From Comamonas avium (GTDB lineage: Bacteria; Pseudomonadota; Gammaproteobacteria; Burkholderiales; Burkholderiaceae_C): a DNA stretch of 64,000 nt. The notes beneath the pieces are model-generated. The model made no database searches and had not been told where the DNA came from. It saw nothing but the letters and a program-made list of their open reading frames with translations. The position numbers and the translations under genes were made by a program. The stretch lies in the NCBI RefSeq assembly GCF_014836675.1, contig NZ_JACSQK010000003.1, positions 244,763 through 308,762 of the forward strand. The letters run 5' to 3'. Below, piece by piece: positions 1 through 64,000 of this stretch (positions within the stretch are counted from its first letter, which is position 1; every line of letters starts with the position of its first letter).

Positions 1-112
1 CTGCCGGCTGGCTTTTGTGCAGGCGCAGCGCTGCCCGGGTCACATGCTTTTCAGTCAGCAGCGCATGAAGTGCCAGCAAGAGATTGAGGTCAATACGGCG
101 CAGTTCATCCAT
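1..112 (-). CDS. LysR-family transcriptional regulator, N-terminal fragment (runs off the window)
   Basis: Only the first 37 codons lie in the window, on the minus strand from an ATG at 112. The peptide begins MDELRRIDLNLLLALHALL and continues with 'TEKHVTRAALRLHKSQPA'. This is the classic first helix and start of the winged helix-turn-helix of LysR regulators, with the 'DLNLLLALHAL' signature. It faces away from the DMT permease gene at 211, so the 98-bp gap probably holds divergent promoters and the regulator may control that permease; this is inference. Target and effector cannot be told, because the effector-binding domain is outside the window. Confidence 0.8.
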   Translation of the reverse strand, partial: MDELRRIDLNLLLALHALLTEKHVTRAALRLHKSQPA

Positions 113-210
113 GCGGCGAATAGTACATGTGCACAGAAGCGATTTTCATAAATCACTCAGATGCAAGACCATGCAGCTCTTGGTTTTTGACGCTTGATGG
201 AGTCGCAGGT

Positions 211-732
211 ATGGACAACAAAATGGTATGGATGACGGTGGCCTCATTGGGCATAGCGCTGCTGGCAGGTGCGCTGCTGCCCTTTCAGGCAGCTGCGAAT
301 GTCGGCGTGGGCCGGGCACTGGGGCACGCTTTCTGGGGTGCAGCCACATCGCTCATCGTCAGTCTTGCTGTCATGGTTCCCATGCTGATACTGGCCAAAG
401 CACCTGTGCCGAATTTTGCACATGCGCTGCACGGCCCATGGTGGCTGTGGATTGGTGGCGTGCTTGGTGCTTTCTACATCATCAGCGCCACAATGTTGAC
501 CCCCAGGCTGGGTGCTGGTGGTTTTCTGGTTGCGGTGGTCGCAGGTCAGATGGTGATGGCCGTGCTGGTGGATCACTTTGGCCTGATGGGTCTTGAGCCC
601 AAGCCAGTCAATCTCATGCGCGTGCTGGGCGTACTCCTGATCCTGGGTGGCGTTTTCCTGATTCAAGGTGGTGGTGTCAAAAAGCCTGCTAGCTCGTCAG
701 CCCCCGATGCCTGCAGTACAGCTCTGCCTTAA
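211..732 (+). CDS. DMT-superfamily permease, YdcZ/DUF606 type
   Basis: A 173-residue hydrophobic protein with about five predicted membrane spans, near residues 5-23, 39-60, 75-95, 105-122 and 137-157. Length and the glycine/alanine-rich half-transporter architecture fit the DUF606 (YdcZ) branch of the drug/metabolite transporter superfamily, whose substrates are mostly unknown. The ATG at 211 is preferred because GGAG lies eight bases upstream. An in-frame ATG at 127 would add 28 polar residues with no ribosome-binding site. It is transcribed divergently from a LysR gene, a common regulator/exporter arrangement. The membrane-protein call is sure; a substrate cannot be given. Confidence 0.8.
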   Translation: MDNKMVWMTVASLGIALLAGALLPFQAAANVGVGRALGHAFWGAATSLIVSLAVMVPMLILAKAPVPNFAHALHGPWWLWIGGVLGAFYIISATMLTPRLGAGGFLVAVVAGQMVMAVLVDHFGLMGLEPKPVNLMRVLGVLLILGGVFLIQGGGVKKPASSSAPDACSTALP

Positions 733-797
733 CCACACGGGCCCGCATTGAAAAATGACAGAAAGATAACGAGAGTCGATGCAAGTCCAATGGGTAA

Positions 798-812
798 TGA
801 GAATGCGCATTA
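798..812 (+). promoter_or_regulatory. Fur-box-like site upstream of the iron importer
   Basis: The 15 bases TGAGAATGCGCATTA match the 7-1-7 Fur consensus (TGATAAT-N-ATTATCA) at 10 of 14 positions. A -10-like TATAAA follows at 822-827, so the site would overlap the -35 region of the fbpA promoter. Repression by iron-loaded Fur is expected for ferric importers. The site itself is a sequence match, not shown to bind. Confidence 0.55.
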
Positions 813-894
813 ATCGCACTCTATAAAATCGCGGCCAGCCACCGCCATGCCTCTCCAAATGGTGCGTGTTCAGTGATTTTTTCAGGATGCTGCC

Positions 895-1932
895 ATGAAA
901 TTTGCTTCTCCCTCTCTTGCACTTGTGGCCATATGTGCTGCGACCGTCTCGCTGGCAAACACCGCCATGGCTGCAGGTGAAGTGAACCTGTACACAACGC
1001 GTGAACCTGCATTGATTCAGCCTTTGATTGACGCTTTCACCAAGCAGCAAGATGGCGCGATCAAGGTCAATACGGTGTTTGTCAAAGATGGCTTGCTCGA
1101 GCGCGTGAAGGCAGAAGGAGCGCGCTCTCCTGCAGATGTCCTGATGACGGTAGACATTGGTAACCTGGTAGACCTTGTCGATGGTGGTGTGACGCAGCCC
1201 ATCAAGTCTGCAACACTTGAATCCGTATTGCCAGCCAATCTGCGTGATGCTCAGAATCACTGGTTTGCGCTGTCTTTGCGTGACCGCGTGCTGTATGCAG
1301 ACAAAAATTTGCCCATCACACAGTTCACCTATGAAGAGCTGGCAGACCCCAAGTGGAAGGGCAAAGTCTGCATCCGTGCGGGGCAGCATCCGTACAACAC
1401 GGCGCTCATCGCCGCAAAGATTGCGAACGATGGTGCCGCAGAGGCTGAACAATGGCTGCGTGGTGTCAAGGCCAATCTGGCACGCAAGGCCGCTGGTGGC
1501 GATCGCGATGTAGCGCGTGACATCTTGGGCGGCATTTGCGATATCGGAATTGCCAACTCCTACTATGTTGGCCAGATGAAGAACGCAGCTGCAGGCACTG
1601 ACAACCGGAAATGGGGCGATGGCATTCAGGCCATCCGTCCCACCTTTGCCAAAACCGGTGGCACGCACGTCAATATCTCTGGTGCAGCGGTAGCCAAACA
1701 TGCTCCCAATAAGAGCAATGCAGTCACGCTGCTGGAGTACCTGGTATCTGAGCCTGCCCAGGCTTTGTATGCCCGCGCCAATTATGAATATCCCATCCGC
1801 GCCAACGTGCAGCAAGATGCCGTGATGTCGGCCATGGGGCCATTGAAAATAGATACGCTGTCCGTTGTAGAGATTGCCAAATATCGCAAACAAGCCAGCC
1901 AGCTGGTCGACAAGGTCGGCTTCGACAACTAA
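895..1932 (+). CDS. fbpA: Ferric iron ABC transporter, periplasmic substrate-binding protein
   Basis: A 345-residue periplasmic protein that should capture ferric iron and deliver it to the membrane permease encoded next. A signal peptide ends near Ala26 ('NTAMA'). The mature protein opens with 'GEVNLYTTREPALIQPLIDA', typical of the FutA/FbpA/IdiA family. The iron-ligand tyrosine pair is visible as Tyr223-Tyr224 in 'ANSYYVGQM'. It leads an fbpABC operon: permease at 2064, ATPase at 3708. A Fur-box-like site at 798-812 sits just ahead of it, and an AGGA ribosome-binding site precedes the ATG. Full length for the family; nothing is odd. Confidence in iron specificity is good from the tyrosines and operator, lower for the exact chelate state. 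Confidence 0.92.
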   Translation: MKFASPSLALVAICAATVSLANTAMAAGEVNLYTTREPALIQPLIDAFTKQQDGAIKVNTVFVKDGLLERVKAEGARSPADVLMTVDIGNLVDLVDGGVTQPIKSATLESVLPANLRDAQNHWFALSLRDRVLYADKNLPITQFTYEELADPKWKGKVCIRAGQHPYNTALIAAKIANDGAAEAEQWLRGVKANLARKAAGGDRDVARDILGGICDIGIANSYYVGQMKNAAAGTDNRKWGDGIQAIRPTFAKTGGTHVNISGAAVAKHAPNKSNAVTLLEYLVSEPAQALYARANYEYPIRANVQQDAVMSAMGPLKIDTLSVVEIAKYRKQASQLVDKVGFDN

Positions 1933-2063
1933 CAGCTGCAATCATGCGGCACGGGGTTTTTCAAGCGTTGCCTGAGCTCGCTCAGGGCTGAAATGCGTTT
2001 GCCGTTACGGCAGCGCACCCCGTGCACATGCAAGGATCTGAACATGTGGATAAAAGGTAAGCG

Positions 2064-3701
2064 GTGCTGACCGGCGGGCGAGGGCGTGCAGCGCTCTTTG
2101 GCGCGATGGCCGTTGCGTTCCTGGTGGTGTTGCCTGTATTGGTACTCGCCGGCCATGCGTTGATGGCCGACTCATCGCATTGGGCGCATCTGGCAAGCTA
2201 TGTTCTGCCTCAGGCGATGTGGAACACCCTGCTTTTGCTCTTGGGGGTTGGCATCGTCTGTGCAGCCTTGGGTACAGGAAGCGCCTGGCTGGTAACTGCC
2301 TACGATTTTCCTGGGCGCAGCGTGCTCACCTGGGCGTTGCTGCTACCGCTGGCAGTACCCACCTATATCGTCGCTTTTGCCTACCTGGATTTGATGCATC
2401 CGATTGGGCCGGTGCAAACTTTTTTGCGTGCAGTCTTGGGCTACGACAGCCCACGCCAATTTCGTTTGCCTGATCTGCGCTCTTTGCAGGGTGCAATCTT
2501 CATTTTGGGCTTTGTGCTGTACCCGTACGTCTATCTGGCGACCCGCGTGATGTTCATGAGCCAGGCGGCCAGCCTGCTGGAGGCAGCACGTACTCTGGGC
2601 GCCAGTCGCCGCGAGGTATTTCGCGAAGTGGTGATACCGCTGGCACGGCCAGCAATCGTTGTGGGCCTGAGCCTGGCTCTGCTTGAGGCGCTCAACGACA
2701 TCGGTGCCTCTGAATTTTTGGGCGTACAGACGTTGACCGTGTCGGTCTATACGACCTGGACAACGCGCTCTGATCTGGGGGCCGCTGCACAAATTGCGCT
2801 GGCCATGCTGTGCATCATCATTGTGCTCATCATGCTGGAGCGCCATGGGCGCAGGCGACAGCGTTTTGCAAGCACGCAGCGCATGCGTCCCATGCAACCA
2901 CGCAGGCTGCGTGGCCTGGCAGCCTTCGGGGCTCTGGCTTTGGGTGCTGTGCCTGTGTTGCTGGGCTTCGCTATACCCTCGGCTTACCTGGTGGGCGAGA
3001 CTTTCAATCGTCTCAATTTGGTCGGCGGTGTTTCCGAGCAGCTACTGCGCGCACTGACCAATACCTTGTTCTTGGCAACGACTGCCACGCTGCTTGCTGT
3101 TGCCTGCGGGCTGATGCTTGCGTGGGCCAGCCGTTCCATGCGTGAAAGTGCTCGTTTCAACCTGCCCAGAGCTTGCGTGCGTCTGGCCAGCCTGGGCTAT
3201 GCCGTGCCAGGCACTGTGCTGGCCATTGGGTTGCTCACGCCGCTACTGTTTACCGACCGCATGCTGGGGCAGCTTTTTGGCTATCCGGGTTTGCTGCTGA
3301 TGGGCAGTACCGCCGGGCTTGTCATTGCCTACATCATTCGCTTCGTTGCGATTCCCGCAGGAAGCATTGAAGCGGGGCTCACCCGCATTCCCCCTTCACT
3401 GGAACAGGCCTCGCGTCTCCTCGGCGAAAGCTCGGGCGGCACGCTACGCCGTGTACACCTACCGCTGCTCAAGCCAGCGCTTGCAGCCAGTGCGCTACTG
3501 GTGTTTGTCGACACAATGAAAGAGCTGCCTGCAACCTTGTTGCTGCGCCCTCTGAACTTTGACACGTTAGCCACCTGGCTGTATGCCGAAGCGGCCCGTG
3601 GCACCTATGAAGAAGGCGCTGTAGCAGCGCTGGCCATCGTTGTGGCTGGCTTGCTGCCTGTCATACTTCTGGCGCGCACTGATCTGCGAATGGATTCTTG
3701 A
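2064..3701 (+). CDS. fbpB: Ferric iron ABC transporter permease (two-domain FbpB type)
   Basis: A 545-residue inner-membrane permease with two fused binding-protein-dependent transport domains, about residues 50-260 and 330-535, each with the EAA-type cytoplasmic loop ('EAARTLGASRREVFREVV' and 'EQASRLLGESSGGTLRRV'). Such fusion permeases are the norm for FbpB/HitB/SfuB. The start is a GTG at 2064, chosen because AAGG lies about six bases upstream. It follows fbpA by 131 bases and is followed by the ATPase after six bases, so fbpB and fbpC are surely cotranscribed. Confidence 0.92.
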   Translation: MLTGGRGRAALFGAMAVAFLVVLPVLVLAGHALMADSSHWAHLASYVLPQAMWNTLLLLLGVGIVCAALGTGSAWLVTAYDFPGRSVLTWALLLPLAVPTYIVAFAYLDLMHPIGPVQTFLRAVLGYDSPRQFRLPDLRSLQGAIFILGFVLYPYVYLATRVMFMSQAASLLEAARTLGASRREVFREVVIPLARPAIVVGLSLALLEALNDIGASEFLGVQTLTVSVYTTWTTRSDLGAAAQIALAMLCIIIVLIMLERHGRRRQRFASTQRMRPMQPRRLRGLAAFGALALGAVPVLLGFAIPSAYLVGETFNRLNLVGGVSEQLLRALTNTLFLATTATLLAVACGLMLAWASRSMRESARFNLPRACVRLASLGYAVPGTVLAIGLLTPLLFTDRMLGQLFGYPGLLLMGSTAGLVIAYIIRFVAIPAGSIEAGLTRIPPSLEQASRLLGESSGGTLRRVHLPLLKPALAASALLVFVDTMKELPATLLLRPLNFDTLATWLYAEAARGTYEEGAVAALAIVVAGLLPVILLARTDLRMDS

Positions 3702-3707
3702 TTCACC

Positions 3708-4466
3708 ATGTCTGTCCTGCTTGAACTTGATCATGTATGCCTTGCTTACGACACTCCTCGCGGAATGCGTACAGTCACGCCCAGCCTTAATTTGCAGCTG
3801 GAGCGTGGGCATATAGGCTGCCTGCTGGGTGCTTCAGGCTGCGGTAAATCCACGGTGCTGCGCGCCATTGCAGGCTTTGAGCCTGTGCGCCAGGGCCGCA
3901 TCCTGCTTGAGGGAAAGCTTCTGTCTTCACCGCAGCAGCAAGTAGAGCCTGAGCTTCGGCACGTAGGCATGATGTTTCAAGACTACGCTCTTTTCCCGCA
4001 CATGAACGTTGCGCGCAATGTGGGCTTCGGTTTGCGCCGCCAAGACCGCGCCGAGCGTGACAGGCGGGTTGCAGAAATGCTCGAGATGGTTGGCCTTTCA
4101 AAAGCCGGAGACAGCTACCCGCATGAACTCTCCGGTGGGCAGCAGCAACGCGTTGCTCTAGCGCGTGCTCTGGCACCGTCTCCTGAGTTGCTGCTGCTCG
4201 ATGAGCCGTTCTCCAACCTTGATGCCGATACGCGTGAACATCTGGCAGAAGAAGTGCGCGATATCTTGCGCTGCACAGGGCATACGGCCATTTTGGTCAC
4301 GCACAACCAGGCGGAGGCATTTGCCATTGCAGATCGCATAGGCAGCTTGTCTGGCGGAATGCTTCAATACTGGGAGAGCCCCGCAACGCTGCGCGAAAAT
4401 ATGTGCAAACCAGTAGCCCAGGCCTCACATGGGCGCAGACATATTGCGCAAACCTTAAGACTATGA
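3708..4466 (+). CDS. fbpC: Ferric iron ABC transporter ATP-binding protein, short form without a TOBE domain
   Basis: The ATPase that should power the iron importer. Walker A is GASGCGKST (residues 41-49), the signature is 'LSGGQQQRVALARAL', and Walker B 'LLLLDEPF' is followed by the expected H-loop ('LVTHNQAEAFA'). At 252 residues it is about 100 residues shorter than usual FbpC proteins. After 'SLSGGMLQYWESPATL' the sequence loses family character and ends 'RRHIAQTLRL', so the C-terminal TOBE regulatory domain is missing. The ATPase core is complete and should work. Whether the shortening is natural or an old frameshift cannot be settled from one sequence, but no continuation is visible in other frames before the next gene at 4501. 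Confidence 0.88.
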   Translation: MSVLLELDHVCLAYDTPRGMRTVTPSLNLQLERGHIGCLLGASGCGKSTVLRAIAGFEPVRQGRILLEGKLLSSPQQQVEPELRHVGMMFQDYALFPHMNVARNVGFGLRRQDRAERDRRVAEMLEMVGLSKAGDSYPHELSGGQQQRVALARALAPSPELLLLDEPFSNLDADTREHLAEEVRDILRCTGHTAILVTHNQAEAFAIADRIGSLSGGMLQYWESPATLRENMCKPVAQASHGRRHIAQTLRL

Positions 4467-4500
4467 GCTTGAACTCTCCAGCCAGCGAGGCTAGACAGTA

Positions 4501-5181
4501 ATGCGAATTCTCGTCGTAGAAGACGACTGGAAACAAGCCGACCACCTGCGCCGTGGATTGATGGAAGCAGGCGAGCATGCGGTCGATGTCGCCTCTTGTG
4601 GTGATGAGGGGCTGCGCCGCGCAAGGGCCGAGCACTATGACTTGTTCGTGCTTGATGTCATGCTGCCCGGCCTGGATGGATTCGGCCTGCTGACGGAAAT
4701 CCGGGGCTTTTCAACGGCACCGGTTCTGATGCTCACTGCGCGAGACCGGGTGGAAGACCGCGTACATGGGCTGAGCAATGGTGCTGATGACTATTTGGTC
4801 AAGCCGTTTGCGTTTCCCGAATTTCTCGCCCGGGTACAAGCATTGTTGCGCCGCAGCGAGGCACACCGAAAAAACAGTCAAAGTCAGCCACAGCTAGAAG
4901 ACCTCAAGCTTGATCCCCGGCGACGTCGTGCCTGCCGCGCTGGCCGGCAAATTATGCTGACAGCGCAGGAATATGCGTTGCTGGCACTGCTGCTGCACAA
5001 CCAGGGAACGGTTCTTTCACGCAATGAGCTTGCAGAGCAACTATGGGGCGTAAGCTTTGACAGCGATACCAATGTGATCGAAGTTGCGATTCGGCGTCTG
5101 CGCCTGAAGCTCGATCAGCCCGAGGAAGCCAAGCTTTTGCACACGGTACGTGGAATGGGCTATGTGCTCGAACTTCGGTGA
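4501..5181 (+). CDS. OmpR/PhoB-family response regulator
   Basis: A 226-residue DNA-binding response regulator. The N-terminal receiver domain carries the acidic pair in 'VVEDDW', the phospho-acceptor Asp52 in 'FVLDVMLPGLDG' and the Lys of 'DDYLVKPF'. The C-terminal half is a winged-helix output domain ending 'LLHTVRGMGYVL', typical of the QseB/PmrA/TctD group. It begins 34 bases after fbpC on the same strand and is followed 45 bases later by its partner kinase, so it may be expressed with the iron importer. The signal is unknown; iron, cationic agents or tricarboxylates are sensed by relatives. Confidence 0.92.
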   Translation: MRILVVEDDWKQADHLRRGLMEAGEHAVDVASCGDEGLRRARAEHYDLFVLDVMLPGLDGFGLLTEIRGFSTAPVLMLTARDRVEDRVHGLSNGADDYLVKPFAFPEFLARVQALLRRSEAHRKNSQSQPQLEDLKLDPRRRRACRAGRQIMLTAQEYALLALLLHNQGTVLSRNELAEQLWGVSFDSDTNVIEVAIRRLRLKLDQPEEAKLLHTVRGMGYVLELR

Positions 5182-5226
5182 GCGTTTTTTATTGCATGGG
5201 CAGCTCCCGCAGCGGGCTGTGAGCCA

Positions 5227-6600
5227 GTGACTTGGTTGCGCAATTCATTGCATTTGCGCTGGGCAATCGCACAGACAGTGGCGGCGGCCGTGGTCATGGT
5301 TGTTGCGGGAGCCATACTTTTCCAAGTCATCCAGTCTTTTTTGATTGCCAGAGACCATGATTTTTTGCGGCAGCAGGCACTGTGGATAGGGGCTAGCCCA
5401 AGGGACGGCGGCTCAAGCGGTCTGCAAGATCGACTGAACACGCTGCAAAGCATGTATCCCGGCATTCGCGTGAGCCTGCAAACCGTTGCTGGCAGTGATT
5501 CCACTGAAATCGAACACACCCAGACAGCGCCTGTTTTTGCCATCACACAAGAAAGCCAGCCCTTCGATGCCATTGACCTGGAGGTCACAACCCAAGGTCA
5601 TGCGGTTTTACAAGTGCGGCTCATGGCTTCTGCACTACCGAGGCAAGAAGCGCTGCATTCACTGGCCCGCATCCTGATACTGGCTGTGTGCATGGGCATA
5701 TTGCTTTCTGCAGTTTTGTCCATTGTGAGTATGGGCTGGAGCAACCGGCGACTCAGACACCTGTCACAGCAGGCCCATGCGGCTGGTCAAAGCGGTCACA
5801 TCTCACTGGCAGGCGTAGATGCCGAACTGCTTGAACTGGTCGAAGCGTTTAACAGCGTGCTCACGCAGCGCGAAGCAGCCTATCGGCAGTCTGAATCGTT
5901 CAGTGCTGATGTTGCCCACGAGCTGCGCTCCCCGCTTGCCACCATGATTGGTGGCGCACAGCTGGCACTGAGCAGGCCGCGCTCCAGCGAAGAGCTCAGA
6001 GACGCTCTGGCCTCTAACCTGGAAGAGTGCGAGCGCCTTAAAAAACTCATCAACGACATGCTGTTTCTTGCGCGAGCAGACCGAGGCGAGCGTGCTCAAA
6101 GTCTGGAGCGAGCAGATCTGAGCATCTTGGCCGATGACATGATCAGCTACTGCGGCGCACTGCTCGATGATGCCGGGCTGCAGGCTGTGCGCATCGGCTG
6201 CGCATCTGCCGTGTGCAATGAAGCGCTCATCAAACGCGCCATGGCCAACTTGCTGTCTAACGCAATCCGGCATGCTCAGGGTGAGCACAACGTTGAATTA
6301 CACCTTGAGGCATTGCCTGGAAAAGTGAGGTTCTGGGTATTCAATGCAGGCCCCGCAATTGCCGACGATGTAGCGAGCCGAATGTTTGACCGATTTTTTC
6401 GCGCCAATGCCTCGCGTTCAGACCATACGGTCCACCATGGGCTGGGGCTTTCGATTGTTCACGCCATAGCGCGCATGCACGGCGGAACCGTATTTGTGCA
6501 CATCCAGGATACGGGCAACGCAATCGGCATAGAGATTCCGAGTGCGCTTGCTTCGCGGCAAGTGCGTGTTCGAGAAGCCGTACACGAAGCTTTGCGCTGA
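5227..6600 (+). CDS. Sensor histidine kinase, partner of the 4501 regulator
   Basis: A 457-residue membrane histidine kinase. One membrane span lies near residues 15-38 and another near 148-170, enclosing a periplasmic sensor region of about 110 residues with no domain I can name. The phospho-acceptor is His231 in 'SADVAHELRSPLATM', followed by an N-box 'ANLLSNAIRHA' and the G-box 'HGLGLSIVHAIARMHGG'. The start is a GTG at 5227; the next residues 'TWLRNSLHLRW' are a usual pre-membrane segment. Its position right after the response regulator makes them a two-component pair, probably QseC/TctE-like. Confidence 0.9.
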   Translation: MTWLRNSLHLRWAIAQTVAAAVVMVVAGAILFQVIQSFLIARDHDFLRQQALWIGASPRDGGSSGLQDRLNTLQSMYPGIRVSLQTVAGSDSTEIEHTQTAPVFAITQESQPFDAIDLEVTTQGHAVLQVRLMASALPRQEALHSLARILILAVCMGILLSAVLSIVSMGWSNRRLRHLSQQAHAAGQSGHISLAGVDAELLELVEAFNSVLTQREAAYRQSESFSADVAHELRSPLATMIGGAQLALSRPRSSEELRDALASNLEECERLKKLINDMLFLARADRGERAQSLERADLSILADDMISYCGALLDDAGLQAVRIGCASAVCNEALIKRAMANLLSNAIRHAQGEHNVELHLEALPGKVRFWVFNAGPAIADDVASRMFDRFFRANASRSDHTVHHGLGLSIVHAIARMHGGTVFVHIQDTGNAIGIEIPSALASRQVRVREAVHEALR

Positions 6601-7374
6601 TCGTGCGCTGGCCTGAGCTTGCTGCATCAATCCGTCTGTGCAAGCTCGCAGCCTGTTGCGCCCCCCGGTTTATGCACCAACGCCCCTGACAGGGGAAATT
6701 TTCCTTTGATTGATGAAAATATCTAAATTCAATAAATATTAATATGGGTCTGTTTTTTTAAATTATCTGAGTCAACTTTATCTATTTTTAGTGCTGATGA
6801 AAAATAAGATAATCAGTAATTGATATTTGGCTATTTTTCTAGTCAAAATCTGTCAATGATTGTGTTTTTCAATGTGAATGTATTTTGTTTTTAAATTTAT
6901 TCGAAGTAAAAAAATTTCAAAGCACAAAATATTGATGTGCAAAACAAGAAGTTTCTTGCCTGCTAACAAGATATTTATTGTTTATTTTCTTTCTGCCGTT
7001 TGTAAAATATTTCCCTCGCTGAAGCCTGTGAGTCAATGGCATATTTTCGCTGGTGCATCAATGCATTGCAGCACCGGATGCCCCACTGGTACTGGCTGCT
7101 TTATGCCTCAAGCATCACTTTGCTGTTGATGGGCAGGGCATGCAACCTGCATATCCAATCGATTGATTGAATTGGGCTGTCCCTTTCAATATCAGTAGTT
7201 GCAAAGCCGTGGCTGGATTTATGTAGCCTGGCTCAGGCTTAATTTTTGCAAATCACCATCTGAAGCTTATTTTTTATCTCTCGCAAATGTCTTGCCTAAT
7301 GAAAAGAGCATGCGCGATAGATTGATGTTTATATGGTTTTATAAATATCGTTTCATGGTCTGAAAGGATTTTTT
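6601..7374. other. AT-rich intergenic tract
   Basis: A 774-bp stretch far richer in A and T than its surroundings, especially 6715-7010. The only open frame (6878-7129, 83 codons) has no ribosome-binding site and no recognisable content, so I do not call a gene. The last 60 bases contain TATA-like words and the AAAGGA ribosome-binding site of the autotransporter. The composition suggests acquired or H-NS/MvaT-type silenced DNA controlling the downstream surface protein; that is inference. Confidence 0.5.
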
Positions 7375-9569
7375 ATGAAAAAACTAAACTTGACCAATCT
7401 GCTTTTACCGCTGCTGGCAGTAACCGCTCATGCACAGGTACATGCCCAGGGGTGGAATGTCATGCAAGATTTGGGTGACCTCACATCTAGCGGCATGGGG
7501 AGTAATGCCAATGCCGTGAGTGCCGATGGCAGCGCCATAGTAGGGCACGTTAGCTACTCCGCCTATGGTATGCACGCTTTTCGCTGGACCAGTGATGGCG
7601 GCATGCAAGACCTGGGTGATTTCACAGCCAATGGTACGGGCTTGAGTGCGGCCAGTGCGGTCAGTGCCAATGGCAGTGTGGTGGTGGGAAACGCTGATTA
7701 CGGCTTCGCTACAAAGACGCATGCTTTTCGCTGGACCAGTGATGGCGGCATGCAAGACCTGGGCGATTTAACAGCCAGCGGCAGGGGTAGGAGTTTTGCC
7801 TATGCGGTCAGCGCCGATGGCCGCGTTGTGGTGGGGCAGGCTGACTACGGCCCTGGCTGGGTGTATCACGCTTTTCGCTGGACCAGTGAGGGGGGCATGC
7901 AGGACCTGGGTGACTTGACGACCACTGGCTCGGAGTGGAGTGCGGCCACTGCGGTCAGTGCTGATGGAAGCGTTGTGGTGGGACAGGCGGCATACGGTTC
8001 CGGTGCAGATGCGCATGCCTTTCGCTGGACCAGCGCTGTGGCATGCAGGACCTGGGTGATTTAACAGCCAGCGGAACGGGGGGCAGTAATGCCAGTGCGG
8101 TCAGTGCCGATGGCAGTGTGGTGGTGGGGCAAGCGGAATACGGCTCTGGCGCAAATTATCACGCGTTTCGCTGGAGCAGTGACGGCGGCATGCAGGACCT
8201 GGGTGACTTCACGGCCAACGGTACGGGCTGGAGTATGGCCAATGCGGTTAGTGCCGATGGCCGCGTTGTGGTGGGGTGGGCTGACTATGGCTCAGGAGTA
8301 AATAGGCACGCTTTTCGCTGGACCATTGAGGGCGGCATACAAGAGCTGGGTGATTTAACAGCCAGTGGCACGGGCTGGAGTGTGGCCAAGGCGGTCAGTG
8401 CCGATGGCAGTGTGGTGGTGGGAGATGCGAGCGATGGCATCGCAGGTCAGCACGCTTTTCGTTGGAGCAGTGATGGCGGCATGCAAGGCTTGGGCGATTT
8501 CACAGCCGATGGCTCGGGCTGGAGTTCGCCCAATGGGGTCAGTGCCGATGGCCGCACTGTGGTGGGTAGTGCGAGCAACGACCAAGGGGTAAATCGTGCC
8601 TTTATCTACCGCACGAGCATGCAAGACTTTAGTAATTTACTGTCTTCGCTGCCAAAGCTTGCGGCAGATAAAGAGCTGGCCGCAGCCCGGCAACAAATGC
8701 GCATGGCTCGGCTGCTGCAAACGCAGTGCGCCACTGGCAAGGCCGGTGTGAGCTGTCTGAAAGTGACGGGCTCTTTTGATGCGGTGGGCGCTGACGCAGG
8801 CATTGGCCACCGTCAGCAGACACAGGGGGTGGTGACGCTGGGCTACGGCTTGAGTGAGCAGTGGACATGGGGTGGCAACCTGCTGCTGGGGCACGCCAGC
8901 TTGCGCCATAGCGCGGTAGACCCTGACAGCACCTATGGCCTTAGCGGCTGGCTGGCCTATAGCCAGTCTGGGCAGGCGGGCAACGGCTGGCAGCTGCAAG
9001 CTTCGGTGGGCTACATCAAGCAAAACAACACCATTACACGGGGACAGGCGCTGAGCAACGTTGAGCTGGTAAGCGGCTCTGCAAACTTAGATGCGCTGGC
9101 TGCCCGCGTGGCGCTGGGCTTTGGCGTGCGCCATGCAAACGGCTGGCTGGTCACGCCAGAAGTGGCTCTGACGCAGCAGCACAGCAAGTTTGCCGCCTAT
9201 GACGAGGCCCATGGCGATTTCCGGGCCTCTTATCAAAAAGCCAGCCTCAAGGCCACGGTGCTGGGGCTGGGTGTGACGGCGCAAAAGGCCGTGGGCAGTA
9301 AGACACAGCTTCGGCTGGCGGCGGGGCTTGAGCAGGACCTGAGCGTTCAGCGCATGAAGTTTGCTGGCACCTCAGATGTGCCAGGGGCCGAGACCTTTAA
9401 TCTGGAAAGTGCTTTGAAGCGCAAAGCGCTGCGCCCATACGTCTCTGCCGGATACGTTTACCACCTGGACGCTGCCAGTGCCGTGGCCGTTGACATTGGC
9501 GCTGAGCGGGATGCGTTTTCCAGCGAGTTCAATATGGGGCTATCGGTGAGCTACAGCAAATTCTTCTGA
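7375..9569 (+). pseudogene. HAF-repeat autotransporter, frameshifted
   Basis: Encodes a secreted autotransporter in two frames: 7375-8064, then a frame open across the break and ending at 9569. A signal peptide ('LLPLLAVTAHAQVHAQ') is followed by eight imperfect repeats of about 48 residues, each starting 'MQDLGDLTASG', with a core 'AVSADGSVVVG' and ending 'HAFRWTSDGG' (HAF repeats). A C-terminal beta-barrel of roughly 270 residues ends in Phe ('SVSYSKFF'), as outer-membrane barrels do. In repeat 4, near 8031-8040, the stretch expected to encode 'TSDGGMQ' is one base short compared with the other copies, shifting the frame. Without the missing base the passenger cannot reach its barrel. Real mutation, phase switching and sequencing error are all possible. 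The 3' end converges on nhaR after 43 bases. Confidence 0.85.
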
Positions 9570-9612
9570 GAAAAGTGGCTTGCTGCATGGGCGTGACAGG
9601 TACACCGGGTGT

Positions 9613-10497
9613 TTAGTCCTGGGCGGGGAAAAACTTTTGCACCAGCGGATGCAGCACCTGCCTGCTTGCCCCAATGGCAAAAAAGTGCTCTTCAACGCCC
9701 TCGCAGTCGCCCAAGCGCATTACTGCATAGCGACTAGTCAAATCTTCGTGCACCAAGCTCGCCATTGGAAAGACGCCCATGCCTGCGGCACCAAATGTCT
9801 TGAGCAGTGCGCTGTCTTCAAATTCTCCGATCACATGCGGCTGTATGGCGATACGCTCAAACCACTGATCGAGCCTTGACCGAACGGCTGCATGTCTGGT
9901 GGGCAGCAGCACTGGAACTTGGGCCAGTGACTGGGGAAAGCTATTGCTGGCAGCGGCATACAGCGATGCTGGCGCGTACCAGGCGATGGGAGATGACCCC
10001 AGTGATTGACTGTAGACCTTGAGATTGGGGTTGAGCGGAGCGGCCCGGTCTGCAAGGACAACATCCAGCCGGTGCAGCGCAAGATCACCCAGCAAATCCT
10101 CGAATTCGTCAACCAGACACAGAAGCTTGAGGTTGGGCTCCTGCATCACGCGTTGCATCAGGCTTTGAACGGCTAACTTGGGCAATTCGTCGGAGATTCC
10201 AACAATCAAGCGCACGCTTGGCGCACCCACGGCATCACGCACAACCGCAGGTAGCTGCTCGCCAAGCTGGAAAATTTTTTCTGCCTGCCGCATGGCGGCC
10301 AGCCCCGCATCCGTCAGTACAACCCCTCGCCCTGCTGGTTTGAGCAAGACATAGCCGAGAGAGCGTTCTAACTGGCGAACCTGGGTGCTCACGGTTTGCA
10401 CTGCCATGCCTAAACGCTCTGCAGCACGGGCCATGCCACCTTCTTTGGCGACAACCCAGAAGTAGTAAAGATGCCGGTAACTGAAGCCAGGACTCAT
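9613..10497 (-). CDS. nhaR: LysR-type regulator of the NhaR group
   Basis: A 294-residue LysR-type regulator. The first residues 'FSYRHLYYFWVVAKEGGMARAAERL' are characteristic of NhaR, which in enterobacteria activates the Na+/H+ antiporter gene nhaA in response to sodium. The helix-turn-helix covers about residues 5-65 and the effector-binding domain 90-290. No nhaA lies next to it; instead it faces a universal stress protein and a TerC-like protein, divergently over a 96-bp gap. It may therefore regulate those stress genes, which is inference. The family call is firm, the physiological target not. Confidence 0.85.
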   Translation of the reverse strand: MSPGFSYRHLYYFWVVAKEGGMARAAERLGMAVQTVSTQVRQLERSLGYVLLKPAGRGVVLTDAGLAAMRQAEKIFQLGEQLPAVVRDAVGAPSVRLIVGISDELPKLAVQSLMQRVMQEPNLKLLCLVDEFEDLLGDLALHRLDVVLADRAAPLNPNLKVYSQSLGSSPIAWYAPASLYAAASNSFPQSLAQVPVLLPTRHAAVRSRLDQWFERIAIQPHVIGEFEDSALLKTFGAAGMGVFPMASLVHEDLTSRYAVMRLGDCEGVEEHFFAIGASRQVLHPLVQKFFPAQD

Positions 10498-10593
10498 TGT
10501 TCGGCTTTACAGAGCTATTACTTCTTAATTATCTGCTTTTACAAATCTGAGGCATCGCTATGGTTGGCTTCATTGCATGTAAGGAGAAGCACC

Positions 10594-11106
10594 ATGTTGA
10601 GAGTTCTTGTCCCATCAGATGGCTCCGCCAATTCGCTGTACGCCATACGTTACGTGATCGACGAATTCAAGAAGCGCCAAGATCTTGAGATTCACCTGCT
10701 TAACGTGCAGCCGCTCTTTTCAAAGCTCATCACGGATTACATCGACAAGAGTGATCGAATGGATTTTCACCAGGAGCAGGCTGACGCGGCGCTCTTGACG
10801 ACGCGGCAAATGCTGGATGCTGCCGGGATTCCCTACAGCGTGCACGCAGAACTTGGCAACAAGGTGGACTGTATTGTGGATGCCGCTCGCAGGCTCCAGT
10901 GCGACAGCATCATCATGAGCACTGCGCGTAAAAGCTCTCTGATACGCCTGGTTGAAAACTCGGTCACGAATCAGGTCCTGGAGCGAACGAGCGTTCCCGT
11001 GGAAGTGATTGCAGGGCAAGCAGCTTCCAGGTTTGAGCGCATAGGTATTCCCGCGGGCGTGGGTGCAGGCGCGGGCATCGTTGCCTTGTGGATGGCCTCC
11101 AGTTGA
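10594..11106 (+). CDS. Universal stress protein (UspA family)
   Basis: A 170-residue cytoplasmic protein of the UspA fold. It begins 'MLRVLVPSDGSANSLYAIRYV', has the central 'DSIIMSTARKSS' segment in place of the usual 'GSHG' region, and ends its core with 'SVTNQVLERTSVPVEVI'. The C-terminus adds a short glycine-rich hydrophobic tail ('GIPAGVGAGAGIVALWMASS') that could touch the membrane. The ATG at 10594 is chosen because AAGGAGAA lies six bases upstream. Divergent from nhaR and 83 bp ahead of the TerC-like gene, suggesting a small stress cluster. Confidence 0.9.
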   Translation: MLRVLVPSDGSANSLYAIRYVIDEFKKRQDLEIHLLNVQPLFSKLITDYIDKSDRMDFHQEQADAALLTTRQMLDAAGIPYSVHAELGNKVDCIVDAARRLQCDSIIMSTARKSSLIRLVENSVTNQVLERTSVPVEVIAGQAASRFERIGIPAGVGAGAGIVALWMASS

Positions 11107-11189
11107 AATATCGCCGCAGCGACGATCAAGTGCAGGTCACATATTCCTGAATAAGAGCGAAGAGGCAAAGCTGCGCCTGGAGCACTGCT

Positions 11190-12239
11190 ATGAATAACCT
11201 CGAAACACTGGCCAACGGCCCGATGTGGCTGGGCTTCATCACCTTTGTGCTGGTCATGCTGGCCCTGGATCTGTTTGTTCTGGGCGGTAACAAGGCTCAC
11301 CGGGTGTCGGTCAGGGAAGCCGCTTGCTGGACTGTGACCTGGATGACGCTCGCCACCACATTCGGTGTTTTGCTGTGGTGGTATCTGGACATGACGGCTG
11401 GCCGAGAAATGGCCAACCGCAAGGCGCTGGAGTTCTTTACCGGCTACCTCATTGAGCAGGCACTGTCGATAGACAACATGTTCGTGTTTGTGATGATATT
11501 TACCTACTTCGCCGTTCCCCCAGAGCTGCAGCGCCGTGTGCTGCTGTATGGGGTGCTGGGGGCCATCGTGATGCGCGCCGTCATGATTTTGGGGGGCATA
11601 TGGCTGGTTTCTGAATTTGCCTGGGTGCTCTACGTTTTTGGGCTGCTTTTGGTGGTCACGGGGGCCAAGATGCTGTTCATGGCGGATAAGAAACCTGACC
11701 TGGTAAAGAACCCGCTGTTGCGCTGGCTGCGCGGCCACATGCGGATTGCACCAGAGTTTTATGGGCAGTCATTTTTCGTCCGGATCAATGGCTTGCGCCA
11801 TGCAACACCGATGTTCCTGGTGCTCTTGATGATTGAGGCGAGTGATCTTGTCTTTGCCATAGACAGCATTCCGGCCATCTTTGCTGTCACCACAGATCCA
11901 TTTATTGTTTTTACGTCCAACATCTTTGCGATATTGGGCTTGAGGGCGCTGTACTTTCTACTGGCCGATATGGCCGAACGCTTTCACCTTCTCAAGTACG
12001 GACTGGCTCTGGTGCTGATCTACATTGGGGGCAAGATGCTGGCGATGCCCTGGTTTCACATGCCGGTGCATTGGTCGCTGCTCATTGTTGGCTCCATAGT
12101 GCTGATTTCCGTACTGCTGAGCTTGAAGCGCTCGGCGCATAAACCATCGTGCAGTTTGATGAGCGGTACCAAGCAGTTGCCGCTGCCCGCTGCAGGTCAG
12201 GCGATTGAAGCGGCTCGACCTGCGGCAGGCACAGACTGA
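11190..12239 (+). CDS. TerC/Alx-family membrane protein
   Basis: A 349-residue inner-membrane protein with about eight to nine spans. 'IEQALSIDNMFVFVMIF' and 'MIEASDLVFAIDSIPAIFAV' are the two acidic membrane motifs that define the TerC/Alx/YkoY family, implicated in manganese export, metallation of exported proteins and tellurite resistance. A GGAG site sits just before the ATG. The 35-residue hydrophilic tail after residue 314 is variable. Alx relatives are often controlled by a yybP-ykoY manganese riboswitch; the 83-bp upstream gap is too short and does not show one. Confidence 0.88.
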   Translation: MNNLETLANGPMWLGFITFVLVMLALDLFVLGGNKAHRVSVREAACWTVTWMTLATTFGVLLWWYLDMTAGREMANRKALEFFTGYLIEQALSIDNMFVFVMIFTYFAVPPELQRRVLLYGVLGAIVMRAVMILGGIWLVSEFAWVLYVFGLLLVVTGAKMLFMADKKPDLVKNPLLRWLRGHMRIAPEFYGQSFFVRINGLRHATPMFLVLLMIEASDLVFAIDSIPAIFAVTTDPFIVFTSNIFAILGLRALYFLLADMAERFHLLKYGLALVLIYIGGKMLAMPWFHMPVHWSLLIVGSIVLISVLLSLKRSAHKPSCSLMSGTKQLPLPAAGQAIEAARPAAGTD

Positions 12240-12342
12240 GTCAGTGACCGGCAGCTTATGAGCGGCGAAGAAGGCGGGGGTGTTGCTATTGGCTGCAGCG
12301 TGTAGCTGCTAGCGCCTAGCGCCTAGCGACTGGCGATTCAGG

Positions 12343-13146
12343 CTAGATAGTGATGGTGCCGCTCAGGTATCGAGCGCAGTGGCCTGCCACCTTCACGCTG
12401 GATGGCGTCACTTCACAGAACAATGTGCCAGTGCGCCGCGATGCCTGATGGCCAATCAGACTGTTCCTGCCGAGTCTGCTGGCCCAGTAGGGTGCCAAAG
12501 CCGCATGGATGGAGCCAGTGACCGGATCTTCATCGCCACCGTTGGCGGGCCAGAAGTAGCGGCTGACAAAGTCATAGGGTGCGCCAGTGTTGGCTGGTGC
12601 GGTGACCACTACGTCCAGTGGACCCAGTGACTTGAGGCGCTCCAGATCAGGCTTGACTGCCAGGACGTCGTTTTCAGAAGGGTAAACCGCAACGTAGGCC
12701 TGCTGATTGACCAGATAGCAGGATGGTGGCGGGACGAGGCCCTCACGCAGTGCCGCCGGGGGCGCATCCAGAGCTCGCGCATCGCGGCGAGGGAAGGTCA
12801 TCAGAATGCGTCCGTTGCTTTCTCGCGTTGCCAAGACATTTCCAACCGCTGCAGTCCAGAACGTAATGCTTTGAAGCGTGGGATCAGATTCGAACAGAAC
12901 GAATGCACTGGCAAGCGTTGCATGGCCGCAGAAATCAATTTCCTTGAGCGGAGAAAACCACCGGATTTCAAAGGCACTGCGCTCAGCGCTCCAGACCAGA
13001 AAAGAGGTTTCAGATAAGTTGTTTTCGGTGGCAATGGCCTGCAGCGTTGACACGGGAAGCCACTGGGCCAGTGGAACAACCGCAGCTTGATTGCCCTTGA
13101 AACGTTCTGAGGTGAAAGCGTCGATGACGTGGATGGGCAGTTGCAT
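12343..13146 (-). CDS. PhzF-family isomerase/epimerase-like protein
   Basis: A 267-residue protein of the PhzF diaminopimelate-epimerase-like fold. It opens 'MQLPIHVIDAFTSERFKGN', has the catalytic-glutamate motif 'NNLSETSFL', then 'RWFSPLKEIDFCGHATLASA' and a C-terminal 'EDPVTGSIHAALAPYW'. These are the signature patches of PhzF. Members isomerise small metabolites; outside phenazine clusters the substrate is usually unknown, and no phenazine genes are present here. The start at 13146 is favoured because it matches the conserved N-terminus; an upstream ATG at 13239 would add 31 residues. Confidence 0.88.
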   Translation of the reverse strand: MQLPIHVIDAFTSERFKGNQAAVVPLAQWLPVSTLQAIATENNLSETSFLVWSAERSAFEIRWFSPLKEIDFCGHATLASAFVLFESDPTLQSITFWTAAVGNVLATRESNGRILMTFPRRDARALDAPPAALREGLVPPPSCYLVNQQAYVAVYPSENDVLAVKPDLERLKSLGPLDVVVTAPANTGAPYDFVSRYFWPANGGDEDPVTGSIHAALAPYWASRLGRNSLIGHQASRRTGTLFCEVTPSSVKVAGHCARYLSGTITI

Positions 13147-13302
13147 AACAAACGGGTCGTATAGGGCTAGAGGGCTTTGACGATCAGCGTTGAGTGCGAA
13201 GGGTATTGCCGCTTGCAAGGCTGATATCCAGTGGGCCATTGTAGAAGGCGCGCCAGGCCAAGTGATTGCCGGGTATCAGCAATCGCGATGCCATCAGGCT
13301 GC

Positions 13303-13337
13303 TGGATGCTGGATGCTGGATGCTGGATGCTGGATGC
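13303..13337. repeat. Five perfect tandem copies of a 7-bp unit
   Basis: TGGATGC occurs five times head to tail between the phzF gene and the cphA terminator. It lies upstream of phzF, beyond both candidate starts, so it is non-coding. A heptamer tract like this can change copy number by slippage. Confidence 0.9.
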
Positions 13338-13356
13338 AGACACTGCTTTGGGCGAT

Positions 13357-13387
13357 AAAAAAAGGCTCCTCTATGAGGAGCCTTTTT
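13357..13387 (-). terminator. Intrinsic terminator of cphA
   Basis: AAAAGGCTCCTC pairs with GAGGAGCCTTTT around a three-base loop, with a run of A on the plus strand that becomes a U-tract for minus-strand transcripts. It lies 20 bases past the cphA stop codon. T residues on the other side may make it bidirectional. Confidence 0.85.
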
Positions 13388-13407
13388 GCTGCATCAAGCG
13401 CAGAGGT

Positions 13408-15987
13408 TTAGGCCTTGCTGGCTTCTTGCACATGCTTGCGTAAGTGTTCCAGTGATTCTTCCACCTGATCGACCAGTACCAGGCACAGGTCGCCAGGTTG
13501 CAAGCGGCTCAGGGCATGGTCAATGGCTATGAATTCGCCATGAATGTCGGTGGTGTAGCTGGTGCGGGTTGCCCCTTCCAGACCCTTGCGCAGCAGGGCC
13601 AGGACTTCGCCGTCTTCACGGCCACGCTGGCATGCGTCCTGGTAGAGGATGACATCATCAAACGATGCACCCAGGATGCGGGTTTGCTCGACGATATCCT
13701 GGTCGCGGCGGTCACCCGCACCACTGATGACCACGCTGCGGCGGTTGGCGGGCATGCTGGAGACAGCTTGGGTCAGCGCACGGATTGCATCGGGGTTGTG
13801 GCCGTAGTCCGCCACGATGGTGGCACCCTTGTAGTCCATCACGTTGAAGCGACCGGGGGCGTTGGATGAGTCGTTGTGAAACGATGCCAAACCACGGCGG
13901 ATGGTGTCCCATGGCAGGTCGGCAGCCCATGCCGCGCCGATCGAGGCCATGGCGTTGTCGACCTGAAAACCGATGGAGCCATTGCGGGTCAGCGGGATAT
14001 CTGCCAGCGCAACGCTTTCCTTGAATGCACCTTCGGCACAGATGATGTGCCCATCATCCACATACACCACGCGGTTGCCCTGGGCGCGGTGTGTGGCCAT
14101 GACGTGGTGGTGGCGATCTGCACCAAAGTAAATCACCTTGCCTTGGCAGACGTTGGCCATGGGGGCTACGTGGGGGTCGATCGCGTTGAGTACGGCGTAA
14201 CCATTGGGAGCGACGTTCTGCACGATCACGCGCTTCAAGACCATGACGTCTTCGACGGTGGTGATGAAGTTCAGGCCCAGGTGATCGCCTTCACCCACGT
14301 TGGTGACTACGGCGACCTGACAGCGGTCAAAGCCCAGACCTTCACGCAGCACACCGCCGCGGGCACATTCCAAAATGGCTGCATCTACTTCGGGGTGGGC
14401 CAGTACATTGCGGGCGCTCTTGGGGCCAGAGCAGTCGCCACTGTCGATCTGGCGGCCATTGACATAGACGCCGTCGGTGTTGGTCATGCCCACGCGCAGG
14501 CCCTGTGCGGAAAAAATGTGCGAGATCAGGCGGGTCGTGGTGGTCTTGCCGTTGGTGCCGGTGACAGCTACCACGGGAATGCGGCCATCTTCACCGGGGC
14601 CAAACAGCAGGTCCACCATGGGTGCGCCCACGTTGCGCGGTTTGCCGAACGAAGGTGCCAGATGCATGCGCAGGCCGGGGGCTGCGTTGACTTCCACAAT
14701 GCCGCCGTTTTGTTCTTCCAGTGGCTTGAGCATGGTCTCGCACACCACGTCCACACCGCAGATGTGCAGGCCTACGCATGCGGCGGCCTCTACAGCGCGC
14801 GCGGCAATGTCGGGGTGTACGTCATCGGTCACGTCGGTGGCACTGCCGCCTGTGGACAGGTTGGCGTTGTTGCGCAGCACTACGCGCTGGCCCTGAGCGG
14901 GTACCGAGTCGGGGGTCAGGCCTTCGGCAGCGATGCGGCCAATGGCAATGCCATCGAGCTGAATCTTGGTCAGTGCCGTGCCGTGACCGGAGCCACGACG
15001 CGGGTCCTGGTTGACGATGTCAACCAGCTCGCGGATGGTGTGCTCGCCATCACCCAGTACCTGAGGGGGGTCGCGGCGGGCCGCTGCCACCAGGTGGTTG
15101 CCCACCACCAGCAGGCGGAAGTCGTGGCCGGGCAAAAAGCGCTCCACCATCACCACGGTACCAAACTCCATGGAAGTGGCGTAGGCTTTTTCAAGCTGTT
15201 CACGGGTGGTGATGTTGACTGTGACGCCCTTGCCCTGGTTGCCGTCCTGGGGCTTGACCACCACGGGCATTCCCACCTCTTGGGCGATGGCCCAGGCATC
15301 TTGCACGTCTTTGGCGGGGCGGCCCATGGGCACGGGTACGCCAGCAGCGTGCAGCAGACGTTTGGTCAGGTCTTTGTCTTGTGCAATGGTCTCAGCCACT
15401 GAGCTGGTCTGGTCGACTTCGGCGGCCTGAAATTTGCGCGCCTTGGAGCCCCAGCCCAGTTGCACCAGGCTGCCGGCGGTCAGGCGGCGAAAGGGAATGC
15501 CGCGGCCCAGTGCTGCGTTGAGCAGCGAGCCGGTGGAGGGGCCGACGCGCTCTTCTTCGTCCAGCTCGCGCAGCTCGTTGATGGCGGCCTTGACGTCAAA
15601 GTCCGTGTCGTTCAGGGCTGCATTGATCAGTTGCTGCGCCAGCTCTACTGCGCGCTTGCCTACGGCTTCTTCCGTGTATTCAACGATGACCTGGAATGTG
15701 CCGGGCTCTACGGTTTCGTGTGTGCGACTGAAGGTGACGGGGCAGCCCGCCTGGGCTTGCATGGACAGCGCAGCGGCTTCCAGCACATGGGCGATGGACA
15801 AGGTGTTGTCCATGCCCTGGCCCTGCAGCCCGCCAATGGCAGGAAAGCGGGCACGAACCTTGTCTTCAAAACGAGGTATCAGTGTGAAGTTCTGTTCTTC
15901 AGGCGTGCAATGCACGATGGATTCGATAGCGGTATTGCGGCTCCAGAGGTTGGGGCCACGCAAGGCGCGGGAGCGAGAAATTTCCAT
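13408..15987 (-). CDS. cphA: Cyanophycin synthetase
   Basis: An 859-residue enzyme that builds cyanophycin, a polymer of aspartate with arginine side chains used to store nitrogen and carbon, in an ATP- and primer-dependent reaction. An N-terminal domain (to about 160) is followed by an ATP-grasp domain with 'PVVVKPQDGNQGKGVTVNI' and a C-terminal Mur-ligase-like domain with an intact P-loop 'GTNGKTTTT' (Lys481). The ATG at 15987 gives the usual start 'MEISRSRALRGPNLWSRNTA'; a TTG ten codons earlier is possible. It lies 78 bases downstream of cphA' on the same strand, so both are probably cotranscribed. Confidence 0.95.
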   Translation of the reverse strand: MEISRSRALRGPNLWSRNTAIESIVHCTPEEQNFTLIPRFEDKVRARFPAIGGLQGQGMDNTLSIAHVLEAAALSMQAQAGCPVTFSRTHETVEPGTFQVIVEYTEEAVGKRAVELAQQLINAALNDTDFDVKAAINELRELDEEERVGPSTGSLLNAALGRGIPFRRLTAGSLVQLGWGSKARKFQAAEVDQTSSVAETIAQDKDLTKRLLHAAGVPVPMGRPAKDVQDAWAIAQEVGMPVVVKPQDGNQGKGVTVNITTREQLEKAYATSMEFGTVVMVERFLPGHDFRLLVVGNHLVAAARRDPPQVLGDGEHTIRELVDIVNQDPRRGSGHGTALTKIQLDGIAIGRIAAEGLTPDSVPAQGQRVVLRNNANLSTGGSATDVTDDVHPDIAARAVEAAACVGLHICGVDVVCETMLKPLEEQNGGIVEVNAAPGLRMHLAPSFGKPRNVGAPMVDLLFGPGEDGRIPVVAVTGTNGKTTTTRLISHIFSAQGLRVGMTNTDGVYVNGRQIDSGDCSGPKSARNVLAHPEVDAAILECARGGVLREGLGFDRCQVAVVTNVGEGDHLGLNFITTVEDVMVLKRVIVQNVAPNGYAVLNAIDPHVAPMANVCQGKVIYFGADRHHHVMATHRAQGNRVVYVDDGHIICAEGAFKESVALADIPLTRNGSIGFQVDNAMASIGAAWAADLPWDTIRRGLASFHNDSSNAPGRFNVMDYKGATIVADYGHNPDAIRALTQAVSSMPANRRSVVISGAGDRRDQDIVEQTRILGASFDDVILYQDACQRGREDGEVLALLRKGLEGATRTSYTTDIHGEFIAIDHALSRLQPGDLCLVLVDQVEESLEHLRKHVQEASKA

Positions 15988-16041
15988 GGTCTGTCTTTCC
16001 GCCAAAATTTTAGTCAAATTGGCTTCTAACGTAGATGTGAC

Positions 16042-16068
16042 AAGCGCTGATAGCTATCGTTTAAATTA
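16042..16068. repeat. Half copy of a dispersed hairpin repeat at the cphA' stop
   Basis: AAGCGCTGATAGCT at 16042-16055 is the exact reverse complement of 25305-25318, the outer arm of a repeat found whole at 25301, 33281 and 52141. Here only one arm is present, and the cphA' stop codon lies within or at its edge, so the element may have supplied the end of the gene. Confidence 0.5.
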
Positions 16069-18066
16069 CAGAGGCTGGTAGTCAAAAGTCTTGATGCCAG
16101 CCGCAATCAGTTCAGGCGTGATGTCCAGCGCCCAGGCGGTGGCAATCGCGGCCAGCAAGGCGGAGGTGTCAGGCTCAAAACCGTTGACGGGGCGCAGCGC
16201 TTGCAGCTTGGCCAAAACACGTTCGGTGTTGCCGTGCACCAGCAAGACGTCGTTGCCCAGAAGCACTACAGCGCGGCCACCGGCCTCGCGATGGGTCAGT
16301 AAAACTGAGTTCTTGGGGTCGTGGGTGTAGAACAGGACCTGGCCATCGCACAGGCGTGCAAGGTCGGCAGTTTGCTCATCGTCGGCGTTGAGCACGCCAG
16401 CGCCCTGACCCAGGACCACATCAATCTGGGTGCGCATCACGCGGGTCATCTGATCGGCTTCCAGCACGTCGTGGTCGGCCAGGCCTTCAAAGCCGTCCAT
16501 GTCGGTGACCACGCCCACCTGGCAGCGGTCGTAAGCCAGACCTTCTTCAAAGATGGAGCGGGCCGTGGTTTGAATCACGGCAGCCTCTGCCAGCCGGTTG
16601 ACCAGCAGACGGTGTGCTGCATGCCAGTTGGTGTTGTCGCCCTTTTGAGTCAGGCGGCCTTCCAGGAAGGTGCCTTCGCTGCTGGCCACGCCTGTGCGTT
16701 TGCCGCTCAGTTGCAGCAACCAGCCCACCAGACGGGCAATGAATGCGTTATGGCGCGTGCCCGCAATGCCCACCACGGGGATGCGCGAGGTCTGACCATC
16801 GCTGTCACCGTCGGTGGTGGGAAACAGGTGCTCCACAATCGCCTGCCCCACAGGGCGTGCCACACCCACGCTGGGTTTGAGGTGCATCAGCAGGCCCGGG
16901 CCGCCGTTGACTTCCAAAATGGCTCCGCCCTGGGCTTGCAGGGGTTGGGTAATGTCCTGGCAGACCAGATCCACGCCGGCAATGTCCAATCCCACCACCT
17001 TGGCCGACAGCGCTGCCATGTAGGCAGTGTCGGGGTGCACCTCGTCGGTGCAGTCCACGGTGACGACCTTGGCGCGCGGATTGTGGCGGCCTTCAGGGTA
17101 TTCGCCGCGCGAGGCAGCCACCATCTTGCCTCCCACCACCAGCAGGCGGTGTACGTGGCCGGGGATGTGGCGCTCCACCATGACATAGCGTGTGAGCTTG
17201 CGGGCTTCGTCATAGGCAGCGCGCACTTCGGCTTCGCTGTTCAGGTTGACGCCAACACCCTGACCTTTGTTGGAGTTGTAGGGCTTGACCGTGACGGGCA
17301 GGCCCATGTAATCCGCTTCTTCCCAGGCTTGGTCGGCGCTTTTGACCAGTTCCCACTCGGGTACGGGCACGCCGCAGGCCTTGATCAGTTGCTTGCTCAG
17401 GTCTTTGTCTTCGGCAATGCCAAAGCCAATGGCGCTGGTCTTGTCGGTTTCAGTGGTCCAGATGCGGCGTTGTGATGCACCGTAGCCCAGTTGCACCAGA
17501 TTGCCGTCATTGAGGCGAATGCAAGGAATGCGGCGCTCTGCGGCGGCATTGACAATGCTGGCGGTGCTGGGGCCGAGGTAGCGATTTTCGATTTCGGCCT
17601 TGATGGCCTCTACAGCGGCGGCAACGTCGAAAGGCTGGTTGTTGATGGCGGCCATCAACAGCGCATGGCCTTGCTGCAATGCCACGTGGGCCACCGACTC
17701 TTCGGGGCAGCGAAACACCATGCGGTAGACGCCGTGTTGCGACACGCTGCGGGTCTGGCCAAACTCGGCGGGCATGCCAGCCATGTTCAGCAGCTCAATG
17801 ATGGTGTGCTCCAGCACATGGCCGCACCAGGTGCCTTCTGTCAGCCGCTCGAGAAAACCGCCACGGTGACCAACGCCACAGTGGTGCTCAATCAGACCGG
17901 GCAGCCAGGTGGTCAGGCGTTTGGTAAAACCGTCGATCTTGTTGGAAGGGTAATCTTCCAGTTCACCGAGGTCCAACCAGACTTCAAGGACCGGACGGTA
18001 AGTCCAGACGCTGGGGCCACGCAGGTAGGTGGTACGAAGCAGTTGGATGTCTTTGAATGTCGCCAT
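16066..18066 (-). CDS. cphA': Second, truncated cyanophycin synthetase homologue (CphA' type)
   Basis: A 666-residue relative of CphA encoded just upstream of cphA. The ATP-grasp domain is complete ('PVTVKPYNSNKGQGVGVNL', 'AILEVNGGPGLLMHLKPSVG'). In the Mur-ligase-like domain the P-loop GTNGKT is replaced by GTRHNA, so the catalytic lysine position is Asn440, and the protein ends about 190 residues earlier than CphA. It should therefore add only one of the two amino-acid steps, or serve as a primer-supplying or scaffolding partner. Bacterial pairs cphA/cphA' are known in Burkholderiales, and cyanobacterial CphA2 enzymes also use a reduced Mur domain to repolymerise dipeptides. The exact role here is inference. 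Confidence 0.9.
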   Translation of the reverse strand: MATFKDIQLLRTTYLRGPSVWTYRPVLEVWLDLGELEDYPSNKIDGFTKRLTTWLPGLIEHHCGVGHRGGFLERLTEGTWCGHVLEHTIIELLNMAGMPAEFGQTRSVSQHGVYRMVFRCPEESVAHVALQQGHALLMAAINNQPFDVAAAVEAIKAEIENRYLGPSTASIVNAAAERRIPCIRLNDGNLVQLGYGASQRRIWTTETDKTSAIGFGIAEDKDLSKQLIKACGVPVPEWELVKSADQAWEEADYMGLPVTVKPYNSNKGQGVGVNLNSEAEVRAAYDEARKLTRYVMVERHIPGHVHRLLVVGGKMVAASRGEYPEGRHNPRAKVVTVDCTDEVHPDTAYMAALSAKVVGLDIAGVDLVCQDITQPLQAQGGAILEVNGGPGLLMHLKPSVGVARPVGQAIVEHLFPTTDGDSDGQTSRIPVVGIAGTRHNAFIARLVGWLLQLSGKRTGVASSEGTFLEGRLTQKGDNTNWHAAHRLLVNRLAEAAVIQTTARSIFEEGLAYDRCQVGVVTDMDGFEGLADHDVLEADQMTRVMRTQIDVVLGQGAGVLNADDEQTADLARLCDGQVLFYTHDPKNSVLLTHREAGGRAVVLLGNDVLLVHGNTERVLAKLQALRPVNGFEPDTSALLAAIATAWALDITPELIAAGIKTFDYQPL

Positions 18067-18288
18067 GAATGTCAGCGTTAGAGTGTGAGGCTGGGGTCAG
18101 AGGCCACAGTCTGGGAAAAAGAGGGCCATTGTGTGCGGGAGGTAAAGCCGTGGCTGTTTGTCAGCCAAACTCGCAGCTAATGCGTTGAAGGGGATAGCTC
18201 CTACTCGGGCATGGTGTGGTTCTGCAGAGAATACGTCATGCCCCCACCCCTTGGCAGATTGGCCAACGCCGGGTTCTAACGATTCAAC

Positions 18289-20589
18289 ATGCAACATCAC
18301 CATCCTGTAGATGCCTCCGGTATCTTCAATGGCCCTTTGGGGGCTGAATTGCGGGCACAGCTCGCACCCCATGAGAACGTGCAAGCCGCCTTGTCGGTTG
18401 ACCTGACGGTGTCGCTTCGCTTTGCGCAGGGGCTGCTGGTGCTCACAGAAAACCGTATTGTGGGCAAAGATGCGGACAGTGAGTGGCAAAGTTGGCCGCT
18501 GTCTGAAGATTTGCAACTGCGGCTGATGGATCACGCCGGCGTGGGTACGCTGGAGTTGCACGACCGTCACCAGCGCTTGAGTCTGTGGCGATTCACACTG
18601 GGGCAGCAAGCCCAGGTACTGCGGTTTTTGCTGCGCTTTGAACAATTGCGCGATGCAGCGGCCGCCGGCAATCTGAATCAAGCACTGGTGCCCGTGGATG
18701 AAAGCCGCTGCAGTGTATGCAGCGAAATCTTGCCTCCGGACAGTGATGAATGCCCGGCCTGTGCGCGGCTGGCAGGGCCTAAAACCTCCACCTGGGTGTT
18801 GCTGCGCGTGGGGCGTTTTGCAACCCCTTACAAAGGGATGCTGATTCTGGGCTTCGTCATGACGCTGCTGGCTACGGCGGCCACCCTGGTGCCGCCTTAC
18901 CTGACGATCCCCATCATGGATGACATTCTCATCCCCTACCAAAAGAGCGGTCAGCCGGTCGATCCGTACCTGGTGTCGCTGTATCTGGGGGGGCTGCTGC
19001 TGTCGGCATTGCTGGCCTGGGGGCTGAGCTGGGCACGAACATGGGTGATGGCCAAGGTGTCCGAGCGTATTGGCGCGGACATGCGCACCACCACGTATGC
19101 CCACATGATGAAGCAGTCGCTGGAGTACTTTGGCGGGAAGCGCACAGGCGATTTGATGAGCCGCATCAGTGCAGACACTGATCGTATCAACATGTTTTTG
19201 TCGCTGTATGCGCTGGATTTTGTGACCGACGTGATCATGATTGTGATGACGGCGGTAATTTTGGCCTCCATCAACCCCTGGCTGGCACTGGTGACCCTGG
19301 TGCCCCTGCCTTTCATTGCATGGCTGATTCAGAAGGTACGTGGCCGTTTGAGTGTGGGTTTTGACCGCGTCAGCCGGGTGTGGGCCGACGTGACGAATGT
19401 GCTGTCCGACACCATTCCCGGTGTGCGAGTGGTGAAGGCTTTTGCACAAGAAGAGCATGAAATTGAGCGCTTTCGCGAAGCCAATGTACGCAATCTGGAA
19501 GCCAATGACCGCGTGAACAAGGTGTGGTCTCTGTTCTCGCCCACTGTGGGGCTGATGACGGAGATTGGCTTGCTGGTGGTCTGGGGCTTTGGTATCTGGC
19601 TGGTGGCGCACGACCAGATTACGGTGGGTGTGCTGTCTGCCTTTATTGCCTATATCGGGCGTTTTTATACGCGCCTCGATTCCATGAGCCGCATTGTCAA
19701 CATCACGCAAAAGGCTGCTGCAGGTGCCAAGCGTATTTTTGATGTGCTCGATCAGGTCAGCAGCGTGCCAGAGCCGGTCAACCCGGTGCAGCTGCCGCAG
19801 CCTGTCAAGGGACGCATTTCCTTGCATGACGTCGGCTTTCGCTACGGCAGCCGCCAGGTCATTCGCAATCTGAATCTGGATATTCAGCCTGGCGAAATGA
19901 TTGGTCTGGTGGGGCATAGCGGCTCAGGCAAGAGCACCTTGGTGAACCTGATCAACCGTTTCTACGATGTGACGGAGGGCAGCATCCAGCTCGATGGTGT
20001 GGATGTGCGCCGTCTGGCCGTAGCGGATTACCGCCGCAACATTGGCTTGGTATTGCAAGAGCCGTTCCTGTTTTTTGGCACGGTGGCCGAGAACATTGCC
20101 TATGGCAAGCCATTGGCGAGCCGTGCAGAGATTGTGGCCGCAGCGCGTGCAGCCCATGCGCATGAATTCATCTTGCGGTTGCCCCACGGCTATGACTCGG
20201 TGGTGGGTGAGCGGGGTCAGGGGCTGTCGGGCGGTGAGCGCCAGCGCATCAGCATTGCACGCGCCTTGCTGATTGATCCGCGCCTGCTGATTCTGGATGA
20301 GGCGACATCGGCCGTGGATACGGAGACCGAAAAGGAAATCCAGAAAGCGCTGGACAACCTGGTCAAGGGGCGCACGACGATTGCCATTGCTCACCGTTTG
20401 TCGACGCTGCGCAAGGCCGACCGTCTGGTGGTCATGGACCGCGGCGAAATCGTAGAAGTGGGCCCGCACGACGCACTGATGGCAGCCAAGGGTGCTTACT
20501 GGCGCCTGTATGAAGCGCAAGCCCGCCGGGCAGAAGAAGATGCGCAAGCCGCTGGCCTTACCTTGGCCCGTGAAGGAGAGAATGCATGA
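18289..20589 (+). CDS. Cyanophycin-associated ABC transporter, fused permease and ATPase
   Basis: A 766-residue ABC exporter-type protein. Residues 1-135 form an unusual N-terminal region without membrane spans, followed by a zinc-ribbon-like set Cys141, Cys144, Cys155, Cys158. A six-span exporter domain (about 165-470) and a nucleotide-binding domain follow, with 'GHSGSGKST', the signature 'LSGGERQRISIARAL' and Walker B 'LLILDEAT'. The same fusion is regularly found beside cphA in Burkholderiales and annotated as cyanophycin-metabolism-associated; its cargo is unknown. It is divergent from cphA' across 222 bp and overlaps the DUF1854 gene by four bases (ATGA), so the two are translated together. 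Confidence 0.92.
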   Translation: MQHHHPVDASGIFNGPLGAELRAQLAPHENVQAALSVDLTVSLRFAQGLLVLTENRIVGKDADSEWQSWPLSEDLQLRLMDHAGVGTLELHDRHQRLSLWRFTLGQQAQVLRFLLRFEQLRDAAAAGNLNQALVPVDESRCSVCSEILPPDSDECPACARLAGPKTSTWVLLRVGRFATPYKGMLILGFVMTLLATAATLVPPYLTIPIMDDILIPYQKSGQPVDPYLVSLYLGGLLLSALLAWGLSWARTWVMAKVSERIGADMRTTTYAHMMKQSLEYFGGKRTGDLMSRISADTDRINMFLSLYALDFVTDVIMIVMTAVILASINPWLALVTLVPLPFIAWLIQKVRGRLSVGFDRVSRVWADVTNVLSDTIPGVRVVKAFAQEEHEIERFREANVRNLEANDRVNKVWSLFSPTVGLMTEIGLLVVWGFGIWLVAHDQITVGVLSAFIAYIGRFYTRLDSMSRIVNITQKAAAGAKRIFDVLDQVSSVPEPVNPVQLPQPVKGRISLHDVGFRYGSRQVIRNLNLDIQPGEMIGLVGHSGSGKSTLVNLINRFYDVTEGSIQLDGVDVRRLAVADYRRNIGLVLQEPFLFFGTVAENIAYGKPLASRAEIVAAARAAHAHEFILRLPHGYDSVVGERGQGLSGGERQRISIARALLIDPRLLILDEATSAVDTETEKEIQKALDNLVKGRTTIAIAHRLSTLRKADRLVVMDRGEIVEVGPHDALMAAKGAYWRLYEAQARRAEEDAQAAGLTLAREGENA

Positions 20590-21059
20590 GTGCCGAAAAC
20601 ATGACGCTGAGCCGCAATGCCCATGGCCGCCTGTGTTTGACACTGAGCGATGGTACGCAGCACGAAGGGCTCATCCCTGTGCGGGCATTTCCGATTGCGG
20701 CGCCTGAAGAGTCCATTTCTCTGGTGGGGCGAGACGGCAAAGAGGTGTTCTGGATTGACCAGCTGAGCGACGTGCCCGCTGCGGCGCGCCAGTTGCTGCA
20801 AGAAGAGTTTGCGGTGCGCGAGTTTGTACCCGAGGTGCAGCGCATTGAGGCGATTGATGCCATTTCGGTGCCCAGCGTGTGGACTGTGCAGACGGACAGG
20901 GGTCTTACCCATCTGGCGCTGAAGGCCGAAGAGGACATTCGCAAGCTGGATGGGCGGCATGATCTGCTGATCACCAGCCGCGATGGCGTGCAATACCGGA
21001 TTCGTGATTCCCGGGCGCTGGACAGGCAGTCGCAAAAGTTTCTGGAATTGTTCTTGTAA
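20586..21059 (+). CDS. DUF1854 protein associated with cyanophycin metabolism
   Basis: A 157-residue soluble protein of the DUF1854 family, whose genes accompany cyanophycin synthetases and the ABC transporter described before it. Recognisable stretches are 'LTLSDGTQHEGLIPVRAFPI' and 'YRIRDSRALDRQSQKFLELF'. The start overlaps the stop of the transporter gene (ATGA at 20586), implying translational coupling and perhaps a complex. No catalytic motif is visible; its function is not known. Confidence 0.9.
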   Translation: MSAENMTLSRNAHGRLCLTLSDGTQHEGLIPVRAFPIAAPEESISLVGRDGKEVFWIDQLSDVPAAARQLLQEEFAVREFVPEVQRIEAIDAISVPSVWTVQTDRGLTHLALKAEEDIRKLDGRHDLLITSRDGVQYRIRDSRALDRQSQKFLELFL

Positions 21060-21107
21060 GGGTTTCTACTTGTTCAAGGATTTCCGACGAACGGCGAAAA
21101 AATTTCC

Positions 21108-21134
21108 TTAAGTTTGTCTGCAAGGTGCCGATAA
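21108..21134 (+). promoter_or_regulatory. Sigma-28 (FliA) flagellar-type promoter
   Basis: TTAAGTTT at 21108-21115, an 11-base spacer and GCCGATAA at 21127-21134 match the flagellar sigma-28 consensus TAAAGTTT-N11-GCCGATAA at 15 of 16 positions with exact spacing. Transcription would start near 21140 and read into the small gene at 21193. No flagellar gene lies in the window. Confidence 0.8.
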
Positions 21135-21192
21135 AAAGGTCGGAACCAATTATTGTCGACGTCAATCCTGACCGTGAACCGAGGGCCTAGCT

Positions 21193-21636
21193 ATGCAAAT
21201 ACCACCTGTAGAACGTAATCCCATTCAGTGGACGAATACCCAGGGTGCCAATTTGTATTCCACAGGTGCTTCGGGGCCGGCAGCCGTTCGTCCGGTGCAC
21301 GCCGTCAACGCGGTGGAGTCCACCGACCAGTTGGGCGAAGGCGTTACGGTCACCATCAAGAACCCGGAAAAGCCCACCGACAAGAGCCTGACGGACCGCG
21401 ACTGGACCGAAGTGCAGGAGAAAAAGGCCAAGGAAGAGGTGGAAGAGCCTCCCAAAGAGCCTATCTACAAGCAGCTGATTGAGCACATTCAGTCCATGTG
21501 GCGCGCCAGCGCCATGGCCGTGGAAGCGGCCCAGGAAGCCCAGAAAACTGACCAGCAAGAGCGCAACATGCTGCAGGTGCGCACCCAGCCGCTGACCTAT
21601 GAAGAGCCCAAGGTCAAGCGCACAGGTGGTCTGTAA
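21193..21636 (+). CDS. Small hydrophilic protein of unknown function, probably in the flagellar regulon
   Basis: A 147-residue protein with no signal peptide or membrane span. The first 45 residues look disordered; residues 60-100 are strongly charged ('EKKAKEEVEEPPKEPIY') and residues 95-125 look helical ('KQLIEHIQSMWRASAMAVEA'). I do not recognise a family. Its promoter is a near-perfect sigma-28 site at 21108-21134, and an intrinsic terminator follows at 21658, so it forms its own transcription unit apart from the cyanophycin genes. Coexpression with flagellin and chemotaxis genes is expected; the role is unknown. Confidence 0.8.
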   Translation: MQIPPVERNPIQWTNTQGANLYSTGASGPAAVRPVHAVNAVESTDQLGEGVTVTIKNPEKPTDKSLTDRDWTEVQEKKAKEEVEEPPKEPIYKQLIEHIQSMWRASAMAVEAAQEAQKTDQQERNMLQVRTQPLTYEEPKVKRTGGL

Positions 21637-21657
21637 GCACAAGAAGTCAGGTTCCAG

Positions 21658-21684
21658 AAAAAGCCACCTGCGGGTGGCTTTTTT
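21658..21684 (+). terminator. Intrinsic terminator after the sigma-28-controlled gene
   Basis: AGCCACC (21662-21668) pairs with GGTGGCT (21673-21679) across a short loop, flanked by A residues and followed by six T residues. Confidence 0.9.
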
Positions 21685-21768
21685 GATGTCCTGGGTGCCC
21701 CAGACGCAGCAGACGCAGCAGACGCTGCGAGGTGGAGCAAGGGCTGGGCAATGGCGCAGTTCAACCCG

Positions 21769-22683
21769 CTATGTGCGAGTGTTGGCAATGCCGCTGCGCA
21801 CGTGACCGGCGGGCACATGGGCGCTGGCGGACTGTACGTGCCCGGTCTGGTCGTCAAAGAAAAAGTCGGGCGCAAACTCGCGCAGAAATTCGCCTTTGGG
21901 CAGGCCACCCAGAAACATGGCCTCATCCACTTCAATCTGCCAGTCCATCAGCGTGCGAATGGCTCGTTCGTGCGCGGGAGCGCTGCGTGCAGTGACCAGG
22001 GCAGTGCGCAGGTGCATGCCACCGGTGTCACCTGCTTGTACAGCTTTTTGCAGGCGGTGCAGCGCTGCCAGCAATGGTTTGAAGGGGCCGTCAGGCAGCG
22101 GCTGGGCCACGTGGTCAACTTCGTGGCGTAAAAAAGCATCCAGCCCTTGCGCCTGGTACACGCGTTCGGCTTCGTCGGAGAACAGCACGGCATCTCCGTC
22201 GAAAGCAATGCGCACTTCGTGGGGGTGGGCATTGCTGGCACCGGCCGATTCGGTCAGCACGCGGGCTGCGGGGTAGCCCAGGCCCAAAGCCTCGGTCACA
22301 TCGGCCTCGTTGGCGGACAGAAACAGGTGAGCCCCCAGCGGGCGCAAGTAGCCAAAGGGATCGCGCCCCTGGGTGAATACGCCGCGCTGCAGGGTGTCCA
22401 GCCCGTGTGCCCTGGCACTGCGAAATACGCGCATGCCGCTGACCGGGTCATTGCGTGAAAGCACCACCACTTCGACGCGGCGCTTGCCGCTGTGATTGAA
22501 AGCCAGCAGCTTGCGCACCAGGGGCAAAGCCACTCCGGGCGCAGCGGGTACGTCCAGCCGCTGGCGCTGCAGTTGGACGTAGGCGCCCGGGTCTTGGTCA
22601 AACAGCTGGTTTTCTTCTTCAAAATTGAAGAGGGCGCGTGATGAGATGGCGACCACCAGCTGGTCTTGCAGTGAGACGGACAT
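21769..22683 (-). CDS. 5'-nucleotidase, cytosolic NT5C1-like family
   Basis: A 304-residue protein matching bacterial members of the cytosolic 5'-nucleotidase family that removes phosphate from nucleoside monophosphates. Visible family stretches are 'LVVAISSRALFNFEEEN', 'VEVVVLSRNDPVSGMRVFRS', 'HLFLSANEADVTEAL', 'RIAFDGDAVLFSDEAERV' (HAD-like aspartate motif) and 'WQIEVDEAMFLGGLPKGEFL'. It stands alone, convergent with the sigma-28 gene and followed by a glutathione S-transferase gene upstream. Family confidence is good, substrate preference unknown. Confidence 0.88.
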   Translation of the reverse strand: MSVSLQDQLVVAISSRALFNFEEENQLFDQDPGAYVQLQRQRLDVPAAPGVALPLVRKLLAFNHSGKRRVEVVVLSRNDPVSGMRVFRSARAHGLDTLQRGVFTQGRDPFGYLRPLGAHLFLSANEADVTEALGLGYPAARVLTESAGASNAHPHEVRIAFDGDAVLFSDEAERVYQAQGLDAFLRHEVDHVAQPLPDGPFKPLLAALHRLQKAVQAGDTGGMHLRTALVTARSAPAHERAIRTLMDWQIEVDEAMFLGGLPKGEFLREFAPDFFFDDQTGHVQSASAHVPAGHVRSGIANTRT

Positions 22684-22787
22684 GAAACATTCCTAGCAGC
22701 GAAACGGGGGCTGGCCCAAGCATAACGGTTGCATTCCCTGCTGCCTGACTGTCGCCCCCGCCTCTATGTGTCTCTGCGGAACGTGGC

Positions 22788-23450
22788 CTACGGTTGAGCG
22801 CTGATCAGGCTGTCGTCAATCTGCTTGGCGCGCAGTGCGGCGGGGCGAGCCATCAGGGGCTGGTAGTAACGTTCGAACTCTGGCAGCTTGGGCAACTGGC
22901 CGTGCTGGCAGGCCCATGCCAGATAGGTGGACAGGTAAATATCAGCCGCGCTGAAGTGTGTGCCGCAGACATAGGTTTTGCCTTGTACAGCCAGCTGCAG
23001 GGTGCCGATGACATCTTCCATGCGGCCATAACCGGCGGTCTGGGCTTGCTGCAGCGTTTGCTGGGCCAGCCAGCCTTCAGCCTGTGCCGTAGTGATGGCT
23101 TCGACCGGCCCTGCTACAAAAAACAGCCAGCGATAGTAGCTGCCGCGCTCTGCGCTGCCCACAGCGGGGGCCAGCTGGCGCTCAGGGAACAGGTCGGCCA
23201 GATAGGCCAGTGCGGCAGCGGTTTCTGAGATGACTGTCTGGCCATGCTGCAGCGCAGGCACTTTGCCCATGGGGTTCAGGGCCAGATAGGCGGGGGCCTT
23301 CATGCTGGTGCCGTAGTCAAGCAGCACGGCTTCGTAAGTGGCCTGGCATTCCTCGAGCATCCAGCGCACCGAGCGGGCGCGTGACATGGGGTGAAAGAAA
23401 AAGCGCAGGGTGTCGCTGTTATTGGTTTTTTGGGTGCTGTGTTGCTGCAT
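22788..23450 (-). CDS. Glutathione S-transferase family protein
   Basis: A 220-residue two-domain GST. The thioredoxin-like N-terminal domain has 'FFHPMSRARSVRWMLEE' at the active-site position, 'NPMGKVPALQHG' with the cis-proline, and 'SETAAALAYLAD' for glutathione binding. The C-terminal helical domain includes 'GTHFSAADIYLSTYLAWA'. It lies downstream of the WYL regulator gene on the same strand, with a 115-bp gap. The substrate is unknown. Confidence 0.88.
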   Translation of the reverse strand: MQQHSTQKTNNSDTLRFFFHPMSRARSVRWMLEECQATYEAVLLDYGTSMKAPAYLALNPMGKVPALQHGQTVISETAAALAYLADLFPERQLAPAVGSAERGSYYRWLFFVAGPVEAITTAQAEGWLAQQTLQQAQTAGYGRMEDVIGTLQLAVQGKTYVCGTHFSAADIYLSTYLAWACQHGQLPKLPEFERYYQPLMARPAALRAKQIDDSLISAQP

Positions 23451-23565
23451 CTGTGTGCTCCGTTTGCGATGGCGAAGTAGCCATGCAGGGCACTGTAGGC
23501 AGGCACGCTGTCAGTTTGTGTCAGTGGTGGCTGGCGGGCTTGGGCCGCAGTGCCGCCCCAGTGGC

Positions 23566-24264
23566 TCAGCCCATCTGCACCTGGTAGCCTGTGTGCTGGA
23601 GCCAGCGGCGAATCAATTGCTGGCGCGACTGGGGGTAGCGCTCTCCACTGTCGTGCAGGGTGAGCACGCGATCGGCGCGAAAGTGGCGAAAGTCCTGGCG
23701 CAGCTCGCACCAGGCGGAGACCACCCGGCAGCGTTCAAAGTAGGCCATGGCAAAGGGCCAGACCGGGCGGTGCGTGAGCACGCCATGCTGGTCCTGGTAG
23801 TGCAGCACCACTTTGTGCTGGGCGCGAATGGCCTGGCGCAGTGAGCTCTGCCAGGGCTCGGGCTGCTGGTCGGGCGTAGCAACGGGTGGCACAAGCAGCC
23901 CGGTGGTATCGACCTCAATGCGCAATTCCAGCGGCAGGGCCGAACGGATGCGGTCCATGGCCGTGCCAGCGGCGCTGGCCAGTTGTGGGTCGGCCTGCTG
24001 GCGGGCCCAGCGGGCACCCAGCAGCAGGGCTTCCAGCTCGTCGGCGGTGAACATCAGCGGGGGCAGCAAAAAGCCGGGCCGCATTTCATAGCCGATACCG
24101 GGGTCGCCCACAATGGCTGCGCCTTGCTCGCGCAGCGTGGCAATGTCGCGGTACAGCGTGCGCAGGCTGATTTGCAGCGTCTGCGCAAGCTGTGGCCCGC
24201 TGCGCGGCTGGCGGGCGCGGCGCAGCAGATCCAGCAGTTGAAGCAGGCGGGCCGGGCGGCTCAT
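23566..24264 (-). CDS. YafY-type transcriptional regulator (HTH_11 plus WYL)
   Basis: A 232-residue regulator with an N-terminal helix-turn-helix ('RSGPQLAQTLQISLRTLYRDI') and a WYL ligand-binding domain containing 'HKVVLHYQDQHG' and 'RPVWPFAMAYFERCRVVSAW'. The ATG at 24264 is preferred over a GTG two codons upstream. It starts 20 bases after the LLM oxidoreductase gene, so the two are probably one operon, perhaps with the GST gene further on. The ligand is unknown. Confidence 0.88.
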   Translation of the reverse strand: MSRPARLLQLLDLLRRARQPRSGPQLAQTLQISLRTLYRDIATLREQGAAIVGDPGIGYEMRPGFLLPPLMFTADELEALLLGARWARQQADPQLASAAGTAMDRIRSALPLELRIEVDTTGLLVPPVATPDQQPEPWQSSLRQAIRAQHKVVLHYQDQHGVLTHRPVWPFAMAYFERCRVVSAWCELRQDFRHFRADRVLTLHDSGERYPQSRQQLIRRWLQHTGYQVQMG

Positions 24265-24284
24265 GCGCACAAGCTGGCGTGGGT

Positions 24285-25280
24285 TTATTTGAGCGCTTGT
24301 GCAGCAATCTCCAGGCTGCTCAGGCGCAGCATGGGGTTGTACACGTCGGTCACCAAAATCAGCTCGTCGGCTTCAGTGGTTTCCTGAATGCGAGCAAAGC
24401 CTGCGCGCACTGTATCTGGGCCACCGACCACAGACATGGCCAGAAAGTCGTTGATGGCGGCTTGCTCACGCGGGCCCAGTTGCTGCATGAAGCCTTCAAC
24501 GGGCGCAGGCAGCTGGCCGCGCTGGCCGGTCAGGATGCCCAGCACGCGCTGCTGCGTGCTGGTGGCCAGAAATTGCGCTTCTTCATCAGTGGGTGCTGCC
24601 ACCACGGGCACGCCCACCATCACATAAGGCTTTGCCAGCGTGGCAGAGGGGCGAAACATGCTGCGATACAGCTCAATGGCCTGGTGCAAAAAGCGCGGCG
24701 CAAAGTGCGAGGCAAAGGCGTAGGGCAGTCCTTTCATGGCTGCCAGCTGTGCAGAAAACAGGCTGGAGCCCAGCAGCCAGATGGGGATGTTGGTGTTGGT
24801 GCCCGGTGTGGCGGTGATGCGCGCACCTTCTTGCGCGGGGCCCAGCAGGCGCTGCAGCTCTGCCACGTCAGCGGGGAAGTCCTGCTCAGTTTCCACGCGG
24901 TCACGGCGCAGCGCGCGCATGGTGGCTCCATCGGTGCCGGGGGCACGGCCCAGACCCAGATCAATGCGGCCCGGATACAGCTCGGCCAGCGTGCCAAAGG
25001 CTTCGGCCACTACCAGCGGTGCATGGTTGGGCAGCATGATGCCGCCCGAGCCCACGCGGATGCGTTCTGTCTTGCCGGCAATGTGGCCAATCAGTACCGA
25101 GGTGGCTGAGCTGGCAATGCCCGGCATGTTGTGGTGCTCGGCCAGCCAGTAACGGGCAAAGCCCAGTGCTTCGGCTTTCTGTGCGGTTTGTACGGCAATG
25201 TTCAGCGCCTGGCGCACGGTGCCGCCTTCGCGCACAGCCACCAGGTCAAGCATGGACAGACGGGGCGTTTTGAAATGCAT
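24285..25280 (-). CDS. LLM-class flavin-dependent oxidoreductase (MsnO8-like)
   Basis: A 331-residue protein of the bacterial luciferase-like monooxygenase fold, using reduced flavin. Typical stretches are '[19 protein letters not shown]', '[20 protein letters not shown]', '[17 protein letters not shown]' and '[15 protein letters not shown]', all hallmarks of the MsnO8 subfamily. The ATG at 25280 is taken because GGAG lies six bases upstream; a GTG four codons earlier is possible. Probably cotranscribed with the downstream WYL regulator. The substrate is unknown. Confidence 0.9.
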
Positions 25281-25300
25281 GGGAAGCTCCACTCTTGAAA

Positions 25301-25380
25301 TAGAAGCTATCAGCGCTTATGCATGCTTGTTTTTAGATATAAAACTATCTGAAAACAAGCTCTGATAAGCGATGGAAGCT
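25301..25380. repeat. Dispersed hairpin repeat, copy A
   Basis: A nested imperfect palindrome. The outer arms are AGCTATCAGCGCTT and AAGCGATGGAAGCT. The inner hairpin at 25325-25360 pairs GCTTGTTTTTAGATA with TATCTGAAAACAAGC around TAAAAC. Copies B (33281) and C (52141) share the AGATA/TATCT core and loop but have different, still self-complementary arms. It reaches the stop codon of the small membrane protein gene. Confidence 0.85.
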
Positions 25381-25688
25381 CATTTTTTAGATGCGCCTTG
25401 TTGAATGGCGCGCTGGCTGGTTTCGTTCTTGCAGATGATGGCCACCAGTACGCACCACACAATGGCAACGACTGCGATGCCCCAGTTGTTGTCGCCCATC
25501 TCCATCGCGACAAAGGACAGCGGCAATGCCACCAGTGCGCCCATGCGAATGAGGCGGTTGAGCGTGAACGTGCTCAGGCGCTGTTTCAGCACCACAAGGG
25601 CGATGAAACTGGCAACGGCCAAGAGCGTGATGTAGAGAAAAGCATCGCCACCGTAGGGGGTGGCCCAAGTGCGCAGGGATTCAAACAT
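25380..25688 (-). CDS. Small membrane protein of unknown function
   Basis: A 102-residue protein with three likely membrane spans, near residues 17-34, 49-62 and 68-87, and a lysine-rich tail. I do not recognise a family. The start 'MFESLRTWATPYGGDAFLYI' and even hydrophobic spacing make it a credible gene. It ends against repeat copy A and lies upstream of the LLM oxidoreductase gene on the same strand, separated by about 100 bp. Confidence 0.65.
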   Translation of the reverse strand: MFESLRTWATPYGGDAFLYITLLAVASFIALVVLKQRLSTFTLNRLIRMGALVALPLSFVAMEMGDNNWGIAVVAIVWCVLVAIICKNETSQRAIQQGASKK

Positions 25689-25874
25689 GCAGCCATTGTG
25701 GGGCAGGTGCCAAGCCCGGGATGGTGTCGGGTTATGGCTGTGTCAAAGGTTTGGTGCTGCTGGCATCAGCCATTTCAGCGCAGATTTGTTGGCAGTTAAG
25801 GCGCGCAGCTGCAGTCAGCATCTGTGCAGTTTCAAGACCTGGCGGCGTTGCAGCCATGCGCTGTGAGCAGCCGC

Positions 25875-26144
25875 TCAGCTGCGGCGCGAGCGCGCGGGCT
25901 GCGGCCAGTAGGTGAAGGGGGCGTGGTGCACTTCAATGTCAATTTCTGCCACACGTTGCTGCAGGCGCTCTTGCGCATCGGCCACGCCCTGGTTGTAGGC
26001 GACAGGGGCAATTTCTTGCAGAAAAAACTTCAGCAGCCCGCCAGCGGCGACATTGCCAATCGGCTCGTCCATGTGCTCGCGGAAATAGCGTTCGATAGAG
26101 GCAATCGCCTGTTGCTGGGATTCAGGGGTGAGTTGCAAAGACAT
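25875..26144 (-). CDS. DUF2164 family protein
   Basis: An 89-residue protein matching DUF2164, with 'AIASIERYFREHMDEPIGN' and 'FFLQEIAPVAYNQGVADAQE' as the conserved core. The ATG at 26144 begins 'MSLQLTPESQQQA'; longer in-frame starts run into the cobC coding region. The function is unknown. It follows cobC after 32 bases on the same strand and is probably cotranscribed with it. Confidence 0.8.
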   Translation of the reverse strand: MSLQLTPESQQQAIASIERYFREHMDEPIGNVAAGGLLKFFLQEIAPVAYNQGVADAQERLQQRVAEIDIEVHHAPFTYWPQPARSRRS

Positions 26145-26176
26145 TGCGGTGTAGCTCTCAGCGCCAAGCAGCGCAG

Positions 26177-26818
26177 TTAAGGGTTCAGGTGGGAAAGGCG
26201 GGGGGCGGCTGCGGCCCACGGCAGTGCCAGCCATTGCCCAAAGCCGGGCGCGGGCAGGGTCCATGCGGCACTGCTGGGCAGGGCGTTGCCGTGTTGCAGC
26301 AACCACTGCACGCAGCGGATGACGCCTGCATGGGTGGCCCAGACGACATCGCGCGTGCCCTGCTGGCTATCCACCAGCCAGCTGTGCTGCAGCGCCGCTT
26401 GAACGCGTTGCAGCATGCTGGCCAGTGACTCGCTCCCGCCGGGGGCGTAGTGGGGCAGGTCGGCGGCCCATGCATCAACGTGTGCGCGGGAGATGTCGTG
26501 CCACGCCACGCCTTCCCACGCGCCAAAATCCATCTCTTGCAGCCGTGTGTCGGCGTGGGGGTGAAAAACTAGGCGGGACTGTTGCTCAATCAATGCGTGC
26601 GCAAGTTGCTCACATCTTTGTAAGGGCGAGTGGCGCAGCACGACGGTGCAAGCGGTGGGGGATGAAAAGTTCTTTGCAGTGTTGGCAGCCAGTGCCTTCA
26701 CCAAGTCTTGCGCCGCAGCGGCAGTCAGCGCCGCATCGGCAGCCACATTCAGGCGGCCATAGCAGATGCCGCTGTCAATCAGGGGGCGTGCATGGCGCGC
26801 CAGCCACAGCGTGCTCAT
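26177..26818 (-). CDS. cobC: Histidine phosphatase, probable alpha-ribazole phosphatase
   Basis: A 213-residue histidine phosphatase with 'LWLARHARPLIDSGICYGR' (RHG-type motif as RHA), 'VLRHSPLQRCEQLA', 'EMDFGAWEGVAW' and 'VVWATHAGVIRCV' supplying the second catalytic histidine. Placed seven bases after cobS, it fits CobC, which dephosphorylates alpha-ribazole-5'-phosphate in the lower-ligand assembly of cobalamin. The RHG glycine is Ala here, a mild deviation. The start at 26818 is the one giving the family N-terminus. Confidence 0.85.
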   Translation of the reverse strand: MSTLWLARHARPLIDSGICYGRLNVAADAALTAAAAQDLVKALAANTAKNFSSPTACTVVLRHSPLQRCEQLAHALIEQQSRLVFHPHADTRLQEMDFGAWEGVAWHDISRAHVDAWAADLPHYAPGGSESLASMLQRVQAALQHSWLVDSQQGTRDVVWATHAGVIRCVQWLLQHGNALPSSAAWTLPAPGFGQWLALPWAAAAPRLSHLNP

Positions 26819-26825
26819 CGCAGCG

Positions 26826-27653
26826 TCATAGCTGGCGGCCCAGATACAGGGCCGTGGCCAACAGCATGGCCAGCTCGCTGAGCTGCTGGCATGCACCCAG
26901 GCAGTCGCCTGTCATGCCGCCCAGACGTTTTTTGAACCAGCAGCGCAGCAGCCATGTGGTGACAGCCATGGCAGCCAGCAGGCCCAGGACAAAACTGTAA
27001 ATACCCAGCCAGCCCAGCAGTACCAGTGCAGGCAGGCACCAAAAGGCCCCGGTCAGCAGGCCTTGCCAGCCCATCTGCTGGCCCGCCACGTGCAGGGTTT
27101 TGCTGCTGGCCGCCAGCCCGACATGGGGCAGGCTGCGCATCAGCACCAGTGGCGCAAAGCGCGACAGCACGTGGATGCAGCACACCAGCACGAGGATGGG
27201 GACCGGCCCCCAAAAGTCTTGCATGGCGCTGAGCAGCAAAGCGATCAGGGTCACTTTGGTCAGCAAGGCCATGACCAGCGTCATCACGCCATAGGCACCG
27301 AGGCGCGAGTCCTTCATGATCTCCAGCGCGCGTTCGGGTGGCACAAAGCCACCCAGCCCATCGGCCACATCGGCCAGGCCATCTTCGTGAAACCCCCCCG
27401 TCAGCCACAGGGTGCCTGCCGTGCTGAGGACGGCTGCCAGCAGCGGCGTCCACGGGGTATCTGGCATCAGCCAGCAGACACCACCCATCCACAGTGCTGC
27501 CCACAGCCCCACCAGCCAGCCCACGCCGGGCAGATGGGCTGCGCTGGCGCGCTGCATCTCGGCGCTCCAGCCCACCCACGCAGCCATGCGCCCTGTGACC
27601 GGAATGCGGCTGAAAAACTGCACGGCCAGCAAAAAATGGCGAAGGGCTTGCAT
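26826..27653 (-). CDS. cobS: Adenosylcobinamide-GDP ribazoletransferase (cobalamin synthase)
   Basis: A 275-residue polytopic membrane enzyme that joins adenosylcobinamide-GDP with alpha-ribazole in the last steps of vitamin B12 assembly. Family marks are 'FLLAVQFFSRIPVTG', 'GGFHEDGLADVADGLGG' (acidic metal-binding motif), 'IMKDSRLGAYGVMTL', and 'RLGGMTGDCLGACQQLSEL' near the C-terminus. The ATG at 27653 is chosen over one nine codons upstream. cobC follows immediately. No cobalamin riboswitch is visible upstream, and the rest of the pathway is not in the window. Confidence 0.93.
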   Translation of the reverse strand: MQALRHFLLAVQFFSRIPVTGRMAAWVGWSAEMQRASAAHLPGVGWLVGLWAALWMGGVCWLMPDTPWTPLLAAVLSTAGTLWLTGGFHEDGLADVADGLGGFVPPERALEIMKDSRLGAYGVMTLVMALLTKVTLIALLLSAMQDFWGPVPILVLVCCIHVLSRFAPLVLMRSLPHVGLAASSKTLHVAGQQMGWQGLLTGAFWCLPALVLLGWLGIYSFVLGLLAAMAVTTWLLRCWFKKRLGGMTGDCLGACQQLSELAMLLATALYLGRQL

Positions 27654-27739
27654 GAAAGCTTTTAAACAGGTGGGCTGCAAGCGCTTTATGCATCAGCGCT
27701 TGGGTGCGAAAAGGATTGGGTAGGGAAAAGCTTGAAATG

Positions 27740-29299
27740 CTATTTCAAGAACAACTGGTAGGCAGGGTTCTGGGTCTCTTCCACCCATGGGTAGCCCAGT
27801 TGCTTGAGGAAGCTATCAAACTTTTTGCTGTCTTTCTCAGGCACCTGCATGCCCACCAGAATGCGGCCATAGTCGGCGCCCTGGTTGCGGTAGTGGAACA
27901 GCGAGATGTTCCAGGTCGGTGCCATCAGGCTGAGGAACTTGAACAGTGCGCCGGGACGCTCGGGGAAGACGAAGCGCAGCAGGCGCTCTTCTTGTGCCAG
28001 CGGCGAATGTCCGCCCACCATGTGGCGCAGGTGTTCCTTGGCCATCTCGTCAAACGTCAGGTCCAGCGCATCAAAGCCATTCTTGTGAAAATTCTTGCAG
28101 ATTTTTTCGCTCTCGCCCTTGGTGGGTGTGGTCAGGCCGACAAAAACGTGGGCCTTGCTGTCGTGGCTGATGCGGTAGTTGAACTCGGTCACGCTGCGCG
28201 GACCGCCGGGCAGCTTGCCCACCACCTCGCAAAAGCGCTTGAAGCTGCCGCGCTCTTCGGGAATGGTCACGGCAAACAGGGCCTCGCGCTCTTCACCCAC
28301 CTCGGCCCGCTCGGCCACAAAGCGCAGGCGGTCAAAGTTCATGTTCGCGCCGCAAAGAATGGCCGCGTAGGTCTCGCCCTTGGTCTTGTGCTTGGCCACG
28401 TACTGCTTGATGGCCGCCACAGCCAGCGCCCCTGAGGGCTCGACGATGGAGCGCGTGTCTACAAAAATGTCTTTGATGGCCGCGCAGACGGCATCGGTGT
28501 CCACCACCACATAGTCATCCACAAGGTCTTTGGCGATGCGGAAAGTTTCTTCGCCCACCAGCTTCACCGCAGTGCCGTCGGCAAACAGGCCCACGTCGGC
28601 CAGCTCTATGCGCTCGCCCGCCTGCACCGACTGCAGCATGGCGCTGGAATCCTTGGTGTGCACGCCAATGACCTTGATCTCGGGGCGCACAGCCTTGATG
28701 TAGTTGGCCACACCGCTGATCAGGCCGCCGCCGCCAATCGCTACAAACACCGCATCCAGGCGCTGGCTGCCCAACTTTTGCAACTGGCGCAGCATCTCCA
28801 TGGCGATGGTGCCCTGGCCGGCAATCACGTCCGGATCATCAAAGGGGTGCACAAAGGTCAGACCTTCGGTTTTTTGCAGCTTGACCGCGTGCTTGTAGGC
28901 ATCGGAATAGCTTTCCCCCGCCAGTACGACCTCGCCGCCCAGCGCAGCTACGGCATCCACCTTCACCTGCGGGGTGGTGGTGGGCATCACGATCACGGCG
29001 CGGCAGCCCAGCTTCTTGGCACTCATGGCCACGCCTTGAGCATGATTGCCCGCGGATGCGCAGATCACCCCTTTGCCCAGTTGCTCAGCCGTCAGGTGTG
29101 CCATCTTGTTATAGGCACCACGCAGCTTGAAGCTGAAGACAGGCTGCTGGTCTTCTCGCTTGAGCAGCACCTTGTTGTGCAGACGGCGGCTGAGGTTCTT
29201 GGCCGGGTCCAGATCAGATTCAATTGCCACGTCGTAGACGCGGGCGTTCAGAATCTTGGTGAGGTAATCAAAGGGCGTAAGTGTCTTTTGTGCAGGCAT
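27740..29299 (-). CDS. ilvA: Biosynthetic threonine ammonia-lyase (threonine deaminase)
   Basis: A 519-residue PLP enzyme converting threonine to 2-oxobutanoate, the first committed step to isoleucine. The catalytic domain carries the PLP lysine Lys58 in 'FSFKLRGAYNKM', the 'ASAGNHAQGVA' loop and 'AIGGGGLISGV' for phosphate binding. The C-terminal part has two ACT-like regulatory domains (from about residue 330), giving feedback inhibition by isoleucine. The start at 29299 gives the usual N-terminus. A structured leader with an intrinsic terminator and a good promoter lie upstream, at 29414-29579. Confidence 0.95.
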   Translation of the reverse strand: MPAQKTLTPFDYLTKILNARVYDVAIESDLDPAKNLSRRLHNKVLLKREDQQPVFSFKLRGAYNKMAHLTAEQLGKGVICASAGNHAQGVAMSAKKLGCRAVIVMPTTTPQVKVDAVAALGGEVVLAGESYSDAYKHAVKLQKTEGLTFVHPFDDPDVIAGQGTIAMEMLRQLQKLGSQRLDAVFVAIGGGGLISGVANYIKAVRPEIKVIGVHTKDSSAMLQSVQAGERIELADVGLFADGTAVKLVGEETFRIAKDLVDDYVVVDTDAVCAAIKDIFVDTRSIVEPSGALAVAAIKQYVAKHKTKGETYAAILCGANMNFDRLRFVAERAEVGEEREALFAVTIPEERGSFKRFCEVVGKLPGGPRSVTEFNYRISHDSKAHVFVGLTTPTKGESEKICKNFHKNGFDALDLTFDEMAKEHLRHMVGGHSPLAQEERLLRFVFPERPGALFKFLSLMAPTWNISLFHYRNQGADYGRILVGMQVPEKDSKKFDSFLKQLGYPWVEETQNPAYQLFLK

Positions 29300-29413
29300 A
29301 GGGCGACAAATCAAGCGTGCTGGCGCAAAGAAGGCGCACAGTCCAGATCCGTCATCATAGGCATGTGACCGCCGTGCGCGCCATGACAGTGCTGCAACAC
29401 GGCCATCGCGGCA

Positions 29414-29510
29414 CAAAAAAAGCCCCAAGCCGCTAGGGCTTGGGGCTGAATCCACCGTTAGAGGAGGTGGAGGAGACAACTGGTGCGCTACAGTAGCCAA
29501 TGCCGACTGT
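29414..29510 (-). promoter_or_regulatory. Structured ilvA leader ending in an intrinsic terminator (candidate attenuator)
   Basis: Read on the minus strand the leader forms three hairpins. ACAGT/ACTGT is at 29510-29490, TCCACC/GGTGGA at 29471-29451, and a strong G+C stem AGCCCCAAGCC/GGCTTGGGGCT at 29447-29421 is followed by seven U residues (29420-29414). The terminator lies between the promoter at 29551-29579 and the ilvA start at 29299, so full expression needs read-through. This is the layout of transcription attenuation. No leader peptide rich in isoleucine codons is obvious. The terminator is certain; its regulatory use is inferred. Confidence 0.7.
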
Positions 29511-29550
29511 GGTGTCGCCGGGTAGAACCAGCGATTTAACGCAGGAGCGC

Positions 29551-29579
29551 ATTGTAACGCGAGAAATGTTGCGTTGCAA
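29551..29579 (-). promoter_or_regulatory. Sigma-70 promoter of ilvA
   Basis: On the minus strand TTGCAA (29579-29574) and TACAAT (29556-29551) are separated by exactly 17 bases. Transcription would start near 29544, giving a leader of about 245 bases before ilvA. Confidence 0.65.
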
Positions 29580-29675
29580 CAAGATTTCAAGGTTTTCTGA
29601 AACTACAGTTTTGCCATTCGCTGACTGAGTTGCGGCAAACCGGCCAACTGACTACATCTCTGAGGAGAAAACGAC

Positions 29676-30125
29676 ATGGAATGCACCGTAAGCTGGACAG
29701 GCGCAGCAAGCACACGATCTGGAATGGGTTTTATTGCCGAAACAGGCAGCGGCCACGTACTGGCCATGGATGGTGCTCCGGATGAGCGCAATCCTGCCAA
29801 TGGCGGACAGAATCTGGCCCCGCGCCCCATGGAGGCACTGCTGGCAGGCACTGGTGGATGCACGGCCTATGACGTCGTGCTCATCTTGAAACGTGGCCGC
29901 CATGACGTGCGTGGCTGCTCCGTCAAGCTGACCGCAGAGCGCGCCGAAGTGGAGCCCAAGGTTTTCACCAAGATCAATATGCACTTCACCGTAACGGGTA
30001 AGGGCCTGCCCGAAACCGCAGTAGAGCGCGCGATTGCCATGAGCCATGAGAAATATTGCTCGGCCAGCATCATGCTGGGCAAGACTGCTGAGATCACCAC
30101 CAGCTTTGAGCTGCACGAAGCTTAA
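29676..30125 (+). CDS. OsmC-family protein
   Basis: A 149-residue OsmC/Ohr-fold protein, a group that reduces organic hydroperoxides with a pair of cysteines. Family stretches are 'RPMEALLAGTGGCTAYDVVLIL' with one cysteine, and 'SHEKYCSASIMLGKTAEI' with the second, as in the YhfA branch. It is divergent from ilvA and followed by an intrinsic terminator at 30142. The peroxidase role is inferred from the family. Confidence 0.9.
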   Translation: MECTVSWTGAASTRSGMGFIAETGSGHVLAMDGAPDERNPANGGQNLAPRPMEALLAGTGGCTAYDVVLILKRGRHDVRGCSVKLTAERAEVEPKVFTKINMHFTVTGKGLPETAVERAIAMSHEKYCSASIMLGKTAEITTSFELHEA

Positions 30126-30141
30126 AAGCTTTAAAAATTTG

Positions 30142-30168
30142 AAAAAGCGCCGAAAAGGCGCTTTTTTT
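30142..30168 (+). terminator. Intrinsic terminator of the osmC-family gene
   Basis: AAAAGCGCC pairs with GGCGCTTTT around a GAAAA loop and is followed by a run of seven T. Confidence 0.9.
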
Positions 30169-30553
30169 ATGTATTTTTTATATCAACCGCAGGCGATTGA
30201 ATGCACAGAGGCGGCGAAGTGCTCGCGTGAATAGGGTGCGTGAATTCATGTCGGTGTGCACTTACTGCTGTAGCTGCGACGCAGTCAGAAGAAGTGTCGT
30301 TATTTATTTGAAATTGCGACATTGCCGTGCGACACACCATTTGAGAGTGGTTTGTTGCACGTGAGCAACAGAATGGGATGAATTCAGCCCTGAGCAGGGG
30401 ATTTTCTTTGCGCAAGGGTGTCCAGTCTGGTGCAATAAGCCCAACTTCCCCACCAGGAGGTTGGCGCGCTCAACAGGCCCGGCTCGAGTTGATTGAGTCA
30501 AGGCAACAAAAAACTGCTGCTGCGTGCCCTCTATAAACCTTGGAGTAATTGAT
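30169..30553. other. Non-coding upstream region of the first porin gene
   Basis: About 385 bp without a credible gene. The final bases contain the GGAG ribosome-binding site of the porin, eight bases before its ATG. Porin genes often have long regulated leaders, but I find no operator I can name here. Confidence 0.5.
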
Positions 30554-31579
30554 ATGAAGAAATCTCTGATCGCCTTGGCCGTGCTGGCCTCTTCCGGCGC
30601 TGCAATGGCTCAGTCTTCCGTGACCCTGTACGGTGTTGTTGACACCAGCATCGGCTACGTGAAGGGTGAAGATAGCGTTTCTGGCATGCTGAACAGCGGC
30701 AACGCTACAAGCCGTCTGGGCTTCCGCGGTGTGGAAGACCTGGGCAACGGCCTGAAGGCTGAGTTTGTTGTTGAAGGCGAGTTGCAGCCTGATGACGGCA
30801 CTGCTGGTGGCCTGAACTTCAAGCGTCAATCCACAGTTGGCCTGTCCGGCAGCTTCGGTCAAGTGCGTCTGGGCCGTGCTCTGACAGCTTCGTACAACGC
30901 TGTTAGCCGTTACGACCTGTTCGGTACCGTGGGTCTGGGTTCTACCCTGGCATGGAACGGTACACAAACTGGTTACCAAAACCGTAGCAACAACATGATC
31001 AGCTACATCTCGCCTAAGTTCTCGGGCTTTGGCGTGGGTATCGACTACGGTTTTGGTGAGCAAGAAGCCAACCGCACAGCTCGTTACATGGGCGTTGGCG
31101 CAACCTATGACAACGGCCCTCTGAGCCTGGGTCTGGGTTACGACAAGCAAAACAACGGCTTGGCAGCTGCTGGTACTGAAGACCTGAAGACTTGGCAACT
31201 GGGTGGTTCTTACAACTTTGGCGTAGCCAAGTTGCTGGCCTTCTACAAGAACACCAAGTACAACGAAATTGCTACAGGTGATGACGTAAGTCTGAAGTCG
31301 TACAACGTGGGCGTGTCCGTGCCTGTGGGTGCTGCTGGTGAAGTTAAGGCCACCTACAACAACTACAAGATCAGCGACAACGGCGGCAAGGCCAACCAGT
31401 TCTCGCTGGGCTACGTGCACAACATGTCCAAGCGCACAGCTTTGTACGGCACATACGCTTACCTGAAGAACAAGGACGGTGCTAACTTCGGTCTGAACGG
31501 TGCTTTCACTGGCGTTAATGGCGCTAATGACTCCGGCAAGATGCACGGTCTGCAAGTTGGTGTTCGCCACGCTTTCTAA
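30554..31579 (+). CDS. Outer-membrane porin, Omp32-like
   Basis: A 341-residue general porin of the Gram-negative type found in Comamonadaceae. The signal peptide 'MKKSLIALAVLASSGAAMAQ' is followed by 'SSVTLYGVVDTSIGYV', the standard first strand. The 'SRLGFRGVEDLGNGLKAEF' segment and a C-terminus ending in Phe ('VGVRHAF') complete the 16-strand pattern. GGAG eight bases ahead supports the ATG at 30554. Codon use is strongly biased to a few codons, as in highly expressed genes. It is flanked by terminators and is its own unit. Confidence 0.95.
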   Translation: MKKSLIALAVLASSGAAMAQSSVTLYGVVDTSIGYVKGEDSVSGMLNSGNATSRLGFRGVEDLGNGLKAEFVVEGELQPDDGTAGGLNFKRQSTVGLSGSFGQVRLGRALTASYNAVSRYDLFGTVGLGSTLAWNGTQTGYQNRSNNMISYISPKFSGFGVGIDYGFGEQEANRTARYMGVGATYDNGPLSLGLGYDKQNNGLAAAGTEDLKTWQLGGSYNFGVAKLLAFYKNTKYNEIATGDDVSLKSYNVGVSVPVGAAGEVKATYNNYKISDNGGKANQFSLGYVHNMSKRTALYGTYAYLKNKDGANFGLNGAFTGVNGANDSGKMHGLQVGVRHAF

Positions 31580-31614
31580 TATGAAGCTGGGCTAGCCTCA
31601 GTTTTTGTTAGATA

Positions 31615-31643
31615 AAAAAGCCAGCCTTCGGGCTGGCTTTTTG
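31615..31643 (+). terminator. Intrinsic terminator of the first porin gene
   Basis: AAAAGCCAGCC and GGCTGGCTTTT pair around a TTCG tetraloop, followed by more T. Confidence 0.92.
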
Positions 31644-31775
31644 CATTTGCAGCGTCTGTGGCGCGGGAAAACGAGCGTGGTTTTCGTGCTAAGAATGAAA
31701 TTAGAACGGCAGTGCTTTTCTAGAATGAAATTGCATCCTGAATCGAACAATTTCACTTCAAGAGGAGACAAGCAG

Positions 31776-33086
31776 ATGCAAAAGAAAATCGTAGCGCTCG
31801 CCGCAGGCATACTTTGTGCCACTGTCATGCCAGCCATGGCCCAGGCAACTGGCGCTAGCAAGGTGGAGCTGTGGGGAATTGTGGATGCGGCTATTCGCCA
31901 CACCAACAATGAAGGTCCCGCTAAAGGTAATCTGACCAAAATGATCGGCGGCGGCATGTCTCAAAGCCGCTGGGGCATCAAAGTGGAGGAAGATTTGGGG
32001 GGCGGAACCAAGGCGCTCGTTGAGTTGGAAAATCGCTTTAATGCGGACGATGGCACAGTAAGCACACCGTTTTTTCAGCTGGCCTATGTGGGCTTGCAGG
32101 GACCTTATGGCCGGTTGACGATGGGTCGTCAGTGGAACGTGCTGTTTGATGTGGTGACCAGCACTTATTCATCGTTCCCTTACTCGCCCTATATGGAAGC
32201 GTTCAAGCCCGAGTTGGGTATGGCGGCAGGCGCACGTACCAGCAATGCACTGAAGTACACCTTGGCCACCCCTACGCGTAGCTGGGTAGGTACGGTGCAG
32301 TACTCGTTTGCCGAAGGCAACGACAACACTGACAACGTGCGTAATGTCGGGCTCGGTTTGCTGCCATTCCCAGGCGCCACACCATTGTCTGCTCCAGTGA
32401 AGGCTGGCATTGATAACGCTGTTGCAGCAGCCACTGGCAGTACCACGCCCAATGCGCTGACGACTGCAGCTGGTGGCATCGCATCAGGGGCGCTGAAAAC
32501 AATGGGTGGTTTCTTGCGCTATTCGGAAAATGGAATCTCAGTCGGTGGCGGTTTCTTGAGAACATCGCTGCCTGGTGGTTCTGATCTGGATGCCTGGACT
32601 TTTGGCGGCTCTTACCGCACCGGGGCTTTGTACCTTAATTTAGGTTACGGACAAAACAAGGTGAAGTGGAAGTCTCCCGGCACACCGACGACCGTTGGAG
32701 CCTATGTAGGCGCACTGGCTGACCGTTTGGTTGATCAGGCCATCATTAACAACATGTGGCAAGGTCAGACCAATGGTGGTTTCCAAGTAGGTGATTCGGA
32801 CAAGCGCCAAATGATCAAAGTGGGCTTTGGCTACCAGGTGACGCCACAGATTAATGCTGGCATGCATTACTTTCATGCCAAGCAGTCTGGCTCCACTTCG
32901 GGTGTCTCCAATGGCAAGTCCAACATGATGGTGGCAGCGCTGGACTATGCATTCAGCAAGCGCACTGATGCATATTTCGCGGTAGATCACACCAAGGTGT
33001 CTGGTGGGCAGAGGATCTATATCGATGCAGCCAGCCTGGCACGCAGCCGGACAGGCATCACCGCAGGCCTGCGCCATCGCTTCTAA
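31776..33086 (+). CDS. Outer-membrane porin, second copy of a different subtype
   Basis: A 436-residue porin of the same superfamily as its upstream neighbour but only distantly alike. The signal peptide runs to 'VMPAMAQA', then 'SKVELWGIVDAAIRHTNNEG'. 'SQSRWGIKVEEDLGGGTKAL' and the C-terminal 'GITAGLRHRF' are typical. Compared with the first porin it carries about 95 extra residues, partly in a region near residues 190-245 rich in small residues, likely a long surface loop. AGAGGAG precedes the ATG at 31776. It has its own terminator at 33104. The substrate is unknown. Confidence 0.93.
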   Translation: MQKKIVALAAGILCATVMPAMAQATGASKVELWGIVDAAIRHTNNEGPAKGNLTKMIGGGMSQSRWGIKVEEDLGGGTKALVELENRFNADDGTVSTPFFQLAYVGLQGPYGRLTMGRQWNVLFDVVTSTYSSFPYSPYMEAFKPELGMAAGARTSNALKYTLATPTRSWVGTVQYSFAEGNDNTDNVRNVGLGLLPFPGATPLSAPVKAGIDNAVAAATGSTTPNALTTAAGGIASGALKTMGGFLRYSENGISVGGGFLRTSLPGGSDLDAWTFGGSYRTGALYLNLGYGQNKVKWKSPGTPTTVGAYVGALADRLVDQAIINNMWQGQTNGGFQVGDSDKRQMIKVGFGYQVTPQINAGMHYFHAKQSGSTSGVSNGKSNMMVAALDYAFSKRTDAYFAVDHTKVSGGQRIYIDAASLARSRTGITAGLRHRF

Positions 33087-33103
33087 GCTATTGGCAGCTT
33101 CAT

Positions 33104-33130
33104 AAAACCGGCGTTACTGCCGGTTTTTTT
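33104..33130 (+). terminator. Intrinsic terminator of the second porin gene
   Basis: AAAACCGGC and GCCGGTTTT pair around GTTACT, with further T residues. Confidence 0.88.
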
Positions 33131-33280
33131 CGTTTGCAGCACCCTGGAGCTGCTAGCACAGTCGTTAATTTGCCCTTGCGTTGCCGCGCCGTACTCGTAC
33201 GGCTTGAGCTACTTGTGGTTTGCTGGGAGGTGTTAACAGCGCTCAAGCATGTTAAAGGCCTTGTTCTAAGCAGAAAAAAT

Positions 33281-33369
33281 AAGAGCTTTTAGCGCTTGTC
33301 ACATAAGGACTTCAGATAGTTTTATATCTGAAGTCCTTTGTTTTTAAGCCTTGATAGCTATTGAAATAG
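33281..33369. repeat. Dispersed hairpin repeat, copy B (reverse orientation)
   Basis: The inner hairpin at 33305-33338 pairs AAGGACTTCAGATA with TATCTGAAGTCCTT around GTTTTA, the complement of the TAAAAC loop in copies A and C, so this copy is inverted. The outer arms resemble those of copy C: TTAAGCC-TTGATAGCTATT here is close to the complement of the left arm at 52141. The rest of the 33131-33500 gap shows no gene. Confidence 0.85.
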
Positions 33370-33500
33370 CAGAGAGTGCGCAATCGGCCTATTTCTAAGC
33401 CCCTGCTTGACCGTGTTGCACCACTTGGGCTGCTTGCTGCTTGGGCTTGGCGCTTCGTTAACGCAGCAACTCTTAGACTGGCTCGGTGGTGCAGGCTGCG

Positions 33501-34349
33501 TTAAATGCCATAGCGTTTTTGTTGCAGCTGGTTTTGCAGGTTCTGCAAATTTTGCGCCAAGCTGCCGTCCATCTTTAAGGCCACTGCGGTGGCCAGAATA
33601 TCGATGATGAGCAAGTGCAGCAGGCGCGACGCCATAGGGCTGTAGAGGTCAGATCCTTCCAGATTATCGGCAGCCAGCAGGATGTGGCAGCTGTCAGATA
33701 ACTGCGTATGGCTGGATGTGATGGCAATGATGGTCGCGCCTTGAGAGCGGGCGATGTGGGCCACGTCGACCAGCTCTCGTGTGCGGCCAGAATTGGAGAT
33801 GACGATCAGGCAGTCGCCCTGCCTGAGCATGGTTGCACCCATGGTCTGGATGTGGCTGTCACTGGTGGCCTGGCTGCTGATGCCAAGGCGAAAAAACTTG
33901 TGCTGAGCGTCTTGGGCAACAACGCCTGAGTTGCCGACACCATAAATCTCCACACGTTTTTTAGCCTTCCAGGCATTCACGATGGCATCTACCGCGTGTT
34001 CAATGGCCGTTGCGTTGGCAGCGTTGCGGTACTGCAAGAATGCAGCGACTGAGTTGTCGATGACTTTGACCAAGACGTCTGAAGTCTTGTCATCGGCATC
34101 AACGCTGCGGTGTACAAATGGAACACCTTCTGCCACATTGCCTGCCAGCTTGAGCTTGAAATCGGCCAAGCCGTCGTACCCCAGGCTTCGGCAGAAGCGG
34201 ATCACCGTTGGTTTGCTGACTTGCGCTTTTTCTGCCAGCTCACGGACAGGCAGGCGTGCAAAACTGTGAGGATCTGCCAGCACAAGCTGCCCCACCCGTT
34301 GCTCGGCAGGCGCCAGCGAAGGGAGAGAGGCTGAAATTCGATCAAGCAT
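33501..34349 (-). CDS. hexR: MurR/RpiR-family regulator, HexR-like
   Basis: A 282-residue regulator with an N-terminal RpiR helix-turn-helix ('AQVSKPTVIRFCRSLGYDG') and a C-terminal SIS sugar-phosphate-binding domain ('RVEIYGVGNSGVVAQDAQHK', 'LIVISNSGRTRELVDVA'). The match to HexR, which senses 2-keto-3-deoxy-6-phosphogluconate, is close. It is divergent from tal-fabH-pgi across 151 bp, so it very likely controls central carbon genes. I could not find a full HexR palindrome in that gap. Confidence 0.85.
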   Translation of the reverse strand: MLDRISASLPSLAPAEQRVGQLVLADPHSFARLPVRELAEKAQVSKPTVIRFCRSLGYDGLADFKLKLAGNVAEGVPFVHRSVDADDKTSDVLVKVIDNSVAAFLQYRNAANATAIEHAVDAIVNAWKAKKRVEIYGVGNSGVVAQDAQHKFFRLGISSQATSDSHIQTMGATMLRQGDCLIVISNSGRTRELVDVAHIARSQGATIIAITSSHTQLSDSCHILLAADNLEGSDLYSPMASRLLHLLIIDILATAVALKMDGSLAQNLQNLQNQLQQKRYGI

Positions 34350-34500
34350 GTGCAGGCCTTGGTGAAGTGTCGGAAAAGGTGCAATTTTGCGTCACTTGCA
34401 ACAAACCAAGTCAGATGCAGGTTTTGCGCAGCCGTATGCCTAAAACGCACACTACACTTGGTTTTTGATTTGAAAAACACACAACAAGAAGTGAGACAAG

Positions 34501-35448
34501 ATGAACCAGTTGGAGCAGCTCAAGCAATGTACGGTGGTGGTGGCAGATACCGGTAATTTTCAGCAACTCACGCAGTTCAAGCCACAAGATGCGACGACCA
34601 ACCCTTCCCTGATTTTGAAGGCGGTCCAGCTGCCAGAGTATCGGCCTTTGCTGGTGGATATGGCGCGCCAGTGGCAAGGCAAATCTCTGGAGGAAGTGAC
34701 GGATCGCTTGCTGGTGAGGTTTGGCTGCGAGATTTTGTCGGTGGTGCCAGGCCGTGTCTCTACAGAAGTCGATGCCCGCTTGTCTTTCAATACACAAGCC
34801 ACCCTTGCGCGTGCAGAGCGGCTTATCGAGCTGTACCAAGCGGCGGGCATACACACTGACCGTGTTTTGATCAAGATTGCCGCGACGTGGGAGGGCATTG
34901 AGGCGGCTCGGTTGCTGGAAATGCGCGGCATTCATACCAACCTCACCTTGCTCTTCTCTAAAGTGCAGGCCGTTGCCTGTGGACAAGCCAAGGTGTGCCT
35001 GATATCGCCGTTTGTGGGGCGTATTTACGACTGGTACAAGAAACAGGCGGGCGCGCAGTGGGATGAGGCCGCTATGTCTGGTGCCAATGATCCTGGAGTG
35101 CGGTCTGTGCGTGCGATTTATGAGTACTACAAGCATTTCGGCATCACGACGGAAGTCATGGGCGCCAGCTTTCGCAGTACGGGGCAAATTGTGGCGTTAG
35201 CGGGCTGCGACTTGCTGACCATTGCGCCTGAGCTCTTGGCGCAGCTGAGTCAAAGTCAAGCCCCGGTGCAGCGGGCACTGGATGCGCAGCAGGCACGAAG
35301 TCTTAATTTGCATGCAGAGCATTACGATGAAGCAGGCTTTCGCTATGCCTTGAATGCAGATGCCATGGCCACGGAGAAGCTTGCGGAAGGCATTCGAGCC
35401 TTTGCTGCCGATGCCATCAAGCTGGAACAGCTCATCGAAGCGGCCTGA
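34501..35448 (+). CDS. tal: Transaldolase
   Basis: A 315-residue TalB-type transaldolase transferring a dihydroxyacetone unit between sugar phosphates in the non-oxidative pentose phosphate pathway. Signatures are '[12 protein letters not shown]', the Schiff-base Lys125 in '[11 protein letters not shown]', '[11 protein letters not shown]' and '[12 protein letters not shown]'. It is the first gene of a run with fabH-like and pgi genes and is divergent from the hexR-like gene. Full length and intact. Confidence 0.96.
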
Positions 35449-35498
35449 TCGTTAAACTTGCAGGCTGCGCCGCGCTGGCGGGTCATGGAAATATTTTT

Positions 35499-36617
35499 AT
35501 GCATTCTGTTGTTATTAGCGGTACGGGCTTGTATCAGCCGCCTCACACCATCACCAATGCCGAGCTGGTGGAGGCTTTCAATAGCTACGTGGATCTTCAA
35601 AATGCACGTTTCGCCAGCGACATAGCAGCGGGTAGCCGCCCGGCGTTGCAGCATTCGAGCGTGGAATTCATCGAGAAAGCCTCTGGCATTGGGCAACGCT
35701 ACGTGTTGGAGAAAACGGGGGTACTTGATCCGCAGCGCATGTATCCACGTTTTCAGGAGCGCTCTGACGATCAGCTGTCATTGATGGCAGAAATTGCAGT
35801 CGCCGCCGCCCATGAAGCACTGGCGCAGGCCGGTAAAACGGGTGCTGATATTGATATGGTGCTGTGCGCAGCTTCCAATATGCAGCGTGCCTATCCCGCC
35901 ATGGCAGTGGAAATTCAGCAAGCCCTGGGGGCCGGGGGCTATGGGTTTGACATGAATGTAGCCTGCTCATCGGCCACATTTGCGATTGAACAAGCCGTTA
36001 ATGCCGTGCGTTGTGGCACTGCTCAATGTGTACTGGTTGTGAATCCAGAAATTACGTCTGCACACCTTGAATGGCGTGACCGCGACTGCCACTTTATCTT
36101 TGGTGATGTGTGTACGGCAGTGATCATTGAACGTGCAGACACTGCCACCAGCCAGGATGCGTGGGAGGTGCTGGGCACTCATTTGGCGACACAGTTCTCC
36201 AACAATATTCGCAACAACTTCGGTTTCATGAATCGAAGTGAAGACAGTGATCCTGTTGCGCGTGACAAGACTTTCCGGCAAGAAGGCCGTAAGGTATTCA
36301 AGGAAGTTGTGCCGATTGCTGCGGCACACATTCAAGCGCATCTGGAAAAAATGGATCAGACACCTGAGCAAGTCCGCCGCTACTGGTTGCACCAGGCTAA
36401 TTTGGGGATGAACCAGCTGGTCTTGAAGAAACTGGTGGGAGAAGCCTCGGCTGACCGTGCGCCGCTGATTCTGGACGAATTTGCCAATACCGCTTCTGCG
36501 GGATCCATCATCGCTTTTCACAAGCACCGTGCAGATCTGCTGGCCGGTGATACGGGCGTGATCTGCTCTTTTGGAGCAGGGTATTCCGTGGGAAGCGTGG
36601 TAGTGCGCAAGCGCTAA
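35499..36617 (+). CDS. Beta-ketoacyl-ACP synthase III family protein
   Basis: A 372-residue thiolase-fold enzyme of the FabH (KAS III) group. The catalytic triad is visible as Cys156 ('NVACSSATF'), His298 ('[12 protein letters not shown]') and Asn330 ('EFANTASAG'). It is about 50 residues longer than E. coli FabH, with an extended region after residue 20 ('[16 protein letters not shown]'), typical of the longer betaproteobacterial form. It starts fatty-acid chains from acyl-CoA or makes related condensations. Position between tal and pgi, eight bases before pgi, is unusual for a lipid gene and implies coexpression with sugar metabolism. Confidence 0.9.
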
Positions 36618-36624
36618 GTCAAGC

Positions 36625-38241
36625 ATGGATTTGGTCTGTCATGAAGCGCCAGAGTGGGCGCAGCTGCAAGTGCACTTTCAAGCCTTCAAAGAAGGCTTTG
36701 ACCTGCAGCAAGCGTTCGGTGCTGATCCTCAGCGCCTGGAAAAACTAAGTCAGCAAGCGCCTTATGTGTTTGCAGATTTATCCAAAAATTGGCTGCTGGA
36801 AAATACGGAAGCACTGCTGGCCCAACTGGGCCATGCACGCAAGGTACATGCGTTGCGTGACAGCATGCTGGCCGGGCAGGCCATCAACACAAGTGAAGGG
36901 CGTGGCGCCATGCACTGGCTGCTTCGCACGCCACAAGATGGTGGCTTGCTGCGTGAAAACAAAGTTGTGCAGGCATGGCCGGCAGACATGCGCCAGGCAT
37001 TGGGTGATGTTCACAGCACCTTGAATGCCATGCTCCAATTGGCGGAGCAACTGCGCGCAGACTCGCGCATCACGGATGTGGTCAATATTGGTATTGGTGG
37101 CTCGCACCTTGGCCCGGAAGTGGTGGTGCAGGCGCTGGAAGACTGGGTCGATACGGGCAAACAATTTCACTTTGTCTCGAATGTCGACGGGCATGAACTT
37201 GGGCATGTACTGCGCAAGGTCAGACCTGAGAGCACCCTCTTTCTGATTGCGTCCAAGTCCTTCACTACGGCGGAAACCATGCTCAATGCGCATTCCGCAC
37301 GTGAGTGGTTCTTGGCCAACGGGGGCAGTGACAGCGCCGAAGATGCGTGCAATATTGATCGCCACTTTGTGGCGCTGACAACCAATACAGAGGCTGCGGC
37401 TGCCTTCGGTATTTCACGCACTCTGGGCTTTTGGGACTGGGTCGGTGGCCGATTCTCTCTGTGGTCAGCCATTGGCTTGCCAATTGCCATTGCGATAGGG
37501 GCAACGCAATTTCGTCGCCTGCTGCAGGGCGCGCATGCAATGGATGCGCACTTCTTTACCGCACCTGATGCGCAGAATTTACCCATGCGCTTGGGGCTGC
37601 TGGACGTGTGGAATCGCAACTTTTGCGGCTTCAGCAGCCGTTGCATTGCTCCATACAGCCATGGGTTGCGCCGGTTGACAGCCTATCTCCAGCAACTGGA
37701 GATGGAGAGCAATGGCAAGCGCGTGACGCGCCATGGCCACAAGCTGGAGGTGCCCACCTGCGCCGTGGTCTGGGGTGAGCCCGGAACCAATGGCCAGCAT
37801 GCCTTCTTTCAGATGCTTCACCAGGGCCCTGATGTCATTCCAGTGGAATTCATTGCGCTGCGCGATGGGGGCAAGTATCTGGGTGCACACCACCAAAGTC
37901 TGGTAATCAATGCCATTGCCCAGGCACAGGCGCTGATGGTCGGACGCCATGGCGAGGGCGTGGAGCGGGACTGTCCAGGCAACCGGCCCAGTACGTTCTT
38001 GCTGCTGCAATCGCTGGACCCCGCGTCCTTGGGGGCGCTGATCGCATTGTATGAGCACCGTGTGTTTGTTTCTGGTGCGGTGTGGGGCATCAACAGCTTT
38101 GACCAGTGGGGTGTAGAGCTGGGTAAAAAGCTGGCGCAGGAGCTGCGCGTCTGCCAGCAAACCGATGACTGGCGTGGTGTAGATCCATCGACTGTTTCCT
38201 TGATGCAGCGCCTGGCAGAGTCGCCAGTCAATGGCAATTAA
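36625..38241 (+). CDS. pgi: Glucose-6-phosphate isomerase
   Basis: A 538-residue phosphoglucose isomerase interconverting glucose-6-phosphate and fructose-6-phosphate. Family signatures are 'NIGIGGSHLGPEVVVQAL', 'IASKSFTTAETMLNA', 'GRFSLWSAIGLPIAIAIG' and 'GINSFDQWGVELGKKLA'. It starts eight bases after the fabH-like gene, so it is in the same transcript, and a strong terminator follows at 38293. Together with tal it supports gluconeogenic and pentose flux in a bacterium group that mostly lacks classical glycolysis. Confidence 0.96.
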   Translation: MDLVCHEAPEWAQLQVHFQAFKEGFDLQQAFGADPQRLEKLSQQAPYVFADLSKNWLLENTEALLAQLGHARKVHALRDSMLAGQAINTSEGRGAMHWLLRTPQDGGLLRENKVVQAWPADMRQALGDVHSTLNAMLQLAEQLRADSRITDVVNIGIGGSHLGPEVVVQALEDWVDTGKQFHFVSNVDGHELGHVLRKVRPESTLFLIASKSFTTAETMLNAHSAREWFLANGGSDSAEDACNIDRHFVALTTNTEAAAAFGISRTLGFWDWVGGRFSLWSAIGLPIAIAIGATQFRRLLQGAHAMDAHFFTAPDAQNLPMRLGLLDVWNRNFCGFSSRCIAPYSHGLRRLTAYLQQLEMESNGKRVTRHGHKLEVPTCAVVWGEPGTNGQHAFFQMLHQGPDVIPVEFIALRDGGKYLGAHHQSLVINAIAQAQALMVGRHGEGVERDCPGNRPSTFLLLQSLDPASLGALIALYEHRVFVSGAVWGINSFDQWGVELGKKLAQELRVCQQTDDWRGVDPSTVSLMQRLAESPVNGN

Positions 38242-38292
38242 AGAGGCGCTATCCACGCTTTGCGGGTAAGCGTCAAAGCCGCGTTGCCCGCT

Positions 38293-38326
38293 AAGACAAA
38301 AGGCCGCGAAAGCGGCCTTTTGTCTT
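38293..38326 (+). terminator. Intrinsic terminator between pgi and groEL
   Basis: A perfect 15-bp stem, AAGACAAAAGGCCGC with its complement, around GAAA, lies between convergent genes and can end transcripts from both. A second perfect hairpin (CCGAAGTG / CACTTCGG) follows at 38341-38360, near the groEL stop, without a T-run. Confidence 0.88.
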
Positions 38327-38375
38327 ATTGTGTGCAGCAACCGAAGTGTTGTCACTTCGGTTGGCAGCTTGGCAA

Positions 38376-40034
<1,659 letters not shown>

Positions 40035-40121
40035 CTACAAATTGGGTTCAATTTAACCGCAAGTTCTTGTAAATAAAGAGCTTGAAGCTATGAATTTGAA
40101 AGTTGGAAAGAAGCGAGAAAA

Positions 40122-40412
40122 TTACTTCTCAACAACTGCAAACAAGTCGTCTTCCTTCATCACCAGCAGCTCGTCGCCGTTGACCTTCACGGTCTGGCCG
40201 CTGTACTTGCCGAACAGAACGCGGTCACCGACCTTCACGTTCAGAGCGATTTGCTCGCCCTTGTCGTTACGCTTGCCAGGGCCCACAGCCAGCACTTCGC
40301 CTTGATCAGGCTTTTCAGCAGCGTTGTCAGGGATATAGATGCCCGAAGCGGTCTTGGTTTCGTTCTCAAGGCGCTTGACGATTACGCGGTCGTGCAAAGG
40401 ACGCAGGTTCAT
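40122..40412 (-). CDS. groES: Co-chaperonin GroES
   Basis: The 96-residue lid of the GroEL chaperonin: '[20 protein letters not shown]', the mobile loop '[18 protein letters not shown]', and '[18 protein letters not shown]'. First gene of groES-groEL, with a perfect CIRCE operator 90 bases upstream. Confidence 0.97.
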
Positions 40413-40501
40413 AACATCTCCTAGATATCAATCAACAAGGTGAATAGATCTAAAACCCTGCCAAGGCAGGATTGGTTCTAACTGGTGAGGAGTTGGTGCT
40501 G

Positions 40502-40528
40502 TTAGCACTCAACACCATCGAGTGCTAA
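40502..40528. promoter_or_regulatory. CIRCE operator (HrcA-binding site) of groESL
   Basis: TTAGCACTC, nine bases, GAGTGCTAA: a perfect match to the CIRCE inverted repeat. HrcA bound here represses groESL until heat or misfolding stress. Confidence 0.97.
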
Positions 40529-40555
40529 TAATAAGGGAAATTTTTTTGCTTTCAA
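40528..40555 (-). promoter_or_regulatory. Promoter of groESL
   Basis: On the minus strand TTGAAA (40555-40550) and TATTAT (40533-40528) are 16 bases apart, fitting sigma-70. The same stretch reads CTTGAAA with CCCTTATTA downstream, resembling a sigma-32 promoter, so dual heat-shock control (HrcA and RpoH) is possible. The -10 touches the CIRCE element. Confidence 0.65.
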
Positions 40556-40790
40556 GGGGTAGGCCTTCACACAAAGTTGTAACTGCGCAGTTGCTGCCCT
40601 GAGGCTGAGCACCAGACAGTGGCTGCCGTGCAGTTGAAGGGTTGGTGAAAGTTCGCTATCACTCGCAATGGACAGGTGCTGTCGACCCACGGCACTCTTC
40701 ACTCCAATGGGCCCATGCAACAACATGGACTAATTTTTGTGATCAGTCAGGAGTTTTTCCTTGGCTTATCTTGTCTTGATAGGAGTAAAT

Positions 40791-41240
40791 ATGACAGCAA
40801 GAATTGACTACAACACTGTTGCACCAGGCGCATCTGCTGCGCTGGCCGGTGTCTATGGCTATGTGATGAAAAGCGGCTTACCGCCCGAGTTGGTGGAATT
40901 GGTCTATCTACGAGTCTCGCAAATCAACAACTGCGCATTTTGCCTGGACATGCATACCCGCGACTTGCTCGCTAAGGGGGTGAAGGTCGAGAAGCTGGCA
41001 TTGGTTCAGGCGTGGAGAGAAGCAGGTAAGCTTTTTGATATCCGTGAGAGAGCCGCCCTTGCATGGGCTGAATCAGTGACCAAGGTTGACCAGACAGGGG
41101 TGCCCGATGAAGACTACTCACAGGCTAAAGCTGTTTTTACCGAAAAAGAGCTGGTTGATTTGACCGTGGCTATTAGCCTTATGAACGCTTACAACCGGAT
41201 GGCTATTAGTTTTCGCAACACTCCAAAAGCTGCCGAATAG
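40791..41240 (+). CDS. AhpD-like carboxymuconolactone decarboxylase family protein
   Basis: A 149-residue alkylhydroperoxidase-like protein. The redox motif Cys-x-x-Cys-x3-His appears in 'NCAFCLDMHTRDLLAKG', as in AhpD-type peroxidases, and 'ERAALAWAESVTKV' follows. The ATG at 40791 has TAGGAG directly upstream; a start ten codons earlier lacks one. It probably removes peroxides with thiol donors. The following DUF1428 gene lies 390 bp away on the same strand; the pair may respond to similar stress. Confidence 0.9.
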   Translation: MTARIDYNTVAPGASAALAGVYGYVMKSGLPPELVELVYLRVSQINNCAFCLDMHTRDLLAKGVKVEKLALVQAWREAGKLFDIRERAALAWAESVTKVDQTGVPDEDYSQAKAVFTEKELVDLTVAISLMNAYNRMAISFRNTPKAAE

Positions 41241-41630
41241 CCTTGAATCTGCCGTAGAGGCAGCTGCAGGTGCAATGGCTGCACATGGCTGAAAGCTCCC
41301 TGTTCGTTCTTGTCACAGATAGCAGCCATTCGGGGCGTGTCAGCAATTGCAACGGCCTTGGCTGCGATGCGCGCCGAACTCACACAGGCGCCAGAAGTGG
41401 CAGGCAAGCACACCTGATTTTGTGCTCGCAAGCAGCGTTGCCGTAGTGGTTAAAACTCGCGCGCTATATCTCGCGAACCATCTGTAAAGGCCATGCTTGC
41501 GTGGATTGCATGAGCGTGACTTGGGCGCTTAAACGGTCTACGCTGTGCGCAGCGCAGCAGCTGATCGAGCGGGCATTGGGTGGCGGCGCTTTATCAATCT
41601 CAACCCGCCAACTTAGCAGGAGTGAAAAAC
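41241..41630. other. Intergenic region without a recognised feature
   Basis: 390 bp between the AhpD-like and DUF1428 genes. Open frames here are short and lack ribosome-binding sites. Only the AGGAG site of the DUF1428 gene, just before 41631, can be named. Confidence 0.5.
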
Positions 41631-41999
41631 ATGTCATATATCGACGGGTTTGTGATTGCCGTTCCCACGGCCAACAAAGAAAAGTTCATTGAGCATGCTC
41701 GCAAACTGGATCCGATATTCCTCGAGCTGGGCGCACTGCGTGTGATTGAGGGCTGGGGCGATGATGTGCCCGATGGCAAAGTCACTGACTTCAGGCGCTC
41801 AGTTCAAGCTACGGCAGAGGAGACAGTGGCTTTTTCGTGGATCGAATGGCCGGACAAGGCAACTCGCGATGCTGCCATGAAAAAAATGATGGAAGACCCC
41901 CGGATGGATCCCTCTTCTCCGGGTAATCCTCCCATGCCCTTTGATGGCAAGCGCATGATCTTCGGAGGGTTCGAGCAGGTGGTCGAGATAAAGGCCTGA
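41631..41999 (+). CDS. DUF1428 family protein
   Basis: A 122-residue protein of the DUF1428 dimeric alpha/beta-barrel family (YbaA-like). It begins 'MSYIDGFVIAVPTANKEKFI' and carries 'RVIEGWGDDVPDGKVTDF', 'FSWIEWPDKATRDAAMKKM' and 'FDGKRMIFGGFEQVVEI', all conserved. The start has AGGAG upstream. The biochemical function is not established. Confidence 0.9.
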   Translation: MSYIDGFVIAVPTANKEKFIEHARKLDPIFLELGALRVIEGWGDDVPDGKVTDFRRSVQATAEETVAFSWIEWPDKATRDAAMKKMMEDPRMDPSSPGNPPMPFDGKRMIFGGFEQVVEIKA

Positions 42000-42225
42000 G
42001 GTCTGCGCAGGGCTGGTAGCAGTCCATCACCGAGCTGTTCAGCCAGCCCAGAGTGCTGATTGTGGCCGTCCTGCAAAAGAGTCCGCCATCACACAGCGCA
42101 TGAAGTGCTGCCGACCCCTGTGCGGTTTTTCAGGGCAACGCCCCAAAACAGTCTTGTCACCATAAGCAAGTGTTATGGCTTGCCACCCATTTCTCCTCCT
42201 GCATTGCCAGTAGGTGCAAAGGGGG

Positions 42226-43725
42226 CTAGGGGCACAACTTGAGCAGCACGTTCGCCAGCTTCTTTACTGCGGTTTCTAGCTCGTGTGGCGCATGGGCGGC
42301 AAACCCCATGAGAAAGCCCGCTTGGTGCCGGCTCGATGCGTGCAGCGCTGTCAGGCCCAGTAAGTCGATACCAGCCCGATGTGCGGCCTCCACCGCCTCT
42401 CGCTCGGGAATGTCGCGGATGAATACGCAGGGCATCTGCATGCCCCCTGACGGCACATGTGGTTCCACAAAATCTGCCAGATGCTCGCCAATCAGCCTTG
42501 CCAGCACATCGCGGCGCTCGGCATAAACGGCGCGCATGGTGCGCACGTGGGCACCAAAGTGGCCGCCTTCAATGAAGCGTGCAAGTGTCAGTTGCGGAAT
42601 CGGTGCGCTGTGTCCATCCAGCAGCGTGCGGGCCACCGTCATGGGCGCGACCAGCGACGGCGGCAGCACCATATAACCGATGCGCAGCCCGGGAAACAGT
42701 GATTTGGTGAAGGTGCCAATGTAGATTGTCCGGTCATGCGGATCGAGACCCTGCACGCAGGCGGTGGGTTTGCCCGCGTAGTGAAACTCGCTGTCATAGT
42801 CATCTTCGATGATCCAGCTGTGGTGCTGCCTGGCCCATTCGATGATGGCCAGCCGCCGGTCCAGCGACAGTGTTGCCCCGGTGGGGAACTGGTGCGACGG
42901 CGTCAGGAATACAGCGCGGGCCGCCTCACCAAGCGTTTGCGTCGCCTCAAGCAGGTGCTCTACCTGCAGGCCATCGGCATCCAGTGGCACCGGCACGCAT
43001 TGCAGCCCGGCGGCATCGAACGCTTTGCGTGCACCGTGGTAGACAGGGTCTTCAATGAAGATGCGCTCGCCTGCATCCAGCAGCACGCTGGCGCACAGGG
43101 TCAAAGCCTGCTGTGAGCTGGTCAGCACCAGTACGCGCTCGGCTGTGGCACATGCCCCCCGCTCTAGATTGACGTAATCGGCAATGGCCCGGCGCAGTGG
43201 CTCCATTCCCTGCGGCGGGCTATGCAGCAGCGCTTGCGTGCCGTATTCCTTGAGCACCTGCCGCTCCAGCCGCTCCCAGGTAGAGAGCGGGAAATTGCGT
43301 GTCTCGGGCACACCGGGCGCGAACGGGCGCGGCGCCAGAAAGTCACGCACGCCCCCATCCTGAAACATTGCCTGGCCGCGCTGGCTCAGGCGCGGGGTCT
43401 CCTTGTGGCCCACATCCATGTTCCTGCGCTTGCCACGTCCCGGCAGGCGTTGCACCCGCTCCGATACGAAACTGCCGCTGCCCACACGCCGCTCGATGAA
43501 GCCTTCCGCGTGCAACTGGCTATAGGCCGACTCGACCGTATCGCGCGAAACCTCCAGCGACTTTGCCAGCGCGCGTGATGCGGGCAATGGTCTTCCCACA
43601 TCCAGCGCACCGTCGAGGATTAACTGGCGAATGGCACGTTGCACACGCGCATGCAGTGGCAAAGCGCCGTGTGCAGGGTCGCCCATCCAGGCTTTGACGG
43701 ATTCAAGTTGCGCGTGTTTGAACAA
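42226..43725 (-). CDS. MocR-type regulator (GntR helix-turn-helix fused to aminotransferase), PdxR-like
   Basis: A 499-residue fusion: an N-terminal GntR winged helix ('RPLPASRALAKSLEVSRDTV', 'AEGFIERRVGSGSFVSE') and a fold-type I aminotransferase domain with the PLP-binding Lys341 in 'YIGTFTKSLFPGLRIGYMVL'. MocR proteins sense PLP or an amino-acid adduct, and PdxR members control vitamin B6 synthesis or uptake. It faces benE-yggS across 108 bp containing an inverted repeat (43746-43773). Because the partner operon encodes a PLP-homeostasis protein, a B6-related role is likely but inferred. Confidence 0.9.
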   Translation of the reverse strand: MFKHAQLESVKAWMGDPAHGALPLHARVQRAIRQLILDGALDVGRPLPASRALAKSLEVSRDTVESAYSQLHAEGFIERRVGSGSFVSERVQRLPGRGKRRNMDVGHKETPRLSQRGQAMFQDGGVRDFLAPRPFAPGVPETRNFPLSTWERLERQVLKEYGTQALLHSPPQGMEPLRRAIADYVNLERGACATAERVLVLTSSQQALTLCASVLLDAGERIFIEDPVYHGARKAFDAAGLQCVPVPLDADGLQVEHLLEATQTLGEAARAVFLTPSHQFPTGATLSLDRRLAIIEWARQHHSWIIEDDYDSEFHYAGKPTACVQGLDPHDRTIYIGTFTKSLFPGLRIGYMVLPPSLVAPMTVARTLLDGHSAPIPQLTLARFIEGGHFGAHVRTMRAVYAERRDVLARLIGEHLADFVEPHVPSGGMQMPCVFIRDIPEREAVEAAHRAGIDLLGLTALHASSRHQAGFLMGFAAHAPHELETAVKKLANVLLKLCP

Positions 43726-43745
43726 TTGGCCGGTATCTCATTAAA

Positions 43746-43773
43746 AAAATGGCGGGGAACATCAGGCCATTTT
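43746..43773. promoter_or_regulatory. Inverted repeat in the MocR/benE divergent promoter region
   Basis: AAAATGGC and GCCATTTT, perfect 8-bp arms 12 bases apart, lie about 20 bases upstream of the MocR gene start and 60 upstream of benE. A plausible operator for the MocR regulator. MocR sites are often direct repeats, so this is only a candidate. Confidence 0.45.
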
Positions 43774-43833
43774 AAAGCTACAAATGCATTTCCCCATCCA
43801 CTCAGCACACGCTTTCGCAGTCACCGTCAGGCC

Positions 43834-45075
43834 ATGCCATCTGCTTCTTTACCTTCGTCGTTTCGCTGGAACGATTTCACCCATCCCGTCGTGGCGGGCC
43901 TGATCTCAGTCATCGTCAACTACGGTGGTACTTTCATTTTGGTGTTCCAGGCAGCCAAGGTGGCCGGCCTCAGCGCGGAGCTGACGGCATCGTGGGTGTG
44001 GTCAGTTTCCATTGGTGTGGGGGTAACGGGGATCATCCTGAGCTGGATATCTCGCGAGCCGATCATCACCGCCTGGTCCACACCAGCGGCGGCATTTCTG
44101 GTCACAGCACTGGCGAGCGTGCCTTACGCACAAGCGGTTGGTGCCTACCTGATCTGCGGTGCCGCCTTCGTGGTGCTGGGCCTGTCAGGCTGGTTTGACC
44201 GGGTCATTCGCCTGATACCGCCGGGCGTGGCGGCGGGGCTGCTGGCAGGTATCTTGCTGCAATTCGGAATCAAAGCCTTCGGCGGCATGAGCCTAGAGCC
44301 GCTGCTGGCCGGGCTGTTAATCGTTGCCTATGTGGTGCTCAAACGCTTTTGCGCACGCTATGCGGTGGTGGGTATTTTGTTGCTGGGGCTGGTTTTCCTG
44401 CTGGTTCAAGAGCGTATCGATCTGTCGGGGCTGTCACTGACGTTGGCCGCACCGGTCTTCACCATGCCCGCGTTTTCTGTCAACGCACTGCTGAGTGTGG
44501 CGTTGCCGCTGTTTCTCATCACCCTGACGGGCCAGTACATGCCCGGCATGCTGGTGCTGCGCAACGATGGCTTTCAAACCAGTGCCAACCCCATCGTCGC
44601 CATGACCGGACTTGGCTCCCTGCTGATGGCTCCATTCGGTTCGCACGCCTTCAACATTGCCGCCATCACCGCTGCCATCTGCACTGGCCCGCAGGCGCAT
44701 GAAGACCCATCCAAGCGGTGGATTGCCGGCATTGCTGCAGGCATTTTCTACACCCTGGTCGGGGTGTTTGGCGTGACGCTGGCGGCTGTTTTCATGGCCT
44801 TTCCTGCAACCTTCATCACCACGCTGGCGGGTCTGGCGCTGCTGGGCACCATCGGTGCCAGCCTTGGCAGCGCGATGGCTGATCCCAAGACACGCGAGGC
44901 CTCACTGATCACCTTTTTGGCTGCTGCTGCCAACATCACCTTGCTAGGCATTGGCGGGGCGTTCTGGGGCCTGGTCATCGGGCTGGTTGCATATGCAGTG
45001 CTCAATGGCCGGTTGCCGCACAGAGCTTCGACAGCTGTCATTTCCCCGGCGCCAGCCGGCAAGAGAGTGGGATGA
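43834..45075 (+). CDS. BenE-family membrane permease
   Basis: A 413-residue inner-membrane transporter with about 11 to 12 spans. Family features include 'STPAAAFLVTALASVPYAQA', 'IPPGVAAGLLAGILLQFGIK' and 'TGPQAHEDPSKRWIAGIAAG'. BenE is named for benzoate/proton symport, but substrates of most members are untested. The ATG at 43834 begins 'MPSASLPSSFRWNDFTHPVV'. The gene overlaps yggS by four bases and is divergent from a MocR regulator, a context that points to a B6 vitamer or related compound rather than benzoate. Confidence 0.88.
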   Translation: MPSASLPSSFRWNDFTHPVVAGLISVIVNYGGTFILVFQAAKVAGLSAELTASWVWSVSIGVGVTGIILSWISREPIITAWSTPAAAFLVTALASVPYAQAVGAYLICGAAFVVLGLSGWFDRVIRLIPPGVAAGLLAGILLQFGIKAFGGMSLEPLLAGLLIVAYVVLKRFCARYAVVGILLLGLVFLLVQERIDLSGLSLTLAAPVFTMPAFSVNALLSVALPLFLITLTGQYMPGMLVLRNDGFQTSANPIVAMTGLGSLLMAPFGSHAFNIAAITAAICTGPQAHEDPSKRWIAGIAAGIFYTLVGVFGVTLAAVFMAFPATFITTLAGLALLGTIGASLGSAMADPKTREASLITFLAAAANITLLGIGGAFWGLVIGLVAYAVLNGRLPHRASTAVISPAPAGKRVG

Positions 45076-45866
45076 TGTTCAAGCCTTCTGAAACACAGCC
45101 ACAGCATGGTCACTACCCCGAGGCCACCACGGTCGAAGATTTGCAACGCAATCTGGCGGCAGTGCGCACGCGCATCGAGGCAGCCTGCCGCCGCTGTGAC
45201 CGCGATCCTGCAACCGTGCGCCTGCTGCCGGTCAGCAAGACCAAGCCCGAGGCAAGCCTGCGGCTGGCCTACGCTGCCGGTTGCCGATTGTTGGGTGAAA
45301 ACAAGGTGCAAGAGGCGCACCGCAAATACGAAGCCATGCAGGATCTGCACGATCTGCAATGGTCGGTCATTGGCCATTTGCAAACCAACAAAGCCAAACT
45401 GGTGGCGCGGTTTGCAACCGAGTTTCAGGCGCTGGACAGCCTGCGCGTTGCCCAAGCGTTGGATCGCCGCCTGCAGATCGAAGGCCGTTCGCTGGACGTG
45501 TTCGTGCAGGTCAACACCTCGGGCGAAGCCAGCAAGTACGGTGTGGCTCCTGAGAATGCGCTGGCCTTCATGCAGGCGCTGCCTGCGTTCTCTGCGCTGC
45601 GCGTGCGCGGGCTGATGACGCTGGCGCTGTTCTCCAGCGAGGCTGAGCGCGTGCGCCAGTGCTTCGTGCTGCTGCGCAAGCTGCGCGACCAATTGCAGCA
45701 GAGCACGCACCCCTGCATCGGGCTGCAAGAACTGTCCATGGGCATGTCCGGTGATTTCGAGATCGCCATCGAGGAAGGCGCTACGGTGGTGCGCGTTGGT
45801 CAGGCCATCTTTGGTGCTCGCCCTGTGCCGGACAGCCACTACTGGCCCCATGACCCCCATGCATAG
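45072..45866 (+). CDS. YggS-family PLP-binding homeostasis protein
   Basis: A 264-residue PLP-binding protein of the PLPBP/YggS family (alanine-racemase N-domain fold). The PLP lysine lies in 'VRLLPVSKTKPEASLRLAYA', followed by 'LLGENKVQEAHRKYEA', 'WSVIGHLQTNKAKLVARF' and 'LSMGMSGDFEIAIEEGATVV'. The family buffers PLP and prevents pyridoxine-5'-phosphate toxicity. Its start overlaps the benE stop (ATGATG), so both are translated together. It starts with about 20 extra N-terminal residues. A second, housekeeping copy probably exists elsewhere in the genome. Confidence 0.92.
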   Translation: MMFKPSETQPQHGHYPEATTVEDLQRNLAAVRTRIEAACRRCDRDPATVRLLPVSKTKPEASLRLAYAAGCRLLGENKVQEAHRKYEAMQDLHDLQWSVIGHLQTNKAKLVARFATEFQALDSLRVAQALDRRLQIEGRSLDVFVQVNTSGEASKYGVAPENALAFMQALPAFSALRVRGLMTLALFSSEAERVRQCFVLLRKLRDQLQQSTHPCIGLQELSMGMSGDFEIAIEEGATVVRVGQAIFGARPVPDSHYWPHDPHA

Positions 45867-45986
45867 CACCTGCAGCTGCTCGCCAGCATCTTGAATTGGG
45901 GCACCTGCTCAGGCCTTGTCTCTAGCGCAAGCCTTTGATTTGCACGCCTGTGTCAGCCCCTCTGAGGGAAGAGGGCGCGGCCATCA

Positions 45987-46835
45987 TCACGGGTGCCAGT
46001 AGCTTTCTCGGACTAGAGGTGCTGCTGTGCCCGTATTTCCGGCCAGTGCATAGGACAGCTGGTTGGCTGCAGCAATCACCGTTTTGGCCATTTCTTCCAA
46101 TTTTTGCTGAGGCAGGCGTGAAGCAGGGCCAGACACGCACACGGAGCCTAGAAGCCGCCAGTGCTTGCCAAAAACGGGTGCAGAAATGGTGGCCACGCCT
46201 TGCTCGCGTTCTCCGATAGACCAGTGAAAACCACGCTGGCGTATGGCTTCGTATAACTCCCCGGGCGCTCCAGAAAAAGCAAGTATCACGCGCCCTGGAG
46301 AGCCTTTGTCCAGCGGCAGGCCTTCACCCATGCGTGCGTGATGGCGCAGCGCTTGTGGCCCTTCTACACGCACAAGACAGGTTCTCACATTGCCTTCTCT
46401 GACGTAGAAGGCAGCACTTTCTCCGCTGGCCAGAGTGAGGGCGCGCAGTGCAGGTTCAAGCACGTTTTGCACGTCAAAACCTGCCTGGTATCGCGCTCCC
46501 AGCCAGCCTGTTGCGGGGCCCAGACGCCAGTCACCGTCTTCGCGCTGAACCAGATATCCAGACTGCGCAAGCGTGCGTGCAATGCGCAGTGCAGTGGTCT
46601 TGTGCAATTGGCAGCGCCGGCTGAGCTCGGCCAGCGTCAGATGCGACTCTCCCAACGCAAAAGCATCCAGCACCTTCATCGCCCGGATGACCGCAATAAC
46701 GCTGCCCGTTGATGGGATTGCGCCCTCAGGTTCAGCACCAGAGTCTGGGTCGTTGACTTCTTGTACCTGCGCGCAGGCTGTATTGGATTTCATCTCAGAA
46801 CGTAATGGCAAGTTGCGGTCGGAAGGGTTGCCCAT
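45987..46835 (-). CDS. IclR-family transcriptional regulator
   Basis: A 282-residue IclR regulator. The helix-turn-helix is around residues 45-100 ('LTLAELSRRCQLHKTTALRI', 'GYLVQREDGDWRLGP'), and the ligand-binding domain follows, including 'GLPLDKGSPGRVILAF' and 'GVATISAPVFGKHWRLLGSV'. The first 40 residues are weakly conserved, and an ATG at 46793 would also serve. No catabolic operon is adjacent, so no effector can be proposed. The upstream side is the AT-rich region before the fimbrial operon. Confidence 0.88.
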   Translation of the reverse strand: MGNPSDRNLPLRSEMKSNTACAQVQEVNDPDSGAEPEGAIPSTGSVIAVIRAMKVLDAFALGESHLTLAELSRRCQLHKTTALRIARTLAQSGYLVQREDGDWRLGPATGWLGARYQAGFDVQNVLEPALRALTLASGESAAFYVREGNVRTCLVRVEGPQALRHHARMGEGLPLDKGSPGRVILAFSGAPGELYEAIRQRGFHWSIGEREQGVATISAPVFGKHWRLLGSVCVSGPASRLPQQKLEEMAKTVIAAANQLSYALAGNTGTAAPLVRESYWHP

Positions 46836-47115
46836 GCTGTATTTGTTTCGTTGTGCGAAATTTCATTGTAACTCTCGAAAATATTTCTTTAAATACAGTG
46901 CCGCTTGACTTAAGACTACGCAGTAAAAAATCATGCTTGATTAATTATTGATGAAAGTCTTTATTATTTATTGCTTAAAGTTGAATAGATAATATATTGG
47001 CTCTTGAATTATCAAGTGACTGAATCTGAGGATGCGCTCATTGCATTTATTTCGTGTATTGGAGAAGAGTCTTATTTGTTATCAAGAAAATTCTTGTTCA
47101 TTTATTTTCTATTAT

Positions 47116-47137
47116 TTAGCGAATTTCCACTCGCTAA
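47116..47137. promoter_or_regulatory. Inverted repeat ahead of the fimbrial pilin gene
   Basis: TTAGCGA and TCGCTAA, perfect arms eight bases apart, lie about 30 bases before the pilin ATG in an AT-rich 332-bp gap (46836-47167) that otherwise holds no gene. It could be an operator or a 5' leader hairpin. No poly-C tract of the Bordetella fim kind is present. Confidence 0.5.
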
Positions 47138-47167
47138 TAACGGCGAACAGTATGGAAGTTCTAAATT

Positions 47168-47731
47168 ATGAAAAAATTGAAGACCATTATTGCGGCCTGC
47201 GCAGCTTGCGCATTGACCAGTACCGCAATGGCTGCTGATGGCACCATTAACTTCACCGGTGAAATCACCTCCGCTTCGTGCGTGGTAACAGGCGGGGCTG
47301 GCACCGATGTCAATGGCAAGAACATCAACGTGCCGCTGGGCAAGGTCAGTGCCAGCAGTATTACCAATGCTGGTACCGGCAATATGGTTGCCGGTGCGTC
47401 GATTAACTTGTCACTCGATTGCACTGCAGCCGGCGTGACTAAAGTTAAGTTCAAATTTGATCCCATGTCCGGCTCGGGTATCGATGCGAGCAATAACAGC
47501 CTTCTGAAAACTGACGGTGTGGCACGAGGCGTAGGTATTGGGCTGTACGACGAATCGAACCAGCTCATTAATCTGTCTGCCAACCAGGCATATGTTGCAG
47601 AACTGACGGATGCCGGCGCTGGCAACTTTACTGCCGAGTTGCGCATGCGTGCTTCGTATGTTGCTAACGGTGCGACCCTGGTGGTTGGCACAGCCGACGG
47701 CACTTTGCCTTTCTCCATGACGTACGAATAA
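47168..47731 (+). CDS. Chaperone-usher fimbrial major pilin
   Basis: A 187-residue FimA/PapA-like pilin. The signal peptide ends at Ala22 ('TSTAMA'). The mature protein begins 'ADGTINFTGEITSASCVV' with the usual first cysteine, and 'LSLDCTAAG' supplies the second. The C-terminal strand 'ADGTLPFSMTYE' ends with the penultimate tyrosine typical for donor-strand exchange. First gene of a four-gene operon (pilin, chaperone, usher, adhesin). A GC hairpin just after its stop may raise its mRNA level relative to later genes. Confidence 0.93.
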   Translation: MKKLKTIIAACAACALTSTAMAADGTINFTGEITSASCVVTGGAGTDVNGKNINVPLGKVSASSITNAGTGNMVAGASINLSLDCTAAGVTKVKFKFDPMSGSGIDASNNSLLKTDGVARGVGIGLYDESNQLINLSANQAYVAELTDAGAGNFTAELRMRASYVANGATLVVGTADGTLPFSMTYE

Positions 47732-47740
47732 ATTGTGCCG

Positions 47741-47758
47741 GGGGGCTTTTATGCCCCC
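47741..47758 (+). other. GC-rich hairpin after the pilin gene
   Basis: GGGGGC and GCCCCC pair around TTTTAT, ten bases after the pilin stop, with no T-run. It probably stabilises the pilin part of the mRNA or causes partial termination, giving more pilin than chaperone and usher. Confidence 0.6.
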
Positions 47759-47776
47759 AGTTTCAGCGAGCCGTTA

Positions 47777-48499
47777 ATGAAAATAAAGTTATTTTTACGC
47801 GTATATCTGGTACTGGTATTTTCGACGTACACAGCAATAGGCGTGGCTGGCATCCAGATTGGCGGAACAAGAGTTATTTTTCCCGCCACGCAGCAGGAGG
47901 CCACGCTTCAGGTACGCAATGAAGGCGTTAACGACATCATGATTCAGTCCTGGATTGAGGCGATGCCCAGTCAGGCTGAGAGCGATGTCCCGTTTGCCAT
48001 CACACCATCGCTGGCTCGCCTGGGCCACCGCAAAGAGCAGACGCTGCGCATCTTCTATCAGGGCGTGGGTCTGCCGCAGGACCGCGAGTCAGTGGTGTGG
48101 CTGAGCGTTCAAGAAATTCCCCAGGTCAGCGAGTTTGAGAACAGTCTGCAGATCGCTATCCGGCAGCGGTTAAAGCTGTTTTATCGCCCCAAGGATCTGC
48201 CGGGCACAGCCGATGCTGCTGCGCGCAACCTGACATGGCGCATCGAGAAAACCTCGGGCTCTCCTGTGCTGCTGGCCAGCAATGACTCTGCGTTCCATGT
48301 CTCGTTCGCCAAGGTGAGCATCGTCGTGGACCAGAAAGAGTATGGGGTGGAGCCTTCCATGGTTGCGCCTCAGGGCACCGAGCGCATGGCGTTCACCCTG
48401 CCGCTACCCGCCACGTTCAGCGGCGATGCACAAGTGCGCTGGGAATCTATCAATGACTACGGGGGGCTGGTCAAGCACCAGGCCTCGCTGCGTCTGTGA
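47777..48499 (+). CDS. Fimbrial periplasmic chaperone
   Basis: A 240-residue PapD/FimC-like chaperone that donates a strand to pilins in the periplasm. A signal peptide is followed by 'AGIQIGGTRVIFPATQQEAT' and 'LQVRNEGVNDIMIQSWIEAM'; 'FAITPSLARLGHRKEQTLRI' contains the arginine/lysine site for pilin C-termini, and 'RESVVWLSVQEIPQV' is the usual consensus. Start by ATG at 47777; a GTG at 47735 would precede it without support. Second gene of the operon. Confidence 0.93.
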   Translation: MKIKLFLRVYLVLVFSTYTAIGVAGIQIGGTRVIFPATQQEATLQVRNEGVNDIMIQSWIEAMPSQAESDVPFAITPSLARLGHRKEQTLRIFYQGVGLPQDRESVVWLSVQEIPQVSEFENSLQIAIRQRLKLFYRPKDLPGTADAAARNLTWRIEKTSGSPVLLASNDSAFHVSFAKVSIVVDQKEYGVEPSMVAPQGTERMAFTLPLPATFSGDAQVRWESINDYGGLVKHQASLRL

Positions 48500-48562
48500 C
48501 GCGGTATTGGCCCAGTTTTTTTCATTCACTCACTTGATGCGGCTACTACCTCTGCGCAGAAC

Positions 48563-51124
48563 GTGCCTTTCACGTGGGCTCCAACTGCGTTGCATACAGA
48601 TGAAAAAAACAAAGAAAAGCCCAGAAGGCAGCGCATCTGGATGCAGGCAGGCGCGCCACTGCCTTGCCTGGCAGTGGCATGCCTGATGAGTGTGTCGCCC
48701 GCAAACGCCATCCAGTTCAACCCCATGTTCCTCAAAGACAAGGGGGCCAATGTTGATCTGCGCTTCTTTGAAAAGTCCAACGGTATGGTGCCCGGCAGCT
48801 ACCGCGTCGATCTCTATCTGAATCAGCGCCTGGAACGCCGCCAGAGCATGGACTTCATTGCACAGGGAGCGCGCTCAGAGGTGCAGCCGGTGATCCGTAT
48901 TGGCCTGTTGCGCGAAATGGGGGTGGACATTGAGCGGCTGCAAAAAGAAGGCATCGTGTCTGAAAACGGCGCTGACGATGAGGCCGTTACTTTGGCGCGC
49001 ATTGAGGGCTCTGCCGTTGAGATGGATGTCTCCAAGCTCGCCCTTTTTCTCAGTGTTCCCCAGGCGTATATCAGCCGTAACTCGCGGGGCTACGTAGACC
49101 CCTCACTTTGGGATGCAGGTGTGCCAGCGGCCTTCACGAACTACCAGTGGACCGTGAACCGCAACACGGGCGGCAACTTCCGCAGTGACTACGCGTACCT
49201 GGGATTGCGCAATGGTTTAAACCTTGGCCAATGGCGCCTGCGCAACGATTCATCCCTGAGCCAGAGCACGGGGGTAAAGCGTCGTTTTTCCAGCAACCGC
49301 AGCTACGTGGAGCGTGATGTCACTTCGCTCAAAGGTCGTTTTGCCATTGGCCAGCTTTATACGAACAGCGATATTTTTGAAAGCAGCCGCTTTCGCGGTG
49401 TGCAGCTAGGTTCGGACATTGGCATGCTGCCTGATGACCTGGCCGGTTACGCACCGGTGGTGCATGGCATTGCCGAAACGCACGCCACGGTTGAAGTGCG
49501 CCAGAACGGCTACGTCATCTATTCCACCACCGTGTCGCCGGGCGCTTTTGAGATTCGCGATCTGTACCCCGGCGGCTCCAACGGCGATCTTGACGTAACA
49601 ATCGTTGAATCTGATGGCCGCAAGCGCACATTCACTCAAGCTTATTCCCACCTGCCGGTGATGGTGCGCCGGGGTGCCTTTCGATACAGCCTGTCGGTGG
49701 GTGAGTACGACGCCGATGGCCTGAAGGCGCCCCATCTGCTGCAGGCCACCGCGGTTTATGGTGCCACCAACAATCTGACGGTCTCTGGTGGCTTTTTAAG
49801 CGCCAGCGGCTATCGCGCAATCAACCTCGGCCTGGGTTTGAACAGTGCATTCGGTGGTGTGTCGCTGGACATTACCAACAGCCAGTCTCGAAGCCGTCAT
49901 GGCGGCAACACCACGACCGGTCAGAGTACACGCCTGCTTTACTCAAAAACCTTCTCTCGCACCAGCACAGCCTTCACCATGGCGGGCTACCTTTACTCCA
50001 CCGTGGGTTATCGCACGGTGCGTGAACATATTCAGGAGCGCAACGGCTCTGATCTGTACCCATTCGTCAACGGCCGGCCCAAGAAACGCATCAACCTGAA
50101 CCTGAACCAGCCTCTGGGTAGCTATGGCTCGGTATACGCCAGCATGAGTGAAACCAGCTACCGCGACCGTGCGGGCAGTGCACAAAGCATGCAACTGGGC
50201 TACAGCGGCAATTTTCGCAACATCAGCTACAGCATCTCAGCATCACGCACAAAAAATACCAACTCCTTGCGCAAGCCAGAAAACCAGCTTGCCGTATCAG
50301 TGAGCATTCCGCTGGGCTCGCGCTCGCAACAACGGGTATACAGCCAGATGACCCGTTCGAGCGACGGCAGCAACACCGTACAGGCTGGGGTATCGGGCTA
50401 CCTGGACGATGACAGCAGGCTGTCTTACTTCGCGCAAGCGGGCTCGGCTGACAGCCAGCGCTCTGGCAGCCGTGGCGTGTTGTGGGATGCACCTGCGGCC
50501 AAGCTGGCTGGCAACTACTCGCAATCTGGTGCATTGCGCCACGTTGATGCATCTGCCTCGGGCTCTGTGGTTGCGCATGCCGGTGGCATCACCTTCGGTC
50601 AGCCGGTGGGAGAAACCTTTGCGCTGGTGGAAGTGCCCGGAGTAGAGGGAGTGAGCGTGAACGGAGCGCTCACTCATACGAACAAGGCGGGCTATGCCAT
50701 TGAGAGTTATGTGCAGCCCTATCGCTACAACAGCATTGGCATTGACACGCTGACGCTGGGTGCCGACGTGGATGTGCGTGAAACATCGCAGTACGTTGTG
50801 CCGCGGCGCGGTGCCGTGGTCAAGGCCAGCTTTGACGCATCCTCGGGCCGGCGTGTGCAGTTTGTTCTGACCACAAGCGATGGCGAAAAACTGCCTTTTG
50901 GTGCCCGCGTAGAGGATGACGCGGGCAGCGTGCTGGCGGTGATTGACCACCAGTCCCGCGCCCTGGTATTTGGCATCAAGGATGACGGCTGGGTGACTGT
51001 GCGCTGGGGCGGGGGAGTCTGTTCAGCCCCCTACACCTTGCCAGCCAAGGACAGTGCTCTGACCTATGACCAAGTAAACGTTACCTGCGGTGATGCGCAG
51101 GCTGAACACGGAGCCACCCTGTGA
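48563..51124 (+). CDS. Fimbrial outer-membrane usher
   Basis: An 853-residue FimD/PapC usher. A long N-terminal signal region ends 'CLMSVSPANA', followed by 'IQFNPMFLKDKGANVDLRFF', a 24-strand barrel with a plug ('RQNGYVIYSTTVSPGAFEIR', 'YPGGSNGDLDVTIVESDG'), and C-terminal domains ('GAVVKASFDASSGRRVQFVL'). The GTG at 48563 gives a FimD-like long signal peptide; an ATG at 48641 would give a short one. Both lack a strong ribosome-binding site, so the start is unsure. The gene overlaps the adhesin gene by four bases. Confidence 0.92.
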   Translation: MPFTWAPTALHTDEKNKEKPRRQRIWMQAGAPLPCLAVACLMSVSPANAIQFNPMFLKDKGANVDLRFFEKSNGMVPGSYRVDLYLNQRLERRQSMDFIAQGARSEVQPVIRIGLLREMGVDIERLQKEGIVSENGADDEAVTLARIEGSAVEMDVSKLALFLSVPQAYISRNSRGYVDPSLWDAGVPAAFTNYQWTVNRNTGGNFRSDYAYLGLRNGLNLGQWRLRNDSSLSQSTGVKRRFSSNRSYVERDVTSLKGRFAIGQLYTNSDIFESSRFRGVQLGSDIGMLPDDLAGYAPVVHGIAETHATVEVRQNGYVIYSTTVSPGAFEIRDLYPGGSNGDLDVTIVESDGRKRTFTQAYSHLPVMVRRGAFRYSLSVGEYDADGLKAPHLLQATAVYGATNNLTVSGGFLSASGYRAINLGLGLNSAFGGVSLDITNSQSRSRHGGNTTTGQSTRLLYSKTFSRTSTAFTMAGYLYSTVGYRTVREHIQERNGSDLYPFVNGRPKKRINLNLNQPLGSYGSVYASMSETSYRDRAGSAQSMQLGYSGNFRNISYSISASRTKNTNSLRKPENQLAVSVSIPLGSRSQQRVYSQMTRSSDGSNTVQAGVSGYLDDDSRLSYFAQAGSADSQRSGSRGVLWDAPAAKLAGNYSQSGALRHVDASASGSVVAHAGGITFGQPVGETFALVEVPGVEGVSVNGALTHTNKAGYAIESYVQPYRYNSIGIDTLTLGADVDVRETSQYVVPRRGAVVKASFDASSGRRVQFVLTTSDGEKLPFGARVEDDAGSVLAVIDHQSRALVFGIKDDGWVTVRWGGGVCSAPYTLPAKDSALTYDQVNVTCGDAQAEHGATL

Positions 51125-52104
51125 TTAAAAACCTTCTTCTTGCCGCAGCAACGGTGTTCACGGCCCTGAGCGCCAGCGCTCAAAACAGGAACCAATGCTA
51201 TTGGCTCGAGCAACCGGCAGCTTCAATCCCGGGCACCGCATCGCGCACCACCAACTTTGTGTTCCTTCCAACGCAAGAGCTCAAGGTTGTTCCCGTTGGT
51301 CGATCTATGGGCAGTTTTCGGTTGGACTACGCCTTCAGGGGCATGCCATATCTTAAGTGCCCGCATTTGAAAGTGCCAACAGTAAACACTTCATATTGGC
51401 TGGAGGGGGCCACACTGGAGCCAGGCTACAGCGATGTCTACAAAACGAATGTGCCCGGTGTAGGGTTCAGGCTCGCGGAGAAAGACTATTTCACGGACAC
51501 GGTACCTTTCAGCAGGAGTAGGCAAAACGCAGTGGCTCTTGCTTTTGGTATCAGTGATCTCTATGTGGAATTTATTCGCACGGCATATGAAATTAAAACT
51601 GGCAATGTCGATTTGAATTTCACGGTGTATGCCAGATACCATGATTGGACGGCACTGACCTTTTATGCCAACAGCAGGGTTTTGCTGACCACCAAGGAGT
51701 ACTTCACGGGTTGCGCGGGTGCCCAGACCATCACTTTCCCGCTAGGTAAGGTCAATGCGGCGGATTTGCCGCTGCGCAAAACACGTCGCTTAAATCTGGA
51801 GGTGGTATGTACCGGGTTGCCCGCTGGCTCCAAGTTGCCAGTCAAGGTTTATTTTGAGGGCCGCTTCAATGGTCCGGGCAGGCTCAGCCTTACGCCAGGC
51901 GGTGCAACAGGTGTTGAAATTGCCTTGAGCAGGAATGGCGCGAAACTGCCCGGGAGTGCAGTTGATATGGACTGGATGCGCTCGGAGTCTGGTGGAGAGC
52001 GCTATAGACTGCCCATGGATGTGGGCTATGAGCGTATCGGTAACAGCACAGTCAAGGCTGGCCAAGCGAATGGCACGATGAACTACGTGATTGACTACAA
52101 CTGA
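51121..52104 (+). CDS. Fimbrial tip adhesin-like protein
   Basis: A 327-residue two-domain fimbrial protein. The signal peptide ends 'FTALSASA'; residues about 22-195 form an N-terminal domain with no recognised fold, and the C-terminal half is pilin-like ('FTGCAGAQTITFPLGKVNAA', 'LNLEVVCTGLPAGS') and ends 'NGTMNYVIDYN'. This architecture is that of FimH/PapG-type tip adhesins. It starts with GTG overlapping the usher stop (GTGA), so translation is coupled. The receptor cannot be predicted. Confidence 0.85.
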   Translation: MIKNLLLAAATVFTALSASAQNRNQCYWLEQPAASIPGTASRTTNFVFLPTQELKVVPVGRSMGSFRLDYAFRGMPYLKCPHLKVPTVNTSYWLEGATLEPGYSDVYKTNVPGVGFRLAEKDYFTDTVPFSRSRQNAVALAFGISDLYVEFIRTAYEIKTGNVDLNFTVYARYHDWTALTFYANSRVLLTTKEYFTGCAGAQTITFPLGKVNAADLPLRKTRRLNLEVVCTGLPAGSKLPVKVYFEGRFNGPGRLSLTPGGATGVEIALSRNGAKLPGSAVDMDWMRSESGGERYRLPMDVGYERIGNSTVKAGQANGTMNYVIDYN

Positions 52105-52140
52105 GTTCCAAGGGCCGAGTGATTGGCGCTTAAGTTGTTT

Positions 52141-52230
52141 TAATAGCTTCTAAGGCTTACCCATAAAGGTTTTCAGATATAAAACTATCTGAAAACCTTT
52201 TTTTGTAAGCGATGGAAGCTATTATTTTTA
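52141..52230. repeat. Dispersed hairpin repeat, copy C
   Basis: The inner hairpin at 52165-52200 pairs AAAGGTTTTCAGATA with TATCTGAAAACCTTT around TAAAAC. The outer arms are AATAGCTTCTAAGGCTTA and TAAGCGATGGAAGCTATT; the right arm repeats that of copy A almost exactly. It follows the adhesin stop by 36 bases and could also end the fimbrial transcript. Confidence 0.88.
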
Positions 52231-52232
52231 TG

Positions 52233-52391
52233 ATGCGGAGCATGGCATTGAAACAGCCTAAGCGCGGACCACGCTACCCGGTGAACCCAATGCTTGTGAT
52301 GAAGGCGATGGTTGTGATGGCTGCGGCAGATGTGATCGGCGGGCGGCAGGCAACCGCAGCTGGTGCACGCAATGCGGGTGGGGCCAGATAA
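52233..52391 (+). CDS. Possible small protein
   Basis: A 52-codon open frame starting 'MRSMALKQPKRGPRYPVNPM' and continuing with a methionine- and alanine-rich stretch. It begins at the edge of repeat copy C. No good ribosome-binding site is seen and no family is recognised. The remaining sequence to 52854 holds no convincing gene: inverted repeats TTTAGAG/CTCTAAA (52714-52738) and CCGCTT/AAGCGG (52812-52829) precede the response-regulator gene. Confidence 0.25.
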   Translation: MRSMALKQPKRGPRYPVNPMLVMKAMVVMAAADVIGGRQATAAGARNAGGAR

Positions 52392-52854
52392 AGCAAGGGT
52401 GTGCACGCTGCTCACCACTTTGGCCCTTCAGCGTTAGCGTGCGTGCAGGGGGCGCGTTCGCAGCAAGGCTGGCGCGTTACTGCAGCACCGGCCTTGAATG
52501 GCATCAGGGGTGGTTGCGTTTGCCTGCGCATGGGTCTGCGCTTGCTTGTGCAGAAAAAATTCAATGTCTACAGGCTGTCGGACGGGCTCATCAACGTTTT
52601 GCCGGGGCAGGCGCTGCGCCATGAATGGGCTGATAAAAATAGGCGCGCTGCTGCGCCTGCAAATGTTAGCAAAGGTCATCAAAAGTCAATTGCCACAGGC
52701 AATCGAGTGCAACCTTTAGAGATGGAGTAACCTCTAAAAGCTTGGACTTACTCACTCGGTACCGGCACGCCTATTGGGGGAGTAGGTCACAGAAAAGCCT
52801 AATTACCCCTGCCGCTTGAGCAAAAGCGGTACTTCTTAAGGTTGCGATGGCCCC

Positions 52855-53472
52855 ATGCGAAAGAAAGTCCTGATCGTTGATGATCATCCATTGATTTGCG
52901 AGGCCATACGCCAAGCTTTGCTGCCCATTGGCTTTGAGGCCGTTGGTGAAACCGCCGACGGCATTGATGCTTTGCGCATGATTGAGTCGCTAATGCCAGA
53001 TATCGTCATTTTGGATATCGGGCTGGAAAAGCTTGATGGGCTGACCGTGCTCAAGCGCATTACCAGAGAGAAACTCGACGTCCGGGTGCTTGTGTTTACG
53101 TCGCAGTCCAAAGACAGTTATGCCACGCGGTGCCTGCAGGCCGGGGCAAGCGGTTTTGTCAGCAAGAGTGAACCTATCGACAAGCTGACCAAGGCCATCA
53201 AGACGATTGCGGATGGCTATGTTTTCTTTCCCAAAAGCGCCATGCCTTTGCTTGGCAAAGCGAAGGTGAGTGGGGGGCTAGACGATCTGACGGACAGGGA
53301 GCTGCAGATCCTGAAGCTGCTGGCTGAGGGCTTGTCCAATCGAGAAATCGCGCAGCGGCTGAGCTTGAGTAACAAGACGGTGAGTGGGCACAAGGTCAAT
53401 ATTCAGACCAAGCTCAGTGTTGCTTCAGTGATTGAACTGGGCGAAATCGCTCGGCAGCACCATCTGATCTGA
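52855..53472 (+). CDS. NarL/FixJ-family response regulator, BvgA/EvgA-like
   Basis: A 205-residue response regulator. Receiver: 'KVLIVDDHPLICEAIRQALL', phospho-acceptor Asp54 in 'IVILDIGLEKLDG', 'VLVFTSQSKD' and the Lys of 'GFVSKSEPIDKL'. Output: LuxR-type helix-turn-helix 'LTDRELQILKLLAEGLSNRE' and 'RLSLSNKTVSGHKVNIQTKL'. The order and size fit BvgA/EvgA, the partners of unorthodox kinases. The kinase gene starts 15 bases later. Located 750 bp after the fimbrial operon on the same strand, its likely target is that operon, by analogy. Confidence 0.93.
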   Translation: MRKKVLIVDDHPLICEAIRQALLPIGFEAVGETADGIDALRMIESLMPDIVILDIGLEKLDGLTVLKRITREKLDVRVLVFTSQSKDSYATRCLQAGASGFVSKSEPIDKLTKAIKTIADGYVFFPKSAMPLLGKAKVSGGLDDLTDRELQILKLLAEGLSNREIAQRLSLSNKTVSGHKVNIQTKLSVASVIELGEIARQHHLI

Positions 53473-53487
53473 GCTGAAAGTTCGCCA

Positions 53488-56400
53488 GTGAAGCGCCTGC
53501 TGTACATCGCCCTTTGTCTGCTGATCTGCAGCCGGGCTAGTTTTGCGGGCGAACACCTGCTCACGCCTGTGCCTCGGCAAGCGCTCAATGAGTTGAGGGC
53601 CACCCTGTCCAAGCCACAGCAGCAGTGGCTTGCGCACAAGCAATCGCTGGCAGTTGGTGTTCTCAACGATCCGTTGCCACCGTTTCGTATCTTCGCGCAG
53701 GGCCAGCGTCTGGAAGGCCTTGTGGCGGACTATGTATCTGCCTTGCAGCGCGAGCTGGGTGTGCCTGTGCAAGTGCGTGCCTTTGATACCCGTGGCGAGA
53801 TGTATGCCGCACTGCGCGACGGCCGCATTGACATGGTCAGCAATGTCAATGCCTTGATGGCGCAAAGCAATGGCTGGGTGCTGAGTGCCCCCTATTCGCT
53901 GGCGCAACTGGCACTATTTTCTGAGGGCGGAGACTTGCATGAGTACAGCACAACGGACGGCAAGACCCGCATTGCAGTAGCCAGCGGCATGATGCTGGAG
54001 CTGTTTGAAAGCATTGGCGGGCGTGGCCGTTTTCAGCAGTATCCGTCGGCTTTGCTGGCAATGGCCTCGGTGCTGAACGGTGAAAACGATGTGTTTTTGG
54101 GCGACACCGTCTCTACGGAGTACCTGTCTAGCCAGTTGTTCAGCAATCAGTTTGTGATCAACCAGAGTGCCAAGCTGCCTGAGGTGAAAGCCGGCTTTGG
54201 CATGCTGCCAGACAACACGGTGCTTGCAGGAATACTTCAGCAGGCTTTAGGTGGGCTGACCCGATGCCAGATGATCAGTGCGCAGCATCTGTGGGGTGGA
54301 ACAGAAGAGTGCAGTGTCAGTGAATTTCGTCATCGGCTCAGCTCTGCAGAGCTCGACTGGCTGGAGCGCGCTGAGACGGTGGAGCTGGTGGTCAGCGAGG
54401 ACCTGGCACCTTTCGCTTTCTTCAACAGTCGCGGGCGCCTCAATGGTATTGCGTCAGATGTGCTGGACATCATCCGGCGCAAGACCGGGTTGCGTTTCAA
54501 GATTCATCGCGTCAGCTCGCTCACAGAAGCGCACAAACTGCTCGATCACGGTCATGGAACGCTGAGCATCCTGCCCGATACAGCTTCAGCGTCACTGCCT
54601 TATCTGCGTACGGAGCCGCTGTCGAGCACCCACTATTTGTTTGTGCAGCGCAAGGACTTTGTGCGTGACGATCAGGATGAAAAAAAAGGGACAACCGTAG
54701 CTATTGCCAAAGGCTATGTCGACCCCGAGCAGTTCAGGAGCCGGTATCCGCATCTGGTCTTTAAGGAAACCCAGACCATGGGCGAGGCCTTCAAGCTGGT
54801 GCGCGATGGCCGCGTGGATCAGGCTCTTGCACCCGCCAACATGGTGCGCTATTACCTGTCCTACAAGTACGAAAATAGCTTGAAGGCGGGAGACGTTCTC
54901 AGTGGTTTTGACGCCGGTATTGTGTTTGGCGCGCCGCAGGGGCAGGCAGCATTAATCTCTATCCTTGATAAGGCGCTGCTGGAGATTACGCCCCGGGAGT
55001 CACTGCAGATTATTGGCCGCTGGCGTGCCAATTCAGCCACTGATGACAAGTACTGGGAGGGCGTTGCATCCTACGTCTGGCGCATCTTTGAGGTGCTTGG
55101 TGTGCTGCTGCTGGTAGCGGGGGTGCTAATTGTTGCCCAGCGCAGGCGCATTCGCAGCAAACGCGAGGATCTGCAGCAGCGGCAGTTGCTGCTGGACGAG
55201 TTGCAGGTTGCCAAAGAGTCTGCAGACAAGGCCAGCAGTGCCAAGTCGGTGTTCCTTGCCACGATGAGCCATGAGATTCGCACCCCGCTCAATGCCATCA
55301 TTGGCATGCTGGAGCTGGTGCTGACACGCAAGGGCGATGCACAGCAGAACCATCAGTTTGCGCACATCGCCTATGAGTCGGCAATAAGCCTGCTTGCGCT
55401 CATTGGCGACATTCTGGATATCTCGCGGATTGAAGCGGGCAAGCTGACCTTGGAGGTGGAGCCGATCCGGGTGAAAGATCTGCTGGAGTCTGTGGGCAAT
55501 GTTTTCTCTGGCCTTGCGCGCCAGAAACAGTTGCGCCTGAACTTGAGCATTGATGCAGGCGCTGCAGAGCAGGTGTGGGGCGATGCGGTGAAGCTCAAGC
55601 AGATCGTCTCCAACCTGCTTGGCAATGCCATCAAATTTACGCAGCAAGGAAGTGTGGATCTGCGCTGCTCGGTGGAAGTAGCAGGCGACAGTGAATTGCG
55701 TTTTAACATCAGCGTGATCGATACCGGAGTGGGCATTCCCGCTGCGCAGCTGGAGCAAATCTTCAAACCTTTTCGCGGGGTGGATGGTGTGGTCAGCAAC
55801 CCCAATGCTGGCGCAGGCCTTGGGCTGGCGATCAGTCAGGCGCTGTGCCTGCTGATGGGCAGCAAGCTGAATGTGCAAAGCGAGGTGGGCAGCGGCACGC
55901 GGATTGATTTTTCGGTCAAGCTGGCGCGGGTGATGGTGGATGCAGCGACGCAAAACAGCATCGAATCTTCGGCAAATACAGCAGCAGTGCTGACGGTACT
56001 GATTGTGGAGGACCATCTGCCAAGCCAGTATTTACTGGTTCAGCAAATTGGCTACCTGGGTCACCGTACGCTGACCGCTTGCAATGGGCTGGAGGGGCTT
56101 GCTGTCTGGAGCAAGCATGACATCGACGTAGTGATTACCGACTGCAATATGCCGGAGATGGACGGCCTTGAGATGGCCCGTGCCATTCGCCGTCTGGAGC
56201 AGGGGCAGTCCATCAAACCCTGCTTGATCATCGGTCTTACCGCAGATGCGCAGCGCGAAGTGTTTCAGCGCTGTCTGTATGCGGGTATGGATCACGCGCT
56301 GGCCAAGCCTGCCAATCTGGCTGCGCTCAACCGCCTCATCCCCAAGCTGGAGACAGGGCAGTCGCAGGCTGTTGAAACTTCATTAATGGCCAATGACATT

Positions 56401-56673
56401 CAGGCTGCGATGGCCAAGCAGGTCATCACCAGTAATCAAAGTGAAGGCGATGCCTTGCGCCGCGCGCTCGATGAGCACGACCTGCTTGCAGCGATGCGCA
56501 TCGTGCACAAGCTCAAGGGGACTGCTTACCTGCTCAGTCATCAGGTACTGCTGGAGCAGTGCATGGAGCTTGAGGAGCTTGGTGGCGATGGATTTTCCGT
56601 GGCCCTGAGTGACGCGGGTCAGGAATTACTTGAGACACTGGAACAAATTAACCGGTTGCTGCAAGCTGGGTGA
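53488..56673 (+). CDS. Unorthodox hybrid sensor kinase, BvgS/EvgS-like
   Basis: A 1061-residue sensor. A signal peptide ('[18 protein letters not shown]') is followed by two periplasmic Venus-flytrap domains (about 35-270 and 285-510), a membrane span near 531-552, a kinase core with His595 in '[19 protein letters not shown]' and '[18 protein letters not shown]', a receiver with Asp885 ('[17 protein letters not shown]') and a C-terminal Hpt with His1007 ('[15 protein letters not shown]'). The His-Asp-His relay to the upstream response regulator is complete. Unlike BvgS there is no PAS domain: only about 40 residues separate the membrane span from the kinase. Start by GTG at 53488. The signal is unknown. 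Confidence 0.93.
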
Positions 56674-56775
56674 ACTTTGTACCGAGAAGTTTCTCGGTGT
56701 TACTCAAGGTGTATCTTGGCAGGGGTGCAGACGGACCTTTGACCGCAAAGAAGCACATTCGCATACCCTTTCTGG

Positions 56776-57675
56776 ATGACTTCAATAAGTGCTCCAGACA
56801 TGCGGACTACATGCCCCATTCAACAGTCGATCAGCGCTGAACCTTACCAAAGTGCGCCGGCAACTTTATTTGGCTACACCCCGAATGTGCACGAAATTCT
56901 CAGAGGGTTGCGCTGTCACGAGTTTGTGGCTTACGTGCAGCCAAAGTTTGAACTGGAAAGCAATGCGGTGCATTCTGTGGAAGTGCTTGCCCGCTGGGAG
57001 CATCCTCAGCGCGGTCTGCTAGCGCCTGCAGCATTCATCCCGTTGATGGCCTTTGAAACACTGCTTTTGGATGAGCTGCTGTGCGATCTTCTGGACCAGG
57101 GTCTGGCCTGCCAGACCGAGCTGCACAGTCAGGGGCGAACGCTGGGTTTTTCTTTTAACCTCAGCATGCTTCAGCTGGCCAATGACGCATTGATTGGTCG
57201 CCTGATTGGCCGCCTGGGTGAGCACACATTGCCACTTTCCCTTGTGACTTTGGAGGTCACGGAAGATGCGCCCTCTGTTGCGAGTGCTGCCTGTTTTCAG
57301 AACGTGAGCCGGCTGCGCAGACTGGGTGTGCGCATGTCTTTAGATGATTACGGAACGGGCTATTCCTCGTTGCTGCGCCTGTGTCAGCTGCCCTTTGACG
57401 AGCTCAAGCTGGCCAGCCAGGTGACCTGGCATTCCATTGAGAACAGGCCGTATCGCAGCGTGATTGGCAATACCGTGGCCTTGGCGCAAGAGCTGCGAAT
57501 GCAGTTGGTTGTGGAAGGCATCGAGACCGAAGGCCAGCGGGTGTGGCTCAAGCAGATGGGAGTGCAGCTTGGGCAGGGCTATTTGCATTCCCGACCCATG
57601 GCAGCAGACAGTTTTGCGGAGTGGCTGCGCGCCAACCCCTACGCAATTGCGACGCGAAGTTCTTTCAATAGTTAG
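56776..57675 (+). CDS. EAL-domain cyclic-di-GMP phosphodiesterase, BvgR-like position
   Basis: A 299-residue protein that is almost wholly an EAL domain. The key residues appear conserved: Glu69 in 'EVLARW', the Asn of 'FSFNLS', Glu of 'LEVTED', Asp190-Asp191 in 'LDDYGTGYSSL', Lys in 'FDELKLASQ', Glu of 'VVEGIET' and Gln of 'LGQGYLHSRPM'. The usual aspartate after that lysine (KID) is Ala. Active hydrolysis of c-di-GMP is therefore likely. Lying 100 bases after the BvgS-like gene, it has the position of bvgR in Bordetella, an EAL protein that mediates repression under the control of BvgA. Confidence 0.9.
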   Translation: MTSISAPDMRTTCPIQQSISAEPYQSAPATLFGYTPNVHEILRGLRCHEFVAYVQPKFELESNAVHSVEVLARWEHPQRGLLAPAAFIPLMAFETLLLDELLCDLLDQGLACQTELHSQGRTLGFSFNLSMLQLANDALIGRLIGRLGEHTLPLSLVTLEVTEDAPSVASAACFQNVSRLRRLGVRMSLDDYGTGYSSLLRLCQLPFDELKLASQVTWHSIENRPYRSVIGNTVALAQELRMQLVVEGIETEGQRVWLKQMGVQLGQGYLHSRPMAADSFAEWLRANPYAIATRSSFNS

Positions 57676-58496
57676 CCAGGTCTTTCGAGGGAGGGAGGGA
57701 GGGGACAAAGGTTGAGTTGACCCAAAATACGCAATGTAAACACCGTAGAGAGGAGAGGCTGCGGTCGCTTGGGCAGTTCAACCCAGCAGCTAGGCCGGAT
57801 CAGAGGGAGGCTGAGGCCAGCTGCATTTGTGCAGCTGCATAGCTGCAAAATAAACCTAATCAGAGGTGGCTTGCTTGCGTGTCAGTACAGGTGCTTTGAG
57901 TTTTAGAATTCTGCGCATTGCGCCCTCCTGCACTGTGCGACAGGTGCGTTATCGCAGGCTTTGAGATGAATTTCAGGGTGATAGGCATCTCCCCAAAAGA
58001 CGTTGCCGCGCGTGCCCAATGCCTTGCTATGCGAAGAGGTGTGAATGCCAAGGCGGCACACCGTGAATTTATCTCTGTGCTTTGGCAACCCTGATCGGTG
58101 TTGGTTATGGCCGGTGCTTCGCAACATGCCGGCTGGAATTTCGTAGTGCTGGGGTAGCTCAGCCACATTTCGCTTTGCGTGCCACTTTGGGTGCGGCCTT
58201 TGCTGAGTATTAGCAGTAAATCCACCATGCGTTCGCAAGGTAAAACCGCCACTGATTCGCATCGAAAATCCACCACCTCATCGCGCTGTGGCATGGAGGC
58301 CTTTTAACGCTGACGTAGCCGATAGCTAGCTAGCCCTGCACTGATTTTCCTGCGATGGCTGCTCTCGGCCACAAGCCGTCGCTCGCTAATGTCTGCTTTT
58401 GGGGAGGTCGTCTACGGAGTCGTGCGGGACGAGGTGCTTTCCCTATCCGCTAGCAGTCGCTGAGAACCTGAGGGCGCTCCTGGCAAAAGGTTACGA
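57676..58496. other. Gene-poor flank with outward-facing repeat array (left)
   Basis: About 820 bp without a recognised gene. On the minus strand at 58200-58275 are two or three related words spaced about 22-25 bases, of the form GGTGGATTTTCGATGCGAA, GTGGCGGTTTTACCTTGCGAA and TGGTGGATTTACTGC. Similar words on the plus strand at 61693-61785 make an inverted pair around the STAND gene. A further word TTGCTATGCGAA at 58024-58035 recurs exactly at 61751-61762. A 20-codon minus-strand frame at 57918-57856 ('MRRILKLKAPVLTRKQATSD') has AGGAGG five bases upstream and may be a small or residual gene. I read this as a decayed transposon end, possibly IS21-like. Confidence 0.45.
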
Positions 58497-61364
58497 TTGA
58501 CTGAAGAACATGCCGAGCCGGTATGCCATCTAACAAAATCTGGCCTCCAAATGCAATCTGAATCCATCAAGAAGCGCATCATCAAGAGTCTCATTGATGA
58601 AATCGTCTCCATCGACGCAACATCTCTCGAGCTGTTTGGGCACAGACTTCTCGAGCTCATTGAAAAAAAGAAACTGATTCACCATGGGTTAAATAAAGAC
58701 CATCGCCCAGTGGGTTACACCGTCGACACTTTTTCTCAAAGCAGCGATGTGATTGGTGAATACAGTGCAGAGAAGACCTACTTTGTTAATGCCAGCAAGG
58801 AATACGAGACACCCTGCTTCCCAAAGGTCGCGAATGATATTGATCATGCGCTGTCGCACGGGAATCCCAAAAAGATCTACCTCATAGCGAGTCAAGAGGA
58901 GAAGGAGTCCTTCAGAGCAAAATTTCTAAAGAGCGACCATGGTCAGAAGTACGCTAATTTGGTTGAAATCCTTGATGCGCGCGAATTGGCAAAGCGCATC
59001 TACGAGTTCTCTGTAGCAAATCCTAGTGACGGAGCCTTCTTCGGAGATTTCTTCCCCGACTTTGCTAAGAATCTGGAAAATTACGAGTATTACGGGCGCA
59101 TCCCGAGTCGATGCGAGAACCACCAATCCGACGATTTGGTACTGAGCGCTGTGCAGAAGCAGTTCGAGTCTGGAACAGGTGTTTGCGTGCTACATGGACT
59201 AAGCGGCTCGGGTAAGACGCAAGCAGCTATCGACTACGTTCGACAAAACGTGGATCGAATTGGAAACTACATCTGGATCTATGGTGATGATTTTAAAAAG
59301 GGCACCACGCTTAGCTCAATAAAACGCTCGCGCGGTGGCACTCCATTTAACGTTGCTGGAGCTTTCAACTCCTGCCCCACGTTGCTGGTTATCGATAACC
59401 TAGATTGGGCCGTCGATGAGTCTACATTTGAGGAGCTGAAGCTAGGGCTGGCCGCTGGAGGTCTTATCCTTGTGACGTCGACATTGAATTTGCCCGGGCA
59501 AAGCTATTACGTCGCCACACCGTCTCTCTCATTTGAGACTGCGGTCAAAGTCTTGGGTGAGGACATTAGCAAGCTCAGCGAGCTCGCACGTTGCTATGTC
59601 GAGGCGTGCAGGTTTTCGCCGCTGATCCTCGCAACTACGCGGAGTATTTGCAAGGTGAATGGCATAGACAAGGAGTCCTTCTACAAAGAAGTTCTCGAGA
59701 AGCCAGATCTGCTGTCAAGCCAAGATGGAACATCGATCTTGCGTGAAGTTCTCAGCCGGCTAGATACTCACTCGCAGGAAGCACTTGTCATGATTGCCAA
59801 CTCCACGTCAGGAACGCATGACGCGCGTTTTTTGGGGGCCTTTATCACACAGACGGCATCTATCAACCTTCAACGTCTTTCAATTCTTCAATCAGCAACG
59901 ACACCAGGTCTCCTGAAAGTCCATGATTTGATCTGTGACGCCGTGAGAACTACTCCAGACGCTCAACCTGTCTCTGATGCTATCGAGAGGTTTGTCGCCG
60001 AGGGTTCCGGCGAAATGCTGACTAGTGCAATTCGCCAGATCCACCTGTGTGAAAAGCAATTGATGGCAACCCACCGTGCGCGCAGCACTAGGCAGCCAGA
60101 TTGGCTGATGTATGCCTTGATGCAGGCCGGCGGTGATGCACGTTCAGAGATCGCGGCAAAGCTTCACGGGTTGAAAATCACGGGGAAATGTTCACTGGCA
60201 GAAGTCCTCTGCATCGTAGATGCGAAGGAAGATTTCGCATACACCATTGCTGATAACGTAGCGCGCGAAGCCTACTACAAACAGTGCGCTGACGAATATC
60301 AGTCTGTCATCGACTCTGGAGTTCGTGATGAACTTAAAGTCGAACTACTTCATCATCGCGGTAAAGCTCTGCGTCGCTCGGGATCGGCTGCAGAGGCACT
60401 CAGTTCATTCCAAGAGATTTTGGCTTATCGGTCGGAGTGGCACGCTGCTCATGGCCAAATTGCGCATCTGGGGACTCAAAAAGAAGCCAACGACCAAATG
60501 AAGGCGGCCGGGGAGGCTTCAATGATTTGGCTGGTTGAACGAATTCTCAGCGGTTACTCAGCAGTACCACTTCGTGTCTCACTCGCTGCGATAGCCCGCC
60601 TGCGTTCTTATCCCAAAGTTATTTCCGCTATATCGGCCGAACCTGAAAAGGTCAAACAGCTCTCAGATGTGATTGCAATTGCGGCGCTGGATGGCCTAGA
60701 TCAGTTCTACGAGGCATTCCTCGCGTTCACTTCGAAGTTCGGTTATGAGCATATCGACGTCACCATTGCACTGGCAGGTGCTATGCCAGAACTGCTTACG
60801 GTGCCCCCTGAGTCTATTGACACTAAGCAATGGACGAGCGCGTGTGAGGCTCTTTCAAACACTGCGCAGTCAGCCAAGAGCGTGGGGAAGGCTAAACTGG
60901 CGAATCGACTGATTGCGTCAGCAACGATCTTTGCACAAGCACTGGTCAACGCGGGAGAATTGAAACCATTCTCTGTGCGAGCGGTCATGAAGGCATTCCT
61001 CGCTGCAGACATGCCAGATAGAGCCCTTGACATCTGCGAACAGTTCGCGCCAAAGACGAAGGATCACTGGCTGCTCTATCGCAAGAGTCAGGCTTTGTTG
61101 GAACTGGGTAATACGCAGCCGGCCTTGGATGTCGCCCTCGAGGCACTCAAGGTGGCCAAGCAGGATAGCAAAGCTGAAGACCGAATCGCAAGCTATTACG
61201 AACTCCTAAGTAAATGTGCCGAGGCGATTCCTGATATTTCGACAGCTATTGCATATTGCCAAGATGCCACCAGATCGGGCGCAGGTGGTAAGTACATGCA
61301 GCAGCTTAAAGAGCGGCTCTCAAGGCTCAAAGCGGCTGCGGCACAAGTTCAGCCGGGAACATGA
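58497..61364 (+). CDS. STAND/NLR-like NTPase with putative nuclease N-terminus and TPR-like C-terminus
   Basis: A 955-residue cytoplasmic protein. Residues about 20-160 hold 'ATSLELFGHRLLELIEKK' and a patch with Asp77, Glu88 and Glu92-Lys93 ('SSDVIGEYSAEKTYF') that recalls PD-(D/E)xK or Mrr-like nucleases, not in perfect form. Then come an NB-ARC-like P-loop GLSGSGKT (234-241), Walker B 'TLLVIDNLDW' (Asp300), 'LILVTSTL' at the sensor position and 'LKVHDLICDAVR' with a VHD (MHD-like) triplet at 475-477. Residues beyond 530 contain TPR-like helices. This is the plan of bacterial NLR-type immune sensors such as Avs. TTG at 58497 has AAAGG upstream; ATG 58551 is an alternative. It stands alone between gene-poor flanks. 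The exact family and function are inferred. Confidence 0.75.
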   Translation: MTEEHAEPVCHLTKSGLQMQSESIKKRIIKSLIDEIVSIDATSLELFGHRLLELIEKKKLIHHGLNKDHRPVGYTVDTFSQSSDVIGEYSAEKTYFVNASKEYETPCFPKVANDIDHALSHGNPKKIYLIASQEEKESFRAKFLKSDHGQKYANLVEILDARELAKRIYEFSVANPSDGAFFGDFFPDFAKNLENYEYYGRIPSRCENHQSDDLVLSAVQKQFESGTGVCVLHGLSGSGKTQAAIDYVRQNVDRIGNYIWIYGDDFKKGTTLSSIKRSRGGTPFNVAGAFNSCPTLLVIDNLDWAVDESTFEELKLGLAAGGLILVTSTLNLPGQSYYVATPSLSFETAVKVLGEDISKLSELARCYVEACRFSPLILATTRSICKVNGIDKESFYKEVLEKPDLLSSQDGTSILREVLSRLDTHSQEALVMIANSTSGTHDARFLGAFITQTASINLQRLSILQSATTPGLLKVHDLICDAVRTTPDAQPVSDAIERFVAEGSGEMLTSAIRQIHLCEKQLMATHRARSTRQPDWLMYALMQAGGDARSEIAAKLHGLKITGKCSLAEVLCIVDAKEDFAYTIADNVAREAYYKQCADEYQSVIDSGVRDELKVELLHHRGKALRRSGSAAEALSSFQEILAYRSEWHAAHGQIAHLGTQKEANDQMKAAGEASMIWLVERILSGYSAVPLRVSLAAIARLRSYPKVISAISAEPEKVKQLSDVIAIAALDGLDQFYEAFLAFTSKFGYEHIDVTIALAGAMPELLTVPPESIDTKQWTSACEALSNTAQSAKSVGKAKLANRLIASATIFAQALVNAGELKPFSVRAVMKAFLAADMPDRALDICEQFAPKTKDHWLLYRKSQALLELGNTQPALDVALEALKVAKQDSKAEDRIASYYELLSKCAEAIPDISTAIAYCQDATRSGAGGKYMQQLKERLSRLKAAAAQVQPGT

Positions 61365-61689
61365 TTGGATAATGGGCTGCAGCCTGTTTCAAAGACGTCT
61401 GAGTTGAGGTTGAAGATAAACCCGTCAACAACCCTGCTGCCATGTATAGGTAGTAGTGAGATCGAGGACGGGCATGCGCTCTAAAACTGGTTGGCGACAA
61501 CTCATATGTCGTGAAATCTGCAATGCCTGTAATTCAGCAGATGAGTACTGTTGATCGGGTGCGTCCCGAGCGACCGGTCTGCGGCGGGGTGCTCAAGCCC
61601 TTCGATGTTCGCTACGGGTCGCTTTGCGACATTGCGCCACTACTACTAGCTTTGACATGCTAGAAAAGTTCTACGTGGCTTCATCGCAC

Positions 61690-61800
61690 TAAAAGTGGCG
61701 ATCTTGAATGCAAGTCGCTGCTAGGTTTGGCATGCGAAGCCGTGGAGGTTTTGCTATGCGAACGCTTGGCGGATTTCATGCGAATACCCACTTTGCATTG
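61690..61800. repeat. Outward-facing repeat array (right) in a gene-poor flank
   Basis: Four related words follow at about 22-25 base spacing: GTGGCGATCTTGAATGCAAG, a GGTTTGGCATGCGAAGCC word, GTGGAGGTTTTGCTATGCGA and TTGGCGGATTTCATGCGAAT. They mirror the minus-strand words at 58200-58275. Just beyond, a minus-strand ATG at 61834 with GGAGG five bases upstream opens a 26-codon frame that closes at 61754 inside the array, perhaps the cut-off start of a transposase gene. The rest of 61365-62330 holds no recognised gene. Confidence 0.5.
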
Positions 61801-62082
61801 AAGGCGCTGTGATTGCACCGTGGTTGGTGCTCATAGCGTCCTCCAAATCGACCCTGTCTCAAGGTCGTTTTTTTCGAAAAAAATCCACTTGATGACTCAT
61901 TGAAAAAACTGGAGCCACTTCCTTTTGCGGCATCCGTAGCGTTGCCGCACGTGTCATTTTTCTGGAAAAAAAAGACACAAACGGCCAGAAAACAAGTGTT
62001 TCAGTGACGAAGCGAAATCTTCAGTTTTCATTTTTTATGCAACACCGGTACATGCATCGTGTTGCATTTTTTTGAACATTTC

Positions 62083-62098
62083 GTCCTAAATTTAGGAC
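62083..62098. promoter_or_regulatory. Perfect 16-bp palindrome upstream of the DUF11 gene
   Basis: GTCCTAAATTTAGGAC is a perfect palindrome in AT-rich DNA, a likely operator. About 25 bases on, GACCTCTTTAT (62123-62133) and ATAAAGGTC (62141-62149) form an imperfect inverted repeat. No regulator can be assigned. Confidence 0.5.
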
Positions 62099-62236
62099 AG
62101 TAAAGGTGATAAATGAGAATTTGACCTCTTTATTGAGTCTATAAAGGTCAAAAATGTGTGGTCTGAAACAGAAAGTGATAAATCTGTAGGACGTTTCCTA
62201 GAATTTGTATCAATAGTTGATCTTTTTAGGTCGGCC

Positions 62237-62270
62237 AAAAAGCTCTGCCGTGTGCGGAGCTTCTTTTTTT
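62237..62270 (+). terminator. Intrinsic terminator in the leader of the DUF11 gene
   Basis: AAGCTCTGC (62240-62248) pairs with GCGGAGCTT (62254-62262), one G-U pair, followed by C and eight T. It lies 60 bases before the DUF11 start on the same strand, so it either ends an upstream transcript or attenuates this gene. Confidence 0.75.
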
Positions 62271-62330
62271 TGTGTTGCTTTTCCTGGGAGATCACTTGCG
62301 TGGTTGTTCCGGGCTGTGGAAAGCCTCCCT

Positions 62331-64000
62331 ATGCCGAACTTTCGCCTTCTCAATTGGACCAAGCTGCTGCCGTCTGGCACCCAGGGCGCAGCTGTACCCT
62401 TTCGTACATGGTGTGCTAGCAGGTCGTTGCGTTATCTGGTGGCCTCTGCGTTGCTAGCGGGGGGGAGCTTCTGGGGGGCGGGCGTATTGATTGCTGCGGA
62501 GTTCGCAGATTTCACGGTGTCGTTGGGGGTCAAGGATGTCGCTACCGACAAGTCGAGCCTCAAGCCCGGCGAGACCACCACATTGCGGATCACGCTTGGA
62601 AATAACAGCAGTACAACCACTTTGACCAATGTCGGTTTCAGCGAGTTATTGCCCGTGGGAGCGAATGGCTCGCTGGAAGCGGTCGGCAGCCTTGAGATTC
62701 TTCCAGTGGGCAGCGGCTGTACCGGCACGGTGGACCTCAGCGATACGAAAACCATTGTTGTTAGCGGTTTCACAGTTCCTCAGAAGTCCGGGGCCGAGGC
62801 GGGACCCGTCAGCTGTTACATCGACATTCCGGTGATCGCCAAGTCGAAGACAGGGGTGAAGCAAGAAGGCTTGGTTTATGACCTGACGGGGAAAATCTCC
62901 TCTGACCAGGGGAGCAACAAGGGCGATGCATCGAAGTCCTTTGTGGTGGAGTCTGTGGGGCGCCCCACGTGGGATAAAAGCTTTGAGGGGGGCGACGCCG
63001 TCCTGAATGGCGGTACCGTGAACCTGAAGTTGACGGTGACCAATCCCAGCAATGGCGTGCCGCTGACCAATGTCAGTTTCAAAGATATCTTCCCGACGAA
63101 CAGCGGCAGTCTCGGCGGTGCGGTGATTGACCCCGTAGGTACGCCCACATACGCCAATTGCGGCAACCCCTCGATCACTTCGAACTCAGGAGCAGCTGCC
63201 GGCGTGACAGTCAGCAGCGTCAGTGTGGCCGTAGGCCAGACCTGCACGATCACCGTCCCGGTGCAAGCACGCCACACGGGTGGTGAGTACCAACTGAGCA
63301 AGACCAACACATTGCAGGCGACTGATTTCTCGAGTGCGCAAGGGTTGGTGCCCAGCGGGAATGCCAGTGACTCCATCAATGTGCGCTCTCCGCTGCGGGT
63401 GGCCAAAACGGTGAGTCCTGCCACGGTCAGTGCAGGGCAGACTGGCACGTTTACGGTGGAGCTGTTCAACGACAGCAACCAGGCTCTGACCGTGGCGCAG
63501 TTCAATGAAGCGCGCATTAGTAATGCTTCGCCGGGTGGAACGAAGTACCTGGATGCAACCAGTGTCGCCAATAGCTGTGCAGGTGGAAGCCACGGCCTTA
63601 GCGGATCGAGCAATCGTGGCTTTACAACCTCGGGTTACTCCATTCCTGCCAATGGCAGCTGCAAGATCACGGTGACATTCACAGGGGCACTGGATCAGCT
63701 CAACGAACCGCTGACGTACACCAATACGATCAATAAAGGGCAAGTGGATGTTGGCAATGCAGCGATTGTCAGTCAGCCAGCTTCAGCTCCAGTGACGGTG
63801 GTCGATCAGTTCTGGGTCAACAAGACGCAATCGCCTGTGAATGCTGCACCGGGTAATCCTGTGCAGTACAACGTGACAGTGCTCAATTACGACAACAGCG
63901 CTGCTGCCAATGATGTGAAGGTGCGCGATACGCTGCAAAGCGGCAGCACTTTTTTGGTGGATGCGCCTTATGCAGTCAGCAGCACTTGTAGCAGCGGGAA
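62331..64000 (+). CDS. DUF11-repeat surface protein, N-terminal part (runs off the window)
   Basis: An open frame from ATG 62331 to the window end, at least 556 residues. A polar stretch of about 33 residues precedes a signal-like segment ('SLRYLVASALLAGGSFWGAG'). Then come successive Ig-like DUF11 domains of 120-150 residues, each with 'VSLGVKDVATDKSSLKPGET', 'TLRITLGNNSSTTTLTNVGF' or similar 'NPSNGVPLTNVSFKDIFPT' cores and paired cysteines. Such proteins are large secreted or surface-anchored adhesin-like repeats. No strong ribosome-binding site is seen before the ATG, so the start is tentative. A terminator lies 60 bases upstream. The C-terminal anchoring domain is outside the window. Confidence 0.75.
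   Translation, partial: MPNFRLLNWTKLLPSGTQGAAVPFRTWCASRSLRYLVASALLAGGSFWGAGVLIAAEFADFTVSLGVKDVATDKSSLKPGETTTLRITLGNNSSTTTLTNVGFSELLPVGANGSLEAVGSLEILPVGSGCTGTVDLSDTKTIVVSGFTVPQKSGAEAGPVSCYIDIPVIAKSKTGVKQEGLVYDLTGKISSDQGSNKGDASKSFVVESVGRPTWDKSFEGGDAVLNGGTVNLKLTVTNPSNGVPLTNVSFKDIFPTNSGSLGGAVIDPVGTPTYANCGNPSITSNSGAAAGVTVSSVSVAVGQTCTITVPVQARHTGGEYQLSKTNTLQATDFSSAQGLVPSGNASDSINVRSPLRVAKTVSPATVSAGQTGTFTVELFNDSNQALTVAQFNEARISNASPGGTKYLDATSVANSCAGGSHGLSGSSNRGFTTSGYSIPANGSCKITVTFTGALDQLNEPLTYTNTINKGQVDVGNAAIVSQPASAPVTVVDQFWVNKTQSPVNAAPGNPVQYNVTVLNYDNSAAANDVKVRDTLQSGSTFLVDAPYAVSSTCSSG

Follow-up and report, generated by a model that had tools for sequence, protein, structure and literature searches.

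A solitary Avs-like STAND gene with a predicted nuclease effector in Comamonas avium: a candidate anti-phage receptor

The 64,000-nucleotide stretch of the Comamonas avium genome analysed here (contig NZ_JACSQK010000003.1, positions 244,763 to 308,762; hereafter the window) contains a long open reading frame that raises the question of what such a large and apparently solitary gene is for. A first-pass annotation made from the sequence alone had proposed it as a candidate anti-phage system. The computed checks reported here support this interpretation, but what is new is the sequence family, since the kind of system is already known. The description that fits best is a new Avs-like family of STAND proteins, whose gene stands alone at this locus; these proteins probably sense phage and respond by cutting DNA, thereby killing the infected cell.

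The reading frame (58497-61364, forward strand) runs through 955 codons without a stop, as had been stated, but translation probably starts further downstream, at ATG 58551 and not at TTG 58497, which would give a protein of 937 aa. The ATG is preferred because the longest ORF of the closest relative, locus L014 from Pseudomonas kitaguniensis (protein 83% identical), begins at the homologous ATG, and because the alignment with a copy on an Enterobacter plasmid (L002, 43% identity) begins at residue 21 of the longer frame. Residues are numbered here from ATG 58551, so that each number is 18 lower than in the first-pass annotation. At the DNA level the match to L014 (77.8% identity) is limited to 58505-61329, which covers the gene together with the 46 bases that precede it. 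The two genes differ at 127, 80 and 411 sites in codon positions 1, 2 and 3, respectively; with dN 0.108 and dS 1.32, dN/dS is about 0.08, a value that is only rough because dS is high. Judged by these comparisons, the gene is real and under purifying selection. It is horizontally acquired and has a GC content of 50.9%, versus 56.9% for the window. All Pfam matches of the protein lie under their cut-offs, as do those in NCBIfam (the best being FxSxx_TPR, 7e-7, 28 of 300 bits), and a PDB sequence search gave no useful match. The features of the gene and its surroundings are listed in Table 1.

Table 1. Positions of the gene, its domains and motifs, and the flanking sequences in the window; counts refer to the 15 aligned family sequences, 14 of which carry the nuclease domain.
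Feature	Position	Strand	Support
STAND ATPase gene, 937 aa	58551..61364	+	ORF; start comparison with L014 and L002; dN/dS
Effector domain, residues 1-182, predicted PD-(D/E)xK nuclease fold	58551..59096	+	AF2 model; fold matches; replaced in L015
E27, acidic, in helix 23-38	58629..58631	+	14/14; helix from AF2 model
D59 (first-pass D77), putative metal ligand	58725..58727	+	14/14
E70-Y-S72 (first-pass E88), E-x-S where (D/E)-x-K is expected; strand 67-72	58758..58766	+	E70 14/14
K92, D96 and H99 in helix 91-101	58824..58847	+	14/14 each; helix from AF2 model
Walker A GLSGSGKT, K222 (first-pass Lys240)	59196..59219	+	GK[T/S] 15/15
RGG motif of the ATPase, residues 261-263	59331..59339	+	RGG 13/15; RAG in L003 and L007
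Walker B LLVIDN, D282 (first-pass Asp300)	59382..59399	+	D 15/15
GxP/GLPL-like RFSPLIL, residues 354-360	59610..59630	+	PLxL 15/15
VHD, MHD-like, residues 457-459	59919..59927	+	H458 15/15; D459 14/15 (E in L016)
TPR-like helical C-terminal half, residues 490-937, putative sensor	60018..61361	+	Pfam; predicted structure; structure matches
Left flank	58196..58376	+	Homologous to sequence after a GInt-like recombinase operon in Cupriavidus
Right flank, imperfect inverted partner of the left flank	61611..61791	-	Homologous to Cupriavidus sp. EM10 sequence

The search for relatives in genome contigs revealed seven close ones (L011-L017) with 41-83% identity in the best segment, of which L015 is without the first 182 residues; a scan of genome contigs with the single protein had found nothing, the relatives coming from a later scan. 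The Enterobacter plasmid copy, L049 (genome G479) and a truncated copy, L050 (genome G598), are further members. A distant group (L003-L007) has 20-22% identity, with the same domain order and the same N-terminal motif. The records with members are named Magnetococcales, Pseudomonas, Sinorhizobium, Colwellia, Uliginosibacterium and Enterobacter. L014 aside, identity to the window protein is 45-55% in the effector and 38-41% in the last quarter. From the 15 sequences kept for the motif counts we left out H6 and H8, which equal H5 and H7 in query range, identity and score, L048 (the same as L013), the truncated L050, and weak fragments from the class and phylum samples.

The family is rare. Among 100 genomes of relatives it was present in one, its own genome; in the class sample 3 of 369 genomes gave matches, namely the own genome and two weak fragments. 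The phylum sample contained 11 matches in 398 genomes, four of them family members (the own genome; G555, which is identical to L013 with 100% over 19,000 bases; G479; and G598 with its truncated copy), the remaining seven being weak TPR or P-loop fragments. No match to the gene was found in the phage records, the 64 and 36 pattern stretches in viral contigs included zero relatives, and a DNA comparison of the Enterobacter copy with the complete E. coli genomes was likewise negative. The titles and abstract openings returned by our limited literature searches do not describe the family.

The central part of the protein is a STAND ATPase. Hallmarks of this class are a P-loop, Walker B, GxP and HD/MHD-like motifs, followed by helical repeats; the window protein has such motifs in an ATPase/winged-helix unit with helical repeats behind it. 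The P-loop lysine, the Walker B aspartate and the VHD triplet in place of MHD had been pointed out in the first-pass annotation, and all of them are borne out by the alignment, P-loop and VHD being kept among the homologues. Across the family the MHD position reads (V/I/L)H(D/E), and the GxP-like motif is GHPL in the five distant sequences. The TPR-like C-terminal helices were likewise correctly recognised and fill about residues 490-937. A full-length model was obtained with pLDDT 80 and a pTM of only 0.53. With this model, Foldseek placed the STAND-TPR protein 6mfv first (E 5e-6, 12% identity), Apaf-1 third (7.4e-5) and SAMD9 fifth, IFT-A chains taking the ranks in between; Avs3 came 24th (E 5e-4), and the remaining rows were mostly TPR or helical-repeat proteins. 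Structural re-alignment of the full-length model gave mostly TPR or helical-repeat proteins, and a named STAND entry was absent from the 50 rows listed, an absence which excludes nothing; for this reason the ATPase call rests on the motifs and on Foldseek. The full profile found only weak matches among the PDB sequences, mostly TPR proteins. The NB-ARC model of Pfam had no match in the own genome, the window protein included, showing that it does not reach this protein; it matched L003 and L007 only below the cut-off.

For the N-terminal domain, the suggested structure check was successful and gave a model that resembles PD-(D/E)xK nucleases, including the nuclease region of Avs4. The AF2 model of residues 1-190, built from seven sequences, has a pLDDT of 84.1 and a pTM of 0.82, and contains the PD-(D/E)xK core fold. 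In the structural re-alignment the top fold match was MspJI (VIA Z 9.3, rmsd 3.7 over 141), along with AspBHI (Z 8.9, rmsd 3.9 over 140), residues 2-191 of portal-bound Avs4 (Z 8.4, rmsd 5.6 over 149), Shedu (Z 7.4), EcoT38I (7.1) and FokI (6.5). The first nine rows are all nuclease entries (Z 9.3-6.2), and the best values of 8-9 are close to the Z of 7-8 that the tool gives as common background. Foldseek with the effector model alone was weak (best E 0.019, none at or below 0.001), and the N-terminal profile had no useful match among the PDB sequences, MspJI and AspBHI not being retrieved. Its predicted fold places the effector among the PD-(D/E)xK domains, as an unusual one and not as the new effector type that the first-pass annotation had thought possible. 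The usual lysine position is occupied by Ser or Asn (S72 is S in 13 of 14 sequences, N in L013).

Six polar residues, E27, D59, E70, K92, D96 and H99, are invariant in all 14 nuclease-bearing sequences. From the N-terminal patch described earlier, D77 and E88 (D59 and E70) belong to this set, but E92-K93 (E74-K75) does not. The latter was rejected as a catalytic pair; K75 is a lysine in 8 of 14 sequences. E27, K92, D96 and H99 had not been listed in that annotation. In helix 91-101 the residues K92, D96 and H99 are spaced i, i+4, i+7 and therefore lie on one face. Possibly, K92 takes the place of the motif lysine, moved to the helix in the model. Because the canonical lysine position is Ser or Asn, the effector could also be inactive, or bind instead of cut.

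The effector appears to be a module that can be exchanged. L015, from a Colwellia MAG, has residues 183-931 in common with the window protein and carries a hydrophobic N-terminus instead of the nuclease, pointing to effector exchange. The 19-residue Kyte-Doolittle means of this N-terminus reach 2.07, and the segment probably inserts into the membrane.

The neighbours of the gene were inspected in the window and around its relatives. The window copy has no partner-sized ORF beside it, the other ORFs of at least 80 aa between the EAL and DUF11 genes being 82-144 aa long, and no recognisable named defence neighbour; as a control, none of 10 other, hand-chosen window proteins matched PADLOC at 1e-5. 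As the first-pass annotation had thought worth checking, several homologues do lie in defence islands. L014 has the Hachiman genes HamA (8e-270) and HamB (5e-251) directly upstream and an integrase downstream, and L017 has the Gabija genes GajB (1.5e-240) and GajA (5e-269) directly downstream, with PDC-S15 upstream. PDC-S20 (1e-160), a Tmn-like gene (2e-48), AbiH and Mrr_cat are located within 5 kb of L002. In L013 a type I methyltransferase (HsdM), the STAND gene, HsdS, DarT, DarG and HsdR follow each other in one run, the STAND gene overlapping its HsdM and HsdS neighbours by 4 bases each; upstream, this locus also has an ORF of reverse-transcriptase type and a gene for a phage-tail protein. 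The same gene order was seen for L049 and, in truncated form, for L050, with ORFs named by the look of their starts. The copies embedded between hsdM and hsdS come from three genomes and two families (G479 and G598 in one, G555 in the other). Thus the earlier claim of a one-gene system applies to the solitary gene of the window, but in these three genomes the gene is part of a type I restriction-modification (R-M) operon. The distant relatives L007 and L003 adjoin GajA/GajB (Gabija) and lie near a pPIWI-associated nuclease, respectively. L012 has only HipA and IS66 nearby and no named defence system (Pfam only), none of the four scanned neighbours of L015 matched PADLOC, and L016 has no named system, with MscS and AcrB on one side and an HTH-M78 protein on the other. 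Altogether, defence genes are present in 4 of 7 informative close contexts, as judged from the neighbours chosen for the scans; the copies inside R-M operons enter this figure as one, and the window copy is excluded, as is L011, whose contig is too short for context.

How does the protein compare with known systems? According to PMC12931631, Avs1-4 recognise terminase, portal or Ksap1 and have nuclease effectors directed at both phage and host genomes. With an N-terminal nuclease, a central STAND ATPase and a C-terminal helical-repeat sensor, Avs1-4 have the layout of the window protein, which follows the tripartite effector-STAND-sensor plan given in PMC12931631. The chains of Avs4 (1534) and Avs3 (2004) are far longer than the 937 aa found here, and in comparison to Avs4 the window family has E-x-S and a helix lysine. 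None of the Avs profiles of PADLOC-DB 2.0.0 (2023) matched the window protein when E values up to 1 were allowed. Of 10 relatives compared with them at E up to 0.1 (L006, L011, L016 and L049 not included), only L007 gave a match, to Avs4 (E 0.028). In all, 11 family members were scanned, and Avs4 is the only Avs model named in the outputs of a library that presumably holds other Avs models as well. A generic TPR model of PADLOC matches L017 (4e-7) and L013 (1e-3). As far as sequence profiles go, the protein is not a member of Avs1-5. The first Foldseek match, 6mfv, has a STAND ATPase and a TPR arm like the window protein; we know of no nuclease domain in it. Apaf-1 and other NB-ARC proteins have the NB-ARC-like ATPase and the GxP-like motif in common with the window family, which has (V/I/L)H(D/E) for MHD; where Apaf-1 carries CARD and WD40 domains, the window protein has a nuclease and helical repeats. 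The closest fold to the effector is that of the modification-dependent restriction nucleases MspJI and AspBHI, but in these the motif lysine is at its usual position, unlike in the window effector. Distant relatives with 20-21% identity form the third gene of PDC-M51, a PADLOC candidate with radical SAM and kinase genes, on three plasmids; neither a radical SAM nor a kinase gene is present beside the window copy.

Sequence, alignment and predicted structure together support the domain order, the motifs, the nuclease fold, the effector swap, the defence company, selection and the signs of mobility. We consider it quite likely that the protein is a single-gene NLR/Avs-like anti-phage receptor whose nuclease effector aborts infection; ATP switching, oligomerisation, the DNA target, the trigger, cleavage and phage protection are inferred. 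In the resting state, the TPR-like arm and the winged-helix/VHD region would lock the NB-ARC-like ATPase in its ADP-bound form. Binding of a phage or other invader protein to the C-terminal arm would act as the trigger, and nucleotide exchange would lead to oligomerisation. The N-terminal PD-(D/E)xK-fold domains would thereby be brought together, cut DNA and abort the infection.

Alternatively, the effector might be an RNase or a nickase instead of a double-strand DNA nuclease, with the trigger unchanged: the substrate is not given by the fold, and the fold matches include the nickase Nt.BspD6I and Can2. The top matches MspJI, AspBHI and Avs4 are DNA nucleases, however, and we regard this variant as unlikely. 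If the fold were dead and only bound DNA, the protein could be a regulatory or signalling STAND protein controlling host or mobile-element genes, as many bacterial STAND-TPR proteins are regulators and the usual catalytic lysine position is Ser or Asn. A dead fold would hardly need six polar residues that stay invariant down to about 20% identity, and the effector swap and the defence company also argue against a regulator, which makes this reading highly improbable.

The R-M-embedded copies could point to a different trigger. With its gene located between hsdM and hsdS in three genomes, and in L013 overlapping both, the protein might guard restriction-modification: it would respond to phage anti-restriction proteins, or to damage of the type I R-M complex, and not to a structural phage protein, and would kill the cell when restriction is blocked. 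However, the neighbours that were read or scanned around the window copy, L002, L014 and L017 included no identified type I R-M gene, and such a guard function is quite improbable. It might also be possible, albeit rather doubtful, that several of the unusual features belong together. The family would then be an unclassified STAND immune family whose nuclease lacks the canonical lysine and uses the invariant K92-D96-H99 helix face. Its gene would travel alone, as a cassette bounded by GInt-associated inverted sequences, and in some genomes it would have become part of a type I R-M operon, providing a backup when restriction fails.

The preferred reading, a phage receptor with a nuclease effector, adds an Avs-like family without a PADLOC-DB name among the members scanned. 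Its small size makes it a compact single-gene test case for STAND phage sensing, with clear mutational predictions (K222, VHD and E27/D59/E70/K92), and the effector swap and the R-M-embedded copies offer natural comparisons.

The surroundings of the gene show signs of mobility. The left and right flanks form an inverted repeat with 75% identity over 72 nt. The left flank matches two Cupriavidus records (74.5-74.7% over 181 bp); in Cupriavidus sp. EM10 (74.5%) the matching sequence immediately follows a recombinase operon of four overlapping genes. The right flank matches EM10 24 kb further on (71.7% over 92%), with phosphonate/urease cargo in between; in the second record only the left flank matches in full. 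Of the four operon proteins, two match Phage_integrase above the cut-off and one below it, and the remaining one gives no match. GInt islands, which contain GinA-D and are present in Betaproteobacteria according to PMC10214605, resemble this Cupriavidus arrangement, and we apply the name by analogy; the left-flank match lies inside, after the operon, and not at the operon's outer end. The window has only the bounding sequences in common with such an island: a ginABCD-like operon is absent, and tblastn with the four Cupriavidus proteins (E up to 1) found no gin-like genes in it. Two genomes, G012 and G020, have the upstream kinase gene at 84% identity; they diverge after it, with ORFs that by eye look like MFS, LysR and transposase genes, so that there is no clean empty site among them. 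In the genus sample (E 1e-5), the right flank was detected in 7 of 53 genomes and the left flank in 2 of 53, the own genome included in both.

The inverted sequences on either side of the solitary STAND ATPase gene are both homologous to the pair that borders a 24-kb cargo beside the recombinase operon of Cupriavidus sp. EM10, and the gene with its flanks looks like a cassette of one gene without a recombinase. To the left of this cassette, positions 57762-57974 of the window share 67.7% identity with a stretch annotated as an IS3-family transposase on a Comamonas testosteroni plasmid, and similar copies occur in congeners; judged from these similarities, the segment is probably a decayed insertion sequence.

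The window's own genome has a second inverted pair of the flank sequence (L032), and the open reading frames that it encloses were assigned by eye as TonB-like, GNAT-like and IS30 transposase-like. In a congener (L034), a TIR-domain gene (TIR_2, 2.7e-13) directly follows a copy of the flank sequence, and farther along, beyond this gene, there is likely a Xre-RES pair, assigned by eye.

Coordinates of flank sequences, neighbouring genes and the plasmid cassette
Feature	Position	Remarks
Inverted flanks of the window gene	window 58196-58376 and 61611-61791	
Second inverted pair, own genome	L032 1031-1194 and 3744-3870	C11:441830-441993, 444543-444669
Flank sequence and TIR-domain gene, congener	L034 1378-1480 and 1591-2061	
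HTH-like ORF and reverse-transcriptase gene	L013 6412-7697	HTH by eye; RVT_1 8e-12
1054-aa protein	L017 18482-21646	methyltransferase-like, AAA and TPR matches
Radical SAM/kinase/STAND cassette	L004 3753-8568; L005 3861-8679; L006 3626-8550	

Among the loci of close relatives, L013 carries an HTH-like reading frame and a reverse-transcriptase gene upstream of its R-M/STAND/DarTG operon, possibly a retron or defence RT; a phage-tail gene lies close to the two. Near the Gabija genes of L017, the 1054-aa protein, for which PADLOC gave no match, is possibly a further unclassified STAND-like protein.

Three plasmids (L004, L005 and L006) have a conserved cassette in common, consisting of a divergent radical SAM gene, a thymidylate-kinase gene and a distant NB-ARC-TPR relative of the window protein. 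The kinase gene matches PADLOC PDC-M51B (1.6e-10 and 4e-12; two of the three plasmids were scanned), and the NB-ARC-TPR protein carries the nuclease motif of the window protein. This cassette is a possible defence system that would combine nucleotide chemistry with a STAND protein.
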